Of a DNA stretch of 64,000 nt, positions 1 through 64,000 are shown piece by piece (the first letter of the stretch is position 1; every line of letters begins with the position of its first letter). Source of the DNA: Kofleriaceae bacterium. Lineage in GTDB: Bacteria; Myxococcota_A; Polyangia; Haliangiales; Haliangiaceae. The notes beneath the pieces were generated by a model. The model ran no database searches, was not told the origin of the DNA, and was given only the letters and a program-made list of their open reading frames with translations. The stretch covers positions 35,186 through 99,185 of the forward strand of contig JAGPCY010000018.1 of the NCBI GenBank assembly GCA_018057825.1, written 5' to 3'. The translations under genes and the position numbers were made by a program.

Positions 1-303
1 GAGGGAGAGGGAGGCGGAGAGGGAGGCGGAGAGGGAGGCGGAGGCCGAGGCGGAGGCGGAGTCCGAGACCGAGTCCGAGACCGAGGCCGAGACCGAGGCC
101 GAGACCGAGGCCGAGACCGAGTCCGAGGCCGAGTCCGAGGCGGAGTCCGAGACCGAGTCCGAGTCCGAGACCGAGTCCGAGTCCGAGACCGAGGCGGACG
201 CCGAGGCGGATGCCGAGTCCGAGGCGGAGGCGAGGCGGAGTCCGAGTCCGAGGTGGAGGCCGAGGCGGAGACCGAGACCGGGGCGGAGGCCGAGATCGAG
301 GGG
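1..303 (+). repeat. GAG-N-C-S hexamer array 1 (cut by window edge)
   Basis: Near-perfect tandem hexamers GAGGCG, GAGTCC, GAGACC and GAGGCC fill the left edge and fade out near 303. None of the six frames contains a stop codon, so open frames here are artefacts of composition. The same repeat occurs at five other places in the window, each starting directly after a stop codon with the GAG strand as sense strand. By analogy a plus-strand gene should end just left of the window. Confidence 0.9.
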
Positions 304-642
304 AAGGTGACAGTGCGACTGGGGCGAGGTGTGGAAATCGACCGCCCCCCTGTCGTGACCGTCACCACCGACCGGCGGGTTTTCACCGCCAAGAGCGCCG
401 TTCGGTGCTCTAGGGGGGCGTGACGCGGCGCGCGAAGTGTGACCCGGGCGACACAGACCACGACATCGGCGCCGCGGGTGCCAACGGAAATGTGAAGCGA
501 TGGTCACGGCTGGGGGGCCCGGCACCGTGTCCAAGCGGTCGACATCCGCGGAAATCCGGGATCGGGTCACTCCCGGCACCTGCCTTGCTTTGGCATTCAG
601 GGACTCACCGACCTTCGCTTGTCCTCTTCCAAGGAGCACGTC
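304..642. other. Non-coding leader upstream of the Crp/Fnr gene
   Basis: This 339-base gap shows no gene I can support; the frame open from 420 runs through the next gene in a shadow frame. It holds a weak hairpin (GGCGG / CCGCC around 374-391) and a dyad at 437-454. The promoter of the downstream regulator probably lies here, but no clear -10/-35 pair is visible. Confidence 0.5.
437..454. promoter_or_regulatory. Imperfect 18-bp dyad, possible operator
   Basis: The sequence GTGTGACCCGGGCGACAC is symmetric at 14 of 18 positions (GTGT arms, CCCGGG centre). It lies about 190 bases upstream of a Crp/Fnr-family gene, so autoregulation is conceivable. It is not a canonical CRP or FNR box. Confidence 0.2.
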
Positions 643-1419
<777 letters not shown>

Positions 1420-1456
1420 GCGCTGGCGAGGGGGGCGGCCGGGGGCCTGCGCCGCG

Positions 1457-1472
1457 GGGCGCCGGGGCGCCC
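1457..1472. terminator. GC-rich inverted repeat after the Crp/Fnr gene
   Basis: GGGCGCC (1457-1463) and GGCGCCC (1466-1472) form a perfect 7-bp inverted repeat 37 bases after the stop codon. There is no T tract, so if it ends transcription it is not a classical intrinsic terminator. Confidence 0.25.
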
Positions 1473-1552
1473 ACGCCGGCGATCTCACCTTCGCGCCAAC
1501 GGCGCCGGAGGTGCCCGGGATCGCGTGGAATCCCCCGCAGATCCGCACCGTT

Positions 1553-2779
1553 ATGTTGACAGACGGGGCAAGTCGCGCCAAGCCTTGGCCAGTGTCCGAG
1601 TCGTCCGCCCGGTCGGTCGTCGAGGTGTCGCGCGCGAGCGCCGCAGGGATCCGCCCGACCGCGGTCGAGATCGATCACGCCGCGATCGCCGACAACGCCC
1701 GCGCCATCGCCGCGCTCGCCGGGTCGGCGCTGTGCGCGGTGGTCAAGGCCGACGCCTATGGCCACGGCGCTCCGACCGTGGCGCGCGCCCTGGAGGCGTC
1801 CGGCGCGGTCGCCGGCTTCGCGGTGAGCCTGGTCGAGGAGGGCGTCGAGCTGCGGGACGTCGGGGTCCGCGCGCCGGTCCTGGTCATGGGGCCGTCGCAG
1901 GCCGGCGGCATCGCCGAGATGGCCGGTCGCGAGCTGACCCCGGTGGTGTCGGCGGCCGCCGACCTCGACGAGCTGGCCGCGGTGGTCGCGCGCCGCGGCC
2001 GGCCGATCGAGGTCCACCTGAAGGTCGATACCGGCATGGGGCGCCTGGGCCTCGAGCCCGACGCGCTCCCGGCGGCGCTGGCGGCCGCCGCGCGGTCGGG
2101 AGTCGCGGTGGTCGGTCTCATGACCCACCTGGCCAACGCCGACGTCGAGGATCCCGCCGACCTCGAGGCCTCGACCTGGCATCAGCTCGACTGCTTCGAT
2201 CACTGCGTCGCGCTCGCGGCGGCGGTCGGCGCGCCCATCCGCACGATCCACGCCGCCAACAGCTCGGGCACGATGATGTTCCCGCGGGCTCGCCGCGATC
2301 TGGTGCGGGTCGGCATCGCGATGTACGGCAACGGCGCCTGGCCGAGCGACGCCGCGCTCGCCTCGCCGCGCCGGCAGGCCATGCGGATCGTAAGCCACGT
2401 GGCCCAGCTTCGCCGGGTCGAGGTCGGCGCCCGGGTCGGCTACGGCGGGCTGTGGACCGCGACGCGCCCGACGGTAGCCGCGGTCATCCCGATCGGGTAC
2501 GCCGACGGCGTGCCGCGCCGCCTGACCGGGGTGGGACAGGCGGTCGTCGCCGGCCGACGGTGCCCGCTCATCGGCGCGGTCTCGATGGACATGATCATCG
2601 CCGACGTCACCGACCTCCCCGGCGTCACCGTCGGCGACGAGGTCGTAGCCCTGGGCACCGGCCGCGGCCGCTACGGCGCCGACCACATCTCGACCGCCGA
2701 GTTCGCGAGCTGGGCCGGCCTGTCGGCCTACGAGGTGACCTGCGGGATCTCCAAGCGCATGCCGCGGGTGCCGGCGTGA
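1553..2779 (+). CDS. alr: Alanine racemase
   Basis: A PLP enzyme that interconverts L- and D-alanine for peptidoglycan. The product has 408 aa from ATG 1553; a GTG at 1511 would add 14 residues and cannot be excluded. The PLP lysine motif CAVVKADAYGHG places Lys at about 65, and the second catalytic base is probably Tyr about 297 in RVGYGGLW. VGIAMYG and PIGYADGVPR are further family motifs. Its TGA overlaps the GTG of the Mla-type permease, so it heads a translationally coupled operon with lipid-transport genes; both halves concern the envelope. Confidence 0.95.
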   Translation: MLTDGASRAKPWPVSESSARSVVEVSRASAAGIRPTAVEIDHAAIADNARAIAALAGSALCAVVKADAYGHGAPTVARALEASGAVAGFAVSLVEEGVELRDVGVRAPVLVMGPSQAGGIAEMAGRELTPVVSAAADLDELAAVVARRGRPIEVHLKVDTGMGRLGLEPDALPAALAAAARSGVAVVGLMTHLANADVEDPADLEASTWHQLDCFDHCVALAAAVGAPIRTIHAANSSGTMMFPRARRDLVRVGIAMYGNGAWPSDAALASPRRQAMRIVSHVAQLRRVEVGARVGYGGLWTATRPTVAAVIPIGYADGVPRRLTGVGQAVVAGRRCPLIGAVSMDMIIADVTDLPGVTVGDEVVALGTGRGRYGADHISTAEFASWAGLSAYEVTCGISKRMPRVPA

Positions 2780-3608
2780 CCGCGCCCGAGCCGCGCCGCG
2801 TCCTGGCCGACGTCGCGCAAGGCGTCCACGACGCCTTCGCGCCGGTGGTGCGCGCGATCGATCGCTTCGGCGATCACGTGATCTTGCTCGGGCGGTCCCT
2901 GGCGTGGTTGCCGCGTCGGCCGTTCCGCCCGGCGATCTACCTTGACGCCTGCGAGTACGTCGGCGTCGGCAGCCTGCCGATCGTGCTCCTGGTCGGGTTG
3001 TTCACCGGCATGGTCATGGGCCTGCAGGCGGTCTACGCATTCCGTCAGTTCCAGCTCGAGTCCTTCGCCGGCGGCACCACCGGGCTGGCGCTGGCGGTCG
3101 AGCTGGCGCCGGTCCTGTCGGCGCTGATGCTGGCCGGACGCGCTGGCGCCGGCATCGCCACCGAGCTCGGCACGATGCGGATCACCGAACAGATCGACGC
3201 CCTCGAGTCGATGGCGGTGTCGCCGCTGCAGTACCTGATCCTGCCGCGCCTGATCGCCGGGATGCTGATGGCGCCGATCCTGTCGCTCCTGTTCTTCATC
3301 GTCGGCATGGCCGGCTGCTACTTCATGGCGGTGGTGGTCCACCACGTCGACCACGGCCAGTTCGTCCTGCACACCCGCGACCTGTTGGCCACCAACGACG
3401 TCGCGCAGGGCATGATCAAGTCGGTCGTGTTCGGCCTGATCGTCATCCTGATCGGCTGCTACCAGGGCTATAACGCGTCGGGCGGTGGCCGCGGCGTCGG
3501 CCTGGGCACGACCCGGGCGGTGGTGTTCGCGTCGGTCGCCGTGCTGATCAGCGACTACTTCCTGACCGACATCCTCCTGCGGGTGATGGCGAGCGACCCG
3601 GGGGCGGC

Positions 3609-3612
<4 letters not shown>
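2776..3612 (+). CDS. mlaE: MlaE-type ABC permease
   Basis: A 278-aa integral inner-membrane permease of the MlaE family (phospholipid/ABC transport with MCE proteins). After a cytoplasmic amphipathic N-terminus (about 1-55) come hydrophobic segments at roughly 70-95, 155-190 and 220-275. The family core is visible around VELAPVLSALMLAGRAGAG and in the TELGTMRITEQIDAL segment that contacts the ATPase. The GTG start overlaps the alr stop by four bases (GTGA) and the 3' end overlaps the ATPase the same way. No MlaB or MlaC homologue is visible in this window, so the set is a three-gene version. Confidence 0.93.
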
Positions 3613-4387
<775 letters not shown>

Positions 4388-4391
<4 letters not shown>

Positions 4392-5965
4392 GGCCGGTCG
4401 CCGCCGGCGTCAAGGTCGGCATCCTGGTGCTGGCGCTCCTGGGCGGCACCTACGCGGTGTGGAAGAGCCTGGGCGCCGATCCGGCCGGATCCGACAACAT
4501 CACCTTGTGGGCGCGCTTCCGCGACGCCTCGGGCATGCCGGTCGGCTCGAAGGTCGTGGTCGCCGGTCTGCCGGTCGGCGAGATCACCAGCCTCGAGATC
4601 GATGGCCGCTACGCCAAGGTCAAGTTCAAGATCCGCCGCGACGTCGCGGTGTGGTCGAGCGCGGTGGTCTTCAAGAAGGCGGCCTCGCTCCTCGGTGACC
4701 ACTACCTCGAGATCGACCCCGGCAGCGCCGAGGGCGCGGCCGAGACCGGCGAGTTGACCCCGGCCACCCGGCTCGGGTCGGGCGACCAGATCGTCCGGGT
4801 GGTCGAGGCGACCTCGCCCGACGCGCTGTTGCGGCGGATCGATCAGAGCCTGCCCAACGTCGACGCGGTGCTCTTGTCGGTCAAGGATCTGTCCGAGGAC
4901 ATGCGCCGGCTGGTCAACGGCCCGATCGCCTCGGTCGCCAACCGGGTCGATGACCTGGTCCAGCGCGAGGCCCAGACCGTCAAGGACATCCTCGAGCGGG
5001 CTGACCGGACGATCGCCCGGATCGATCAGATCGCGGTCGACATCCGCGCCATCTCGGGCACCGCCGACGATCGGGTCAAGGCCATCCTCGACAACCTGGA
5101 CGCCGCCGCCGCCGAGGCCCGCACCCTGGTGGCGACCGCGCGCACCGAGGTCGAGGCCACCGGCGACAAGGTCCGCGAGAAGCTCGATCTGGTCGATCAG
5201 GTGATCGCCAGCACCGCGTCGATCACCGAGAAGATCGATGAGGATCGCGGCACGCTGGGGCGGCTGGTCAACGATCCGACGATCGCCGACAACGTCGAGA
5301 CGATCACCGACGACGCCAAGGGATTCCTCGGCACGCTGTTCCGGATGCAGACCTACGTCGGGCTGCGCAGCGAGTGGAACGTGTTCGCCGGCCTGGCCCG
5401 CCACTACCTGTCGGTCGAGCTGCACACTCGCCCGGACAAGTTCTACCTGATCGAGCTCGAGCAGGGGCCGCGCGGCGGCTACCCCGACACGACGCTGGTG
5501 TACGACCCGACGGTCGGGAACCAGTGGGTGCGGACCAGCACGATCGCCGACGAGTTCCGGTTCACCTTCCAGTTCGCCAAGCGGTTCGACTGGCTGACCC
5601 TGCGCTACGGCATCAAGGAGTCGAGCGGCGGAGTCGGCGCCGACGCCGACCTGCGGTGGTGGGGCCGCGGGCTGCGCATGTCGGTCGACGTCTTCGACGC
5701 GTCCTTCGACGACTATCCCCGGGTCAAGCTGGCCGCGGCCTTCGAGCTGATGCGTGGGGTCTACGTCCTAGGCGGCATCGACGAGGTCTTGAACGCGCCC
5801 GACACGCTCATGGTCCAGACCGGCGGCGGCGACGTGCCGCTGCAGTTCGAGGAGTACCGGTTCGGGCGCGACGTCTTCGTCGGCGGCATGATCCGGTTCA
5901 ACGACAAGGACCTGGCGGCGCTGCTCGCGATCGGGGGCGGCGCGCTGTCGGGGCTCGGGGACTAG
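4388..5965 (+). CDS. mlaD: MCE/MlaD family lipid-transport protein
   Basis: A 525-aa periplasmic protein with an N-terminal membrane anchor (about residues 8-24). An MCE domain follows (about 38-120; FRDASGMPVGSKVVVAGLPV, LLGDHYLEI). A long region (about 140-310) with repeated Ile/Val/Asp heptads looks helical, as in MCE proteins that form needles. The last 200 residues are beta-rich, contain RFTFQFAKRFDWLTLRYGIKE, and look like an outer-membrane or barrel-associated tail, which is longer than E. coli MlaD (about 180 aa). That may let one protein span toward the outer membrane (inference). GTG start overlaps the ATPase stop. A hexamer array starts three bases after its TAG. Confidence 0.9.
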
Positions 5966-5967
5966 AC

Positions 5968-6129
5968 GCGGAGACCGAGGCGGAGACGGAGACCGAGACC
6001 GAGGCGGAGGCCGAGGCGGAGACCGAGGCCGAGACCGAGGCGGAGACCGAGACCGAGGCCGAGACCGAGGCCGAGGCGGAGACCGAGGCGGAGACCGAGA
6101 CGGGGGCCGAGACCGAGACCGAGACCGAG
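5968..6129 (+). repeat. GAG-N-C-S hexamer array 2
   Basis: About 27 hexamers (GAGACC, GAGGCG, GAGGCC) fill the gap between the convergent mlaD-type gene and the FHA gene. The array begins three bases after the mlaD TAG and stops two bases before the FHA gene's stop codon. In the frame of mlaD, read-through would give an Arg/Pro-rich tail. Confidence 0.9.
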
Positions 6130-6131
6130 CT

Positions 6132-7010
6132 TCACGCCAGGCGCGGGATGATGCGCAGGCGATAGCCGAAGCGGTGGCGCGACTCGATCAGGTCGCCGAT
6201 CTCGACCTTGATGAGCGCGCGGCGGACGCGTCGCACGAGCTGCTTGACGTGGTTGTCGCCGGGGTCGCGGGTGTCCCACGACAGGTCGCCGATCAGCTCG
6301 GAGGTGCGGACGAAGCCGCGGACCATGTGGGGCTGGTGGGCCTCGTCGGCCATGCGCCGGACCAGGAGCGCGAAGAACTCGAACTGCGTGGCGGTGAGCT
6401 GCACTTGCTTGCCGGCGACTTCGACCAGCCCGCCGCCGCCGCCGGTCGGCTCGTGCAGGCGGACGTCGAGGGTCGGCAGGCCGACGTCGGTGCTCTCGCG
6501 CTCGAACTCGCCGTCGTCGACCGGCGAGGTCAGGCGATCGCCCGGGCGCAGGGTCGAGCTGAAGGCCGGATCGAGGGTGACCGGCGGCAGGCTGGCGCCG
6601 TCGGGGATGAAGTAGAAGCCGACCTGGCCGAACATCACCCGATCGCCCTTCCGCAGGGTCACCGCCTCGTCGATCGTGGCCTCGTTCACCATCGTGCCGT
6701 TGGCCGAGCCGAGGTCGCGCAGCGCCCACTGCTTCTTGACCGGATCGATCGACAGGTGGGCGTGGTGACGCGACACCGAACTCTCGAGGATGCTGACCCC
6801 AGCGCCCTCGAGCTGTCGGCCGATCAACGTGCGCGCCTCGAGGGGGTGGGGCCGGCCCCAGGGATCGATCAGCACGGCGCCGGTCGGCTTGGCGGTGGTG
6901 GTCAAGACCTGCTCTGGCACCAGCCCCAGCGGGCCGGCCACTTCCTCGCGACAGTCCTCACACAGGAGGCCGCTCTCGACGGGATGGCGCGCACAGACCG
7001 CACAGTTCAT
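6132..7010 (-). CDS. FHA domain / winged-helix regulator with N-terminal Cys pairs
   Basis: A 292-aa cytoplasmic protein. The N-terminus carries two CxxC pairs (C3/C6, C17/C20) that look like a small zinc ribbon. Residues about 42-135 form an FHA phosphothreonine-binding domain with GR (64-65), SSVSRHHA (77-84) and GSANGT (101-106). The C-terminal part from about 190 resembles an OmpR-type winged helix (TATQFEFFALL, VKQLVRRVRRAL, ESRHRFGYRL). Reading: a phospho-Thr signal from a Ser/Thr kinase is coupled to DNA binding. Start ATG at 7010; longer open frames upstream are shadows. Last gene of the minus-strand run from 15593. Confidence 0.85.
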   Translation of the reverse strand: MNCAVCARHPVESGLLCEDCREEVAGPLGLVPEQVLTTTAKPTGAVLIDPWGRPHPLEARTLIGRQLEGAGVSILESSVSRHHAHLSIDPVKKQWALRDLGSANGTMVNEATIDEAVTLRKGDRVMFGQVGFYFIPDGASLPPVTLDPAFSSTLRPGDRLTSPVDDGEFERESTDVGLPTLDVRLHEPTGGGGGLVEVAGKQVQLTATQFEFFALLVRRMADEAHQPHMVRGFVRTSELIGDLSWDTRDPGDNHVKQLVRRVRRALIKVEIGDLIESRHRFGYRLRIIPRLA

Positions 7011-7105
7011 GCCGCCAGCATAAACCAATCTCCTCGACGTGGCGGCCTCGTCGGGCTCACCGGCCCGGGGTGTCCGGATTCGTCGTCGGAGATTCCCCGA
7101 AGCGA

Positions 7106-7981
7106 TCACGGTGCGACGGCGAAGCCGCGGCCCGGCTCGGCCGGGAACGGCGTCGCGCGATCGCGGCGGTCGAGCTCGGCCGGGGTCCAGCGCGCGCCGC
7201 GCTCGGCGAACAGCGCGACCCCGATCACGCCGACGTTGCGATCGTCGCCGGTGGCGGCGGCGTACGAGCCGGACACCTTGCCGAATCGGAAGGCCGCGAC
7301 CTCGGCCTCGCTGTGGCGGAAGCCGTCGATCACCAGCTCGCCGTGGGCCTCGACCACGTAGCCGCGCCGATCGAAGCCGGCCGGGCGCCCGTCGATGACG
7401 TCGAGCCCATCGACCGAGGCCACGACCTCGAAGCGCGCGCTGGTATGGTTGCGCACCGCGATGCGGTAGCGCGCGCCGTCGCGCGCGGCCAGGAGCGTGC
7501 GACCGCCGGCGGTCAGCCCGGGCAGGGGCGCGCCGGCGTCGTCGATCACCGCGATCGCGAGGTCGCCGTCGCCGGCCCAGGTCTCGAGCGGGGCCAGGCC
7601 GGTGCCGAGGTGGGCGGCGTGGGCGGCCACGCCCTCGGCGTCGTTGTAGTGCAAGACCGCGGTCGCCCACGGGTTGGCCTCGGCGCGGACGAACGGCGTG
7701 GTCGTGATGGGCGACCAGGTGTGCTCGCCCCAGGCGGTGGCCAGGCCAGGGCGCTCGACGGGATCGGGGGCGACGACCGGCGCGACCACCACGTGGGGCG
7801 GCGCCACCGGCGACGAGGCGGCCGCGGGTGCGCTCGCCAGCGGCGCCGCGCTCGGGGTGGTGGCGATCGGCGCTGGCCCGCCGCCGCCCGGCGGGTAGCC
7901 CGGCGGGCGGGCACCGGCGGCGCACGCGGTGGTGACGAGGAGAGCGAGCGGGAGGGCGGGGAGGCGGATGGGGTGGGGCAT
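7106..7981 (-). CDS. Lipoprotein of unknown function
   Basis: A 291-aa predicted lipoprotein; the signal ends in LVTTAC with the lipid-carrying Cys at 20. A Pro/Ala-rich linker (about 21-65) leads to a beta-rich domain. The C-terminal half has IAVRNHTSARFEVVASVDGL and FRFGKVSGSYAAATGDDRNV followed by GVIGVALF; I recall similar segments in uncharacterised proteobacterial proteins but cannot name a function. ATG 7981 is preferred over an in-frame start at 8002 because GAGGA lies just upstream. It lies 93 bases after the 18-motif cytochrome and 95 bases before the FHA gene, so it may share their mRNA. Confidence 0.8.
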   Translation of the reverse strand: MPHPIRLPALPLALLVTTACAAGARPPGYPPGGGGPAPIATTPSAAPLASAPAAASSPVAPPHVVVAPVVAPDPVERPGLATAWGEHTWSPITTTPFVRAEANPWATAVLHYNDAEGVAAHAAHLGTGLAPLETWAGDGDLAIAVIDDAGAPLPGLTAGGRTLLAARDGARYRIAVRNHTSARFEVVASVDGLDVIDGRPAGFDRRGYVVEAHGELVIDGFRHSEAEVAAFRFGKVSGSYAAATGDDRNVGVIGVALFAERGARWTPAELDRRDRATPFPAEPGRGFAVAP

Positions 7982-8074
7982 GGCGGGTCCTCGCCTTGCC
8001 AACGTGGGCCGAGCGCCGGGCTTACGTGGTCCGCGCGCGGCGCCGCGAACGTCTCGTGGCGGCGACTGCGTCGC

Positions 8075-9544
8075 TCAGCGACCGTGGCAACGCGCGCAGC
8101 CGTGGCCGGTCATGCGAAAGGCCGCGACCCCGTCGTGACACGGCGCGCAGGTCGCTTTGCCGGGCGACGGCAGATCGACGACCGCGGCGCTGGCCGCCAC
8201 CGCGCCGTGGCAGGTGACGCACGGCACCGGCTGACCGTCGTGGGTCCGGTGCGGTCGGTGGCGAAACCGAACTCGCACCGACCACGGCGCCGCCGCCCGC
8301 GCGCGATCGCGGTTGGCTTCGCGATCGAGGCCGTGGCACGCGACGCAGGCATCGAGGGGCGGCGCCGGGCCGGTGGCGTCGCCGTGGCAGCCGGCGTCGG
8401 CGCACGCGGCGTGGCCGCGCGGCGTTCGCAGCTCGCGGGTCGCGGTCGTGAGCTGATGGCAGCGCTCGCACGCCACGGCGGCGTGACGGGCGTGGGCGAG
8501 CTCGACGCCGAACTCCGAGCGCGGGCGCGGCGGCAGCGCCGCGGCCAAGGGGCGCCACGGCTCGGTCGCCAGGTGGCAGGCGCCGCAGATCGTCGGCTTG
8601 GTCGCGGTCAGATCGGCGGCGTGGCAGGCCGCGCAGGCGTCGTGATCGGGCGCCAGCGGCTGGCCGCCGCGATCGAGGCGATGGCACGAGGTGCACGTCG
8701 GCAGCGGCGCGCGGCGCTCATGGGCGCCGTGGTCGAAGCGTTCGATCGGCCGATGGACCGCGTACGGCTCGGTCGGGGCCGCGGTGTGGCAGCGGGTGCA
8801 CGCGGTGGTCGCGGCGAAGCCGGCGACACCGTCGTGGCAGCCGGCCGGCGTGCAGGTGGCCTTGCCAGGCGTCGGCAGCGCCAGGTCGGCGGTGGCGGCC
8901 AGGCCGGCGTGGCAGGTCGCGCACGCGAGCGCGGCGGCGCGCGGCGCGCGGCTGAGATGTCTGCGGTGATCGAAGGCGGCGCCGACCGCGAGCGGCGGCG
9001 AGGCCAGGGTCGGCCGCAGGTTCACGCCGGTCCCGGCCGGGTGACAGGCGGCGCACGCGGTCATCGCTGGCGCGGCGGCGCGGCCGTCGTGGCAGGGGGC
9101 GCACCGCGCGTGGGGCCGCGGCGCGGCGGCGGTGGTCCCGGGGATCGCGTGGCAGGTCGTGCACGCGGCGGCCTGGTGTCGGGCGTGATCGAACGTCAGG
9201 CCGAAGTCGGGGTCGAGCTGGTAGGGCGGAAACGCCACCGCGGGGCGCCGGGCCGCGAGCTGTTCAGCGGGATGGCAGGCGGTGCACACCGCGGCGTCGC
9301 TCGGTCGACCGGGACCCGGCGCGGCATGGCAGGCGCCCAGGCACGCGCTGTGACCGGGTCGGCCGATCAGGGCGCCGCGGGCGCCGAGCGGATGACAGGT
9401 GGCGCACGCGATGGGATCGCGCCCGCTGACCGCGATCCGGCCGTCGTGGACGATGTGGGCGAAGCCGGTCGGTTGATCGGCGCGGGCCGTCGGCCCCGCG
9501 ATCAGGGCGACGCCGAGGACGAGCGCGACGATCGCGAGCCGCAT
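8075..9544 (-). CDS. Periplasmic multihaem cytochrome c (18 candidate haem sites)
   Basis: A 489-aa protein with a Sec signal (about 1-22, cleavage near ARA-DQ). I count 15 canonical CXXCH motifs plus one CX3CH (CLGACH, residue 68) and two CX4CH (CTPAGCH, CADAGCH), giving up to 18 haems. FxHxxH elements (FDHARH, FDHRRH, FDHGAH, FRHRPH) precede many of them, as in cytochrome c3/c7-type repeats. No membrane anchor or catalytic domain is visible, so its role is electron wiring. The ATG shares one base with the barrel gene's TGA (TGATG), so translation is coupled. It is the natural partner of the barrel and the 15-motif lipoprotein upstream. Confidence 0.9.
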   Translation of the reverse strand: MRLAIVALVLGVALIAGPTARADQPTGFAHIVHDGRIAVSGRDPIACATCHPLGARGALIGRPGHSACLGACHAAPGPGRPSDAAVCTACHPAEQLAARRPAVAFPPYQLDPDFGLTFDHARHQAAACTTCHAIPGTTAAAPRPHARCAPCHDGRAAAPAMTACAACHPAGTGVNLRPTLASPPLAVGAAFDHRRHLSRAPRAAALACATCHAGLAATADLALPTPGKATCTPAGCHDGVAGFAATTACTRCHTAAPTEPYAVHRPIERFDHGAHERRAPLPTCTSCHRLDRGGQPLAPDHDACAACHAADLTATKPTICGACHLATEPWRPLAAALPPRPRSEFGVELAHARHAAVACERCHQLTTATRELRTPRGHAACADAGCHGDATGPAPPLDACVACHGLDREANRDRARAAAPWSVRVRFRHRPHRTHDGQPVPCVTCHGAVAASAAVVDLPSPGKATCAPCHDGVAAFRMTGHGCARCHGR

Positions 9545-11226
9545 CAGTACTGGCCCTCGACCAGGATGCGCAGCGCCTTCAGCCCGGCGATCTCGGGCGC
9601 GGTGGCGAAGCGGTTGGTCAGCTCGTAGGTGGTGTGGACGCGCAGCCGCGGGGTGATCCACGCGTCGAAGGCGAACCGGGCACCGCCGTGGATCGTGTCG
9701 AGGTCGAGGGGTTCGGTCAGCTCGTGCTCGCTGTCGGCGATGCCGTCGTCGCGGTACAAGAGCGCGTGGCGGGTGCGCCGGGCGTAGATCTCGGCGGTGG
9801 CCGAGAACTTGCGGGCGCCACCGGTGAAGCGGGCCGCGACGCCGCCCTCGAACAGCGAGCGCTCGCCGATGTGCTCGCCGGTCGCGGGCAGCGGCAGGGC
9901 GTGGCCCTCGAGATCGATGAGCTGCTCGGCCGGCACCGCGTCGGTGCGCGCGTAGATCCGCCCCAGGCCCGACAGCGTGAGGCCGAGGGTGCGCCGCAGG
10001 CGCATCTCGACCGCGCTGCCGCCCTCGAGCCAGCCGGGGCTGGTGCGGGTCGGGGCCTGATCGTCGTCGCGCTCGTCGAGCGCTGCGCCGCCGAACAGCA
10101 AGGCGTCGATGTTGTCGAGCAAGACCGTGCCGGCTCGCACCCGCACGGTCGTGCGCGCGGTCGGAGGTCCGAGATCGAGGTAGCGGCGCGGCTGGGTCGG
10201 ATCGTTGTCGCTGACCCGCTCGTAGTCCCACAGCCAGTCGGCGCGCTTGCGGCTGGTGGCCTCGATCGCCAGGCGAGTCTCGTCGGAGACGCGGATCCGC
10301 AGGGTGGCGCGGTGGTGGGCGATCGCGTCGTCCTTGATCCGCGACACCGCGCTCAGGTCGACGTCGGGGCGCGGCCGCCAGTCGATCGCGACGTCGGCGT
10401 GGGTGTGGCCGGCGTAGCGCAGGCCGCGCGCGCGCGCGGTCAGGGCGCGTGGACCATCGACGAGCGGGATCCGCAGCTCGCCGCCGAGCACCAGCCCGCG
10501 GGCGTCGGCGGCGCGGACCTCCGACGCCCAGTCGGGCACGCGCGAGCCGAGGTAGGCGGCGACGTGCAGGCCGCGCGGCGCCCAGCTCACCCACAGACCG
10601 TCGAGGTGGACCGGTGCCGGGCCGTAGACGAACTGCCGGCCGGCCCGGAGCGCCAGGGTCCGTAGGGCGCCGGTGGCGACCAGCTCAGTGGCGTCGGCCC
10701 ACGCCGCGCGCACCGCCAGCGGATCGACCCGGTCCCAGGTGTCGACGATCGGCGCCCGGGTCCCGACCGCCGGGCGCAGCCGGAACTGCGACGCCAGGTA
10801 GGTCGCGACGCTGGGCGCGATCAGGCCGCGGGTCGACAGGAACAGCGCACCGAAGCCGTAGGCGCGGGCCGGGTTGAAGTCGGCGCCCGCGGTGTAGACC
10901 GAGCCGCCGATCGTCGTGCCGGTGGCCGGGCTGTCGCCGGCGCGGTTGCGCAGGCCGGCGCCGTCGATGGCCATGCCGAGCGAGAGCTGGGCCGACAGCC
11001 GCGGGGGCGGGGCGGTCGGCGCGGCGGTGGCCGGGGCGCGACGCGGCCGCGGTCGAGGGCGGCGCGGGGGCGGCGGCGTGGTCGTCGGCGACGGTTGCGG
11101 CGGCTGGGCCCGCATCGCCAGGTGGCGCGGCGTGGTCGGGACCTCGACGGTCGGCGGCAGGCCGGGCTGGGCCACCGCGGCCACCGGCGCCAGCGCGGCG
11201 AGCACCGCCCACCCGGTCCGACTCAC
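9544..11226 (-). CDS. Outer-membrane beta-barrel between two cytochrome genes
   Basis: A 560-aa protein with a signal peptide (about 1-19), a Pro/Arg/Thr-rich linker (about 20-75) and then alternating beta strands to a C-terminal Tyr (LRILVEGQY), the usual outer-membrane beta signal. No cysteines are present, so it lacks the CXXC seen near the N-terminus of Shewanella MtrB. Its position, four-base overlap with the upstream cytochrome lipoprotein and one-base overlap with the downstream cytochrome suggest a sheath that lets electrons cross the outer membrane, as in porin-cytochrome complexes. Family assignment rests on size, strand pattern and neighbours, not on a recognised motif. GTG start. 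Confidence 0.75.
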   Translation of the reverse strand: MSRTGWAVLAALAPVAAVAQPGLPPTVEVPTTPRHLAMRAQPPQPSPTTTPPPPRRPRPRPRRAPATAAPTAPPPRLSAQLSLGMAIDGAGLRNRAGDSPATGTTIGGSVYTAGADFNPARAYGFGALFLSTRGLIAPSVATYLASQFRLRPAVGTRAPIVDTWDRVDPLAVRAAWADATELVATGALRTLALRAGRQFVYGPAPVHLDGLWVSWAPRGLHVAAYLGSRVPDWASEVRAADARGLVLGGELRIPLVDGPRALTARARGLRYAGHTHADVAIDWRPRPDVDLSAVSRIKDDAIAHHRATLRIRVSDETRLAIEATSRKRADWLWDYERVSDNDPTQPRRYLDLGPPTARTTVRVRAGTVLLDNIDALLFGGAALDERDDDQAPTRTSPGWLEGGSAVEMRLRRTLGLTLSGLGRIYARTDAVPAEQLIDLEGHALPLPATGEHIGERSLFEGGVAARFTGGARKFSATAEIYARRTRHALLYRDDGIADSEHELTEPLDLDTIHGGARFAFDAWITPRLRVHTTYELTNRFATAPEIAGLKALRILVEGQY

Positions 11227-12485
11227 GGCGGGCTCCCGTGGCAGCGCGCGCAGTCGCGCGCGGGATCGTGGCAGGTGAGGCACTTGCCGAGATCCTGGCG
11301 CGCTTGATCGCCGTGCTCGGCGGCGTCGAAGCCCATGACGCCGTGCGAGCGCGGGCGCTGTTGGTGGCAGGCGGTGCAGGTATCGGCGACGTGGCAGGTC
11401 GCGCACCGATCTCGATCGACCATGGCCGAGGCCCCGTGATCGACCTCGCGCCACGCTAGCGTGTGATCGGTCGGACGCATGGTCTGGTGGCACTCGTCGC
11501 AGGCGTTGACCGCGCTGCCCGACATCAGGCCGTGGCAGCTCGCGCACCGTCGCGGGTCCGCCGCCTCGCTGGCGTGATCGCGGCGAAACGCCAGCGTGTG
11601 GGTCGCGGGGCGCTCGGTGGCCGGCAGGTGCGATCGCGGCGCGAGGGCGCCGAAGGTCAGCGAGATCTCGGTGTGGCAGGTCTCGCAGATCCGCATCCGC
11701 TTGGTGGTCGGGACCCGCGCGGGATCGTCGTGGCACGCCACGCACGCCGCCAGCGGTGGGGCCGGGAGGCGTCGGTCGGCGTCGTCGGCGCCGCCGCCCA
11801 GGTGGCAGGTCGAGCACCGCACCGCGGCGCCGCGGGCGTCGGTGGCATGGCGACCGTGATCGAACCGGACGTCGCGCACGATCAGGCGGCGCGGCGTGCG
11901 CGCGGTCGCGCCGGCGACGTGGCAATCGGCGCACCGCGACATGGCCGGGGCCTCGGGCAGGCCGACCTCGTCGGCGTGACAGCGAGCGCAGGCGCGATGG
12001 CCAGCGGTGGTCGGGCGGCCGGCGCCGTCGACCTCGTGACAGTCGGCGCACGCGACGTTGAACCCGACCGCGGCCTCCATCGCCGGGCGATCGAGGTGGA
12101 CGGCGTGCGAGAAGCGCGACGGCTCGGCGCGCACGCCATCGGTGGCCGGGTAGGCCCGCAGCGGCGACGGCGTGGCGCCGGTGGGATCGACCGCGACGTG
12201 ACAGACCCGACACAGCGGGCCCGGGTCGGTGACGAAGGCGGCCCGGTGGCAGCCGGCGGCGTCGCACGCGGCGTGGTCGTCGGCGCCCGGCATCCGGACC
12301 TGGCCGCTCGTGGCCGCGACCTGATCGTGGCACGGCGTGCATCCGAGCTCGCGGTGGGCGCCGTGGGGAAAGCGATCGGGCTCGGCGGTCGGGGCCAGCA
12401 GCGGCGTCGGCGCGGCGTTGCGGCAGGCGAGCACCGCGCACGCCAGCGCGGCGATCGCCAGCGACCACGCGCGCGGCAGGCCCAT
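11223..12485 (-). CDS. Multihaem cytochrome c lipoprotein (15 candidate haem sites)
   Basis: A 420-aa lipoprotein; the lipobox AVLAC places the acylated Cys at 21. I count 14 CXXCH motifs and one CX4CH (CDAAGCH), so up to 15 haems. Many follow F/H-rich segments (FPHGAH, FSHAVH, FDHGRH) typical of cytochrome c3-like folds. Lipidation suggests anchoring at the outer membrane, on the inner or outer face. Its GTGA overlap with the barrel gene and the second cytochrome behind it support one complex. The haem ligation sites are read from sequence; topology is inference. Confidence 0.9.
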   Translation of the reverse strand: MGLPRAWSLAIAALACAVLACRNAAPTPLLAPTAEPDRFPHGAHRELGCTPCHDQVAATSGQVRMPGADDHAACDAAGCHRAAFVTDPGPLCRVCHVAVDPTGATPSPLRAYPATDGVRAEPSRFSHAVHLDRPAMEAAVGFNVACADCHEVDGAGRPTTAGHRACARCHADEVGLPEAPAMSRCADCHVAGATARTPRRLIVRDVRFDHGRHATDARGAAVRCSTCHLGGGADDADRRLPAPPLAACVACHDDPARVPTTKRMRICETCHTEISLTFGALAPRSHLPATERPATHTLAFRRDHASEAADPRRCASCHGLMSGSAVNACDECHQTMRPTDHTLAWREVDHGASAMVDRDRCATCHVADTCTACHQQRPRSHGVMGFDAAEHGDQARQDLGKCLTCHDPARDCARCHGSPP

Positions 12486-12495
12486 GGCCCCGACG

Positions 12496-13485
12496 CTACC
12501 GCAGGTCGGACCCGGCGCGGTCGTCGGCGGCGGCGATCGCGTCCAGATCGGCCGCGGTGACGAAGGGGTGCCCCGGGCCCAGGGCGACCGCCCCGCGCCG
12601 TCGGCTGGCCGGGGCGTGGGGCCGCCAGCGGTAGATCGCGAAGGCCGGCGCGTCGACGGGGGTGTAGCGGGCGACGGTGAGCGCGCCGCCGAGAGCCGCC
12701 GGCGGTCCGTAGCGATCGTCGTCGGCGTCGACGGCGTGGACCACGACCGCGCCGGCCGGCGTGACCAGGCCGGCCGCCCGCGCCCACAGCGTCGCGAGCA
12801 AGGCCGCGCCGTCGTCGGCGACGTGCCACGCGGTGGCCGGGGCGCCGTCGGCGCGCTCGCGCGGGATCGGCGCGTTCAGCGTGATCAGGTCCCACGGCCC
12901 GTCGGCGGTGGCGACGCCGTCGACCTCCGCCACCGCGACGTCATCCCGACCGGCCAGCGCCAGGCCGAGGCGGGCCAGGGCGAGGGCGCGCGGCGCGCGA
13001 TCGGTGGCCCGCACCGCGGTGCCGCGGCGGCCCAGGGCCAGCGGCGCGGTCGCCGGGCCGGTGCCCACGTCGAGCCAGCGGTCGGGGCGCGCGCCGCCGA
13101 GGGCGCCGACCAGGTGCAGCGACGAATCGTCAGGCCACGGCACCCGGTCGGGCTCGAGGCCGGGGCGATCGCACACGACCAGGCCCAGGCCGACCGGGGC
13201 CAGGCGCAGCCGCGGCGTGGCCAGGGTCGCGGTCAGCTCGACCAGGCCGAGGTGCTCGGCCGCCGCGACCGCCGGGCCGCCGAGGGCGCGCTCGAGCGGG
13301 GCCCGCGGCACCGGCTGGCCGGCGCACCAAAGCCAGATCGGCGCGGCCGCCGGCGGCGGCGCGGCGGGCGCCGGCCGGGTCACGCGGGCGATCGCCGGCA
13401 CCGCCGAGGCGCCGAGGCAGGCCAGGGCGGCGCGCGGCGTCAGCCACGGCGCGAGGGCGCGGCCGAGGTCGGCCGCGCCGATCAC
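12496..13485 (-). CDS. Class I SAM-dependent methyltransferase
   Basis: A 329-aa protein with a SAM-binding motif I, RWLDVGTGPATAPLALG, at about 135-150. DLITLNAPIPRERA replaces the NPPY motif of HemK/PrmC or RsmC-like enzymes by NAPIP, so the substrate may differ from glutamine or guanine amino groups. The N-terminal 130 residues are variable, as in two-domain methyltransferases. The GTG start overlaps the TPR lipoprotein stop by four bases, and the cytochrome lipoprotein starts ten bases downstream. The substrate cannot be deduced; modification of a conduit component is only a guess from position. Confidence 0.8.
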   Translation of the reverse strand: MIGAADLGRALAPWLTPRAALACLGASAVPAIARVTRPAPAAPPPAAAPIWLWCAGQPVPRAPLERALGGPAVAAAEHLGLVELTATLATPRLRLAPVGLGLVVCDRPGLEPDRVPWPDDSSLHLVGALGGARPDRWLDVGTGPATAPLALGRRGTAVRATDRAPRALALARLGLALAGRDDVAVAEVDGVATADGPWDLITLNAPIPRERADGAPATAWHVADDGAALLATLWARAAGLVTPAGAVVVHAVDADDDRYGPPAALGGALTVARYTPVDAPAFAIYRWRPHAPASRRRGAVALGPGHPFVTAADLDAIAAADDRAGSDLR

Positions 13486-15593
13486 GGGCGGCCGAGCTGG
13501 TGGCGCGCCATGTCGTACTCGAAGAACAGCACCAGGTTCGACGCCACGACGTCCTCGAGGAGGGCTCGGCGCGCCTGGTCAGTCGGGCCGGTCAGGACCG
13601 CGGTGTAGTAGGCCAGCTCGGTCTGGCGCGGCCGGGTCCGGGCGCGCTCGGACAGCTCGGCGGGGGTGCGGCGGCCGCTCGCCAGCCGCGCGATCTCATC
13701 GTACCAGAGCGGCCCGTCGCGCTCGGCCAGGTAGGCCTGGGCCTGGGGATCGGTGTCGCCGAGCCGGCGGCTGGCGGCGAGGATCCACAGCGCCATGTAG
13801 ACCTTGTAGTAGTCGCCGATGCGGTTGGACGCCAAGGCCTGGTAGAAGAGGTCGCGGGCGTCGCCGAACCGATCGTGTAGCAGCAAGAACGCGACCGACT
13901 GGATATGGGTGTCGGCGCCGTCGGGGTCGGCCTCGCTGGCGGTGGTGATCAGCTCGACGCCGTCGTCGGGTTTGTCGAGGGCCCAGAACAGCTTGCCGCT
14001 CTCGACCAGGCGCTCCCCGGCCAGGTTGGGGGGCAGCTCGACCCGGCGCCCGAGGTCGGCCCACAACCCGAGCGCGGCGACGTAGTGATCGCGGGCCGCG
14101 GCGGTGGCGCCCGCGGCGTCCGCGGCGTCGCCGGCCAGGCGCAAGAGCTTGGCGCGCGCGTACAGCTCCGCCGGGCGGTCGCCGGGCAGGCCGATCGCGC
14201 GCTCGAACCAGGTCCGGGCCTGGCCGGCCTGGCCGGTCTTCAGCGCGATCGTGCCGAGCATCTCGAGGGCCTCGATCGTCGGTGCCACCCGGACCGACTC
14301 GGTGAGCGCGGCGCGCCCGGGCGCGAGCTCGCCCTGGCTCACCAGGCCGCGGCCGTAGACCGCGAGGAGCTGGGCCCACCGCACGTCCCAGTCGTCGCCG
14401 GGCTGGGCCTTTCGCAGCTCGGCGATCAACGTCCGGCCGCCGGCCAGGCAGTCGGCGGCGGCCGCCAGCCGACCGGCGAAGACCAGGCGACCGAGGCGCT
14501 CGCGGTAGAGCGCGAGCAGGCGGTCGGCGACCTCGCGATCGTCGGGGACCCGGGTCAAGACCGCGCGCAGGAGCGCGGTCGGCCGGGCCACCTCGTCGAG
14601 CTCGATCGCGGCCAGCGCGGCCGCCGTCGCCAGGGTCGGGTCGTCCGGAAACCGGACGAGTCCATCGAGGGCGATCGCCAGGGCGGCGCGCAGCCCGGTC
14701 TCGCGGTCGGTCTGATCGTCATCGGCGCGCACCGCCTGGGCGAGGGCGGCCCAGGCGGCGGGGTCGGCGGTGGGCGCGGCGACCGCGGCCGCGGCGCGAT
14801 CGAGGGCGCGATCGCGCCCGAACCCGCGCAGCCCGGCCAGGGTGCCGGCGATCCGATCGGCGCCGCGGTTGGCCGCGAGGGCGACCGCGACCTCGCGTCC
14901 GGCGTCGAGCGCGGCGCGCAGCGCCGGGTTGGCGGCGTCGAGGCCGCGGCCGGTGGCGACCGCGGCGTCGGCCCGGTTGGCCCGCTCGATCACCAGGCCG
15001 ACGTAGCGATCGACCAGCTCGGGCGCCAGCCCGCGGCTGATGATCGGCGCCAGGGTCGCGATCGGCCCGCCGCCGCGGCCGAGCTCGCCGACCCGGGCCA
15101 CGATCGCGGCGTCGGTGAACGCCAGGATCTGATCGAGCTCCTCGCGATCGTCGGCGGCGTGGGTCGGGTCGACCGCGGCCCGCACGACCAGCACCAAGGC
15201 GGCCTCGCGATCGGCGCCGCCGCGGGCGAACCCGGCGCGGGCGCGCTCGAGGCGCGTGGCCAGCTCGGGGACGTCGCCCAGCTCGGCCAGCCCGCCGGGA
15301 TCGCCGCGGTACAGATCGGCGAGGCCGAGCACCAGGGCGGCGGCGCGATCGAGGCGGCGGTTGCCGATCGCCCGATCGAGGCGCTCGACCACCACCGCCG
15401 CCAGCTCGCGGCGCAAGGCGGTCCGCGCGGCGCCGACCGGCAGCGCGATCAGGGCGTCGGCGCGTTCGGCGAAGTCGAGCTCGTCGGCCAGCTCGTAGGG
15501 GGCGTCGACCGGCGGCGGCGGCGGCGCCGCCGGGCGGTGGGGCCCGCGACAGGCGAGGGCGGCGAGGACGACGAGCGCTGACAGGAGCCGCAC
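13482..15593 (-). CDS. TPR-repeat lipoprotein
   Basis: A 703-aa lipoprotein with lipobox LAALAC (Cys 15), a proline linker, and then mostly alpha-helical repeats. TPR-like units are clearest near [20 protein letters not shown] and [21 protein letters not shown]. It probably acts as a periplasmic scaffold. It is the first gene of the minus-strand operon with the methyltransferase and cytochrome-barrel genes. GTG start 74 bases from the divergent lysC start, so the shared gap 15594-15667 must contain promoters for both directions. Confidence 0.82.
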
Positions 15594-15667
15594 CCCGACA
15601 AGGTAGCACCGCTACCCTCGCGCCCGCGCGGCGCCCTGGTACATTGCCGCGCGGAGGAGATTTCGCC

Positions 15668-16848
<1,181 letters not shown>

Positions 16849-16852
<4 letters not shown>

Positions 16853-17655
16853 TCGCCGACGCCTTGGCGCGCCTGATCCCGATGCTGGGTCGGGCCCAGC
16901 GCGGACGCCACCTGTGGCGCGCCGATCGGCCCCTGGTCTGGGCCCACCGCGGCGTCAGCGCCCACGCCACCGAGAACACCCTGGCGGCCTTCGCGCTGGC
17001 CGCCGACCACGGCGCCGACGGCGTCGAGTTCGACGTCATGGGCTGCGCGTCGGGCGAGGTCGTGGTCTGCCACGACGACGATCTCGGTCGCCTGGCCGGG
17101 CGCTGGGACCGGGTCGAGCACCTGCCGTGGTCGACGCTCCGGGCCATCCCGCTGCGCGGCGGCGGCACGGTGCCACTCCTGACCGAGGCCCTCGAGGCCA
17201 CCGGATCGCTCCTGGTCAATGTCGAGCTGAAGAGCGTCCACCCCGGGCGGCCGTCGCCGATCCCGGCCGCGGTCGCGGCGATCCTCGCCGAGCGCGGCGT
17301 CCGCGATCGGGTGGTGGTGTCGTCGTTCGATCCGGTGGCGCTGTGGCAGTTCCACCTGGCGGCGCCGACCGTGCCGCTCGGCTTCCTGTTCGAGCTCGAC
17401 GTGCCGGCGCCGTGGCGGGCCATCGGTGGCCTGCTCGGCGCGTCGTCGCTCCACGTCCAGCACGAGCTGTGCGAGCCGGCGGCGATCGCGGCGTGGCGGG
17501 CCCGCGGCTTCGCGGTCCACGCCTGGACCGTCGACGATCCAGCGCGCCTGGCGGCCTTGGCGGCGGCTGGGATCGACGGCGTGTTCTCTAACGACCCGCG
17601 GGCGGCGCGGACGGCGCTGGCGACGGCGGCGGCGTCGTCGTCGTCGCCGTCGTGA
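16849..17655 (+). CDS. Glycerophosphodiester phosphodiesterase
   Basis: A 268-aa GDPD-family TIM barrel that hydrolyses glycerophosphodiesters to glycerol-3-phosphate and an alcohol. The metal/catalytic motifs are [17 protein letters not shown] with the catalytic His near residue 31, [13 protein letters not shown] with the second His, and a Glu/Lys pair in [19 protein letters not shown] and [10 protein letters not shown] are typical C-terminal elements. No signal peptide, so probably cytoplasmic. GTG start overlaps the lysC stop. The last 68 bases overlap the convergent PDZ lipoprotein gene. Confidence 0.92.
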
Positions 17656-18136
17656 TCTCGGCGCGGATCGAGAACGTCTGATCGCCGCGTCGGACCGCGA
17701 GCTCGATCGCGGCCGCGGTGCGCAGCTCGGCCCACAGCGCCGCCAGGTCGGGTGGGCTCTCGAGGGTGCGGCCGTTGACCGAGGCGATCACGTCGCCGGC
17801 GGCCAGATCGAGCACCGCGAAGCGCCGCCCGTCGCCGAGCAGGCGGACGAGCTGCCAGCCGGCGAAGCTGCCGTCGGGGCGGACCGCCGCGACCTCGATC
17901 CCGCGCAGGAGCTCGCCCGGGCCGGCGTCGAGGACGCGATCGAGCTCGGCCCGGCTGACCGTCGTGGCGCGCAGGCCGCGGGGCGGTGGACCGGCGTCGG
18001 GCGTCGGCGGGCCGGCGTCGACCGGCGCGCTGGCCCAGGCCCGCGGATCGTCGACGTCGAGCGGCGACGCCGGATCGACCTTGGGGCCGCACGCGGCGGC
18101 GGCCACCGCCAGGGCAGCAAACCAGGGCAGGCGCAT
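17588..18136 (-). CDS. PDZ-domain lipoprotein
   Basis: A 182-aa lipoprotein with lipobox AAAAC (Cys 16) and a Pro-rich spacer to about residue 55. The rest resembles the PDZ domain of type II secretion GspC proteins: ELDRVLDAGPGELLRGIEVA, then AGDVIASVNGRTLESPPDL and LAVRRGDQTFSI. No other secretion genes are nearby, so it may be a free-standing anchor rather than GspC. The 3' end overlaps the opposite-strand GDPD gene by 68 bases, and the Thr/Pro/Ala-rich tail is encoded in that overlap. Confidence 0.82.
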   Translation of the reverse strand: MRLPWFAALAVAAAACGPKVDPASPLDVDDPRAWASAPVDAGPPTPDAGPPPRGLRATTVSRAELDRVLDAGPGELLRGIEVAAVRPDGSFAGWQLVRLLGDGRRFAVLDLAAGDVIASVNGRTLESPPDLAALWAELRTAAAIELAVRRGDQTFSIRAEITTATTTTPPPSPAPSAPPAGR

Positions 18137-18205
18137 GGCCTGACGCTGGCGCGCCCGATCCTCGCGCGCAAGTTTTCGTCGGCGGCGCGGGTGGACCCGC
18201 GTCGA

Positions 18206-18817
18206 CTACAGGGCCGCGACCGCGGCGACGATCGCGGCGGTGACCGCGTCGAGGTCGGCCTCACCGTCGAGGACGACGATCCGCTCGCCGGCCTCCGCCA
18301 GCGCGGCCATGACCGCGTCGTAGCCGGCGGCGACCCGGCGCTGCATCGCGATGGCCTCGAACAGCTCCTCGGTCCGGCCGGCGGCGACCCGACGGGCCGC
18401 CGCGACCTCGGGCGCGACCCGCAGGAACAGGGTCAGATCGGGGCGGCGCGCGCGCTGGTTCAAGGTCGTGATCCACGTCCGCTCGGCGCCGGTGCCCTGG
18501 TAGGCCAGCGACGAGTGGTAGTAGCGATCCGAGATCACCAGGGTGCCGGCCGCCAGGGCCGGCTCGATCTCGCGCTGGAGGTGGTCGACGCGGTCGGCCG
18601 CGAACAGGAGGCTGAAGGTCGCCTGATCGATCGCCTGATCGGCGATGGCGTGGCCCCCGGTCAACATCTCGCGGATCAGGCGGCCGATCGGCCCGTCCGA
18701 CGGCTCGCGGGTGACGTGGCAGCGCCGGCCGTCGGCGGTCAGGGCCGCGGCCAGCCGGCGGGCCTGGGTGGTGGTGCCTGCGCCGTCGAGGCCTTCGAGG
18801 ACGACCAGCTTGCTCAT
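18206..18817 (-). CDS. tmk: Thymidylate kinase with Lys-less P-loop
   Basis: A 203-aa dTMP kinase that makes dTDP for DNA synthesis. It begins SKLVVLEGLDGAGTTTQ, the family P-loop, but with Thr where nearly all P-loop kinases have the Walker A Lys (GAGKTT); I checked the codons (GGC GCA GGC ACC ACC ACC). The dTMP-binding REPSDGPIGRLIR, the DRYYHSSLAYQG motif and a LID region with RRVAAGRTEELFE are present. An in-frame ATG at 18829 would add four residues. No strong ribosome site is visible for either start. The downstream gene on the same strand is the PDZ lipoprotein. Confidence 0.92.
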   Translation of the reverse strand: MSKLVVLEGLDGAGTTTQARRLAAALTADGRRCHVTREPSDGPIGRLIREMLTGGHAIADQAIDQATFSLLFAADRVDHLQREIEPALAAGTLVISDRYYHSSLAYQGTGAERTWITTLNQRARRPDLTLFLRVAPEVAAARRVAAGRTEELFEAIAMQRRVAAGYDAVMAALAEAGERIVVLDGEADLDAVTAAIVAAVAAL

Positions 18818-18857
18818 CGCGCCGACCATCGCAGGGCCGCGCGGTCGGCGCAATCGC

Positions 18858-19880
18858 TCACCGCGGTGCGAAGCGGTAGTGCGCGACCAGCCACTCGCTG
18901 CCGTCGCGGAACCCGAACAGCTCGGCGCACGCCAGGAAGAACACCCGCCAGCGGTGGTAGCGCTGGCGGCCGAGCGCACCGCCGCCGAGCACCTCGATCG
19001 CCTCGGCGCGGGCGCGGTCGAGGTTGGCCAGCCAGGCCAGCGCGGTCCGCGCGTAGTGGGTGCCGTCGAGGCGCCAGGCGTCGTCGAGGCGGAGCGGCGT
19101 CGCCACCGTCGGCAGGAGCGCCACCGACGGCATGATGCCGCCAGTGAAGAACTCGCGCGCCATCCAGTCCGACGGCCCGCGATCCTCGTAGGTGTAGGCC
19201 AGCGCGCGGTGGGCGAAGACGTGGACGAACAGCCGGCCGTCGTCGGCCAGCCAGCCGGCGATCCGCTCGAACAGCGCCCGATGGTTGCGGACGTGCTCGA
19301 ACATCTCGACCGAGACGATGCGATCGAAGCGCCCGGGCGCGGCGATGGTGTTGATGTCGCCGGTGACGATCGTCAGGTTGGTCAGGCCGCGCTCGCGCGC
19401 GACGCCGGTGATGTAGGCCCGCTGGCTGTGGGAGTTCGACAGCCCGACCACCCGGGCGCGCGGGTAGCGCGCCGCCGCCCACAGCGCGAAGGCACCCCAG
19501 CCGCAGCCCAGGTCGAGGATGGTCTGGCCGTCGGCGAGCTGGGCGCGCTCGGCGGTGAGCGCCAGCATCGCCGCCTCGGCCTCGGCCAGGGTGGTGGCGC
19601 CGGGCGGCCAGTAGCCGCTCGAGTACTTGCGATGAGGCCCGAGGCACAGGGCGTAGAACGCCGCCGGGACCTCGTAGTGCTGGGCGTTGGCGGCCTCGGT
19701 GTCGATCGCGATCGGCGCCGCGGTCAGCTCGGCCAGGAGCGCCCGCTGACGGGCCGCGGTCGCCGCCGGGCCGCCCCGGGTCTCTTTGCGCAGCCGAGCC
19801 GCGCACACCGCGCGGATGCCCAGCCGCAGGAGCGGTGTCGGCAGCCAGCCGCGATCGACGGCCTGTTCGATCGCGGTCAT
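18858..19880 (-). CDS. Cyclopropane-fatty-acid synthase-like methyltransferase
   Basis: A 340-aa SAM methyltransferase of the CFA synthase/MmaA family, acting on membrane acyl chains or similar lipids. AQHYEVPAAFYALCLGPHRKYSSGYW matches the family entry segment, ILDLGCGWGAFALWAA (about 121-136) is motif I, and VGLSNSHSQRAYI, SVEMFEHVRNH and FVHVFAHR follow. E. coli CFA synthase has GxSxxQ at the GLSNSHSQ position. It lacks the roughly 70-residue N-terminal domain of E. coli Cfa. ATG start. It lies 119 bases downstream of the ChaN-like lipoprotein gene and 40 bases before tmk. Confidence 0.9.
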   Translation of the reverse strand: MTAIEQAVDRGWLPTPLLRLGIRAVCAARLRKETRGGPAATAARQRALLAELTAAPIAIDTEAANAQHYEVPAAFYALCLGPHRKYSSGYWPPGATTLAEAEAAMLALTAERAQLADGQTILDLGCGWGAFALWAAARYPRARVVGLSNSHSQRAYITGVARERGLTNLTIVTGDINTIAAPGRFDRIVSVEMFEHVRNHRALFERIAGWLADDGRLFVHVFAHRALAYTYEDRGPSDWMAREFFTGGIMPSVALLPTVATPLRLDDAWRLDGTHYARTALAWLANLDRARAEAIEVLGGGALGRQRYHRWRVFFLACAELFGFRDGSEWLVAHYRFAPR

Positions 19881-19999
19881 CGAAGCGGCTCCCGGTGAGG
19901 CAGCTGGTCGGCGTGGAGGCGCACCATCACGACTGCCTATCGGACGCCGGCCGGGCCGGCATGGTTACGGCCGGTCGACGGTCGCGGCGCCCGCGGCCA

Positions 20000-20887
20000 T
20001 CACGGCTCGCGGGGCAAGATCGCGACGTAGGAGTGCGGCGCGCGCTCGACCAGCACCACCCGGTCGGGGCCAGCCTTGGCGAGGAGCGGATACCACGGCT
20101 CGCCCTGGTACAGCTCGTTGTCCTCGATCTGCTCGGGGCGAAACAGGTCGAGCTCGACGAAGCGTCCGCCGGTGGCGCGATCGACGTCGAGGGCGTAGCT
20201 CCACTCGCGGGTCGAGCGCGGCGGGTACAGATCGTTGTGCAGGGCGCCGCCGTAGACCAGGATCAGGGGCCGGGTCTCCTGGCGCTCATCGCGATAGCGG
20301 ACCGCGCTGGCGGTGATCCGGCCGAGCTCGCGCGTCACCAGGCCCAGCAGGCGCTCGCCGTCGACGCCGTCGGCGGTCACCGCGGCCGCCAGGTCCTCGC
20401 AGGTCAGGCGCATCGCGTGGGCGGTGATCGCGTTGGCCTTGGTGATGCCGAACAGGTTGGTGATGTGCTGGGCCGTCGCCGCCGGCCGCCGCATCGACTG
20501 CTCGATCTGCCGGGTGTTCTGAGCCGCGGTCGCGCACCCCGGCGCCATGGTCCAGGTCTCGAGCACCAGATCGCTGACCTGGGTCGCGACCGGCGGCAGG
20601 AGCTCATCGGCGAATCGGACCAGCGCCGGCCGCGCGGTGGCCGCGCGATCGGTGCGCTCGTGGAGCTCGCCGATGCCGACCACCCGGGGCTGATCGCGGA
20701 GCACCAGGGCGATCGCGCTGGCCAGGTCGCGATGGATCGTGTGGCGGGCGACGAAGCCGGCCAGGGGATCGCCGGCCGGGACCGCGGCCCGCTGCGCCAC
20801 CACCGCGGCCGCCACCGGCCGGGCCACCGCGACGCGATCGTCGCAGCCGAGGACCGCGACCGCGGCGAGCGCGAGGAGCGGGCGCAT
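20000..20887 (-). CDS. ChaN/EreA-like lipoprotein
   Basis: A 295-aa lipoprotein with lipobox AVLGC (Cys 15). VVGIGELHERTDRAATARP and LVLETWTMAPG resemble the GExH core of ChaN/Tiki/erythromycin-esterase-like proteins, which bind haem or hydrolyse esters. YGGALHNDLYP and SYALDVDRATGGRFVELDLF support that superfamily. Earlier in-frame ATGs at 20896 and 20935 exist; 20887 gives the most usual lipoprotein signal. It is divergent from the CNBD gene, with promoters in 20888-20984. The substrate is unknown. Confidence 0.75.
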   Translation of the reverse strand: MRPLLALAAVAVLGCDDRVAVARPVAAAVVAQRAAVPAGDPLAGFVARHTIHRDLASAIALVLRDQPRVVGIGELHERTDRAATARPALVRFADELLPPVATQVSDLVLETWTMAPGCATAAQNTRQIEQSMRRPAATAQHITNLFGITKANAITAHAMRLTCEDLAAAVTADGVDGERLLGLVTRELGRITASAVRYRDERQETRPLILVYGGALHNDLYPPRSTREWSYALDVDRATGGRFVELDLFRPEQIEDNELYQGEPWYPLLAKAGPDRVVLVERAPHSYVAILPREP

Positions 20888-20984
20888 GGGCGGCATGGTC
20901 GCATGGACAACCGCGCCGCGGTCGGGTTGCCACAAAGTGCCCGGGGCATCGCCCGCGGCCGGGCCCGCTTGTTACAGTCCGGCT

Positions 20985-21851
20985 ATGGCCCCGCGCCCCG
21001 AACACCTGCGACTGGTCCAGCTGTTCCGCGGCTTCACCGACGACGAGCTGGCCGGGGTCGCGGCGCTGTTCGAGCCGGTGGTGCCCCGCGACGGCGGCAC
21101 GGTGTTCGAGACCGGCGAGCCGGCCACCGAGCTGTACCTCCTGACCCGCGGCGAGGTCACGCTGGTGCGTCCGGCCGACGACACCTACCGCCTGCGGCCG
21201 CCGGCGTTGATCGGCGAGCTGGGCGCGTTGACCGGCCTGCCGCGGTCGTGTCGCGCGGTCGTGGCCGGCGAGGCCGAGCTGTATCGCCTCGAGGCCGCGC
21301 GCCTGCAGCGCCACTTCGCCGACAACCAGGAGCTCGGCGTCCGCTTCCTCGCCAACCTCCTCGAGGTGGTCGCGGACAAGGTCCACCGCGACCAGCGGCG
21401 GATCGGCGACATGCGCCAGAACCTGGTGCGGACCCAGAAGCAGCTCAAGCACATCCGGGAGCTCATCCTCGAGAGCCCGGAGAGCCCGCTGTCGCAGCCG
21501 ATCCACGACGCGGTCGAGGACCTGATCACCCACAATCGCCGCGTCAACTACCGCGTCGAGCCCCCGACCGCGGCCACGGCGCGCTTCCGCCTCGACGCCG
21601 GCACCGCCGAGGTCATCGAGCTGTCGCGCACCCACGTCTCGGTGACCTGGCCGGGCCGCGCCGCGCCGGTGGTCGGCGACTGGCTCGCCGGGGTGCTCGA
21701 TCTCGGGGGCACCGAGCTGCCGGCCAGCGGCAAGGTCATCCGCGTCGACGGCAAGCGCGTCACGATCGAGCTCGATCTGTTCATCGACGAGTTCGCCCAC
21801 ATCCTCGAGGGCTACCTGACCCGGGTCCAGCTCCTCGATATCCTGGTGTAG
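20985..21851 (+). CDS. Cyclic nucleotide-binding domain / PilZ-like protein
   Basis: A 288-aa cytoplasmic sensor. Residues about 8-120 form a cNMP-binding roll, but LIGELGALTGLPRSCRAVV keeps only the general shape of the phosphate cassette. A coiled region (about 125-165, RRIGDMRQNLVRTQKQLKHI) links to a C-terminal beta domain. RVNYR near 186 matches the PilZ RxxxR arginine motif, while the following ELSRTHVSV lacks the usual D/NxSxxG, so c-di-GMP binding is uncertain. It is not a DNA-binding Crp protein. A hexamer array starts right after its TAG. Confidence 0.75.
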   Translation: MAPRPEHLRLVQLFRGFTDDELAGVAALFEPVVPRDGGTVFETGEPATELYLLTRGEVTLVRPADDTYRLRPPALIGELGALTGLPRSCRAVVAGEAELYRLEAARLQRHFADNQELGVRFLANLLEVVADKVHRDQRRIGDMRQNLVRTQKQLKHIRELILESPESPLSQPIHDAVEDLITHNRRVNYRVEPPTAATARFRLDAGTAEVIELSRTHVSVTWPGRAAPVVGDWLAGVLDLGGTELPASGKVIRVDGKRVTIELDLFIDEFAHILEGYLTRVQLLDILV

Positions 21852-21852
21852 G

Positions 21853-21982
21853 CGAGGGCGGGGGGACGGAGGCCGGGGCGGGGACCGAGGCGGAGACCGA
21901 GGCGGAGACCGAGGCGGAGGCGGAGACCGAGGCCGAGACCGAGACCGAGGCCGAGACCGAGGCCGAGGCCGAGTCCGAGGTC
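21853..21982 (+). repeat. GAG-N-C-S hexamer array 3
   Basis: The array starts two bases after the stop of the CNBD/PilZ-like gene, degenerate at first (GGAGGCCGGGGCGGGGACC) and regular from about 21880. It runs into a 13-bp tandem repeat. The GAG strand is the sense strand of the gene just ended. Confidence 0.85.
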
Positions 21983-22047
21983 GAGGAGGATGGCCGAGGA
22001 GGATGGCCGAGGAGGATGGCCGAGGAGGATGGCCGAGGAGGATGGCC
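21983..22047 (+). repeat. Five perfect copies of a 13-bp repeat
   Basis: GAGGAGGATGGCC is repeated five times without change (21983-21995, 21996-22008, 22009-22021, 22022-22034, 22035-22047). The unit is not a multiple of three, so it is not a protein repeat. Perfect identity suggests recent slippage expansion. It appends directly to hexamer array 3. Confidence 0.97.
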
Positions 22048-22130
22048 AAGACGATCTCGAGCCCCCGAAAGCCGAACGGCCGGTCCCGCGGTGAAGCGGA
22101 GACCGGCCGAGGGAGCGCGTGGCGCCGAGA

Positions 22131-22349
22131 CTACTTCTGCGAGACCTTGCCGCTGTCCGCCTTGGGCTGCTCGGCCGGCTTGGGGGCCGGGGCGGGGGCG
22201 GGCGCCTTGGGGGCGGGCTTGGGCGCCTCGGCCTGCTTGGCGTCCTTGTTCTCCTTCTTTTCGACCTTGGCGTTCTCCTCGTGCGGGCACGCGACCGCGA
22301 CCGAGGTGACGAAGCAGAGCGAGACGATGGCGGCGAGGATGGTCTTCAT
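22131..22349 (-). CDS. Small secreted Lys/Pro/Ala-rich protein
   Basis: A 72-aa protein. Residues 1-21 (MKTILAAIVSLCFVTSVAVA) form a clear Sec signal, probably cleaved near AVA-CP; a lipobox reading is possible but weak. The mature part is charged (EENAKVEKKENKDAKQAEA) and then Pro/Ala/Lys-rich, ending GKVSQK, so likely disordered. Start ATG 22349 was chosen because it opens the signal peptide; a longer frame to 22385 lacks sense. No function is recognised. The 3' end faces array 3. Confidence 0.7.
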   Translation of the reverse strand: MKTILAAIVSLCFVTSVAVACPHEENAKVEKKENKDAKQAEAPKPAPKAPAPAPAPKPAEQPKADSGKVSQK

Positions 22350-22420
22350 GACGCGCAGTCTGGCATGGACGCCGTGGCTCGCCAAGCCTGGATCACGGGC
22401 CGGCCGCGCGGCGCGCCGCG

Positions 22421-23779
22421 TCAGCGCCGCCGACGGATCCGGCCGGCGTTGTGGCGCTCGAGGAAGTCGCCGATCGCGTACAGCCGATCGCGGAAGGCCC
22501 GGCGATGATCCCAGCCGGCGAAGTAGGCGGGATAGCGCTCGGCCAGCTCATGGATCGGGTGCTCGTGGAGCCGGCCGGCGACCTGGGCGCAGTCGGCCTC
22601 GAGCTGGGCCTCGTCGAGCTCGATGGCCGGCAGCTCGATCGGCGAGCTCGGCCCGACGGTCAGATCGACGACGTCGGTGTAGTCGTTGGCGGCGCTGACC
22701 CGGGCGTTGAGCGGCGTCAGGCCGAAGTGCCGCTCGAGGTGGGCCAGGGCCGAGCAGTGATCGCGCACGACGCTCGAGACCCCGGCGGCGACGTGGGGGC
22801 CGATCACCAAGGTCGGCACCCGGAAGCCGAGCTGCTGGAAGCCCGGGCGCTCGTCGGGCACCGTCGGCGGCGGCACGTGATCGTAGAAGCCGCCGTTCTC
22901 GTCGTAGGTGATGATGAGGAGCGTGCGGTCCCAGCGCGGCGAGGCCGCCAGCGCGACGTAGACCGAGGCCAGGAACTGCTGGGCGTAGGCCGGGTGCAGC
23001 GGCGGGTGGTCGTCGTTCACGTCGAAGCCCGGGTCGAGATACGTGACCGGGGCGAGCCGGCCGTTGGCGGCGTCGGCCAAGAAGTCGTCGTAGAGGAACA
23101 GGCGTCCGGTCTTGTCGAGGCTGGTGAGCAGCGCGATCACCGGCAGCGTGCTGTAGTAGTAGCGCCAGTCGACCCCGGCCTCGTCGAGGCGGTGGTGGAT
23201 GCTGGGCCAGCTCACGCCGCCCGGCGGCACCTCGTTCACCATCAACCCACCGGAGGTGCCGGTGTGCCAGTACAGGCGATTGGGCCAGGTCGGCCCCATC
23301 ACCGAGCAGAACGACCGATCGCACACCGCGTACCGATCGGCCAGGGCCCAGGTCACCGGCGCGTGGGCCCGGGTCAGGTATTGCATCGGGTGGCGGTAGC
23401 TCGTGGCGCCGCCGTAGCGGCGCTGGTGCGCCGTCACGAAGCCGCTGTTGCCGCCGCCGGCGAACGCCTCGTGGGCGCTGTCCCAGCTATGGGGCGGATC
23501 CGGCACACACATCGCGCCTAGCTCGGCCGGGTAGGGGGCGATGGCCGCGCCGTCGAGGCCGAGGTTGGTCATGCCCGTCGCCAGGCCGTCGCCGCCCAGC
23601 CCCTCGAGGGCGCGGGCGCCGAGCAGGTGATCGTAGGAGCGGTTCTCCATCATCACCAGGACGACGTGGTCGATGCCGGGGGGCAGCGCGTCGTCGCCGC
23701 CACATCCGGGCAAGACCCGACCGGCGGCGGTGGCCCCGGCCAGGGCCCCCATCGTGCGTAGCGCGTCGCGACGGTTCAT
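22421..23779 (-). CDS. Tat-exported phosphoesterase (phospholipase C / acid phosphatase family)
   Basis: A 452-aa protein with a Tat-like signal (MNRRDALRTMGALAG) that ends in LPGC, possibly a Tat lipoprotein. The body is the alkaline-phosphatase-like phosphoesterase family (PF04185): VVLVMMENRSYDHLLG near residue 40 contains the metal-binding Glu-Asn. GPTWPNRLYWHTGTSGG and TYDENGGFYDHVPPP are further hallmarks. Substrates in the family are phospholipids or phosphomonoesters; C-terminal phospholipase C extension domains are absent. Divergent from the next gene, with the 192-base gap 23780-23971 carrying both promoters. Confidence 0.9.
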   Translation of the reverse strand: MNRRDALRTMGALAGATAAGRVLPGCGGDDALPPGIDHVVLVMMENRSYDHLLGARALEGLGGDGLATGMTNLGLDGAAIAPYPAELGAMCVPDPPHSWDSAHEAFAGGGNSGFVTAHQRRYGGATSYRHPMQYLTRAHAPVTWALADRYAVCDRSFCSVMGPTWPNRLYWHTGTSGGLMVNEVPPGGVSWPSIHHRLDEAGVDWRYYYSTLPVIALLTSLDKTGRLFLYDDFLADAANGRLAPVTYLDPGFDVNDDHPPLHPAYAQQFLASVYVALAASPRWDRTLLIITYDENGGFYDHVPPPTVPDERPGFQQLGFRVPTLVIGPHVAAGVSSVVRDHCSALAHLERHFGLTPLNARVSAANDYTDVVDLTVGPSSPIELPAIELDEAQLEADCAQVAGRLHEHPIHELAERYPAYFAGWDHRRAFRDRLYAIGDFLERHNAGRIRRRR

Positions 23780-23971
23780 CCCCTGAGCCTACGCCAGGCC
23801 GACGACGGCGCCGAGCCCACTCGGTGACGGCCGAGCGACGATCGCGTCGCGGTCGGCGCGCCGGTGGAAAACCGAGACATCGATGTCGTGGCCGCGGCGC
23901 GGCGGGGTCATGATCGCGAGGCGGTCTCGCGAGTTCGATGGATGGCGTAGGGGTTGCAATCTCGCGTCCTC

Positions 23972-25057
23972 ATGCGCCTGCGCTCGCTCGTCCTCGTCGC
24001 CGCGGTCAGCGCGACCGGGTGCCTACCGGCCAAACGCCCGCCGATCTATCGCGTCGACCAGCACTACGCGATCGACCTTGGGCCGGCCGAGATCCACGGC
24101 CACCCCGACGCGGCGCGCGCGTTCGCCGACGCCACCACCGTCGCCTTCGTGCCGCCCGCCACCTGTGCCGTCGACGTGGCGATCGAGGTCGACGTCGACG
24201 TCGAGGCGGCGCCGGCCCCGGCCGCTCTGGTGTGCGCCTCCGCGGTCGCGCGCCTCGAGGCCGCCGCGCTTCGGGCCGGTCTGAACGTCGTGACCTGGCG
24301 CGCCCTCGCCGGCGACGCGCCGATGGTCGAGCGCGCCGCTGCCGCCGGCGTCGACGTCTTGTTCGTGCTCGATGAGCTCACCGCGGGTGTCCCGCCCCAC
24401 GAGCTCTACGGCGCGGCGACCACCGCGGTCGCGAGCGAGCGCGACGGCCACGCGGTCGCGCTGCGCGATCCGGGGTCGGTCGCGGCCCGCTGCGCCGCGG
24501 CGCTGGCGCCGGCCCTGGCGCCCGAGCTGGCCGTGGTGCTCGACGCGCAGCTGGTCGAGGTCGCGACCGGACGGGTGCTGTGGACCTATCGCCGCACGCA
24601 GCACCCGGCCGGGGCGCTGCCCGCCTTGCAGGTCAGCCGTCGCTACACCGCGACCGTCGGCGCCCGCCCCGAGGGCGTGGCCGACTGGAAGGTCATCACC
24701 GGCTCGATCGGCGTCAGCCTGGGGGCGCCGGTCCTGCTCGCGACGAGCATCGTCGACACCGCGGGCGACGCCGACCCACCCGACGCGCTGTACGGCGCCG
24801 GGATCGCCCTCCTCGGGTACGGCATCTACAGCCTGGTCACGATGAACGACGACGCCCACTGGCGCTATGGCCGACCCGACGACGTCGTGTGCCACCCGCA
24901 CAACGCCACGCTCTTCGACGAGCTGTCGGCCCGGGACTGGCCCCTCGCGGCGCCGAGCTGCGACGGGCGCTGCCGCCGCGCCCTCGATCAGGTCGACGCC
25001 GCCGTCGCCGATCTCTTCGCCCACCTCGCCCACCTGCGCGCCGCCGCGCCCCCGTGA
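23972..25057 (+). CDS. Lipoprotein of unknown function
   Basis: A 361-aa lipoprotein with lipobox SATGC (Cys 17); ATG 23972 was preferred to an in-frame start at 23954 because it opens the signal. The middle (about 60-220) has the alternating pattern of periplasmic nucleoside/FlgO/CsgG-like domains (VLFVLDELTAG, LAVVLDAQLVEVATGRVLWTY). A hydrophobic pair follows (ITGSIGVSLGAPVLLATSIV and YGAGIALLGYGIYSLVTM). The C-terminus has four Cys, two of them in a CDGRC motif. I cannot name a family with confidence; the LVEVATGRVLW motif is common in outer-membrane assembly lipoproteins. Confidence 0.7.
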   Translation: MRLRSLVLVAAVSATGCLPAKRPPIYRVDQHYAIDLGPAEIHGHPDAARAFADATTVAFVPPATCAVDVAIEVDVDVEAAPAPAALVCASAVARLEAAALRAGLNVVTWRALAGDAPMVERAAAAGVDVLFVLDELTAGVPPHELYGAATTAVASERDGHAVALRDPGSVAARCAAALAPALAPELAVVLDAQLVEVATGRVLWTYRRTQHPAGALPALQVSRRYTATVGARPEGVADWKVITGSIGVSLGAPVLLATSIVDTAGDADPPDALYGAGIALLGYGIYSLVTMNDDAHWRYGRPDDVVCHPHNATLFDELSARDWPLAAPSCDGRCRRALDQVDAAVADLFAHLAHLRAAAPP

Positions 25058-25059
25058 GC

Positions 25060-25668
25060 CCCGCCCGATCCGGACCTCTGGGTGGGCGACCCGTCCGCGA
25101 CGCGGACGGGGGAGGGTCTATTGGAGGACACCACCCACCCGCGCAGCAGCAGACAGCGGCAGAAGCAACGGAGGTCGCCCGACCACGTCGGCGAGATCAC
25201 CGACGACCCTCCCGCGATCCGGACCTCTGGGTGCCTCGAGGGAGGGGGGCCCGTCCGCAAATGCGGACGGGGGAGGGTTCTTCGGTGGTCACCACCCTCG
25301 GAGGTGCATGCAGACAGCGACGGCGTTCAAGCCGTTCACTGCTCTCGCGAATGCTGGGGGGAGGGTTTGTTGGAGGACACCACCCACCCGCGCAGCAGCA
25401 GACAGCGGAAGAAGCAACGGAGGTCGCACCACCACCGCCGGCCAGATCACCGACGACCCTCCCGCGATCCGGACCTCTGGGTGTCACGAGGGAGCGCGAC
25501 CTGTCCGCAACGCGGACGGGGGAGGGTTTGTTGGAGGACACCACCCACCCGCGCAGCAGCAGACAGCGGCAGAAGCAACGGAGGTCGCCCCACCACCGCC
25601 GGCGAGATCACCGACGACCCTCCCGCGATCCGGACGTTATGGGAGGGGGGCCCCAGCGAATGCTGGGG
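25060..25668. repeat. Degenerate tandem array of about 160-bp units with hairpins
   Basis: The 640-base gap between two convergent genes is filled by repeats. CCCTCCCGCGATCCGGAC and flanks recur at 25207, 25457 and 25618, with a partial copy near 25060. A second module starting GGAGGACACCACCCACCC recurs at 25123, 25372 and 25533. Between them lie hairpins: CCCGTCCGCG / CGCGGACGGG at 25090-25110, CCCGTCCGCA / TGCGGACGGG at about 25250-25271, a copy near 25503-25520, and CCCCAGC / GCTGGGG at 25651-25668. One unit (about 25277-25360) is diverged. All frames here are unlike protein; open frames are shadows. Confidence 0.9.
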
Positions 25669-25693
25669 GGAGGGTTTTTACGAAAAACCCTCC
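25634..25693 (-). repeat. Double-hairpin element, copy 1
   Basis: Read on the minus strand it starts five bases after the TraB-family stop codon. Hairpin A has arms GGAGGGTTTTT and AAAAACCCTCC (25669-25693, 11-bp stem, 3-base loop). Hairpin B has arms CCCCAGC and GCTGGGG (25651-25668) with an ATTC loop on that strand. The tail is CCCCCCTCCCATAACGT. The order hairpin A, hairpin B, C-rich tail ending in AACG matches copies at 39711 and 41449. Confidence 0.85.
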
Positions 25694-25697
25694 GGGA

Positions 25698-26870
25698 TCA
25701 AAACAGCGTCGCGATCCACGCCGCCACGACCCACATCCCGATCGCGGTGCCAAGGCCCGAGGCCAGGGCGACGATCAGGATCCGCGACACCGGGTTGCGC
25801 CAGTAGCCGCGCCACGTCGTGACGTCGTCGGGGAGGCGCTCGCAGTCCTTGACCGTGGGCTTGCGCAGCCAGGCCTCGACCACGCCGACCACCATCGCGG
25901 TCCCGAGCAAGGGATGGATCGCGGCGATCGGCGCGACCACGATCGCGGTCAGGATCGACAGCGGTCGACCGCCGGCGACCAGCGTGAACACCCCGGCGCC
26001 GATCGAGGTCGGCAAGATGATCGCCTTCAGCACGGTCGCGACGTCGACGTCGTCGGAGTAGAACGCGCCCCACACCAGGGCGAACACCAAGAACGCCGGG
26101 ATCGCCCACTTGACGAGCGTCCACAGGAGCGACGGCTTGGGCAGGGCGTCGAGAGCGGCGACGTCGACCGGTTGGCCGCGTTGGGCCAGCATGCCGGGGA
26201 CGTGGGCGGCGCCGACCACCGCCACTACCGAGGCGGCCCCGGCGGCGGCGCGCTCGACGCCCGCCATCAGGTACTGGTCGCGCTCGTCGATGAGCGGGCG
26301 CTTAACCTCGGGCAGGTTGGTCGCCAGCTCGGACAGCATCTCGGACAGCGCCTTGGGCTCCTTCATCGCCTCGATCGCGGCGGCGTCGACCGGCTTGGCG
26401 TCGTCATCGTCGTCGCCGTCGTCGCCGGCCAGGAGCGAGCCGAGGAGCATCGAGCGCTTCCACAGGCCCAGGCTCGACCAGGTCCGCTTGAGCGTGGTGT
26501 GGATGTTGCGATCGATCAGCTCAACCCGGGCCCCGACCGCCTTGGCCTCCTCGATCGCGGCCACCAGCTCCGAGCCCGGCTTGACCCCGAGGGACTGGCC
26601 GAGCTTGCGCTGGTAGCTGGCCAGGCCGAGGTGGGCCAGGAGGTAGAGCATCTTGCCCTCGCGGATCACCTTGAAGACGTCGAGGTCGCGGAAGGCGTTG
26701 TCCTTGGTCAACGCGTCGTAGCGGCCCTGGCACAGCTCGACGCACACCACCTCGGGCTTGACCCGGCGGATGACCTCGCGCACCTCGTCGACCGAGTGGG
26801 CGGATACGTGGGCGGTCCCGACCAGATGGACGGGCACCGCGCCCAGCTCGAGCTCGGTGACGGACGACAC
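25698..26870 (-). CDS. TraB/PrgY family membrane protein
   Basis: A 390-aa protein. Residues 1-220 match the TraB domain (PF01963): VHLVGTAHVSAHSVDEV near 14, VVCVELCQGRYDAL, VELIDRNIHTTLKRTW and VVAVVGAAHVPGML near 215. The His/Glu residues in the two GxAH motifs resemble a metalloprotease-like or Tiki fold. The C-terminal 140 residues carry about four hydrophobic segments (LLWTLVKWAIPAFLVFALVW and following), so it is an integral membrane protein. A run of five Asp (about 155-159) lies in the linker. Family roles include pheromone shutdown in enterococci; the role here is unknown. GTG start; divergent from the DUF1244 gene. Confidence 0.9.
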   Translation of the reverse strand: MSSVTELELGAVPVHLVGTAHVSAHSVDEVREVIRRVKPEVVCVELCQGRYDALTKDNAFRDLDVFKVIREGKMLYLLAHLGLASYQRKLGQSLGVKPGSELVAAIEEAKAVGARVELIDRNIHTTLKRTWSSLGLWKRSMLLGSLLAGDDGDDDDDAKPVDAAAIEAMKEPKALSEMLSELATNLPEVKRPLIDERDQYLMAGVERAAAGAASVVAVVGAAHVPGMLAQRGQPVDVAALDALPKPSLLWTLVKWAIPAFLVFALVWGAFYSDDVDVATVLKAIILPTSIGAGVFTLVAGGRPLSILTAIVVAPIAAIHPLLGTAMVVGVVEAWLRKPTVKDCERLPDDVTTWRGYWRNPVSRILIVALASGLGTAIGMWVVAAWIATLF

Positions 26871-26919
26871 CGCGGCGTTCTAGCACGCCGACCCGCCGGC
26901 GATCTGCTACCTACCAGCC

Positions 26920-27177
26920 ATGTCAGAGCCCCAGGCGTCCGCGATCACGACCGAGATCGAGGCGGCGGTGTTCCGCCGGCTGGTCGAGCACTTCCAGACC
27001 CGCACCGACGTCCAGAACCTCGACGTCATGAACCTGGCGGGCTTCTGCCGCAACTGCCTCGCCAAGTGGTACCGCGCCGCCGCCGCCGAGCGCGGCCTCG
27101 AGGTCACCGACGACGCCGCTCGCGAGCGGATCTACGGTATGCCGTACAGCCAGTGGAAGGCCGAGTACCAGAAGTGA
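26920..27177 (+). CDS. DUF1244 family protein
   Basis: An 85-aa protein matching the small DUF1244 family along its whole length: FRRLVEHFQTRTDVQNLD, then MNLAGFCRNCLAKWYRAAA and IYGMPYSQWKAEYQ. The conserved FCRNCL Cys pair suggests metal or redox function, but the family is uncharacterised as far as I know. First gene of a tightly coupled trio: its TGA overlaps the GTG of the truncated haemoglobin gene. The 49-base gap 26871-26919 separates it from the divergent TraB-family gene. Confidence 0.93.
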   Translation: MSEPQASAITTEIEAAVFRRLVEHFQTRTDVQNLDVMNLAGFCRNCLAKWYRAAAAERGLEVTDDAARERIYGMPYSQWKAEYQK

Positions 27178-27560
27178 CCGAAGCCACGCCCTTCGAGCGC
27201 CTGGGCGGGGCCGAGGCCGTGCGTCGCCTGGTCGATCACTTCTACGACCGCATGGAGCTGCGCGCCGACTGCGCGCCGCTGCGCGCGATGCACGCCGCCG
27301 ACCTCGATGAGGCTCGCGACAAGCTGACCTGGTTCCTCACCGGCTGGCTGGGCGGGCCGCAGCTCTACGTCGAGCGCTTCGGCCACCCGCGGCTGCGCGC
27401 GCGCCACCTGCCGTTTCCGATCGACACCGCGGCCCGCGATCAGTGGATGGCCTGCATGCGCGACGCCCTGGCCGCTGAGGTCGCCGACGTCGAGCTGCGC
27501 GCCTACCTCGATCGGGCCTTGGCCGGCCTGGCCGATCACATGCGCAACCAGCCGGGATGA
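27174..27560 (+). CDS. Group II truncated haemoglobin
   Basis: A 128-aa globin of the trHbO/group II type. PFERLGGAEAVRRLVDHFYDRM is the usual start, LTWFLTGWLGGPQLYVERFG follows, and HPRLRARHLPFPI contains the proximal-His region. DQWMACMRDAL carries the conserved Trp of group II. Such proteins bind O2 or NO and give protection against nitrosative or oxidative stress, or shuttle O2. GTG start inside the DUF1244 stop (GTGA); its own TGA overlaps the GNAT-type gene (ATGA). Confidence 0.93.
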   Translation: MTEATPFERLGGAEAVRRLVDHFYDRMELRADCAPLRAMHAADLDEARDKLTWFLTGWLGGPQLYVERFGHPRLRARHLPFPIDTAARDQWMACMRDALAAEVADVELRAYLDRALAGLADHMRNQPG

Positions 27561-28534
27561 GCGAGCTGGTCGCGGTCGAGCTGGCGACCCTGGCGTCGTC
27601 GGCGGCATCGTTCGACGACGCGGTCGCGGCGACCCCGGCGATCGATCGCTTCTGCTCGTCGGCGCCGTGGATCCTGGCGGCCCACGCCGCGCTCATGGGC
27701 GAGCGCTCGCCGCGGGTCTGGGCCGGCGCGCTCGGCTGGGTCGCCCTGGCGCGCGCCGAGCGACCGGGTGGCCGGTACCTCGAGCCCCTCGAGCTGGCCT
27801 GGGGCCTGGCGTGCCCGCTGGTCGGCCCCGATCCGGCGGCCCTCACCGAGGCGTTTCTGGCCGCGGCGGCCGACGACCCGGACTGGGACGCGATCCTGTG
27901 CGCCGGGGTCACGCCCGGCAGCGCCCACCACCGCGCGCTGCGCAGCCGCCTTCGTCCGGGTTGGCGCTTCGGCCTGGGGCCGACCACCGAGCGCTACGTC
28001 GCCAGCCTCGACGGCGGCGTCGACGGGTTCCTGGCCCGGCGCAGCCGCAACTTCCGCAAGGCGGTGCGGGCCGATCAGCGCGCGGCCGCGGCCGCCGGGG
28101 TCCAGTTCGCGCCGGTCGAGGTCACCGCCGACAACGCCGTGGCCACGCTGGCGCGGGTGATGGCGATCGAGGCCCGGAGCTGGAAGGGCCAGGCCGGCCT
28201 CGGGGTCGACGCCGGGCCGATGCGCGCGTTCTACGAGCACATGGTGGGCCCGCTGGCGGCGGCCGGCCGGCTGCGCCTGATGATCGGCCGCGCTGACGAC
28301 GCCGACGTGGCGTTCATCCTCGGCGGCGTGTTCGCCGGCGAGTACCGCGGCCTGCAGTTCTCCCACGACGCCCGCTACCGGGCCCTCGGCCTGGGCAACG
28401 TCAGCCAGCTCGCGCAGATCGAGGCCTTGTGTGCGGAGGGCCTCCACACCTACGACCTCGGCACGGCGATGGACTACAAGGCGCGCTGGGCCGAGCAGGT
28501 GATCGCGACCACGCTGTACGCGATCGCGCGCTGA
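27557..28534 (+). CDS. GNAT-type N-acyltransferase
   Basis: A 325-aa protein whose C-terminal half looks like the FemAB/CelD-type GNAT fold (Acetyltransf_6): GFLARRSRNFRKAVRADQR, VMAIEARSWKG, FILGGVFAGEYRGLQFSHD and YDLGTAMDYKARWAE. Residues 1-140 are less conserved. Substrate unknown; related domains act on sugars, peptidoglycan peptides or aminoacyl groups. The ATG overlaps the globin stop, so it is translated with DUF1244 and the globin. No gene follows for 222 bases. Confidence 0.8.
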   Translation: MSELVAVELATLASSAASFDDAVAATPAIDRFCSSAPWILAAHAALMGERSPRVWAGALGWVALARAERPGGRYLEPLELAWGLACPLVGPDPAALTEAFLAAAADDPDWDAILCAGVTPGSAHHRALRSRLRPGWRFGLGPTTERYVASLDGGVDGFLARRSRNFRKAVRADQRAAAAAGVQFAPVEVTADNAVATLARVMAIEARSWKGQAGLGVDAGPMRAFYEHMVGPLAAAGRLRLMIGRADDADVAFILGGVFAGEYRGLQFSHDARYRALGLGNVSQLAQIEALCAEGLHTYDLGTAMDYKARWAEQVIATTLYAIAR

Positions 28535-28756
28535 CGCGACCTGGTGGTCGACCGTCGATGCCCCGCGCCGATCCCGGCGATCGAACCCCACACGTGCGAG
28601 GCTAGAGTCGCGGGACGGTCGGCTGTGACGGCAACATCGTGCAGGGAGCGGCGAACGGTCTCGGCCGGATCCGCTTGCCAGCGCGGCCGGCGATGGGCTC
28701 CCATCGAGGGGCCTCGGATCCACATCCGCCCGTGGGCGGAGGAAGGCTAGCTCTCG

Positions 28757-30385
28757 ATGGCCCGCACGCCCCTGTTCGCGAGTCTGCGGCGGATCTTGAC
28801 CCTGGCCGATCGCGCCGCCCGCACCGGCCGCGACCCCGGCGAGCTGGCGGCCAGCCGGCCGAGCCGGCGCGCGGTCCTGCGCGGGACCCTCGGCGCGGCC
28901 GCCCTGGCGCCGCTGGCCGCCGCGTGTGGCGACAACCTGGCGGCGCCGGCCCGGGTCGCGGTGATCGGCGGCGGCACCGCCGGGCTGCACTGCGCGGTCC
29001 GCCTGACCGAGGCCGGGCTCGACGTCACCGTGTTCGAGGCCGCCGGCCGGGTCGGCGGCCGGATGTTCACGCAGCGCGGCCCCGGCGGGCAGATCATCGA
29101 GCTGGGCGGTGAGCTTGTCGACAGCGGCCACGTCGTCATGCGCGGCCTGTGCGAGCAGCTCGGCCTGACCCTCGACGATCTGGCCGCGGTCGACGCCGCG
29201 GTCCGGGCCGACACCTTCTACTTCGACGGCCAGGTGATCGCGCCGGCCACGCTGGCCGCCGAGTTCACGCCCCTGGCGGCGCGCCTGGCCACCGCGGCGG
29301 CGATGGAGGAGGTGCCGTCGGAGTTCGCCCGGCTCGACAACCTGTCGATCCCGGACTGGCTGGCCGGCGACGGCATGTTGCCGAGCTCGTCGCTCATCCG
29401 CCGCATCCTCGAGCGCGCCTACGTCGGCGAGTACGGCCTCGAGGTCGACGAGCAGACGGTGTGGAACCTCTTGTGGCTGATCGACTACGAGACCCCCGAC
29501 CCGTTCCGGATCTACGGCGACTCCGACGAGCGCTTCCACATCCACGAGGGCAACGACGCGCTGCCGGTCGGCCTGGCCGACATGATCCCGGAGCGCCTGG
29601 CCCTGGGCCACGAGCTGGTCGCGGTCCGCGCGCTGTCGGATGGCCGGCCGGTCCTGACCTTCGACACCGCGGGCGGCGTGGTCGAGGACACCTTCGATCG
29701 CGTGGTCTTCGCGCTGCCGTTCACGATGTTGCGCCGGGTCGATCTGTCCGGCGCCGGGTTGTCGGCCGGCAAGGAGTCGATCATCCGCACCCTGGGCTAC
29801 GGCACCAACGCCAAGCTCATGCTGGGCTTCACCGGGCGACCGTGGCGCACCGGGGCCAGCGCCGCCTCGGGCGGCAGCGTGTCCGACGTCGGCGACCTGC
29901 AGGCGACCTGGGAGACCTCGCGCGGCTACCCGGGCGCCGCCGGGATCTTGACCAACTTCGTCGGCGGCGATCGCGGCGTGGCGCTCGGCGCCGGGACCGC
30001 CGACGAGCGGGCCACCGAGGTGCTGCCGTGGCTCGACGCGGTCTTCCCCGGCACCGCCGCCGCGTATCAGCCCGGGTCGGCGGTGCGCATGCACTGGCCG
30101 ACCGCGCGCTACGCCGCCGGGAGCTACGCGTGCTACCGGGTCGGGCAGGGCGCCCTGGCCGGGCTCGAGGGCGAGGCGGAGGGCGCGTTCCACTTCTGCG
30201 GCGAGCACACCTCGGTCGAGGCCCAGGGGTACATGGAGGGCGCGGCCGAGACCGGGCTGCGCGCCGCCGACGAGGTCCTGACCGCCTTCGGCCTGGCGCC
30301 CGGGCCGTCGATGCGTCAGCTCCTGGCGGTGCAGCGCGCCCGGCCGCGCCGCCGTCGCCGCCGTCGTGGTACGCACGCGCCATGA
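28757..30385 (+). CDS. Tat-exported flavin amine oxidase
   Basis: A 542-aa FAD enzyme of the monoamine oxidase family. The N-terminus has a Tat motif [18 protein letters not shown] after a 35-residue cytoplasmic extension, and AAAC at the end may be a lipobox. [20 protein letters not shown] (about 72-91) is the dinucleotide-binding fold; RVGGRMFT and [13 protein letters not shown] follow. The C-terminal [20 protein letters not shown] and [11 protein letters not shown] close the FAD site. A ribosome site GGAGGAAGG (28738-28746) lies ten bases before the ATG. The Arg-rich tail ([10 protein letters not shown]) overlaps the fabZ start. The oxidised amine is unknown. Confidence 0.9.
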
Positions 30386-30834
30386 CCCGCCCCGTCCTCG
30401 GCGTCGAGGCCATCCTCCAGCTCTTGCCCCACCGCTTCCCGTTCCTGTTGGTCGATCGCGTCCTCGAGCTGACCCCCGACAAGATCGTCGCGCTCAAGAA
30501 CGTGACCTACAACGAGCCGTACTTCCCGGGCCACTTCCCGGGGGCGCCGGTCATGCCCGGGGTGCTGCAGATCGAGGCCATGGCCCAGGCCGGCGGCCTC
30601 CTCGGCAGCCAGTCCGAGGGCTTCGATCGCGAGACCCACGTCATGCTGTTCATGGGCATCGACGCGGCCAAGTTCCGCAAGCCGGTGGTGCCCGGCGATC
30701 AGCTCGTGATCGAGGTGGTGCCGCTGCGCAAGGGCAAGATCATGAAGCTGCGCGGCGAGTGCAAGGTCGACGGCGCGGTGGTGTCGTCGGCCGAGATGCT
30801 CGCGGCGATCGCGCCGCGGAGCAAGGTGTCGTGA
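30382..30834 (+). CDS. fabZ: 3-hydroxyacyl-ACP dehydratase FabZ
   Basis: A 150-aa hot-dog-fold dehydratase of type II fatty acid synthesis (3-hydroxyacyl-ACP to trans-2-enoyl-ACP). It contains [14 protein letters not shown] with the catalytic His near 17, [19 protein letters not shown] with the catalytic Glu near 63, and [13 protein letters not shown]. Length is standard. Oddly, it is not beside lpxA/lpxD or other fab genes but overlaps an exported amine oxidase (ATGA) and a lipoprotein gene (GTGA). It may be a second copy serving a special pathway. Confidence 0.95.
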
Positions 30835-32171
30835 TCCGCGCGGCGGCGATCGCGGCGGCGGCGGCGCTGGCGTGCGGCGGCGATCGCCCGGCCCGCATCA
30901 CCCGCAGCGATCGCGACGCCGCGACGGTGGCGGTGGTCGATCGTCCGCGCGCCGGCGGCGGCGGGCCGGCGACGCCCGAGCGCGAGCCCAACGACGCGCC
31001 CGATCCGGCGGCCGCGGTGGCGGCCCCGACCAACACCGGCGTGCTCGACGGCGCCGGCGATGTCGATCTCTACCCGGTCGCGGTCGATCGCCCGGCGGTG
31101 CTGACCGTGGGGCTGTCGGCGATGGCCGGGATCGACGGCGCCCTCGAGCTGCGCGGGGCCGACGGCGCGAAGGTCGTGGCCGTCGACAGCGCCGGCGCGG
31201 GCGGCGCCGAGGCGTTGCCCAACTGGCCGGTCGCGCCCGGCCGCTATTACGTCGCCGTCCGCGAGATCGCGCGCAAGGCCAAGCCCAAGCGTGGCGTCGA
31301 CGCTGGCGCCGGGCGGCTCGGTGCCAGCCCGCCCTACACCCTGACCGTCGGGCTGGCCGACGGGCCGGCGCCCGACGCCGAGCGCGAGCCCAACGACGAC
31401 CGCGGCGCCGCCACCGCCCTCGACCTGGCGACCACCGCGACCGGCTGGCTCGGCTGGGCCGGCGACGTCGACGTGTGGAAGCTCGACGTCCTGGCGCTGG
31501 GCCCGGGCGATGGCCTCGACGTCGCGGTCACCGCGGTGCCCAAGGTCGCGCTCACCGTCGAGCTCACCGACGCCGGCGGGCGGTCCCTGGTGCGCCAGGT
31601 CGGCGCCGCCGGGGCCGCGGTCGCGATCAAGAACCTCGCGCCGCAGGTCGCGCCCGGCGAGCCGGCCGCGCACTACGTGGTGATCGGCGGCAAGCCGGCC
31701 AGCGGCGTCGCCTATCAGCTCACCGTCACCAGCCGCGTGCTCGACGCTGGCGCCGAGGCCGAGCCCAACGATCGCGCCGATCGCGCCAACCCGCTGGGCA
31801 CCGTCGACGACGACACCGGGACGATGCGCGGCGAGCTCGGCCCGGGGCAACGCGACCACTTCGTCCTCGCGCCGCGGGCCGCGGCCGCGGTCCTCGACCT
31901 CGCGGTCGACGGTCCGCCGGGCCTGGCGGTGGCCTTGACCGTGACCGGCGGCGCGATCGGCACCGGCACGCGGTCCGGCGATCGGGTCGCCGCGACCGGG
32001 CTCGCGGTCGCGCCCGGACAGCCGGTGGTGATCGCGCTGTCGGCGCCCAAGGGGGCGACGCCGGCCGGGCCCTATCGCCTGCGCTGGTCGCTCAGCCCGC
32101 CGGCCGTCGACGAGCCGACCGCGCCGGACGAGCCCGACCCCGGGGACGATCCGATGCCGCCGGAGCTATGA
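30831..32171 (+). CDS. Lipoprotein with three PPC-like repeats
   Basis: A 446-aa lipoprotein (lipobox ALAC, Cys 15). Three beta-sandwich repeats each open with an E-x-EPND signature: [13 protein letters not shown] (about 47), [13 protein letters not shown] (about 184) and [13 protein letters not shown] (about 307). Each is followed by [20 protein letters not shown] and a YTL/YRL strand, as in bacterial pre-peptidase C-terminal (PPC) domains that bind calcium or surfaces. No peptidase domain is attached. The C-terminus is Pro/Asp/Glu-rich. Coupled to fabZ upstream and the MFS gene downstream by four-base overlaps. Confidence 0.82.
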
Positions 32172-33430
32172 GCCGCGTGCCCCGCCCGCTGACCGCCGCG
32201 CCGATCGTCCTGGCGATCCTGGCGCTGGCCAACCTGCTGTCGTACGCGACGCGCAACGCGCCGTTCGCGGTCTACGACGACCTGCGCGCCGCCTTCGCCG
32301 TCGACGACGCCGACCTCGGCTGGCTCGGCACCGCGTTCATGTTGCCCCACGCCCTGGCCACGCTGCCGGTCGGTTGGCTCGCCGATCGCGTCGATCGTCG
32401 ACGGGTGCTGGCCGCCGGGCTGGTGCTGTGGAGCGCCGCCGGGCTGGCCGGGGCGCTGGCCACCGACTACCGGCTGGTGGTGGCGAGCCGGGTCCTGGTC
32501 GGCCTGGGCACCGCCGCGGTGGTGCCGGTCGCCAACGCGATCCTCGGCGAGCGCTACCACGGCGCCCACAAGGCCCTGGCGATGGCGATCTTCAACCTCG
32601 GGCTGTTCTTCGGCGGCGCCGCCGGCCTCGGGGTCGGCAGCGGCCTGGGCTTCCCCGACGGCTGGGTCGCGATCGCGGTGCCGGGGTTCGCCCTCGCGGT
32701 CGCGGTGGTCGCGATGGTCGATCGCCCGGCGGGGCCGGTGCCCGTGGCCATCGCCGCGGCGCGGCCCGGCGGCGGGCGCCTGCGCCAGCTCGTCGACGAC
32801 ACCGCGGTCGTCTTGCGGGTGCGGACCTTGCGCCGTCTGGCCGCCGCCACCACGGTCATGGCCTTCGCCGCCGGGGGGCTCCAGGCCTGGCTCCTCGACT
32901 TCCTCCAGCGCGACAAGGGCATGACCAAGGGCGACGCCACGGCGCTCCTCGGCGGCTGCATGATCGCGGGGCTGTTCGGCGTGATCGCCGGTGGCCAGGT
33001 CGGCGACCGCCTGCGTCGACGCGTGAGCTACGGTCGCCCGGCCGCGATCGCGATCGGCATGGCCGGCACCGTGCCGTTCGGCGTCGCGGCGATCCTGGTC
33101 CCGGCCGGGGCCGCCCTCACCGTGGCCGCGATCGGGACGATGTTCTTCATCACCTGGTACCACGGCCCGATGGCCGCCGCGGTCGACGATCTCGCGCCGC
33201 CCGGCCGCGCCGCCTCGGCCCAGGCGGTGGTCCTGTTCGCCACCCACCTCCTCGGCACGACGCCGTCGTCGCGAGTGTTCGGCGGGCTGTACCAGGCCTT
33301 CGGCGGCCGGGCCGCGATGTTGACCGGCGCGGCGGCGATCGCGGTGGCCGCGCTGCTCATGACGCGGGCCTTCGCGTCCTACGCCGCCGACGCCCGGCCG
33401 CGGGGCGCGACCGGCGGCGAGCTGGTATAA
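32168..33430 (+). CDS. MFS transporter (Spinster-like)
   Basis: A 420-aa integral membrane transporter with about 12 hydrophobic segments. LLSYATRNAPFAVYDDLRAAFAV, GTAFMLPHALATLPVGWLADRVDRRRVL (MFS loop 2-3 signature) and a second-half GVIAGGQVGDRLRRRVSYGRPA support the family. The first segment resembles the NYxDR-start of Spinster lipid transporters, here NLLSYATRN. The substrate is unknown; nearby FabZ and amine oxidase might hint at a lipid or amine. ATG overlaps the PPC lipoprotein stop; eight bases separate it from the next lipoprotein gene. Confidence 0.88.
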   Translation: MSRVPRPLTAAPIVLAILALANLLSYATRNAPFAVYDDLRAAFAVDDADLGWLGTAFMLPHALATLPVGWLADRVDRRRVLAAGLVLWSAAGLAGALATDYRLVVASRVLVGLGTAAVVPVANAILGERYHGAHKALAMAIFNLGLFFGGAAGLGVGSGLGFPDGWVAIAVPGFALAVAVVAMVDRPAGPVPVAIAAARPGGGRLRQLVDDTAVVLRVRTLRRLAAATTVMAFAAGGLQAWLLDFLQRDKGMTKGDATALLGGCMIAGLFGVIAGGQVGDRLRRRVSYGRPAAIAIGMAGTVPFGVAAILVPAGAALTVAAIGTMFFITWYHGPMAAAVDDLAPPGRAASAQAVVLFATHLLGTTPSSRVFGGLYQAFGGRAAMLTGAAAIAVAALLMTRAFASYAADARPRGATGGELV

Positions 33431-33437
33431 CGTCGAC

Positions 33438-34094
33438 GTGGCCCGCTTGCTCGCGCTCCTCCTCGCGGCGTCCGCGGCCGCGGCCTGCTCGGGCCCGCGG
33501 ACCGCGCCGACCTCCGCTCTCGATCGCTACGCCGCCGCCCTGCGCGCCAAGAACTACGACGCCGCCTACGCGCTGATGTCGACGGAGTTTCGCGCGCGGG
33601 TCGACAAGGACGAGTTCGTGCGGATGCTGCGCGACAACCCGCGCGAGGTCGACGACACCGCCGGCCGCCTGGCTAGCCGACGCCGCAAGCTCGAGGTCAC
33701 GGCCGATCTGGTCTACGGCCTGGGCGACAGCCTGAAGCTCGTGCTCGAGGGCGGACAGTGGCGCATCGCCGAGAACCCGCTGGCGTTCTACGACCAGAGC
33801 ACGCCGCGGTCGGCGTTGCGCTCGTTCCTCCGCGCGTACCGGCTCGAGCGCTGGGACGTCATGCTGCGCTTCGTGCCGCGGGCCTACGCCGATCGCATGA
33901 ACGTCGAGCTGATGCGCGCGCAGTTCGCCGGTGAGGGCAAGGACGCGATGGCGCAGCTCATGAACCGCCTCGAGGCCAACCTCGACGCGACGATCGAGGA
34001 GCAGGGCCCCAACGAGGCGCTCCTGGTGCACGGCGAAGGTCGGGTGATCTTCGTCCGCGAGGATGGGCGCTGGCGCTTGAAGGACCTGCAGTAG
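33438..34094 (+). CDS. Lipoprotein of unknown function
   Basis: A 218-aa lipoprotein (lipobox AAAAC, Cys 17). The mature part has two similar halves: ALDRYAAALRAKNYDAAYALMS (about 27-48) and SALRSFLRAYRLERWDVMLRFV (about 118-139). Each is a helix pair followed by a beta region ending in QWRIAE / RWRLKD, suggesting a duplicated NTF2-like or DUF4878-like fold. Last gene of the coupled run that begins with the amine oxidase. GTG start. Confidence 0.78.
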   Translation: MARLLALLLAASAAAACSGPRTAPTSALDRYAAALRAKNYDAAYALMSTEFRARVDKDEFVRMLRDNPREVDDTAGRLASRRRKLEVTADLVYGLGDSLKLVLEGGQWRIAENPLAFYDQSTPRSALRSFLRAYRLERWDVMLRFVPRAYADRMNVELMRAQFAGEGKDAMAQLMNRLEANLDATIEEQGPNEALLVHGEGRVIFVREDGRWRLKDLQ

Positions 34095-34671
34095 GGCGGC
34101 CTCGCGCGCGGGCGCAACGCGGAGGCGATCTCCGTCGGCGCCGGAGGGCCGGGGGCGGCGACGTTTCGTGCGCGCGCCGCGCAAAAAATGTCGCGATCCG
34201 GGCGCGTCCGCTAAGCTGGCTCGGTGGCTCAGGAAACCCTCTCGGCTCGACGACGGCTGGGGTCGACCGACCCCCGCTCGTCGCCGAAACCGGGCGGTTT
34301 CGCCACACCTCGCGTGGCAAACATCGGGCGCGCCGGAGTGGATCCCTCGTCGTTTGGGTGCGTTATGCTAAGGGTAGAGCAGGGAGCTGATGGGCTCGCC
34401 GCTTGCACCCTTCGTCAGTTGACCCTGTCAGTCGACCCTGTCACTCGACCCCGTCTCTCAGAACCCGTCCCTCGAACCCTGGCCGCTCAGACCCACCTGC
34501 CTACAAGAGTCGCCGAAACGGGATGAACACGACGCCGACGCGGCCGGTCTAACCAGCGACGAGACCTCCCGAGCCACCTGCTGAACCTTCTGGGCCTTTT
34601 GGGCCTTTTGAGCCAACTGACCTCACCGTCTTCTCCATTCCCGGTCCCCGGGAGAAATTGGGCGGTTCGCC
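34095..34671. other. 577-base non-coding region with short degenerate repeats
   Basis: No gene is supported here; short open frames lack family features. Visible structure: CGAAACCG / CGGTTTCG (34285-34302), an 8-bp inverted repeat with a two-base centre. Imperfect 13-14-base repeats of GTCNNTCGACCCT type lie at about 34426-34480, and GGGCCTTTT repeats at about 34593-34611. Base composition is somewhat lower in GC than the flanking genes. The promoter of the small protein at 34672 probably lies at the right end. Confidence 0.5.
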
Positions 34672-34842
34672 ATGCTTGACCCCTGGATCATCGAAGAAAT
34701 CCTTCGCCGCGAAGAGGAACAGCGCCGGCGCGACCACGAGCGTCGGATCGAGCTGCCCCTCGACACCCCGCGCCCCGCCGAGGCGAACCCGCCGCCGGCG
34801 CCGACCGGTGAAGAGCGCGGCGTCGCCGTCATCGACATCTGA
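34672..34842 (+). CDS. Small conserved protein (56 aa)
   Basis: A 56-aa protein that starts MLDPWIIEEILRREEEQRRR, continues with a charged helix and Pro-rich stretch (LPLDTPRPAEANPPPAPTG) and ends EERGVAVIDI. I recall similar DPWIIEEI small proteins, annotated hypothetical, in myxobacteria and planctomycetes. The N-terminal helix is amphipathic and could bind a partner. The ribosome site is not obvious (GGGAGA lies 16 bases upstream). Function unknown. Confidence 0.75.
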   Translation: MLDPWIIEEILRREEEQRRRDHERRIELPLDTPRPAEANPPPAPTGEERGVAVIDI

Positions 34843-35046
34843 CCCCCACCAACCCAGCACGCCCCGGCCTGCCTCAGGTCGTGGCTCGTCGCGGCCCGGC
34901 TCACCGTCGGGCCGCGCGCGTTTTCGGGCGGCGCGCGTCTTCGGGTCGCGCGCGTCACGGTTGCCCGCGGCGGGATCGCCGGGCGTTTCTTTGACGCACC
35001 ACGTCCACGGCGCCTCGATCTGTGGTAGCGCACGGTTGGTCGGACC

Positions 35047-36810
35047 ATGGTTCGTGCTCCCCGCGCCCAGCTCGCCTTCACCGTCGCCCTCGGCGCGATC
35101 GGTTGGGCCACGCTCGTCGCCGGCCTGGCCACGCGCGGCCTCGAGGTCGGCGCCACCCCCGGCGCCCTGGGCGGGTTCCTCGCCGTCGTGCTGGCCGCGC
35201 GGGCGCTGGCCTTCCGGGTCGGCGCGACCGTGCTGTCGCTCGACTCGGCGTTCTACGTCGCCGCCGCGGTCGCGATCGGGCCGAAAAGCGGCGGGCTCCT
35301 GGTCGCGGTCGCGCTGACCCTCGACGCCGTCGTCCGGCGCCCGCGGGCCGAGGCCGGGCAGGGGCGATGGTCGCGGGCGGCCTTCGCGCTGTACTTCGGC
35401 GGCATGAGCGGCGGTCTCTTGGCCGCGCTGGCCGCCGCCTCCGCCACGGTGACGCTAGCCGCCGACCGCGACGTCGACGCGATCGCTCACGTCTGCGCTC
35501 TGGGTGCCGGGTTCCTGGTCCTCCACAACGGGCTCCAGGGACTTCGCCACGCCCTCGGTGGGCGGTCGATCGCGTGGTTCGTGCGCGAGCAGGCCGGCCC
35601 GGGCATGATCGCCGAGGGCTCGCTCCTGCCGCTGGCCGCGGTGGTCGCGCTCCTCGAGCTGGCCGGTCAGCGCGCCGGCCTGGTGCTCCTGTGCGGCACG
35701 TACCTCCTGGTCAACCTGATCTTCAATCGGCTGGCCCGGGCATCGCGCGGCTGGCGCCAGCGCATCGCCGAGCTCGAGCGCCTCGACCACGCCGCGCGGG
35801 CCCTCGGGCGCTCGATCGAGCTGCCCGCCGTGGTCACGACGATCCTGACCGAGGTCGCCCGCGCGGTCCCGGCAGCCCACGGGGTGGCGCTGATCCACCG
35901 CGGCGCCGATCGCGATCCCGATCGCTTCGTGGTCGACGGTCTTGCGGTCGCGACCGCGCGGCGGTCGCGGGCCGAGCTGCCGCGGTCGGGCGGCGTCGTC
36001 GGTCGGGTGGTCGCGGAGCTGACGCCGCTGGCGCTCGACGACCAGGCCGCGGCCGGGCTGGGCGTCGCGCCGCTGACCGACGGCGTCGGCGCCTGGCTCG
36101 GGGTGCCGGTGTTCGTCGACGGCACCTGCGAGGGGGTGCTGGCCGTGCACAGCGAGGCGCGGGGCGCCTTCGACCGCGCCGACCTGCGGCTCCTGGCCTC
36201 GCTGGCGCTCCAGGCCGGGGCCGCGCTGGCCCACGCGCACCTTCACGCCATGGCCATGGTCGATGGGTTGACGGGGTTGTTCGTGCGCCGCTACTTCGAC
36301 GCCCGCGTCGACGAGGAGATCGCGCGGGCCGAGCGCTACGGCCAGTCCTTCGCCGTCGTCCTCATCGATCTGGACGACTTCAAGCGGCTCAACGACAGCC
36401 GCGGGCACCTGGTCGGCGATCGGGCGCTGCGCGAGGTCGCGGCGGCGATCCGCGCCGAGCTGCGCGGGGTCGACACCGCGGCGCGCTACGGCGGCGAGGA
36501 GCTGGCGCTGATCCTCCCGCGCACCGACCTGTTCGACGCCCTGGCGCTCGCCGAGCGGGTCCGCTCCGAGGTCGCGGCCCGGGCCATCGCCGCCGACGAC
36601 GGCACCCGCCTGCACCTGACCGCGTCGTTCGGCGTCGCCGCGTTCCCCGACAGCGGGGTCGCCGACGCGCTCGACCTCATCCGCGCCGCCGATCGCGCGC
36701 TCTACCGGGCCAAGCGCGCGGGCAAGAACCGCTGCGAGCTGGCCTGGCCCGAGCCCAGCGCGGCGAGCTACCCGGCCTACACCGACGGACCGCCGCCAGC
36801 GATCCACTGA
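35047..36810 (+). CDS. Membrane-bound diguanylate cyclase with GAF domain
   Basis: A 587-aa signalling enzyme making c-di-GMP from two GTP. Residues 1-235 contain about six to eight hydrophobic segments, and 255-400 form a GAF-like sensor. The GGDEF domain (about 405-570) has the active site RYGGEEL and a product-inhibition site RGVD five residues before it, so feedback inhibition is likely. LIDLDDFKRLNDSRGHLVGD is the metal-binding segment. Ends SAASYPAYTDGPPPAIH. It faces the Cys-rich lipoprotein gene; a hairpin at its stop may end transcription. Unrelated in sequence to neighbours. Confidence 0.93.
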   Translation: MVRAPRAQLAFTVALGAIGWATLVAGLATRGLEVGATPGALGGFLAVVLAARALAFRVGATVLSLDSAFYVAAAVAIGPKSGGLLVAVALTLDAVVRRPRAEAGQGRWSRAAFALYFGGMSGGLLAALAAASATVTLAADRDVDAIAHVCALGAGFLVLHNGLQGLRHALGGRSIAWFVREQAGPGMIAEGSLLPLAAVVALLELAGQRAGLVLLCGTYLLVNLIFNRLARASRGWRQRIAELERLDHAARALGRSIELPAVVTTILTEVARAVPAAHGVALIHRGADRDPDRFVVDGLAVATARRSRAELPRSGGVVGRVVAELTPLALDDQAAAGLGVAPLTDGVGAWLGVPVFVDGTCEGVLAVHSEARGAFDRADLRLLASLALQAGAALAHAHLHAMAMVDGLTGLFVRRYFDARVDEEIARAERYGQSFAVVLIDLDDFKRLNDSRGHLVGDRALREVAAAIRAELRGVDTAARYGGEELALILPRTDLFDALALAERVRSEVAARAIAADDGTRLHLTASFGVAAFPDSGVADALDLIRAADRALYRAKRAGKNRCELAWPEPSAASYPAYTDGPPPAIH

Positions 36811-36838
36811 CCGACCGCGGCGCGCGCGTCGTCGGTCA
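36808..36838. terminator. Inverted repeat between convergent genes
   Basis: TGACCGAC (36808-36815, including the GGDEF stop codon) pairs perfectly with GTCGGTCA (36831-36838) around a GC-rich loop. It lies in the 44-base gap between two convergent genes and could serve both, though it lacks a T tract. Confidence 0.4.
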
Positions 36839-36854
36839 GGTCACGGAGCCAGGG

Positions 36855-38162
36855 TCACGGACAGGTGAAGAACTCGGCGCAGGTGCCGCCGTCGCAGCGG
36901 CCGGCGGTACACGCCAGGGTCGTGCCGTCGGTCGGGCACGCGGCGCCCGGCGGCGCCGGCACGACGCAGGTCCAGCCGGCGAACAGGTCGCACAGGCTGT
37001 CGCGGCACAGGCTGCCGAACCGACCCGAGAACAGGACCGCGAAGCGCAGCTCGTCGGTCCCCGGGTCGCACGACTCGCCCGGGCCGGGCGCGGCGCCGCA
37101 TCGCCACGCGACGCTCTCGGATCCGGCGCTCGGCAGGCAGGCTGCGCCCGACGGGCAGTTGGCCTCCGCGCAGTCGGCGCCGAGGGCGACGGTCGGCCGC
37201 GTCTCGATGGGGCCCGGGGCCGGCTCGCTGCCGAAGGGCTGGCAGGTGTCGTCGACGCAGTTGGCGTCGTAGCCGCACTCGCCCCACGACGTGCCGCACG
37301 CGGCGCCCAGGGCGCGCGCCGGCGCGCAGCGGTTGCCGTTGGCGAAGTCGCAGAAGTGGTCGAGGCCGCAGTCGGTCGCGGTCGAGCACGCCCCGCCGAT
37401 CGGCCGCGGTGCCTGGCAGGTGCCGTCGATGCACGCGTCGCCGTCGGCGCACGCGTAGTACGACGCCGCGGTACAGGCGCCGCCGCGGGCGGTCGGCGCG
37501 ACGCACACGCCCTGTGGGCCGCCGTCGACCCGGCAGAACAGGCCGTCGGCGCAGGTGTTGTCGAAGCCGTCGCCGTACTCGCACGGCTCGCCGAGGGCGG
37601 CCCGCGGCGCACAGCCTCCGAGGTTACAGAACTGCCCCGTCGGGCAGCTCGTGCGATCGCAGGACCGGGTGTCGGGGCCACATTGCCCGGGGCAGGTGTC
37701 GCCGACGCAGCTCAGGCCGGGCTGGCACTGCTGGGCGCTGGCGCAGCTCTCACCCTGGGCGCGGGTGCCGACCAGCATGTCGACGCAGGATGGATACGCC
37801 TGCCGGACGTCGATGCGCCGGCCGCCCTGCCACGGCTCGAGCTCGGCGCAGGTCGCGCCGGAGAGCGCCTCGGCGCACGCCAGGGCCTCGTCGGTCGCGA
37901 TCATCACGTCGCCGGCCGCGAGGGCCGCCGCGGTCCCGACGCAGTCGAGCTGCGCCAGACAGTCGTCCTCGTCGGTCGCGGTGGTGAAGACCGGGACCCC
38001 ACACTCGGCCTGGCGGGCGCAGGCCGCCTGGTACGCGGCGCACAGGGCCGAGTCGTCGACCTCCGGTCCGGCATCATCGCCGCCGCACGCCGCAGCGAGG
38101 GCGACCAAGGACAGGAGGGAACGGACGAGGGGCGGGCGGGGGAGGGGGCGGGGGAGGGGCAT
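36855..38162 (-). CDS. Cys-rich secreted lipoprotein
   Basis: A 435-aa lipoprotein with lipobox LAAAC (Cys 26). The mature part contains several dozen cysteines arranged in short units ([56 protein letters not shown]). These resemble Dickkopf/EGF-like disulfide knots common in myxobacterial surface proteins. No enzyme motif is seen. ATG 38162 opens the signal peptide; the longer frame upstream is a shadow. Hexamer array 4 lies upstream of it. Confidence 0.82.
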
Positions 38163-38284
38163 CGCGGAGCCCACCTGCACGCGTCGGGCCGAGCCTCGAT
38201 CGCGCCTCGGCGAGGGCCAGGTCGCTCGGCGTAGCCAGGCGGCGCCACCACCACCGCCAACCACCGGTCACGATCTCCGATCCA

Positions 38285-38633
<349 letters not shown>

Positions 38634-38924
38634 CTACCGCACCGGCAGCGCCGGCCGCGGTCCGTCGTCCACCGGCGCGGTCACCGCACCCGGCTCCCTC
38701 GACCACGGCTTCCAGCCGAACGCCGACGCCAGGAGCGCGCCGCCGACCAGGAGGTACAGCACCGCCACCAGCCCGTTGGTCCGGCGCGACATCGCCAGCA
38801 TGCCGCTGCGGTGCTTGGCGCGCTCGGCGTCGGGCGGACCGCCGATCGCGAGCCAGATCCGGTAGCCGCCGAAGGCCATGACCAGGGCCGCGATCGCGAT
38901 CGCGAGCCATTGCGGGATCGCCAT
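38634..38924 (-). CDS. Small two-helix membrane protein
   Basis: A 96-aa protein with two hydrophobic segments (about 6-26, [20 protein letters not shown], and about 51-70, [20 protein letters not shown]) joined by a basic loop ([19 protein letters not shown]). The tail is Pro-rich. A good ribosome site AAGGAG lies five bases before the ATG. No family recognised. Divergent from the HAD phosphatase gene. Confidence 0.75.
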
Positions 38925-39021
38925 GGCGGCTCCTTACCACAGCGGCGCCAGACGCGGGCGGGTCGGTTGGTTGACAACGCCGCTTCGATCGGCCAACGTG
39001 CGCGCGCCCCCGGGGCGCCGC

Positions 39022-39708
<687 letters not shown>

Positions 39709-39710
39709 CG

Positions 39711-39771
39711 GGTCGTTCGCAACGACCTTCGCCCACCGGGGGCATACCCCGGTGGCTCCCCACCCGAAACG
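39711..39771 (+). repeat. Double-hairpin element, copy 2
   Basis: It begins two bases after the HAD stop. Hairpin A: GGTCGTT and AACGACC (39711-39727) around CGC. Hairpin B: CCACCGGGG and CCCCGGTGG (39733-39755) around GCATA. Tail CTCCCCACCCGAAACG (39756-39771). Same order as copies at 25634 and 41449. It lies between two genes of one probable operon, so it cannot be a complete terminator unless that operon is split. Confidence 0.88.
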
Positions 39772-39825
39772 CGAAACCGGCTCGCCGCCAGCATCTTCGC
39801 TCCACTGACGCCTGAGGCATCTTCC

Positions 39826-41436
<1,611 letters not shown>

Positions 41437-41448
41437 TCCTGTGCTTAT

Positions 41449-41522
41449 GGGAGGGGCTTTCGAAAGCCCCTCCCCCGGCATGCGCCGGGGCCCCCACCCG
41501 AAACGACCCCCACCCGAAACGG
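41449..41522 (+). repeat. Double-hairpin element, copy 3
   Basis: It starts 12 bases after the DUF2088 stop. Hairpin A is a perfect 26-bp palindrome, arms GGGAGGGGCTTTC and GAAAGCCCCTCCC (41449-41474). Hairpin B is CCCCGGC and GCCGGGG (41473-41490) around ATGC. The tail CCCCCACCCGAAACG is present twice in tandem (41491-41522). It lies inside the lipid cluster, before the multidomain gene. Confidence 0.9.
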
Positions 41523-41624
41523 CCCAGCGCGTGCTGCGACAGGTGGGGGTGGATCCCAGGCCATGACGTTCGCCCCGAAGTCGATCCCGATGCTGCGTTT
41601 GCCCCCGTACCCCGAGTCGATGCG

Positions 41625-46144
<4,520 letters not shown>

Positions 46145-46148
<4 letters not shown>

Positions 46149-47149
46149 CCGCCGCGGTCGACGTCGCCGCCCCGGTGGTGGTCACCGGCGCCACCGGCTT
46201 TCTCGGCGAGCACCTGTGCGCCGAGCTGGTGCGGCGCGGGCTGGCCGTGCGGGCCCTGGCCCGGACCCGCAGCGACTACCTCGAGGAGCTCGGCGTCGAG
46301 ATCGTGCGCGGCGACGTGCGGTCGGCCGGCGACCTCGACCGCGCGCTGCCCGGGACCCGCGCGGTCTTGCACCTGGCCGGCATGGTGTCGCGCGATCCCG
46401 CCGACACCACCCGGATGATGCGGCTCCACGTCGACGGCACCCGCGAGGTGCTGACGGCGATGGCGCGCCATGGCGTGCCGCGGATGGTCCTGGCCTCGAC
46501 CTCGGGGACGATCGCGGTGTCCGAGGACGAGGCCATCCTCGACGAGCGCGACGGCACGGTCGAGTCGATCGCCGCCAAGTGGCCGTACTACGCCTCGAAG
46601 ATCTACCAGGAGCGCCTGGCCTTCGATCTGGGCGGCAAGCTCGGCGTCGCCGTGGTCGCGCTCAACCCCAGCCTCCTGCTCGGGCCCGGCGACCGCCGGC
46701 TGTCGTCGACCGGCGACGTCCTCAAGTTCTTGCGCGGCCAGATCCCGACGGTGCCGCGCGGTGGCGTCAACTTCGTCGACGCCCGCGACGCCGCCGTGGC
46801 CTTCGCCAACGCCCTGACCGCCGGGACCGCGGGCGAGCGTTACCTCCTGGGTGGACCCAACTGGACCACCGCCGAGTTCTTCGCGCGCCTGGCCCGGGTG
46901 TCGAAGGTGCGTGGGCCCTGGCTCACGCTGCCCAAGGCGGTCCAGACCTGGGGCGCGGCGGCGATGGAGGAGCTGTACCGGTGGCGCGGCAAGGAGCCGC
47001 CGGTCGATCGCATCTCGGTCGAGATGGCTGAGCATTACTGGTGGTTCGACTCGACCAAGGCCGAGCGCGAGCTGGGCTTCTCGGCCCGCGATCCGCAGCT
47101 CACCCTGGCCGAGACCGTGAAGTACCTGCGCCAGGGCCTCGACGCCTGA
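46145..47149 (+). CDS. NAD-dependent epimerase/SDR oxidoreductase
   Basis: A 334-aa extended [23 protein letters not shown] near residue 11 is the cofactor motif, [16 protein letters not shown] and YYASKIYQE with the YxxxK catalytic pair (about 157) follow, and [12 protein letters not shown] is a substrate-loop motif. The family includes dihydroflavonol-4-reductase and 3-beta-HSD-type enzymes acting on lipids or sterols. GTG start overlaps the multidomain gene's TGA, so it probably acts in the same pathway, perhaps on the alcohol or ketone intermediate. Confidence 0.9.
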
Positions 47150-47212
47150 TCCGCCTGCGGCGCTCGGTCGTAACCATGGCACCCGGCGCGCGTAGACGCC
47201 GTGGGGGCCGCC

Positions 47213-48709
47213 ATGACCACCGCCGCGCCACAGCATTCGGAATATGACAGCCCGCCGGCCACCGCGTACACTGACGACGTGGTGCAACCGGGCCAGATCC
47301 TCGCGGGCAAGTTCCAGATCGAACGCGTGCTCGGCGAAGGTGGGATGGGGGTGGTGGTGGCCGCCCAGCACCTCCAGCTCGGCCAGCGGGTCGCGCTCAA
47401 GTTCCTCCTGCGCGAGGCGCTGGCCAACCCGGTGGTGGCCGAGCGGTTCCTGCGCGAGGCCCGGGCCACGGTCAAGCTCAAGAGCGAGCACGTCGGCCGG
47501 GTGATCGACGTCGGCCAGCTCGACGACGGCGCCCCGTACATCGTGATGGAGTACCTCGACGGCTGCGACCTGCAGCAGTTCCTGGCCCAGCACGCCAAGC
47601 TGCCGGTCGCCCAGGCCGTCGACTTCTGCCTGCAGGCCGCCGAGGCGGTGGCCGAGGCCCACTCGCTGGGGATCATCCATCGCGACCTCAAGCCGGCCAA
47701 CCTGTTCCTGACCGTGCGAGCCGACGGCGGGGCCCTGGTCAAGGTCCTCGACTTCGGGATCTCCAAGGCCACCGGTGAGCCCGAGGACTTCTCGCTGACC
47801 CGGACCGCGACCGTCATGGGATCGCCCGGCTACATGTCGCCCGAGCAGCTCCGCAGCGCGCGCGACGTCGACGCGCGCACCGACGTGTGGGCCTTCGGGG
47901 TCATCCTCTACGAGCTGGTCGCCGGGGTGGCGCCGTTCGCCGCCGAGTCGATCACCGAGCTGACCCTCAAGGTCGCGATGGATCCGGTGCCGCCGATGGA
48001 CCCGTCGGTGCCCGCCGGCTTCGCCGCGGTGATCCACAAGTGCCTGGCCAAGGATCCGGCGCAGCGCTTCGGCTCGATCGCCGAGCTGGCCGCGGCGCTG
48101 GCGCCCTTCGGCCCGCCGGGCTCGGCGCAGCAGGCGCAGCGCATCGCTCGGGTCCAGGCCGGCCTGGCGACCAACGTCCACAAGAGCGCGGCGATGAGCG
48201 CGGCCATGGCGGCGACCGCCGGGGTGCCGACCACGCTGTCGGCGTCGGTGATCGCGACGCCCGAGGAGGCCCCGCGCCGGCGGTACGGGCTGGCGATCGG
48301 GGCGGCGGCGGTGGTGGCGGCGGCCATCGTGACGATCGCGATCCTGGCCGGCGGAGGGGGGCGGGGTTCGGGGGCGGAGGCCGCGCCAGCGGTCCACGGC
48401 GCCAGCGGCGGCGCCGCGCCGGCGGTCGCGCCCGCGGCGGGTTCGGCGGCCGCGACCGATCCGGCGGTGGCCCCGGCAGCCGGGACCGGGGCACCGGCGG
48501 CGGGCTCGGCGGTCGCGATCGACCCGGCGGCCGCGCCCGACGCCGGCGTCGCGGTCGAGCCGGCCGCGGGTAGCGCGGCGGTCCCGTCGGTGGGCTCGGC
48601 CGGCAAGCCGAGCGCCGGCAGCGGCAAGTCCGGTCGGCGCGGTGGGCGGGGCTCGGGCGCGGCCGACGACGACGACGACGACGACGACTTCAGCAACTCG
48701 CGGCACTGA
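47213..48709 (+). CDS. Membrane Ser/Thr protein kinase
   Basis: A 498-aa Hanks-type kinase. The catalytic domain (about 34-295) has GEGGMG (41-46), the VAIK-type Lys in VALKFL, HRDLKPAN near 156, DFGISK near 180 and MSPEQL in the activation segment. A juxtamembrane Ala-rich region leads to one membrane helix (about 358-378) and an exported Ala/Gly/Pro-rich tail ending in eight Asp residues and FSNSRH. No PASTA or other sensor is visible. Typical of myxobacteria. ATG 47213 chosen; an in-frame GTG lies at 47201. Its partner may be an FHA protein such as the one at 6132. Confidence 0.93.
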   Translation: MTTAAPQHSEYDSPPATAYTDDVVQPGQILAGKFQIERVLGEGGMGVVVAAQHLQLGQRVALKFLLREALANPVVAERFLREARATVKLKSEHVGRVIDVGQLDDGAPYIVMEYLDGCDLQQFLAQHAKLPVAQAVDFCLQAAEAVAEAHSLGIIHRDLKPANLFLTVRADGGALVKVLDFGISKATGEPEDFSLTRTATVMGSPGYMSPEQLRSARDVDARTDVWAFGVILYELVAGVAPFAAESITELTLKVAMDPVPPMDPSVPAGFAAVIHKCLAKDPAQRFGSIAELAAALAPFGPPGSAQQAQRIARVQAGLATNVHKSAAMSAAMAATAGVPTTLSASVIATPEEAPRRRYGLAIGAAAVVAAAIVTIAILAGGGGRGSGAEAAPAVHGASGGAAPAVAPAAGSAAATDPAVAPAAGTGAPAAGSAVAIDPAAAPDAGVAVEPAAGSAAVPSVGSAGKPSAGSGKSGRRGGRGSGAADDDDDDDDFSNSRH

Positions 48710-48755
48710 CCCGCGCCCGCCGCGGCGGTGGCGCCGCTGACTGGAACCCGGCATC

Positions 48756-49757
48756 ATGACGACCATGCGCACCCTCCTGGCAGCGTCCCTGATCGCGGCG
48801 ACGGCGAGCGTGGCCTGGGCGCAGCCCGACGAGCTCGCGCGCAAGACCGCGGCCGAGGCGGCGTTCCGCCAGGGCAAGGATCAGATCGCCGCCGGCGACA
48901 CCGCCGGGGCGTGTGAGTCCTTCGCCAAGAGCCAGGAGCTCGATCCTCAGCTCGGCACCCAGTACAACCTCGGCCTCTGCTACGAGAAGCTCGGCAAGGT
49001 GGCCTCGGCGTGGGGGCTCTTCTCGGTCCTGGCCGAGACCGACACCAACAAGGGGCGCAAGGCCGACGCCGGCAAGCGGGCCAAGGCCCTCGCGCCCAAG
49101 CTGGTGCGGGTCCTCCTGGTCGCGCGCGGCCAGACCCCCGGCCTCACGGTCATGCGCGACGGCGCCGACATCACCGCGGCGATCGGCGTCGCGACGCCGG
49201 TCGATCCCGGTCGGTCGGTGATCACGGCGAGCGCCACCGGCTACCAGAGCTGGACCGCTGAGGTCGCGGTGATGGGCGAGGGCACCACCGTCACCGTCGA
49301 GATCCCGGCCCTCGAGAAGCTCCCCGAGGTCGCGGTGCCGCCGCCGGAGCCGGATCCCGTCCCTGCGGTCGTCGTTCCGCCGCCGCCACCGCCACCCAGC
49401 GATCCGGGCCCCGGCCGGCGCCGGCTGGCGTACATCAGCGCCGGGGTCGGCCTGGCCGCGATCGGCGTGGGCGCGACCTTCGGGATGATGGCGACCGCCG
49501 ACAACGACGAGGCCAAGCGCACCTGCGGTGGCGCGATCGACGACTGCCGCGGCGACGTGGCCGCGGCCCAGGACCTGGTCGACGGCGCGCGCACCAAGGC
49601 CTTGATCTCGACGATCGGGTTCGCGGTCGGCGGCGCCGCGGTCGTGGGTGGGGTCGTCCTGTACCTGACCGCGCCCAAGGCCCGCGAGCGCGCGGTCGCG
49701 ATCGCGCCCCACGTGGGTGCTGACGGCGGCGGCCTGGTGGTCCACGGTCGCTGGTGA
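48756..49757 (+). CDS. TPR / PEGA-like membrane protein, paralogue 1
   Basis: A 333-aa exported protein; signal about 1-22 (an in-frame ATG at 48765 gives a shorter one). A TPR-like unit (FRQGKDQIAAGDTAGACESF, YNLGLCYEKLGKVASAW) is followed by a PEGA-like beta domain (VMRDGADITAAIGVATPVDP, ATGYQSW). After a Pro-rich linker come two hydrophobic segments enclosing a loop with a Cys pair (TCGGAIDDC). The protein at 53637 has the same architecture. It may be a stress- or kinase-linked envelope protein; a hexamer array follows its stop by one base. Confidence 0.82.
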   Translation: MTTMRTLLAASLIAATASVAWAQPDELARKTAAEAAFRQGKDQIAAGDTAGACESFAKSQELDPQLGTQYNLGLCYEKLGKVASAWGLFSVLAETDTNKGRKADAGKRAKALAPKLVRVLLVARGQTPGLTVMRDGADITAAIGVATPVDPGRSVITASATGYQSWTAEVAVMGEGTTVTVEIPALEKLPEVAVPPPEPDPVPAVVVPPPPPPPSDPGPGRRRLAYISAGVGLAAIGVGATFGMMATADNDEAKRTCGGAIDDCRGDVAAAQDLVDGARTKALISTIGFAVGGAAVVGGVVLYLTAPKARERAVAIAPHVGADGGGLVVHGRW

Positions 49758-49758
49758 T

Positions 49759-49888
49759 CGAGACGGAGACCGAGACCGAGGCGGAGACCGAGACCGAGGC
49801 GGAGACCGAGTCCGAGGCGGAGGCCGAGACCGAGGCGGAGGCCGAGACCGAGGCGGAGACCGAGTCCGAGGCGGAGACCGAGGTGGAG
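49759..49888 (+). repeat. GAG-N-C-S hexamer array 5
   Basis: About 21 hexamers start one base after the TGA of the TPR/PEGA-like gene on the same strand. Repeats GAGACC, GAGGCG, GAGTCC and GAGGCC. It ends about 80 bases before the pdxJ start. Confidence 0.92.
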
Positions 49889-49969
49889 GCGCGGCGCGGT
49901 GACCGACGGGTGGGATCGGCGACGCGAACGGGTGACTTGTGCGCGGTCCGGACCTAAGGTCTCGCCGCC

Positions 49970-50724
<755 letters not shown>

Positions 50725-50728
<4 letters not shown>

Positions 50729-51270
50729 GCCGCGCCGTCGCGCTGGGCCTGGTCCTGGTCGCCACCGCCTGCCGTCCGCGGCCGACGCCGGCGCCGACCT
50801 GTCCGACCGCGCCGGTGGTCGCGTCGAGTCCCGAGGCGCTGGCCGCGCTGGCCGGTTGTCGCCGCGTGGCCGGGCTGACCGTGCGCGGCGCCGGGCCGCT
50901 GTCGCTGGCGCCGCTGGCCGACCTCGAGCGCGTCGACGGCGATCTGGTGATCGGCCCGACCCTGGCCCTCGACGCGGTCGGGCTGCCGGCCCTGGTCGAG
51001 GTCGGCGGCCGGCTGGCGGTGGTGTCGTCGGCCGCCGCCGCCGGGCTCTACGCGCCGCGCCTGACCGCGGTCGGCGCCCTCGAGGTCAGGGACGACCTCA
51101 GCCTGGCGACCGTGAGCCTGCCGGCGCTGGCGACGGTGGCGGGCCCGGTGACCCTGACGCGGCTGCCGGCCCTTGAGCTGGTCGACACCAGCGCCTTGGT
51201 CCGCGTCGACGGCGCGGTCGCGATCGCGGTGCCCGAGGGCGCGCTGTGGCTCGGCCGCCGGCCGCCGTGA
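50725..51270 (+). CDS. Lipoprotein with receptor-L-domain-like repeats
   Basis: A 181-aa lipoprotein (lipobox VATAC, Cys 16). After a Pro/Thr linker the body is made of alternating LxxLxxV strands ([40 protein letters not shown]) such as those in receptor-L/leucine-rich beta-helix proteins of myxobacteria. No Cys besides the lipid anchor and those near residues 28 and 46. Coupled to pdxJ by GTGA, apparently by compaction rather than function. Confidence 0.75.
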
Positions 51271-51315
51271 TCAGGCCCACCAGGACCTCGGCCGTCGCGT
51301 GTTACGATCGTCGCC

Positions 51316-53589
51316 ATGGGACGAATCGCCGTGGTCTGTACGCTGGCGGTCTGGCTTGGCGCCTGCGCGTCGTCGAAGCCCGCCGGCACCTGTGACCCCG
51401 AGGACGACGACTGTCCGGCCGGCTTCACCTGCTCGACCGCCGGGCAGTGTGAGCCGGCGGTCGACGGCGCCGTCGACGTCGACGCCGGCGCTGACGCCGC
51501 GGTCGACGCCGCGCCCGGCCTGGGCTTTGGCGAGCCGTGCACCGGCAACCGCGAGTGCGAGTCCGGCGTCTGCATCTTCGTCGGCACCGGCGGTCGCTGC
51601 ACCCGGCTGTGCAGCGACGACTGCCCGACCGAGTGGGGGTGCTACGGCGTCATCGACGTGATCGATCCCGGCGAGATCGACAACGTCTGCGTGCCGGTGA
51701 TCGACAACCTGTGCACCGCGTGCAGCGGCGATCCCGAGTGCACGCAGCTCGGCATGGACCGGTGCCTGACCTACCCCGACGGCGATCGCTACTGCAGCCG
51801 CGACTGCTCGCGGGTCGGCTGCCCGACCGGGTATCGCTGCGAGGCCATGACCCTCGGCGGCACGCCGGTGCAGCAGTGCGTGCCGATGAGCGGCGCGTGC
51901 GACTGCGACGCCACCAACACCGGGATGATGGAGGCGTGCACGATCACGACGCCGCTGGCGACGACCTGCGACGGCATGCGGACGTGTCAGGGCGCGACCG
52001 GGTGGGGCGGATGTCAGGCCCCGGCGACCACCGACGATCCCGACGGCACCTACGCCGACGCCAACTGCGACGGCGTCGACGGCGAGTACGCCCGCGGCGT
52101 CTTCGTCGCCGGCGGCGGCGCCAACACGCCGACCTGCGGCCTGACCCACACCACGCCGTGCCAGACGATCGGCTACGGCGTCGTGCGCGCCGCCACCGCG
52201 GGTCGCAACCACGTCTTCGTCCAGGCCGGCGTCTACAACGAGGTGGTGGTGCTGGTGAACGGCGTCAACATCTGGGGCGGCTACAACTTCGGCTGGCAGC
52301 GCGCGTCGTACGCGACCCCCGGCCACCGCGTCGAGATCGTCGGACGCCAGGACACCGCGGCCGGCGGCGACGGCGAGTACCTCGCGGTGCGCGCCCACGA
52401 TCTGATCGTGCCGGTGACCCTGGGCGACCTGGTGATCACCGGCCCCGACGCCGCCGGCGACGTCGGCGGCGACGGTCGCTCGAGCTACGCCGTCCACGTC
52501 GACAGCGCCACCGTCCGGCTCGAGCGGGTCGCGATCAACGGCGGCGCCGGCGCCGCGGGCGCGTCTGGGACGCCGGGCACCAACGCGGTCGCGGTCGACG
52601 CCACCGCCGGCATGAACGGCACCCGCGGCGGCGATGGGCGGCAATACACAACTACTTGCGATTCGAGTGGCCGTGGTGCGGCGGGCCCAGCAGGTACGAA
52701 TACCTGTAGCGCGAGCCCTTCGACGCGCGGCATGAACGGAGGCGCCGGCGGCGCTGGTGGCCAAATGGATACCGACTGCAGCGTGCTGTCGCTCGACTAC
52801 GACGCTCGCCCGGGCGCCAACGGTTCCGCTGCGTCTCATCGCAACGGCAGCTTCGGCGCTCCCGGCACCGGCGGGTCGGGCGGTGAGACCTGTGGCCCGA
52901 CGACCGCCGGCGGTCCGGGCGAGGTGGTCAACGGCGGGCGCGGCGCGGGCGGCGCGGGCGGCACGGTCGCCGGCGGCTACTGGTACGGCAACGGCGGCGG
53001 CGCCGGTGGTACCGGTGAGAACGGCGGCGGTGGCGGCGGCGGGGGCGGCGCTGGCGGCTGCGACACCGGCACAGATAGCTACGGTGGCGGTGGCGGCGGC
53101 GGTGGCGCGGGGGGCTGTGCGGCCCGTGCTGGTGGTGGCGGCGGCGGTGGTGGCGGCGGCAGCTTCGGCGTGTTCGCGGTCGGCGGTGCGACCGTCACGA
53201 TCAGCGGTTGCACTGTGGCCCGCGGTGCGGCCGGCCGTGGCGGCCCCGGTGGCGTCGGCGGGCGGGGCCAAAGCGGTGGTGCGGGGAACTCCGGCGGTGC
53301 GTTCCCCGGCGGCGCGATGCCCGGGCGCGGCGGCAACGGCGGTCACGGTGGCCACGGCGGCGGCGGCGGCGGCGGGCAGGGCGGCCGCTCGGTCGGCTTG
53401 GCATGGATCCCCGGGACCACGGTCACCCACGACTGCACGATCACCGGCGGCGCCGCCGGGGGCGGTGGTGACGGCGGGGTGCATGCGCCGACCGCGCCGG
53501 TCGCCGAGCGCGACGGCAATGACGGCGCCCCTGGCACCGGGGGCACGCTCCAGACCACGCGGGCCTGCACGAGCGCGACGAGCTGCTGA
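51316..53589 (+). CDS. Large Cys-rich/Gly-rich surface lipoprotein
   Basis: A 757-aa lipoprotein (lipobox WLGAC, Cys 17). Residues about 26-210 are Cys-rich with disulfide-knot units (GEPCTGNRECESGVCIF). From about 255 come beta-helix-like turns (GRNHVFVQAGVYNEVVVLVN, VTLGDLVITG). Residues about 430-720 are extremely Gly-rich with many Gly-Gly-X runs, interrupted by a strand VGGATVTISGC. Such tails resemble adhesive or PE_PGRS-like surfaces in form only. A long antisense open frame exists but has no family features. A short stretch near 52640-52860 has lower GC. Confidence 0.8.
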   Translation: MGRIAVVCTLAVWLGACASSKPAGTCDPEDDDCPAGFTCSTAGQCEPAVDGAVDVDAGADAAVDAAPGLGFGEPCTGNRECESGVCIFVGTGGRCTRLCSDDCPTEWGCYGVIDVIDPGEIDNVCVPVIDNLCTACSGDPECTQLGMDRCLTYPDGDRYCSRDCSRVGCPTGYRCEAMTLGGTPVQQCVPMSGACDCDATNTGMMEACTITTPLATTCDGMRTCQGATGWGGCQAPATTDDPDGTYADANCDGVDGEYARGVFVAGGGANTPTCGLTHTTPCQTIGYGVVRAATAGRNHVFVQAGVYNEVVVLVNGVNIWGGYNFGWQRASYATPGHRVEIVGRQDTAAGGDGEYLAVRAHDLIVPVTLGDLVITGPDAAGDVGGDGRSSYAVHVDSATVRLERVAINGGAGAAGASGTPGTNAVAVDATAGMNGTRGGDGRQYTTTCDSSGRGAAGPAGTNTCSASPSTRGMNGGAGGAGGQMDTDCSVLSLDYDARPGANGSAASHRNGSFGAPGTGGSGGETCGPTTAGGPGEVVNGGRGAGGAGGTVAGGYWYGNGGGAGGTGENGGGGGGGGGAGGCDTGTDSYGGGGGGGGAGGCAARAGGGGGGGGGGSFGVFAVGGATVTISGCTVARGAAGRGGPGGVGGRGQSGGAGNSGGAFPGGAMPGRGGNGGHGGHGGGGGGGQGGRSVGLAWIPGTTVTHDCTITGGAAGGGGDGGVHAPTAPVAERDGNDGAPGTGGTLQTTRACTSATSC

Positions 53590-53636
53590 CGCGTGGGAGC
53601 TGGTGGCGGGCCACGGATTGCGCTAACCTTCGAAGC

Positions 53637-54596
53637 GTGAGAACCTGGAGGATCGTGGTCAGTAGTCTCATGTTGGCGGCTGTATCAGTTCGTGCCGACG
53701 ATGGATCAATCGCGGAGCAGCTGTTCCGCGATGGCAAGCGCCTACTCGCTGAGGGGAAGGTTCCCGAAGCATGCCTGGCGTTCGAGGGGAGCTACCGCAA
53801 GGAGCCGGCGACGTCGACACTGCTCAATCTCGCCGACTGCCACGAAAAGGACGGACGGTTGGCATCTGCCTGGTCGGCTTTCGTGGAGGCCGAGAGGTTG
53901 TTGCGTGATCGGCATGACCTCTCCGCCTTGAGAGATGTTGCGCGCGGTCGCGCTGCAGCCCTCGAGCCGCGTCTGTCGCGCTTGCGGATCGACGTGCCGA
54001 TAGAGAGCGCAGTTGAGGGGCTGTCCGTGCGGCGGGGTGAGGCCATTCTCGATCGCGCCGAATGGGGTACTGCTATCGCAGTCGATCGCGGTCAATACTT
54101 GGTATCCGCTCAGGCGCCGGGGCGGGAGGCATGGTCAACAGCCGTGGTCGTTGGAACCGAAGGTGACTACCGCGTCGTGGGGGTTCCGGTGCTGGCGGTC
54201 GCAGCAGCTCCGGTTCCTGTCGGGCCGCCCGCCCCCAAGCGTGGTCGTGTGGGCTGGTACGTGATGGCTGGTGGTGGCGCCTTAGTGGCGGGATCGTTTG
54301 CCGTGGGGTGGTTAGCAAAGAACAAGCTCGACGACGCCAAGTCGTTGTGCGGTGACGACCTTCGTTGCGATAGCGAAGCGGATCGCAGCACCGGACAGGC
54401 ACTTGTCGACGCGTCTCGCCTTCGCGGCAACATCGCGACCGGACTTGCGGTTGGTGGCCTTCTGGCGATCGGAACGGGCGTCGCCGTCGTGCTACTAGCC
54501 AAGCCCGGCCGCGTCGAGCGGCGGCGAACGGCCGTTCACCTCGTGCCCGTGCTTGCGGCCGACCGGCTCGGTTTTGTCGTCGGGGGGGCGCTGTGA
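53637..54596 (+). CDS. TPR / PEGA-like membrane protein, paralogue 2
   Basis: A 319-aa protein with signal (about 1-20). Its parts match the 333-aa protein at 48756: TPR-like RDGKRLLAEGKVPEACLAFE and LNLADCHEKDGRLASAWSAF, a beta domain, a linker, and two membrane segments around a Cys-containing loop (CGDDLRCDSEAD). Base composition is lower in GC than its paralogue, with many A/T third positions. GTG start. GTGA overlap with the FG-GAP gene suggests joint function at the envelope. Confidence 0.8.
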   Translation: MRTWRIVVSSLMLAAVSVRADDGSIAEQLFRDGKRLLAEGKVPEACLAFEGSYRKEPATSTLLNLADCHEKDGRLASAWSAFVEAERLLRDRHDLSALRDVARGRAAALEPRLSRLRIDVPIESAVEGLSVRRGEAILDRAEWGTAIAVDRGQYLVSAQAPGREAWSTAVVVGTEGDYRVVGVPVLAVAAAPVPVGPPAPKRGRVGWYVMAGGGALVAGSFAVGWLAKNKLDDAKSLCGDDLRCDSEADRSTGQALVDASRLRGNIATGLAVGGLLAIGTGVAVVLLAKPGRVERRRTAVHLVPVLAADRLGFVVGGAL

Positions 54597-56368
54597 GGCG
54601 CCTGTTGCTCACAGTGATCGCGTGTCTGGCGTTTGCCGCCTGCAATACGATCCTGGGAACGAATGATGTCACAGGTCCGGTCGATGGCGACGCCGCAGTG
54701 GATGCGTCGAATTTGCCTCCGTCCGTAACCAGGTTGCGTAGTCCGGCGCTTGGGTATCCAACTGGCTCTGTTCATGCGACGGCGTCCTTGCGTCCTCGGT
54801 TTGCCTGGTATGCGACGCCTGGCGCCGTAAGGTACGAGTTGCAGGTCGATGACTCGTGTGCCGTGGCGGCGTTTCGTGGATGCTTGTTTCCATCGCCAGA
54901 GTTGGATGTGGCGCAGATTTCAGAGAATAGCTACATGCCTTCGACTGACCTTTCCGTTGCCATGACTCGTCCGGTGGGGCGTCGCTATTACTGGCGGGTT
55001 CGTGCCTGCAATGAGCATGGCTGTGGTGGCTATAGTGAGGTGTGGTATCTGGACGTGGGTCGCCTGCGCGACGATGTCAATGGCGACGGCTACGGTGACG
55101 TTGTCGTGGGCATCGCGTCAGGGGCAACGGAGGTGGCAGCGGTTGGTCGCGCATATATCGTGTTCGGCCAAGGGGGGAGCGATACGCCAATCACTGTGGC
55201 GCTGACTGATCCTCGCGCTGTGACCGATGGGCGCTACGGGGCGGCAGTTGCTATGGTTGGGGACCTGAACTCGGATGGATACGGTGACGTTGCTGTAGGC
55301 TCATCGGGGACGATGCGGGCATCCCATCTTGGTTGGGTCTATGTCTACGCAGGGCGTGGCGCGTGGCCGCCCACGGTCGCTGCAGAGAGCGGCGGGTACG
55401 GTCTTGCGGAGCCGGACGCTGCGAACTATTTTGGCGCCGCGATTGCCGGCGGTGGCGACATCAACGGTGATGGGTACGCCGATTTTGCGGTGGCTGCGCT
55501 CGAGCCGAGCCTTGCCGCCACATCGCCAGGGTATGCGTATGTCAACTATGGTCGGCCGACTCTTCCTGTTTCTCAGCTTGGGTCTGATCGGAACATTCCA
55601 GATCCACTTGGTGGAAAGACCGGGTTGTTTGGCTGGTCGCTGAGCGTCGGTGATGTGGATGAAGATGGATTTGGCGACCTTGTGGTCGGGGCGATCGGGC
55701 GTGATGGGCTGGCTGGTGAGGTTAGTGTCTTCGTCGGAGGACGAGATTCGGGTGTGCCTCCGATTGTTGTGACGAACGCCTCGGCGCGTCTCTCGCCGGC
55801 CGTCGCGGGGCCTGCCGCCTTTGGCTTCGCCTCGGCCGTTTGCGGTAATATTCTCGCAATGGGGGCTCCTCTCGAGAGCGCCCCGGGGCAAGGAGCGGGT
55901 CGGGTCCGCCTCTATCGCGCGGGCGGTCCATTGCCGGCAGAGGTGCTTGCTTATGACCGTGTTATCGATGATCCAAGTGGCGCGATTCGTGCGTCGTTTG
56001 GAACAGATCTTGGTTGTGGCGACGTGACTGCGGACGGACGGTCGGATTTGGTCGCTTCGGCGCCTACGCCGGATGATGAGGGCGTTGTCTTCGTATTTAG
56101 TGATGCAAGTGGCTTGCCGGGTTCGCCGATCGCGACGCTGACCGGGGGCGTGGGTGTCGTGGGGCACCGGATCAAGCTGACGGATTTCAACGGTGACGGG
56201 ATCTCAGACATTGTTGCGTCGCGCCTGCGGGGCCCGCTTACACCGGAAGGCGCCGTCCTCGTGTGGTTTGGGCGAAAGGCCTGGCCGAGCAAAATCACTT
56301 CAGCCGACTTGACGGTTCCGAACCCCAGCGGCGTCTCTGCGGAGCGATTCGGAGAGGCGCTCAACTAG
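54593..56368 (+). CDS. FG-GAP repeat lipoprotein
   Basis: A 591-aa lipoprotein (lipobox AFAAC, Cys 17). Residues about 43-155 form a fibronectin-like domain (RPRFAWYATPGAVRYELQVD). Six calcium-binding FG-GAP/integrin-type units follow: VNGDGYGDVVVG (about 160), LNSDGYGDVAVG (223), INGDGYADFAVA (289), VDEDGFGDLVVG (353), VTADGRSDLVAS (477) and FNGDGISDIVAS (531). They probably form a seven-bladed propeller on the cell surface. The gene has clearly lower GC than most of the window: 29 of 60 bases in 55561-55620 are G or C. Stop-free minus-strand frames inside are shadows. Confidence 0.88.
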   Translation: MRRLLLTVIACLAFAACNTILGTNDVTGPVDGDAAVDASNLPPSVTRLRSPALGYPTGSVHATASLRPRFAWYATPGAVRYELQVDDSCAVAAFRGCLFPSPELDVAQISENSYMPSTDLSVAMTRPVGRRYYWRVRACNEHGCGGYSEVWYLDVGRLRDDVNGDGYGDVVVGIASGATEVAAVGRAYIVFGQGGSDTPITVALTDPRAVTDGRYGAAVAMVGDLNSDGYGDVAVGSSGTMRASHLGWVYVYAGRGAWPPTVAAESGGYGLAEPDAANYFGAAIAGGGDINGDGYADFAVAALEPSLAATSPGYAYVNYGRPTLPVSQLGSDRNIPDPLGGKTGLFGWSLSVGDVDEDGFGDLVVGAIGRDGLAGEVSVFVGGRDSGVPPIVVTNASARLSPAVAGPAAFGFASAVCGNILAMGAPLESAPGQGAGRVRLYRAGGPLPAEVLAYDRVIDDPSGAIRASFGTDLGCGDVTADGRSDLVASAPTPDDEGVVFVFSDASGLPGSPIATLTGGVGVVGHRIKLTDFNGDGISDIVASRLRGPLTPEGAVLVWFGRKAWPSKITSADLTVPNPSGVSAERFGEALN

Positions 56369-56427
56369 GAGCGCGGCACATTTGCCCCCAGCCGGTCGTG
56401 GGCTGAGCGCCGGGCCGCGCGGCAGCG

Positions 56428-59400
56428 CTACAGCCGCTCGAGGTACGCCGACAGCGGCACGCTCAGCCCGGCCGACACGCCCCAGCGCAGGGCGCCGTCG
56501 TCGCCGTCGGTCGGCGGGTAGACCATGATCGTGGCCGGCGACACGTACGCCTCGACCAGGTCGCCGATGTCGAGGGCGAGGAACACCGGGTGCAACATGA
56601 TCGCGTTCGACTCGTCGGAGTCGAGGACCGCGCGGTACAGGAGCCCCGAGGCCGCGGCGCCGACCTTGAACGTCAAGCGGTCGCCCAGGAAGGTCGGGCT
56701 GGCCAGGCCGAACCCGACCTGCTCGGCGATCACCGGCACCGGCCGTCGGGCCGCGCCGGCGTCGCCGGTCGGATCCGAGTACAGGCCACCGACCCCGACG
56801 GTCAGGTGGAAGTAGCCGCGCCAGGTGTGCTTGTGGCGGAAGTCGTCGCCGTGCTGGGCCAGGCGGGCGGCGAACTTGCCGCCGTCGACGCGCAGCGAGC
56901 TGCCGTCGCGCTCGACCGACTCCTGCAGCGCGTGGATGAGCTTGGTCACCCAGCAGTCGACGCTGGTGTCGGACTGGCAGGCGTTCTGCCGGCCCTGGAG
57001 CGAGCCGATCAAGGTGTCGAGGCGGACCCGACCGATCACCGCGAACAGGATCTCGAGGCTCATCGGCTCGTGGGCCTTGATGGCGTCGAGCACCGGCTCG
57101 AGGACGTCGTACAGCGGCGCGTCGAAGGTGTCGATCCGCGCGGTGCCCAGGGTCCGCAGCGCGCCGACGACATCGCCGGCCTTCATCGACAGCGGCGACT
57201 GGCGCGCCACCCGCTGCAGCAGATCGAGGAAGGCGATCAGGCGCGCGGTGGACGACCGCGCGAACCGCAGCCGGGCCGGGACCTCGCCGGGGAAGGCCAC
57301 GCGCAGGGCGTCGTCGACCGCGCCCAGGGCGGCCGCGGTCTCGCGCAGCTCGCGGCCCAGATCGAGCGACGCGTACAGCGGCAGGTCGCCGACGTCGTAG
57401 GACACCTTGCGATCGGGGCCGGGGAAGCGGGCGAACAGCGCCCGTAGATCGGCGATCGACTTCTCGAGGCGATCGAGGGCCGGGTCGATCACGTCGAACG
57501 ACTTGCTCATCGTCTCGAGCTTGGTGGCGACCTCGACGACGTTGCGCGGGCCCCAGGCCTGGATCCCCTCGGTGACGTCCTTGCGCACCCGGGCCAGGGC
57601 GATCGCTCGCGGGTCGAGGGCGCCGGTCGGAGCCGGGGGCGCCCCGCTAGCGGGCGGCCCGCTCGCGCCGGGCGTGGCGTTGACCGCCAGCCGCGCGTTA
57701 TCGATGATCCGAAGGATCCGGTAGATGTGGTCCATGTGGTTGGCGCCGATCGAGAGCCGGATCGCCGAGCTGCCGACCGCGCTCCGGGCGCTGGTCATGG
57801 CGGCGATCAGATCGTCGAGCGACAGCCCGCTGTCGGCGTAGACGCTGGCGCGCAGGAGCGTGCGCAGGCTGGTGATGCCGGCCTGGACCTTGTCGACGCG
57901 CTCGCGCGAGCCGTCGATGAGCTGGGTCTGCCACGCCGTCAGGTTGAGCCCCGGCGTCGACTGCAGGTTGGCGATCGTGCGCGACCGGGCCGCGGCCTCG
58001 ATCAGCCGGCGGACGTCCTCGAAGCCGCCGCCGCGCAGGAGCTTGATCAGGCGGACCGCGTCGAGCACCTTGGCCACTCCGATCGCGCGCTCGGCGATCG
58101 CGCGCTCGGCGAGCTGCTGGCACAGGGTCTGGCCGGCGCCGCGGTCCCACGGGCAGGTCGGACGCAGGTCGGACTGGCTGGTCGAGCGGCCGAAGAGCTG
58201 GGTCTGGCCCAGCCAGTAGTACGCGACGTCGACCAGGAAGCCGTGCAGCTCGGACGACAGCTCGACCGACGGGCGGGCCCCCAGCTCCGCGGCGCCGGCG
58301 ATCACGGTCGCGCCGATCTCGGGCGCGGCGCGCAGCTCGTCGGTGGTCGGATACAGACCGTCGATCAGGTTGGCGGCGACGAAGGCCCGGACCACGGTCA
58401 TGCCGAGATCCTGGAACTTCTCGCGCCGCAAGGTCGACGGATCGGCCAGGAGGCGCGCGCCCTGATCGAGCAGGTCGCGCAGGTACAGATAGCCGGCCCG
58501 CTTCTGCGCCGACAGGAGCTGGCTGACGACCAGCTTGATCGCCGCCTGCCGGGCGCGATCGAGGACGATGTCGACCACCAGGTCGGCGTCGAGCTTGCCG
58601 CGGCGGAAGCCGGTGGGGACGCTGGCGGCGACATCGGCCACGGTCACCGCGCCGGGCGGGCGGGCCGGGCTCGCGGCGGCGTCGGGATCGATCATGTCGA
58701 TCTCGCCGCCGGTCGCGGCCTGGAACTCGGCCTCGAAGAACAGGTCGCTCGACAGGAGCGACCGCTGGCATAGCTCGACCGGCAGGTGCGGGTTGGCCTG
58801 GCACACCGCCTCGAGGTCGGCGCACGCGGCCTTGTCGGCGGCGTCGCAGCCGCGCCGCAGGATCGACGCCGCGCGGGCGGGATCGGCGGCCACGCCCTCG
58901 CCGGTGCGGAAGTGGGTGGCGGCCCGGACGCAGGCGCCGACCTCGTCGCGCTCGCAGGCCCGGTAGTCGCCGTAGATCTTGCGGACCACGCACCCCGGCA
59001 CCGTCGGGTCGTCGCACGGGCAGAACTGGTTGTAGCGGACCAGCCGGCACGACCGGTCGGCGATGCGTCGGAACTTGGCGTTGTCCTGGAGCGCCGGTGG
59101 GCCGTTGGCGCCGTAGGCGAAGGCGGCGTGCTGGCAGGCGTCGGTGTCGCCGGCCCGGCACAGCCGCTCGGCTAGCTCGATCGCCGCCTCGGGGTCGGCG
59201 GTCAGGCCGAACTGCGGACGGCCGAGCAGCAGATCCATGACCAGGCCGGCGCAGCGCGGGTGACCGTCGCCCTCGCACGATCGCACCAGCGCCGCGACCG
59301 TGGCCTGGGCGGTCGCCGGGTCGGGGCGCGCCAAGAGGCGCTGGTAGTAGACCCAGCCGCAGGCCCGCTGATCGCCGGCGGTGCAGGCCATCTCGAGACG

Positions 59401-60102
59401 CGGCTTGATCGCCGGGTATTGCCCCGGGTCGTCGATCGCCAGGCAGGCCGGGAGGTCGCCGCGGGTACACAGCCCGACCAGCCCCGCGGTCGCGACGTCG
59501 CGCCGACGCGCCGCCTCGGGACCGGGCGTGCCGCGATACGCAGTGTCGCGCAGGAGCTTGCACGCCCGCCAGTGGCCGCCCTTGCAGCCGGTCTCGGCGT
59601 CGGCGGCGGCCTCGGTGAACAGCGGCATCGCCCGGGCCGGCTCGATCCCGGGGGCGGTGGCCAGGGAGAAGCTGGCCCGGGCGCGGGCGAAGCAATCGCC
59701 GGGCGCGTCGTCGCCGCACTGGGCCCGGTACAGCGCGCGCTGGTAGGCCGCCTGATAGGTGTCGGTGCGATCGACCTCGAACAGCCAGCCGTCGCGGCGC
59801 AGATCGCCGAGCAGCACGCAGGCCAGGGGATCGAAGCGGGCCGCCGGATCGTCGTCCTCGATCCCGCAGGCCTGGGTCAGGAGCTTGTGCGCGCGCGGTC
59901 GATCCGGCTCGATCTGGCGGCCGGCCAGGAGCGCGTCGGCGAACAGCGTGCACGCGGCGGCGTCGCCGTCGCCGTCGTCGCACGCGGCCTGACAGGCGGC
60001 GGTGGTCGCGCACTCGGCGCGGGCGCCGCGGGGTGCGGCCAGGACCAGGAGGGCGAGGGCGACCGCGATCGGCCAGCGCCTGCCCAGGCGCGGAGCTTCC
60101 AT
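56428..60102 (-). CDS. Giant Sel1-like exported protein with beta-rich C-terminus
   Basis: A 1224-aa protein with a Sec signal (about 1-29, APRGARA-E). Residues 30-480 contain Sel1-like helical repeats with regular Cys pairs (ACTLFADALLAGRQIEPDRP, CVRAATHFRTGEGVAADPARA). The middle (about 500-1050) is helical with no recognised family. The last 150 residues (YFHLTVGVGGLYSD, DRLTFKVGAAASGLLYRAVL, WGVSAGLSVPLSAYLERL) look like outer-membrane beta strands. It could be an envelope-spanning scaffold. Start ATG 60102 precedes the signal; a longer frame to 61173 is a shadow. It is convergent with the FG-GAP gene. Confidence 0.75.
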   Translation of the reverse strand: MEAPRLGRRWPIAVALALLVLAAPRGARAECATTAACQAACDDGDGDAAACTLFADALLAGRQIEPDRPRAHKLLTQACGIEDDDPAARFDPLACVLLGDLRRDGWLFEVDRTDTYQAAYQRALYRAQCGDDAPGDCFARARASFSLATAPGIEPARAMPLFTEAAADAETGCKGGHWRACKLLRDTAYRGTPGPEAARRRDVATAGLVGLCTRGDLPACLAIDDPGQYPAIKPRLEMACTAGDQRACGWVYYQRLLARPDPATAQATVAALVRSCEGDGHPRCAGLVMDLLLGRPQFGLTADPEAAIELAERLCRAGDTDACQHAAFAYGANGPPALQDNAKFRRIADRSCRLVRYNQFCPCDDPTVPGCVVRKIYGDYRACERDEVGACVRAATHFRTGEGVAADPARAASILRRGCDAADKAACADLEAVCQANPHLPVELCQRSLLSSDLFFEAEFQAATGGEIDMIDPDAAASPARPPGAVTVADVAASVPTGFRRGKLDADLVVDIVLDRARQAAIKLVVSQLLSAQKRAGYLYLRDLLDQGARLLADPSTLRREKFQDLGMTVVRAFVAANLIDGLYPTTDELRAAPEIGATVIAGAAELGARPSVELSSELHGFLVDVAYYWLGQTQLFGRSTSQSDLRPTCPWDRGAGQTLCQQLAERAIAERAIGVAKVLDAVRLIKLLRGGGFEDVRRLIEAAARSRTIANLQSTPGLNLTAWQTQLIDGSRERVDKVQAGITSLRTLLRASVYADSGLSLDDLIAAMTSARSAVGSSAIRLSIGANHMDHIYRILRIIDNARLAVNATPGASGPPASGAPPAPTGALDPRAIALARVRKDVTEGIQAWGPRNVVEVATKLETMSKSFDVIDPALDRLEKSIADLRALFARFPGPDRKVSYDVGDLPLYASLDLGRELRETAAALGAVDDALRVAFPGEVPARLRFARSSTARLIAFLDLLQRVARQSPLSMKAGDVVGALRTLGTARIDTFDAPLYDVLEPVLDAIKAHEPMSLEILFAVIGRVRLDTLIGSLQGRQNACQSDTSVDCWVTKLIHALQESVERDGSSLRVDGGKFAARLAQHGDDFRHKHTWRGYFHLTVGVGGLYSDPTGDAGAARRPVPVIAEQVGFGLASPTFLGDRLTFKVGAAASGLLYRAVLDSDESNAIMLHPVFLALDIGDLVEAYVSPATIMVYPPTDGDDGALRWGVSAGLSVPLSAYLERL

Positions 60103-60186
60103 GGCGGCGACGGTGGCACGGCCGGCCGGCGCGCGCCACCGCGGCTGGCCTGGGCAGGACCGCCCCGGGTGCGGTACACGTCGGCG

Positions 60187-60954
60187 ATGGACGAACGGTT
60201 TCTGCGCGGACGGACCGCGCTCGTCACCGGCGGCGGTCGCGGCATCGGCCTGGCGATCGCCACCCGCCTGGCCGAGCTCGGCGCGCGGGTGGTGGTCACC
60301 GGGCGCAGCGTCGACGAGGTGACCGCGGCGGCCGCCGCCCTGGGCGGCGTGGCGGTGCTCGGCGATCTGGCCGATCGCGCGGCCACCGACCGCCTGGTCG
60401 CCGAGGTCGCGGCGGTCGGCCGGATCGACATCCTGGTCAACAACGCCGGCGTGGCCGAGAGCGCGCCGCTGGCCGAGACCGACGACGCGATGTGGGATCG
60501 CCTCCTCGAGCTGAACGCCACCGCGCCGTTCCGCCTGACCCGGGCCCTGGTGCCGGCGATGGTCGCCGCCGGCTGGGGCCGGGTGATCACGATCGCGTCC
60601 AACGCCGGCCTCACCGGCTACGGCTACACCGCGGCCTACTGCGCCGCCAAGCACGCGGTGATCGGGATGACCCGGGCGCTGGCCATCGATCTCGGTCGCA
60701 CCGGGGTGACCATCAACGCGGTGTGCCCGGGTTGGGTCGCGACCCGCATGGCCGACGAGGCGATCGCGCGGATCGCCGCCAAGACCGGCCGCGGCGCCGA
60801 CGCCGCGCGCGAGGCCCTGGCCGGCATGAGTCCCCAGCGCCGGTTGATCGAGCCGGCCGAGGTCGCCCACGCGGTGGCGATGCTGTGCGCCGACGCCGCC
60901 CGCGCCATCCACGGCCAGGCGGTGGTCCTCGACGGCGGGCAGGTGCTCAAGTGA
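60187..60954 (+). CDS. SDR family oxidoreductase
   Basis: A 255-aa classical short-chain dehydrogenase. TALVTGGGRGIGLAIATRL near 10 is the NAD(P) site, NNAGVAESAPL and SNAGLTGYGYTAAYCAAKHA carry the Ser, Tyr and Lys active-site residues, and PGWVATRMADEA follows. It resembles 3-hydroxyacyl-CoA dehydrogenases. First gene of the aromatic-CoA-like operon (RidA, hydratase, dehydrogenase, ligase). The 84-base gap 60103-60186 is divergent from the giant protein gene. Confidence 0.92.
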   Translation: MDERFLRGRTALVTGGGRGIGLAIATRLAELGARVVVTGRSVDEVTAAAAALGGVAVLGDLADRAATDRLVAEVAAVGRIDILVNNAGVAESAPLAETDDAMWDRLLELNATAPFRLTRALVPAMVAAGWGRVITIASNAGLTGYGYTAAYCAAKHAVIGMTRALAIDLGRTGVTINAVCPGWVATRMADEAIARIAAKTGRGADAAREALAGMSPQRRLIEPAEVAHAVAMLCADAARAIHGQAVVLDGGQVLK

Positions 60955-61349
60955 GCCGGCCCACCGCGGTGGTGGTGCCGGGCTGGGCCGCGCCGCGCGG
61001 CTACGCCAACGGCATGATCGGCGGCGGCCAGGTGCTGTTCGTGGCCGGCCAGATCGGCTGGGACGGGCAGGGGGTGTTCCACACCGATGATCTGATCGCG
61101 CAGTTCGATCAGGCCCTGGCCAACGTGATCGCGGTGGTCGAGGCCGCGGGCGGAACGGTCGAGGCGCTGGCATCGCTCACGATCTACGTGACCGAGATCG
61201 ATTCCTATCGGGCGCGGACCAAGGAGCTCGGGCCGATCTGGCGCGCGCGGATGGGGCGCCACTATCCGGCGATGGCCCTGGTCGCGGTGCCGGCGCTGGT
61301 CGAGCCCCGGGCCAAGGTCGAGATCCAGGGCTACGCGCTGCTGCCGTAG
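60951..61349 (+). CDS. RidA family protein
   Basis: A 132-aa YjgF/RidA protein; members hydrolyse enamine/imine intermediates to ketones plus ammonia. GYANGMIGGGQVLFVAGQIGWD is the usual start, LIAQFDQALANVIAVVEAAGGTVE follows, and the C-terminal VAVPALVEPRAKVEIQGYA contains the conserved Arg. It lacks the standard catalytic cysteine motif of some members. Its place between an SDR and acyl-CoA genes suggests removal of an amino group from a CoA intermediate. GTGA overlap upstream; a hexamer array starts right after its TAG. Confidence 0.93.
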   Translation: MSRPTAVVVPGWAAPRGYANGMIGGGQVLFVAGQIGWDGQGVFHTDDLIAQFDQALANVIAVVEAAGGTVEALASLTIYVTEIDSYRARTKELGPIWRARMGRHYPAMALVAVPALVEPRAKVEIQGYALLP

Positions 61350-61590
61350 GAGGAGGCGGAGACCGAGACCGAGGCCGAGGCCGAGACCGAGACCGAGATC
61401 GAGACTGAGACCGAGACCGAGGCGGAGACCGAGACCGAGGCGGAGACCGAGACCGAGGCCGAGACCGAGACCGACACCGAGACCGAGACCGAGGCGGAGG
61501 CGGAGACCGAGGCGGAGGCGGAGGCGGAGACCGAGACCGAGGCGGAGACCGAGACCGAGGCCGAGACCGAGGCCGAGACCGAGGCGGAGG
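61350..61590 (+). repeat. GAG-N-C-S hexamer array 6
   Basis: About 40 hexamers beginning at the base after the RidA TAG, on the sense strand, with one GAGATC/GAGACT variation near 61395. It separates RidA from the enoyl-CoA hydratase gene of the same presumed operon. Confidence 0.93.
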
Positions 61591-61635
61591 CACGTGGGCG
61601 CCGGCCCGCTGGCGAAGGTGGTACACCCGCGGGCC

Positions 61636-62466
61636 ATGGAGCTGCCCGCCCCGCGCACGTTCGGCTTCGCCCTCGACCGCGGCGTCGCCACCCTCACCCT
61701 CGACCGCCCCGAGCGCCTTAACGCGCTCACCTTCGAGAGCTACCGCGAGCTGGCCGAGACCTTCGAGCAGCTCGATCGCTTCGACGAGGTGCGCGCGGTG
61801 GTCCTGCGCGGCAACGGCCGCGGCTTCTGCTCCGGCGGCGACCAGGACGACATCATCCACCACCTGCTCGGGCGGTCGACCGCCGAGCTCCTGGCCTTCA
61901 CCCGCGCCACCGGCCGGCTGATCGCCGCGATCCGCCGGTGCAAGCGCCCGGTGATCGCCGCGGTCCACGGCGCGGTGGTCGGGGCCGGCGCGGTGATCGC
62001 GATCGCCGCTGACCTCCGGCTGGCCGCCGCCAACGCCAAGTTCGGCTTCATCTTCCCCAAGGTCGGGCTGTGCGGCGCCGACATGGGCGCGACCTACCTC
62101 TTGCCGCGGATCGTCGGCGCGACCCACGCCGCCGAGCTGTTGTTCTTTGGCGACCTGGTGCTGGCGCCCGACGCGCTGCGCATCGGTCTGGTCAACCGCG
62201 TGGTCGACACCGTCGAGGACTGCCACAAGCTGGCGGCCGAGTGGGCGGCGCGGTTGGCGGCCGGGCCGGCCTTCGCCCACGCGATGACCAAGCAGATGAT
62301 CGAGAGCGAGGTCACGATGGGGCTGGCCGAGGCCATCGAGGCCGAGGCCCAGGCCCAGGCGCTGTGCATGCAGCACGGCGACTTCGCCGAGGCCCACGCC
62401 GCGTTCAAGGCCAAGCGGCCGCCGCGGTTCGCCGGCGCGCCCGACGCCCCCGAGGGCGCCGCGTGA
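61636..62466 (+). CDS. Enoyl-CoA hydratase/isomerase family protein
   Basis: A 276-aa crotonase-fold enzyme. The oxyanion hole segments are VLRGNGRGFCSGGDQDDI (about 57-75) and AAVHGAVVGAGAVIAIAADLRL. ANAKFGFIFPKVGLCGADMG follows; one catalytic Glu is replaced by the KVGLCGAD context, so hydration or another crotonase reaction may apply. ATG 61636 was chosen; a GTG 42 bases upstream sits at the array edge. It is coupled by GTGA to the dehydrogenase gene. Confidence 0.9.
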   Translation: MELPAPRTFGFALDRGVATLTLDRPERLNALTFESYRELAETFEQLDRFDEVRAVVLRGNGRGFCSGGDQDDIIHHLLGRSTAELLAFTRATGRLIAAIRRCKRPVIAAVHGAVVGAGAVIAIAADLRLAAANAKFGFIFPKVGLCGADMGATYLLPRIVGATHAAELLFFGDLVLAPDALRIGLVNRVVDTVEDCHKLAAEWAARLAAGPAFAHAMTKQMIESEVTMGLAEAIEAEAQAQALCMQHGDFAEAHAAFKAKRPPRFAGAPDAPEGAA

Positions 62467-63599
62467 TCCCGCTGTCGACCGACGACCTGCCGTGGTTCGT
62501 CGACGACGGCGACCGCGCGCTGGCCGAGCGGCTGCGGGCGGCGGCGCCGGGGTTGGCCGCCGCCGAGGACGCGCCCGATGAGCCGGCCCGCGATCGCGCG
62601 GCGGTCGCGGCCCTGGCCGAGGCCGGGCTGTTCGCGCTGGTGGCCCCGGCCGACGGCCAGGTCCGGGCGCGCTCGCTGTGCCTGGCCCGCGAGCTCCTGG
62701 GCTGGGTCAACGCCCGCGCCGACTCGATCTTCGCGGTCCAGGGGCTGGGCAGCTACGCGGTCCTGGCCGCGGGCGACGCCGCGCAGCGGGCGCGGCTGCC
62801 CGACCTGGCGGCCGGCCGCGCGGTCGCGGCCTTCGCCCTGACCGAGCCCGAGGCCGGCAGCGACGTCGCGGCGATCGCCACGCGGGCGGTCGCCGTCGGA
62901 GATGGCTACCGCCTGACCGGCGAGAAGATGTTCATCTCGAACCTCGGGTTGGCGTCGGTCGCGACGGTCGTGGCGACCGTCGATCCCGCGGCCGGCCGCA
63001 AGGGCCTGACCGCGTTCTGGCTGCCCCTCGACGGCGCCGGCGTGACGGTGGTGCCGCAGACGCCGATCGCGCCGCACCCGCTGGGTCGCCTCGTCCTCGA
63101 CGGCGCCCGCGCCACGCGGATCGGCGAGGTCGGCGCCGGCTTCGGCCTGGCGATGCGCACCCTCGACACCTTCCGCGTCTCGGTGGCCGCGGCCGCGGTC
63201 GGTATGGCCCGGCGGGCCCTCGACGAGGCCACCCGTCACGTCCGGGCCCGCGTGCAGTTCGGTCGGCCGCTGGCCGAGCAGCCCCTGGTGCAAGCGCACC
63301 TGGCCGACATGGCCACCCAGCTCGACAGCGCGCGCCTCATGACCTGGCGCGCCGCCGCGGTCAAGGACGCCGGCGCCCGCGGCACGGTCGAGGTGTCGAT
63401 GGCCAAGCTCCACGCCACCGAGGCGGCTCAGGACGTGATCGATCGCGCGGTCCAGCTCCTGGGCGGGCGCGGCGTGGTGGCCGGGGCGATGGTCGAGCAC
63501 CTGTACCGGGCGATCCGCCCGCTGCGCATCTACGAAGGCACCAGCGAGATCCAGCGCGGCATCATCGGCCGCGCGATCGCCACCGGAGGCAGTCCATGA
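62463..63599 (+). CDS. Acyl-CoA dehydrogenase family protein
   Basis: A 378-aa FAD enzyme. AFALTEPEAGSDVAAIATRA and YRLTGEKMFISNLGLASVA are the FAD/substrate loops, RVQFGRPLAEQPLVQAHLADM is the helical core, and the C-terminal RIYEGTSEIQRGIIGRAI carries the usual Glu/Arg. It probably oxidises a ring-derived or linear acyl-CoA. GTG start overlaps the hydratase stop; ATGA overlap with the ligase follows. Confidence 0.93.
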   Translation: MIPLSTDDLPWFVDDGDRALAERLRAAAPGLAAAEDAPDEPARDRAAVAALAEAGLFALVAPADGQVRARSLCLARELLGWVNARADSIFAVQGLGSYAVLAAGDAAQRARLPDLAAGRAVAAFALTEPEAGSDVAAIATRAVAVGDGYRLTGEKMFISNLGLASVATVVATVDPAAGRKGLTAFWLPLDGAGVTVVPQTPIAPHPLGRLVLDGARATRIGEVGAGFGLAMRTLDTFRVSVAAAAVGMARRALDEATRHVRARVQFGRPLAEQPLVQAHLADMATQLDSARLMTWRAAAVKDAGARGTVEVSMAKLHATEAAQDVIDRAVQLLGGRGVVAGAMVEHLYRAIRPLRIYEGTSEIQRGIIGRAIATGGSP

Positions 63600-64000
63600 C
63601 CGACGTCCGCTTTCCGGACGAGTTCAACCTGGCCGACTACTGGCTGTTCGCCCGCGAGCGCGAGGGTCGCGGCGATCATCCGGCGATCCGCTTCGGCGAT
63701 CGGACCTGGACCTACGCCGAGGTCGCCGACCGGGCCCGGGCCCTGGCCCGCGGCCTGATCGCGCGCGGGCTCCGGCCCGAGGAGCGGGTGTACATCGTCC
63801 TGCCCGACGTGCCGCCGTTCGCGTGGGCGATCTTCGCGACCCTGGCCGCGGGCGGCGTCGTGACGATGGGCAACCCGGCGGTGCCACCGGCCGATCTGGC
63901 GGCGGTGATCGACTACGTCAAGGCCGCGATCGTGGTGACCACGCCGGCGGTGGCCGACGGCCTGATCCCGCACCTGACCGCGGGGCCGCGCGGCGGCTTC
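63596..64000 (+). CDS. Benzoate-CoA ligase-like AMP-binding protein (5' part)
   Basis: The first 135 codons of a protein cut by the window end. FPDEFNLADYWLFARERE, AIRFGDRTWTYAEVADRARA and EERVYIVLPDVPPFAWAIFA match N-termini of benzoate/2-aminobenzoate-CoA ligases. The TGA/ATG overlap couples it to the acyl-CoA dehydrogenase. It would activate the aromatic or acyl substrate for the neighbours. Confidence 0.88.
   Translation, partial: MTDVRFPDEFNLADYWLFAREREGRGDHPAIRFGDRTWTYAEVADRARALARGLIARGLRPEERVYIVLPDVPPFAWAIFATLAAGGVVTMGNPAVPPADLAAVIDYVKAAIVVTTPAVADGLIPHLTAGPRGGF

Follow-up and report, generated by a model that had tools for sequence, protein, structure and literature searches.

A candidate porin-cytochrome conduit with 15- and 18-haem cytochromes in an order of myxobacteria

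Gene organization of the locus

The window is a stretch of 64,000 nucleotides from a bacterium of the Kofleriaceae, and its minus strand carries two multihaem cytochrome genes, cytA and cytC, with the gene of a predicted outer-membrane beta-barrel between them. The genes of this region are given below in their 5' to 3' order on that strand.

13482-15593, minus strand: TPR lipoprotein with lipobox ALAC, first gene of the operon
12496-13485, minus strand: methyltransferase-like gene with weak HemK/MTS similarity, accessory
11223-12485, minus strand: cytA, 420 aa, lipobox VLAC with Cys21, 14 CXXCH and 1 CX4CH motifs (15 in all)
9544-11226, minus strand: barrel, 560 aa, GTG start, no Cys, C-terminal Tyr
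8075-9544, minus strand: cytC, 489 aa, signal peptide, 15 CXXCH, 1 CX3CH and 2 CX4CH motifs (18 in all)
7106-7981, minus strand: lipoprotein downstream of cytC, shared by the genus and some of its family
6132-7010, minus strand: FHA/winged-helix protein, possible regulator

A sequence-only reading of this DNA had described the three central products as a 15-motif lipoprotein, a cysteine-free 560-aa barrel ending in tyrosine and an 18-motif periplasmic cytochrome, encoded head to tail with overlapping stops and starts. The coordinates, the motifs, the lipobox and the signal peptide all agree with that description, and the overlaps are 4 bases (GTGA) between cytA and the barrel gene and 1 base (TGATG) between the barrel gene and cytC. 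Among the open reading frames of the window, only cytA and cytC have at least three CXXCH motifs; 2000 shuffles of their sequences produced on average 0.16-0.19 CXXCH and never more than 3. There is one haem motif for every 28.0 residues in cytA and every 27.2 residues in cytC, a closer packing than the roughly 33 residues per haem of MtrA homologues (PMC5566968).

The methyltransferase gene and the TPR lipoprotein gene do lead the operon, as had been noticed, and they differ in standing. The TPR gene is widely conserved and adjoins cytA in most complete window-type loci, whereas the methyltransferase gene is absent from more distant loci and was therefore rejected as a core part of the conduit. 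In the nearest relative (L005/L023), the homologous genes are likewise followed by the lipoprotein and FHA/winged-helix genes that stand after cytC in the window. Promoter and terminator scans of the locus found nothing, none of the operon genes encodes a polytopic protein, and no gene for an inner-membrane electron donor is present in the window operon.

The two multihaem cytochromes

CytC is composed of six tandem c7-type trihaem modules, and an FxHxxH-type ligand motif is found in every one of them. It matches the Pfam model Cytochrome_C7 (4.7e-20) and, above the cut-off, the trihaem nanowire domain of NCBIfam (nanowire_3heme, TIGR04257), and the best solved relative of its profile is GSU1996 of Geobacter (structure 3ov0, 1.5e-23). 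The haem-binding Cys and His residues are invariant among 10 aligned homologues. The third distal-ligand position is more variable: in modules 1, 2, 4 and 5 the residue three places ahead of the middle haem is His, in module 3 it varies and is not His, and in module 6 it is Lys in nine of the 10 homologues and Met in L033 (the positions of modules 3 and 6 lie at residues 226-231 and 461-466). Since the ligand position varies among the modules, haem ligation probably differs from module to module, and the conserved Lys in place of His in module 6 suggests that this haem site is unusual or open. GSU1996 is a dodecahaem polymer of c7 domains with one His-Met haem per domain (PMC10138318). CytC shares its tandem trihaem domains, but it has six modules instead of four, it is encoded with a porin, and four of its modules keep a His where GSU1996 has the His-Met haem, so the pattern of one such haem per domain is not found in it. 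The AlphaFold model of cytC was too poor to be used (mean pLDDT 47). With its signal peptide, cytC is predicted to be located in the periplasm, as the sequence-only reading had it.

CytA begins with three c7-like trihaem modules, which are followed by six C-terminal motifs of different spacing. Its above-threshold Pfam matches are Cytochrom_CIII (6.7e-15), Cytochrome_C7 (5.4e-14) and the domain II/IV model of MtrC/MtrF (5.3e-8), and its haem motifs are kept in 11 homologues. It is not a member of the OmcA/MtrC decahaem family, scoring 12.9 bits against TIGR03507, for which the cut-off is 209. A lipobox is present in the window protein and in nearly all homologues having an intact N-terminus, and cytA is accordingly predicted to be anchored in the outer membrane. 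It is probably a surface cytochrome, although the lipoprotein could face the periplasm instead.

The barrel

The AlphaFold2 model of the barrel, built on an alignment of 14 rows, is of moderate quality (mean pLDDT 62.5, pTM 0.62) and has about 20-21 strands, a count that is itself uncertain, with a Pro-rich linker at about residues 40-76 in a disordered N-terminal region ahead of the strands. The best 50 Foldseek rows of this model were almost exclusively outer-membrane beta-barrels, at about 10% identity and with E values from 2e-6 upwards; those listed include TamA, OprD-type porins, MOMP, OmpF, PelBC, a polysaccharide secretin and one mitochondrial outer-membrane barrel complex, among others. 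The terminal residue is Tyr or Phe in 14 of 14 barrels. These results agree with the barrel fold proposed earlier, and the protein is predicted to be an outer-membrane beta-barrel.

No family could be assigned to it. The barrel and 14 homologues matched no family of Pfam or NCBIfam, the MtrB and PioB models included, and gave only isolated chance hits at E<=1; the barrel profile had no match of note among PDB sequences and scored about 1 bit or less against a PCC3-like porin of Polaromonas (L006). The barrel family thus appears to be without a match to the available models, the Omb/Ext porins of Geobacter and the Oet porins being known here by description only.

Distribution and inheritance

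The barrel was found in 12 of 20 genomes, its own included, by a barrel search (all seven genomes of the genus are among them), and in 27 of the 35 genomes of the order by a profile search. A search of 58 genomes of the phylum, in which the best candidates of each genome were scored, gave no such barrel in the 56 that lie outside the order. A survey of gene order had been proposed as a check, and the order cytA-barrel-cytC turned out to be preserved in nearly all of about 30 fetched loci, with motif counts of 15 and 18 in nearly all complete copies. Identity to the window proteins is 38-62% for cytA, 24-58% for the barrel and 37-58% for cytC. Three genomes of one genus, g2 (L031, L075 and L076), have cytA and the barrel, with no cytC detected adjacent to them. 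In several families the TPR gene has an aspartokinase gene beside it, a shared setting that argues for vertical inheritance of the window-type locus; the cytA and barrel genes of g2 occupy this place too.

A scan for relatives with cytC gave one true relative, L005, which lies on the same contig as L023 of genome G003, and also two weak cytochromes, one in a PCC3-like locus (L006) and one a generic multihaem protein (L007). The former locus, from Polaromonas jejuensis (L006:7959-13415), encodes cytochromes with 21 and 12 CXXCH motifs and a probable porin of about 800 aa upstream of cytochrome c maturation-type genes; it resembles PCC3, to which it is assigned by gene content only.

A second, paralogous cassette is present in six genomes (L033, L034 of G007, and L088-L091). 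In the trees of all three genes the second copies group together as a single clade (support 0.94 for the barrel, 1.00 for cytA and 0.68 for cytC), and cytA, barrel and cytC were therefore most likely duplicated together as one unit. In L034, two genes of 9 motifs each take the place of a single cytC gene. The arrangement cytA-barrel-cytC is retained at the second-copy loci, where no TPR gene was detected. Behind the cassette are a 9-motif c7 cytochrome and a lipoprotein of about 1500 aa with 9 CXXCH. Divergent from it, as far as the contigs reach, lie the genes of a cNMP-binding/4Fe-4S membrane protein and of a flavoprotein, predicted to be in the inner membrane, in which FHA domains, a TM segment, seven haem motifs (CXXCH), a second TM segment, a 4Fe-4S part and an FAD/NAD(P) part follow one another. 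Together with the cassette, these surroundings (L034:260-16986, L033 and L088-L091) may make up a complete electron path from the cytoplasm to the surface. The make-up of this neighbourhood supports an electron-transfer role of the shared cassette. The genome of the window has a single barrel of the family, no second-copy neighbourhood is present in the window, and the nearest relative of the seven-haem flavoprotein in that genome is without a haem motif.

Other multihaem loci of the host genome

Three further multihaem loci were seen in the host genome. The C7 cluster (L106:1-8135) encodes a decahaem cytochrome of the OmcA/MtrC family, which scores 399 bits with TIGR03507 (cut-off 209), and close by a NapC/NirT-type cytochrome of the quinol dehydrogenase type. 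Further cytochromes of this cluster have 10+2, 12+1 and 27 motifs, and the stretch just upstream showed no MtrB-like gene. In C57 (L103:4945-7700), the gene of a c7-type cytochrome with 13 CXXCH overlaps that of a probable outer-membrane barrel of 529 aa, which is not related to the window barrel; the two form a second porin-cytochrome-like pair. A third candidate locus, C66 (L104:3634-9819), lines up the genes for a 4Fe-4S/membrane protein, for a cytochrome of 785 aa (27 CXXCH, 3 variant motifs) and for a probable barrel of 539 aa. With these loci, it is plausible that the host genome has electron-exchange partners at both membranes.

Comparison with known conduits

In Geobacter sulfurreducens, ExtEFG, ExtABCD and OmbB-OmaB-OmcB each combine a barrel (18-21 predicted strands) with lipoprotein and periplasmic multihaem cytochromes in one operon (PMC6148476). 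The cassette of the window is alike in these respects, including the size class of the barrel, but its haem numbers are 15 and 18, as compared to 5 and 12 in ExtF and ExtG or 12 in OmcB. OmaB has eight haems. The TPR lipoprotein and the restriction to one order also set the cassette apart from the Geobacter systems, a separation made on the published descriptions of the latter. The Pcc clusters of Anaeromyxobacter, itself a myxobacterium, are two-gene systems with cytochromes of 12-14 haems (PMC4245776). The OetABI system of syntrophic sulfate reducers of the Desulfobacterota, which occurs with the nanowire cytochromes OmcX/OmcS, consists of a periplasmic cytochrome, a porin and a lipoprotein cytochrome (PMC10553843); going by this description, it is the same three-part cassette.

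MtrCAB, MtoAB and PioAB share the conduit logic, and the match of cytA to the MtrC/MtrF domain model is a further likeness. Their barrels, however, are of the MtrB_PioB family, whose Pfam and NCBIfam models the window barrel does not match, and the CXXC of MtrB, reported missing by the sequence-only reading, is indeed absent from a protein without any Cys; the periplasmic partner here is a c7 polymer of six modules and 18 motifs and not an MtrA-like decahaem. Judged by sequence, the cassette is not an Mtr system, as three tested features (barrel family, periplasmic partner and TIGR03507) differ. The PCC3 systems of iron oxidisers also combine a porin with extracellular and periplasmic cytochromes rich in haems, but they include a conserved inner-membrane protein with five TM segments, and the median haem numbers of their cytochromes are 34 and 21 (He et al. 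2017, PMC5566968). The window operon has no such 5-TM protein, its haems are far fewer, and its barrel profile fails to pick up the PCC3-like porin from Polaromonas; on these two tested features, porin homology and the 5-TM protein, the cassette is not PCC3 either.

The suggestion that the operon is of an undescribed type may therefore hold for the barrel, which matches neither the MtrB/PioB models nor the PCC3-like porin, and does not hold for the three-part architecture, which is already known from ExtEFG, OetABI and PCC3. The total of 33 haems is correct as 15 + 18 motifs, and PCC3 carries many more. No description of the cassette was found in the literature; an unnamed entry for it may exist in the supplements of Garber et al. 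2024 (PMC11475568), a wide survey of multihaem clusters.

Discussion

We consider it likely that cytA, barrel and cytC constitute a lineage-specific porin-cytochrome conduit which works like the Ext/Pcc systems of Geobacter and the Mtr system of Shewanella. As in conduits in general, a predicted outer-membrane beta-barrel is encoded beside an exported multihaem cytochrome, and a lipoprotein multihaem cytochrome is encoded in the same operon. The barrel, predicted by its fold to cross the outer membrane, would serve as an insulating sleeve. CytC, a c7 polymer of six modules and 18 haems, would take electrons from periplasmic carriers or give electrons to them, and its end may insert into the barrel or abut it. 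CytA, fixed to the far side of the outer membrane, would exchange electrons with an external partner, e.g., a mineral, a humic substance or another cell, so that a chain of haems would run across the outer membrane. The three proteins would form one functional unit, inherited vertically and duplicated as a whole. We infer that cytA is exposed at the surface and that the cassette transfers electrons. The export signals, the haem motifs, the barrel model, the conservation and the co-duplication are in favor of a conduit, the related sequences being the strongest evidence, and so are the position of the second-copy loci next to the inner-membrane flavoprotein with 7 CXXCH and the 4Fe-4S membrane protein, the further multihaem loci of the host, and the precedents ExtEFG and OetABI. 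The moderate barrel model, the g2 loci without a detected cytC and the missing inner-membrane donor gene in the window operon stand against it. A porin-cytochrome conduit, as proposed by the earlier reading, is nevertheless the best explanation of the barrel fold, the gene order, the haem counts and the co-duplication.

The barrel might instead be an exporter or assembly channel, helped by the TPR lipoprotein, that delivers cytochromes, or filaments made of them, to the cell surface and conducts no electrons itself. A TPR lipoprotein does head the operon and is conserved with it, and secretion barrels (TamA, PelBC and the polysaccharide secretin) are among the top Foldseek matches. These matches, however, are a mixture of outer-membrane barrels at very low identity with no preference for secretion, the second-copy loci have the three genes with no TPR gene detected, and 15 and 18 motifs that are invariant over the order fit an electronically matched set better; we regard this explanation as unlikely. 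It is quite improbable that the two cytochromes serve to store or buffer electrons in the periplasm and that the barrel is an ordinary diffusion or metal-uptake porin of the same operon. GSU1996, to which the c7 polymer cytC is related, has been described as a capacitor (PMC10138318), but in the loci examined the barrel gene sits between the two cytochrome genes, its codons overlapping with theirs, and it was duplicated along with both; moreover, nearly every cytA homologue whose N-terminus is intact is a lipoprotein.

Membership of the cytochromes in a soluble respiratory enzyme system for nitrite, tetrathionate or a similar substrate, with no role at the outer membrane, would have spoken against the earlier reading, and it is very improbable. 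The similarities to QrcA, NrfA and the multihaem subunits of ACIII that could suggest it are partial, at the level of haem motifs and under the curated cut-offs, and a beta-barrel accompanies the cytochromes. The operon has neither a catalytic domain nor a reductase gene or other partner, for which reason a soluble reductase was rejected.

Returning to the conduit, a bolder proposal can be made for the paralogous copy. The order may have invented a conduit of its own, with a barrel unrelated in sequence to all known ones, and the duplicated copy may have been wired to a single inner-membrane protein, the flavoprotein with FHA repeats, seven haem motifs between two TM segments, 4Fe-4S and FAD/NAD(P) parts. 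This would create a genetically contiguous route for electrons, from NAD(P)H in the cytoplasm to the cell surface, which could bypass the quinone pool; we put it forward as tentative and rather doubtful.

The conduits known to cross the outer membrane are of a few seemingly unrelated types and come from metal-reducing or iron-oxidising bacteria, and a further barrel family would give a test case for conduit evolution. The constancy of 15 and 18 haem motifs, while the barrel falls to about 25% identity, offers a clean system for studying what fixes haem number. If the conduit is real, then, as the barrel family is present in most sampled genomes of the order, extracellular electron exchange would be a core trait in an order of myxobacteria where it has not been known.
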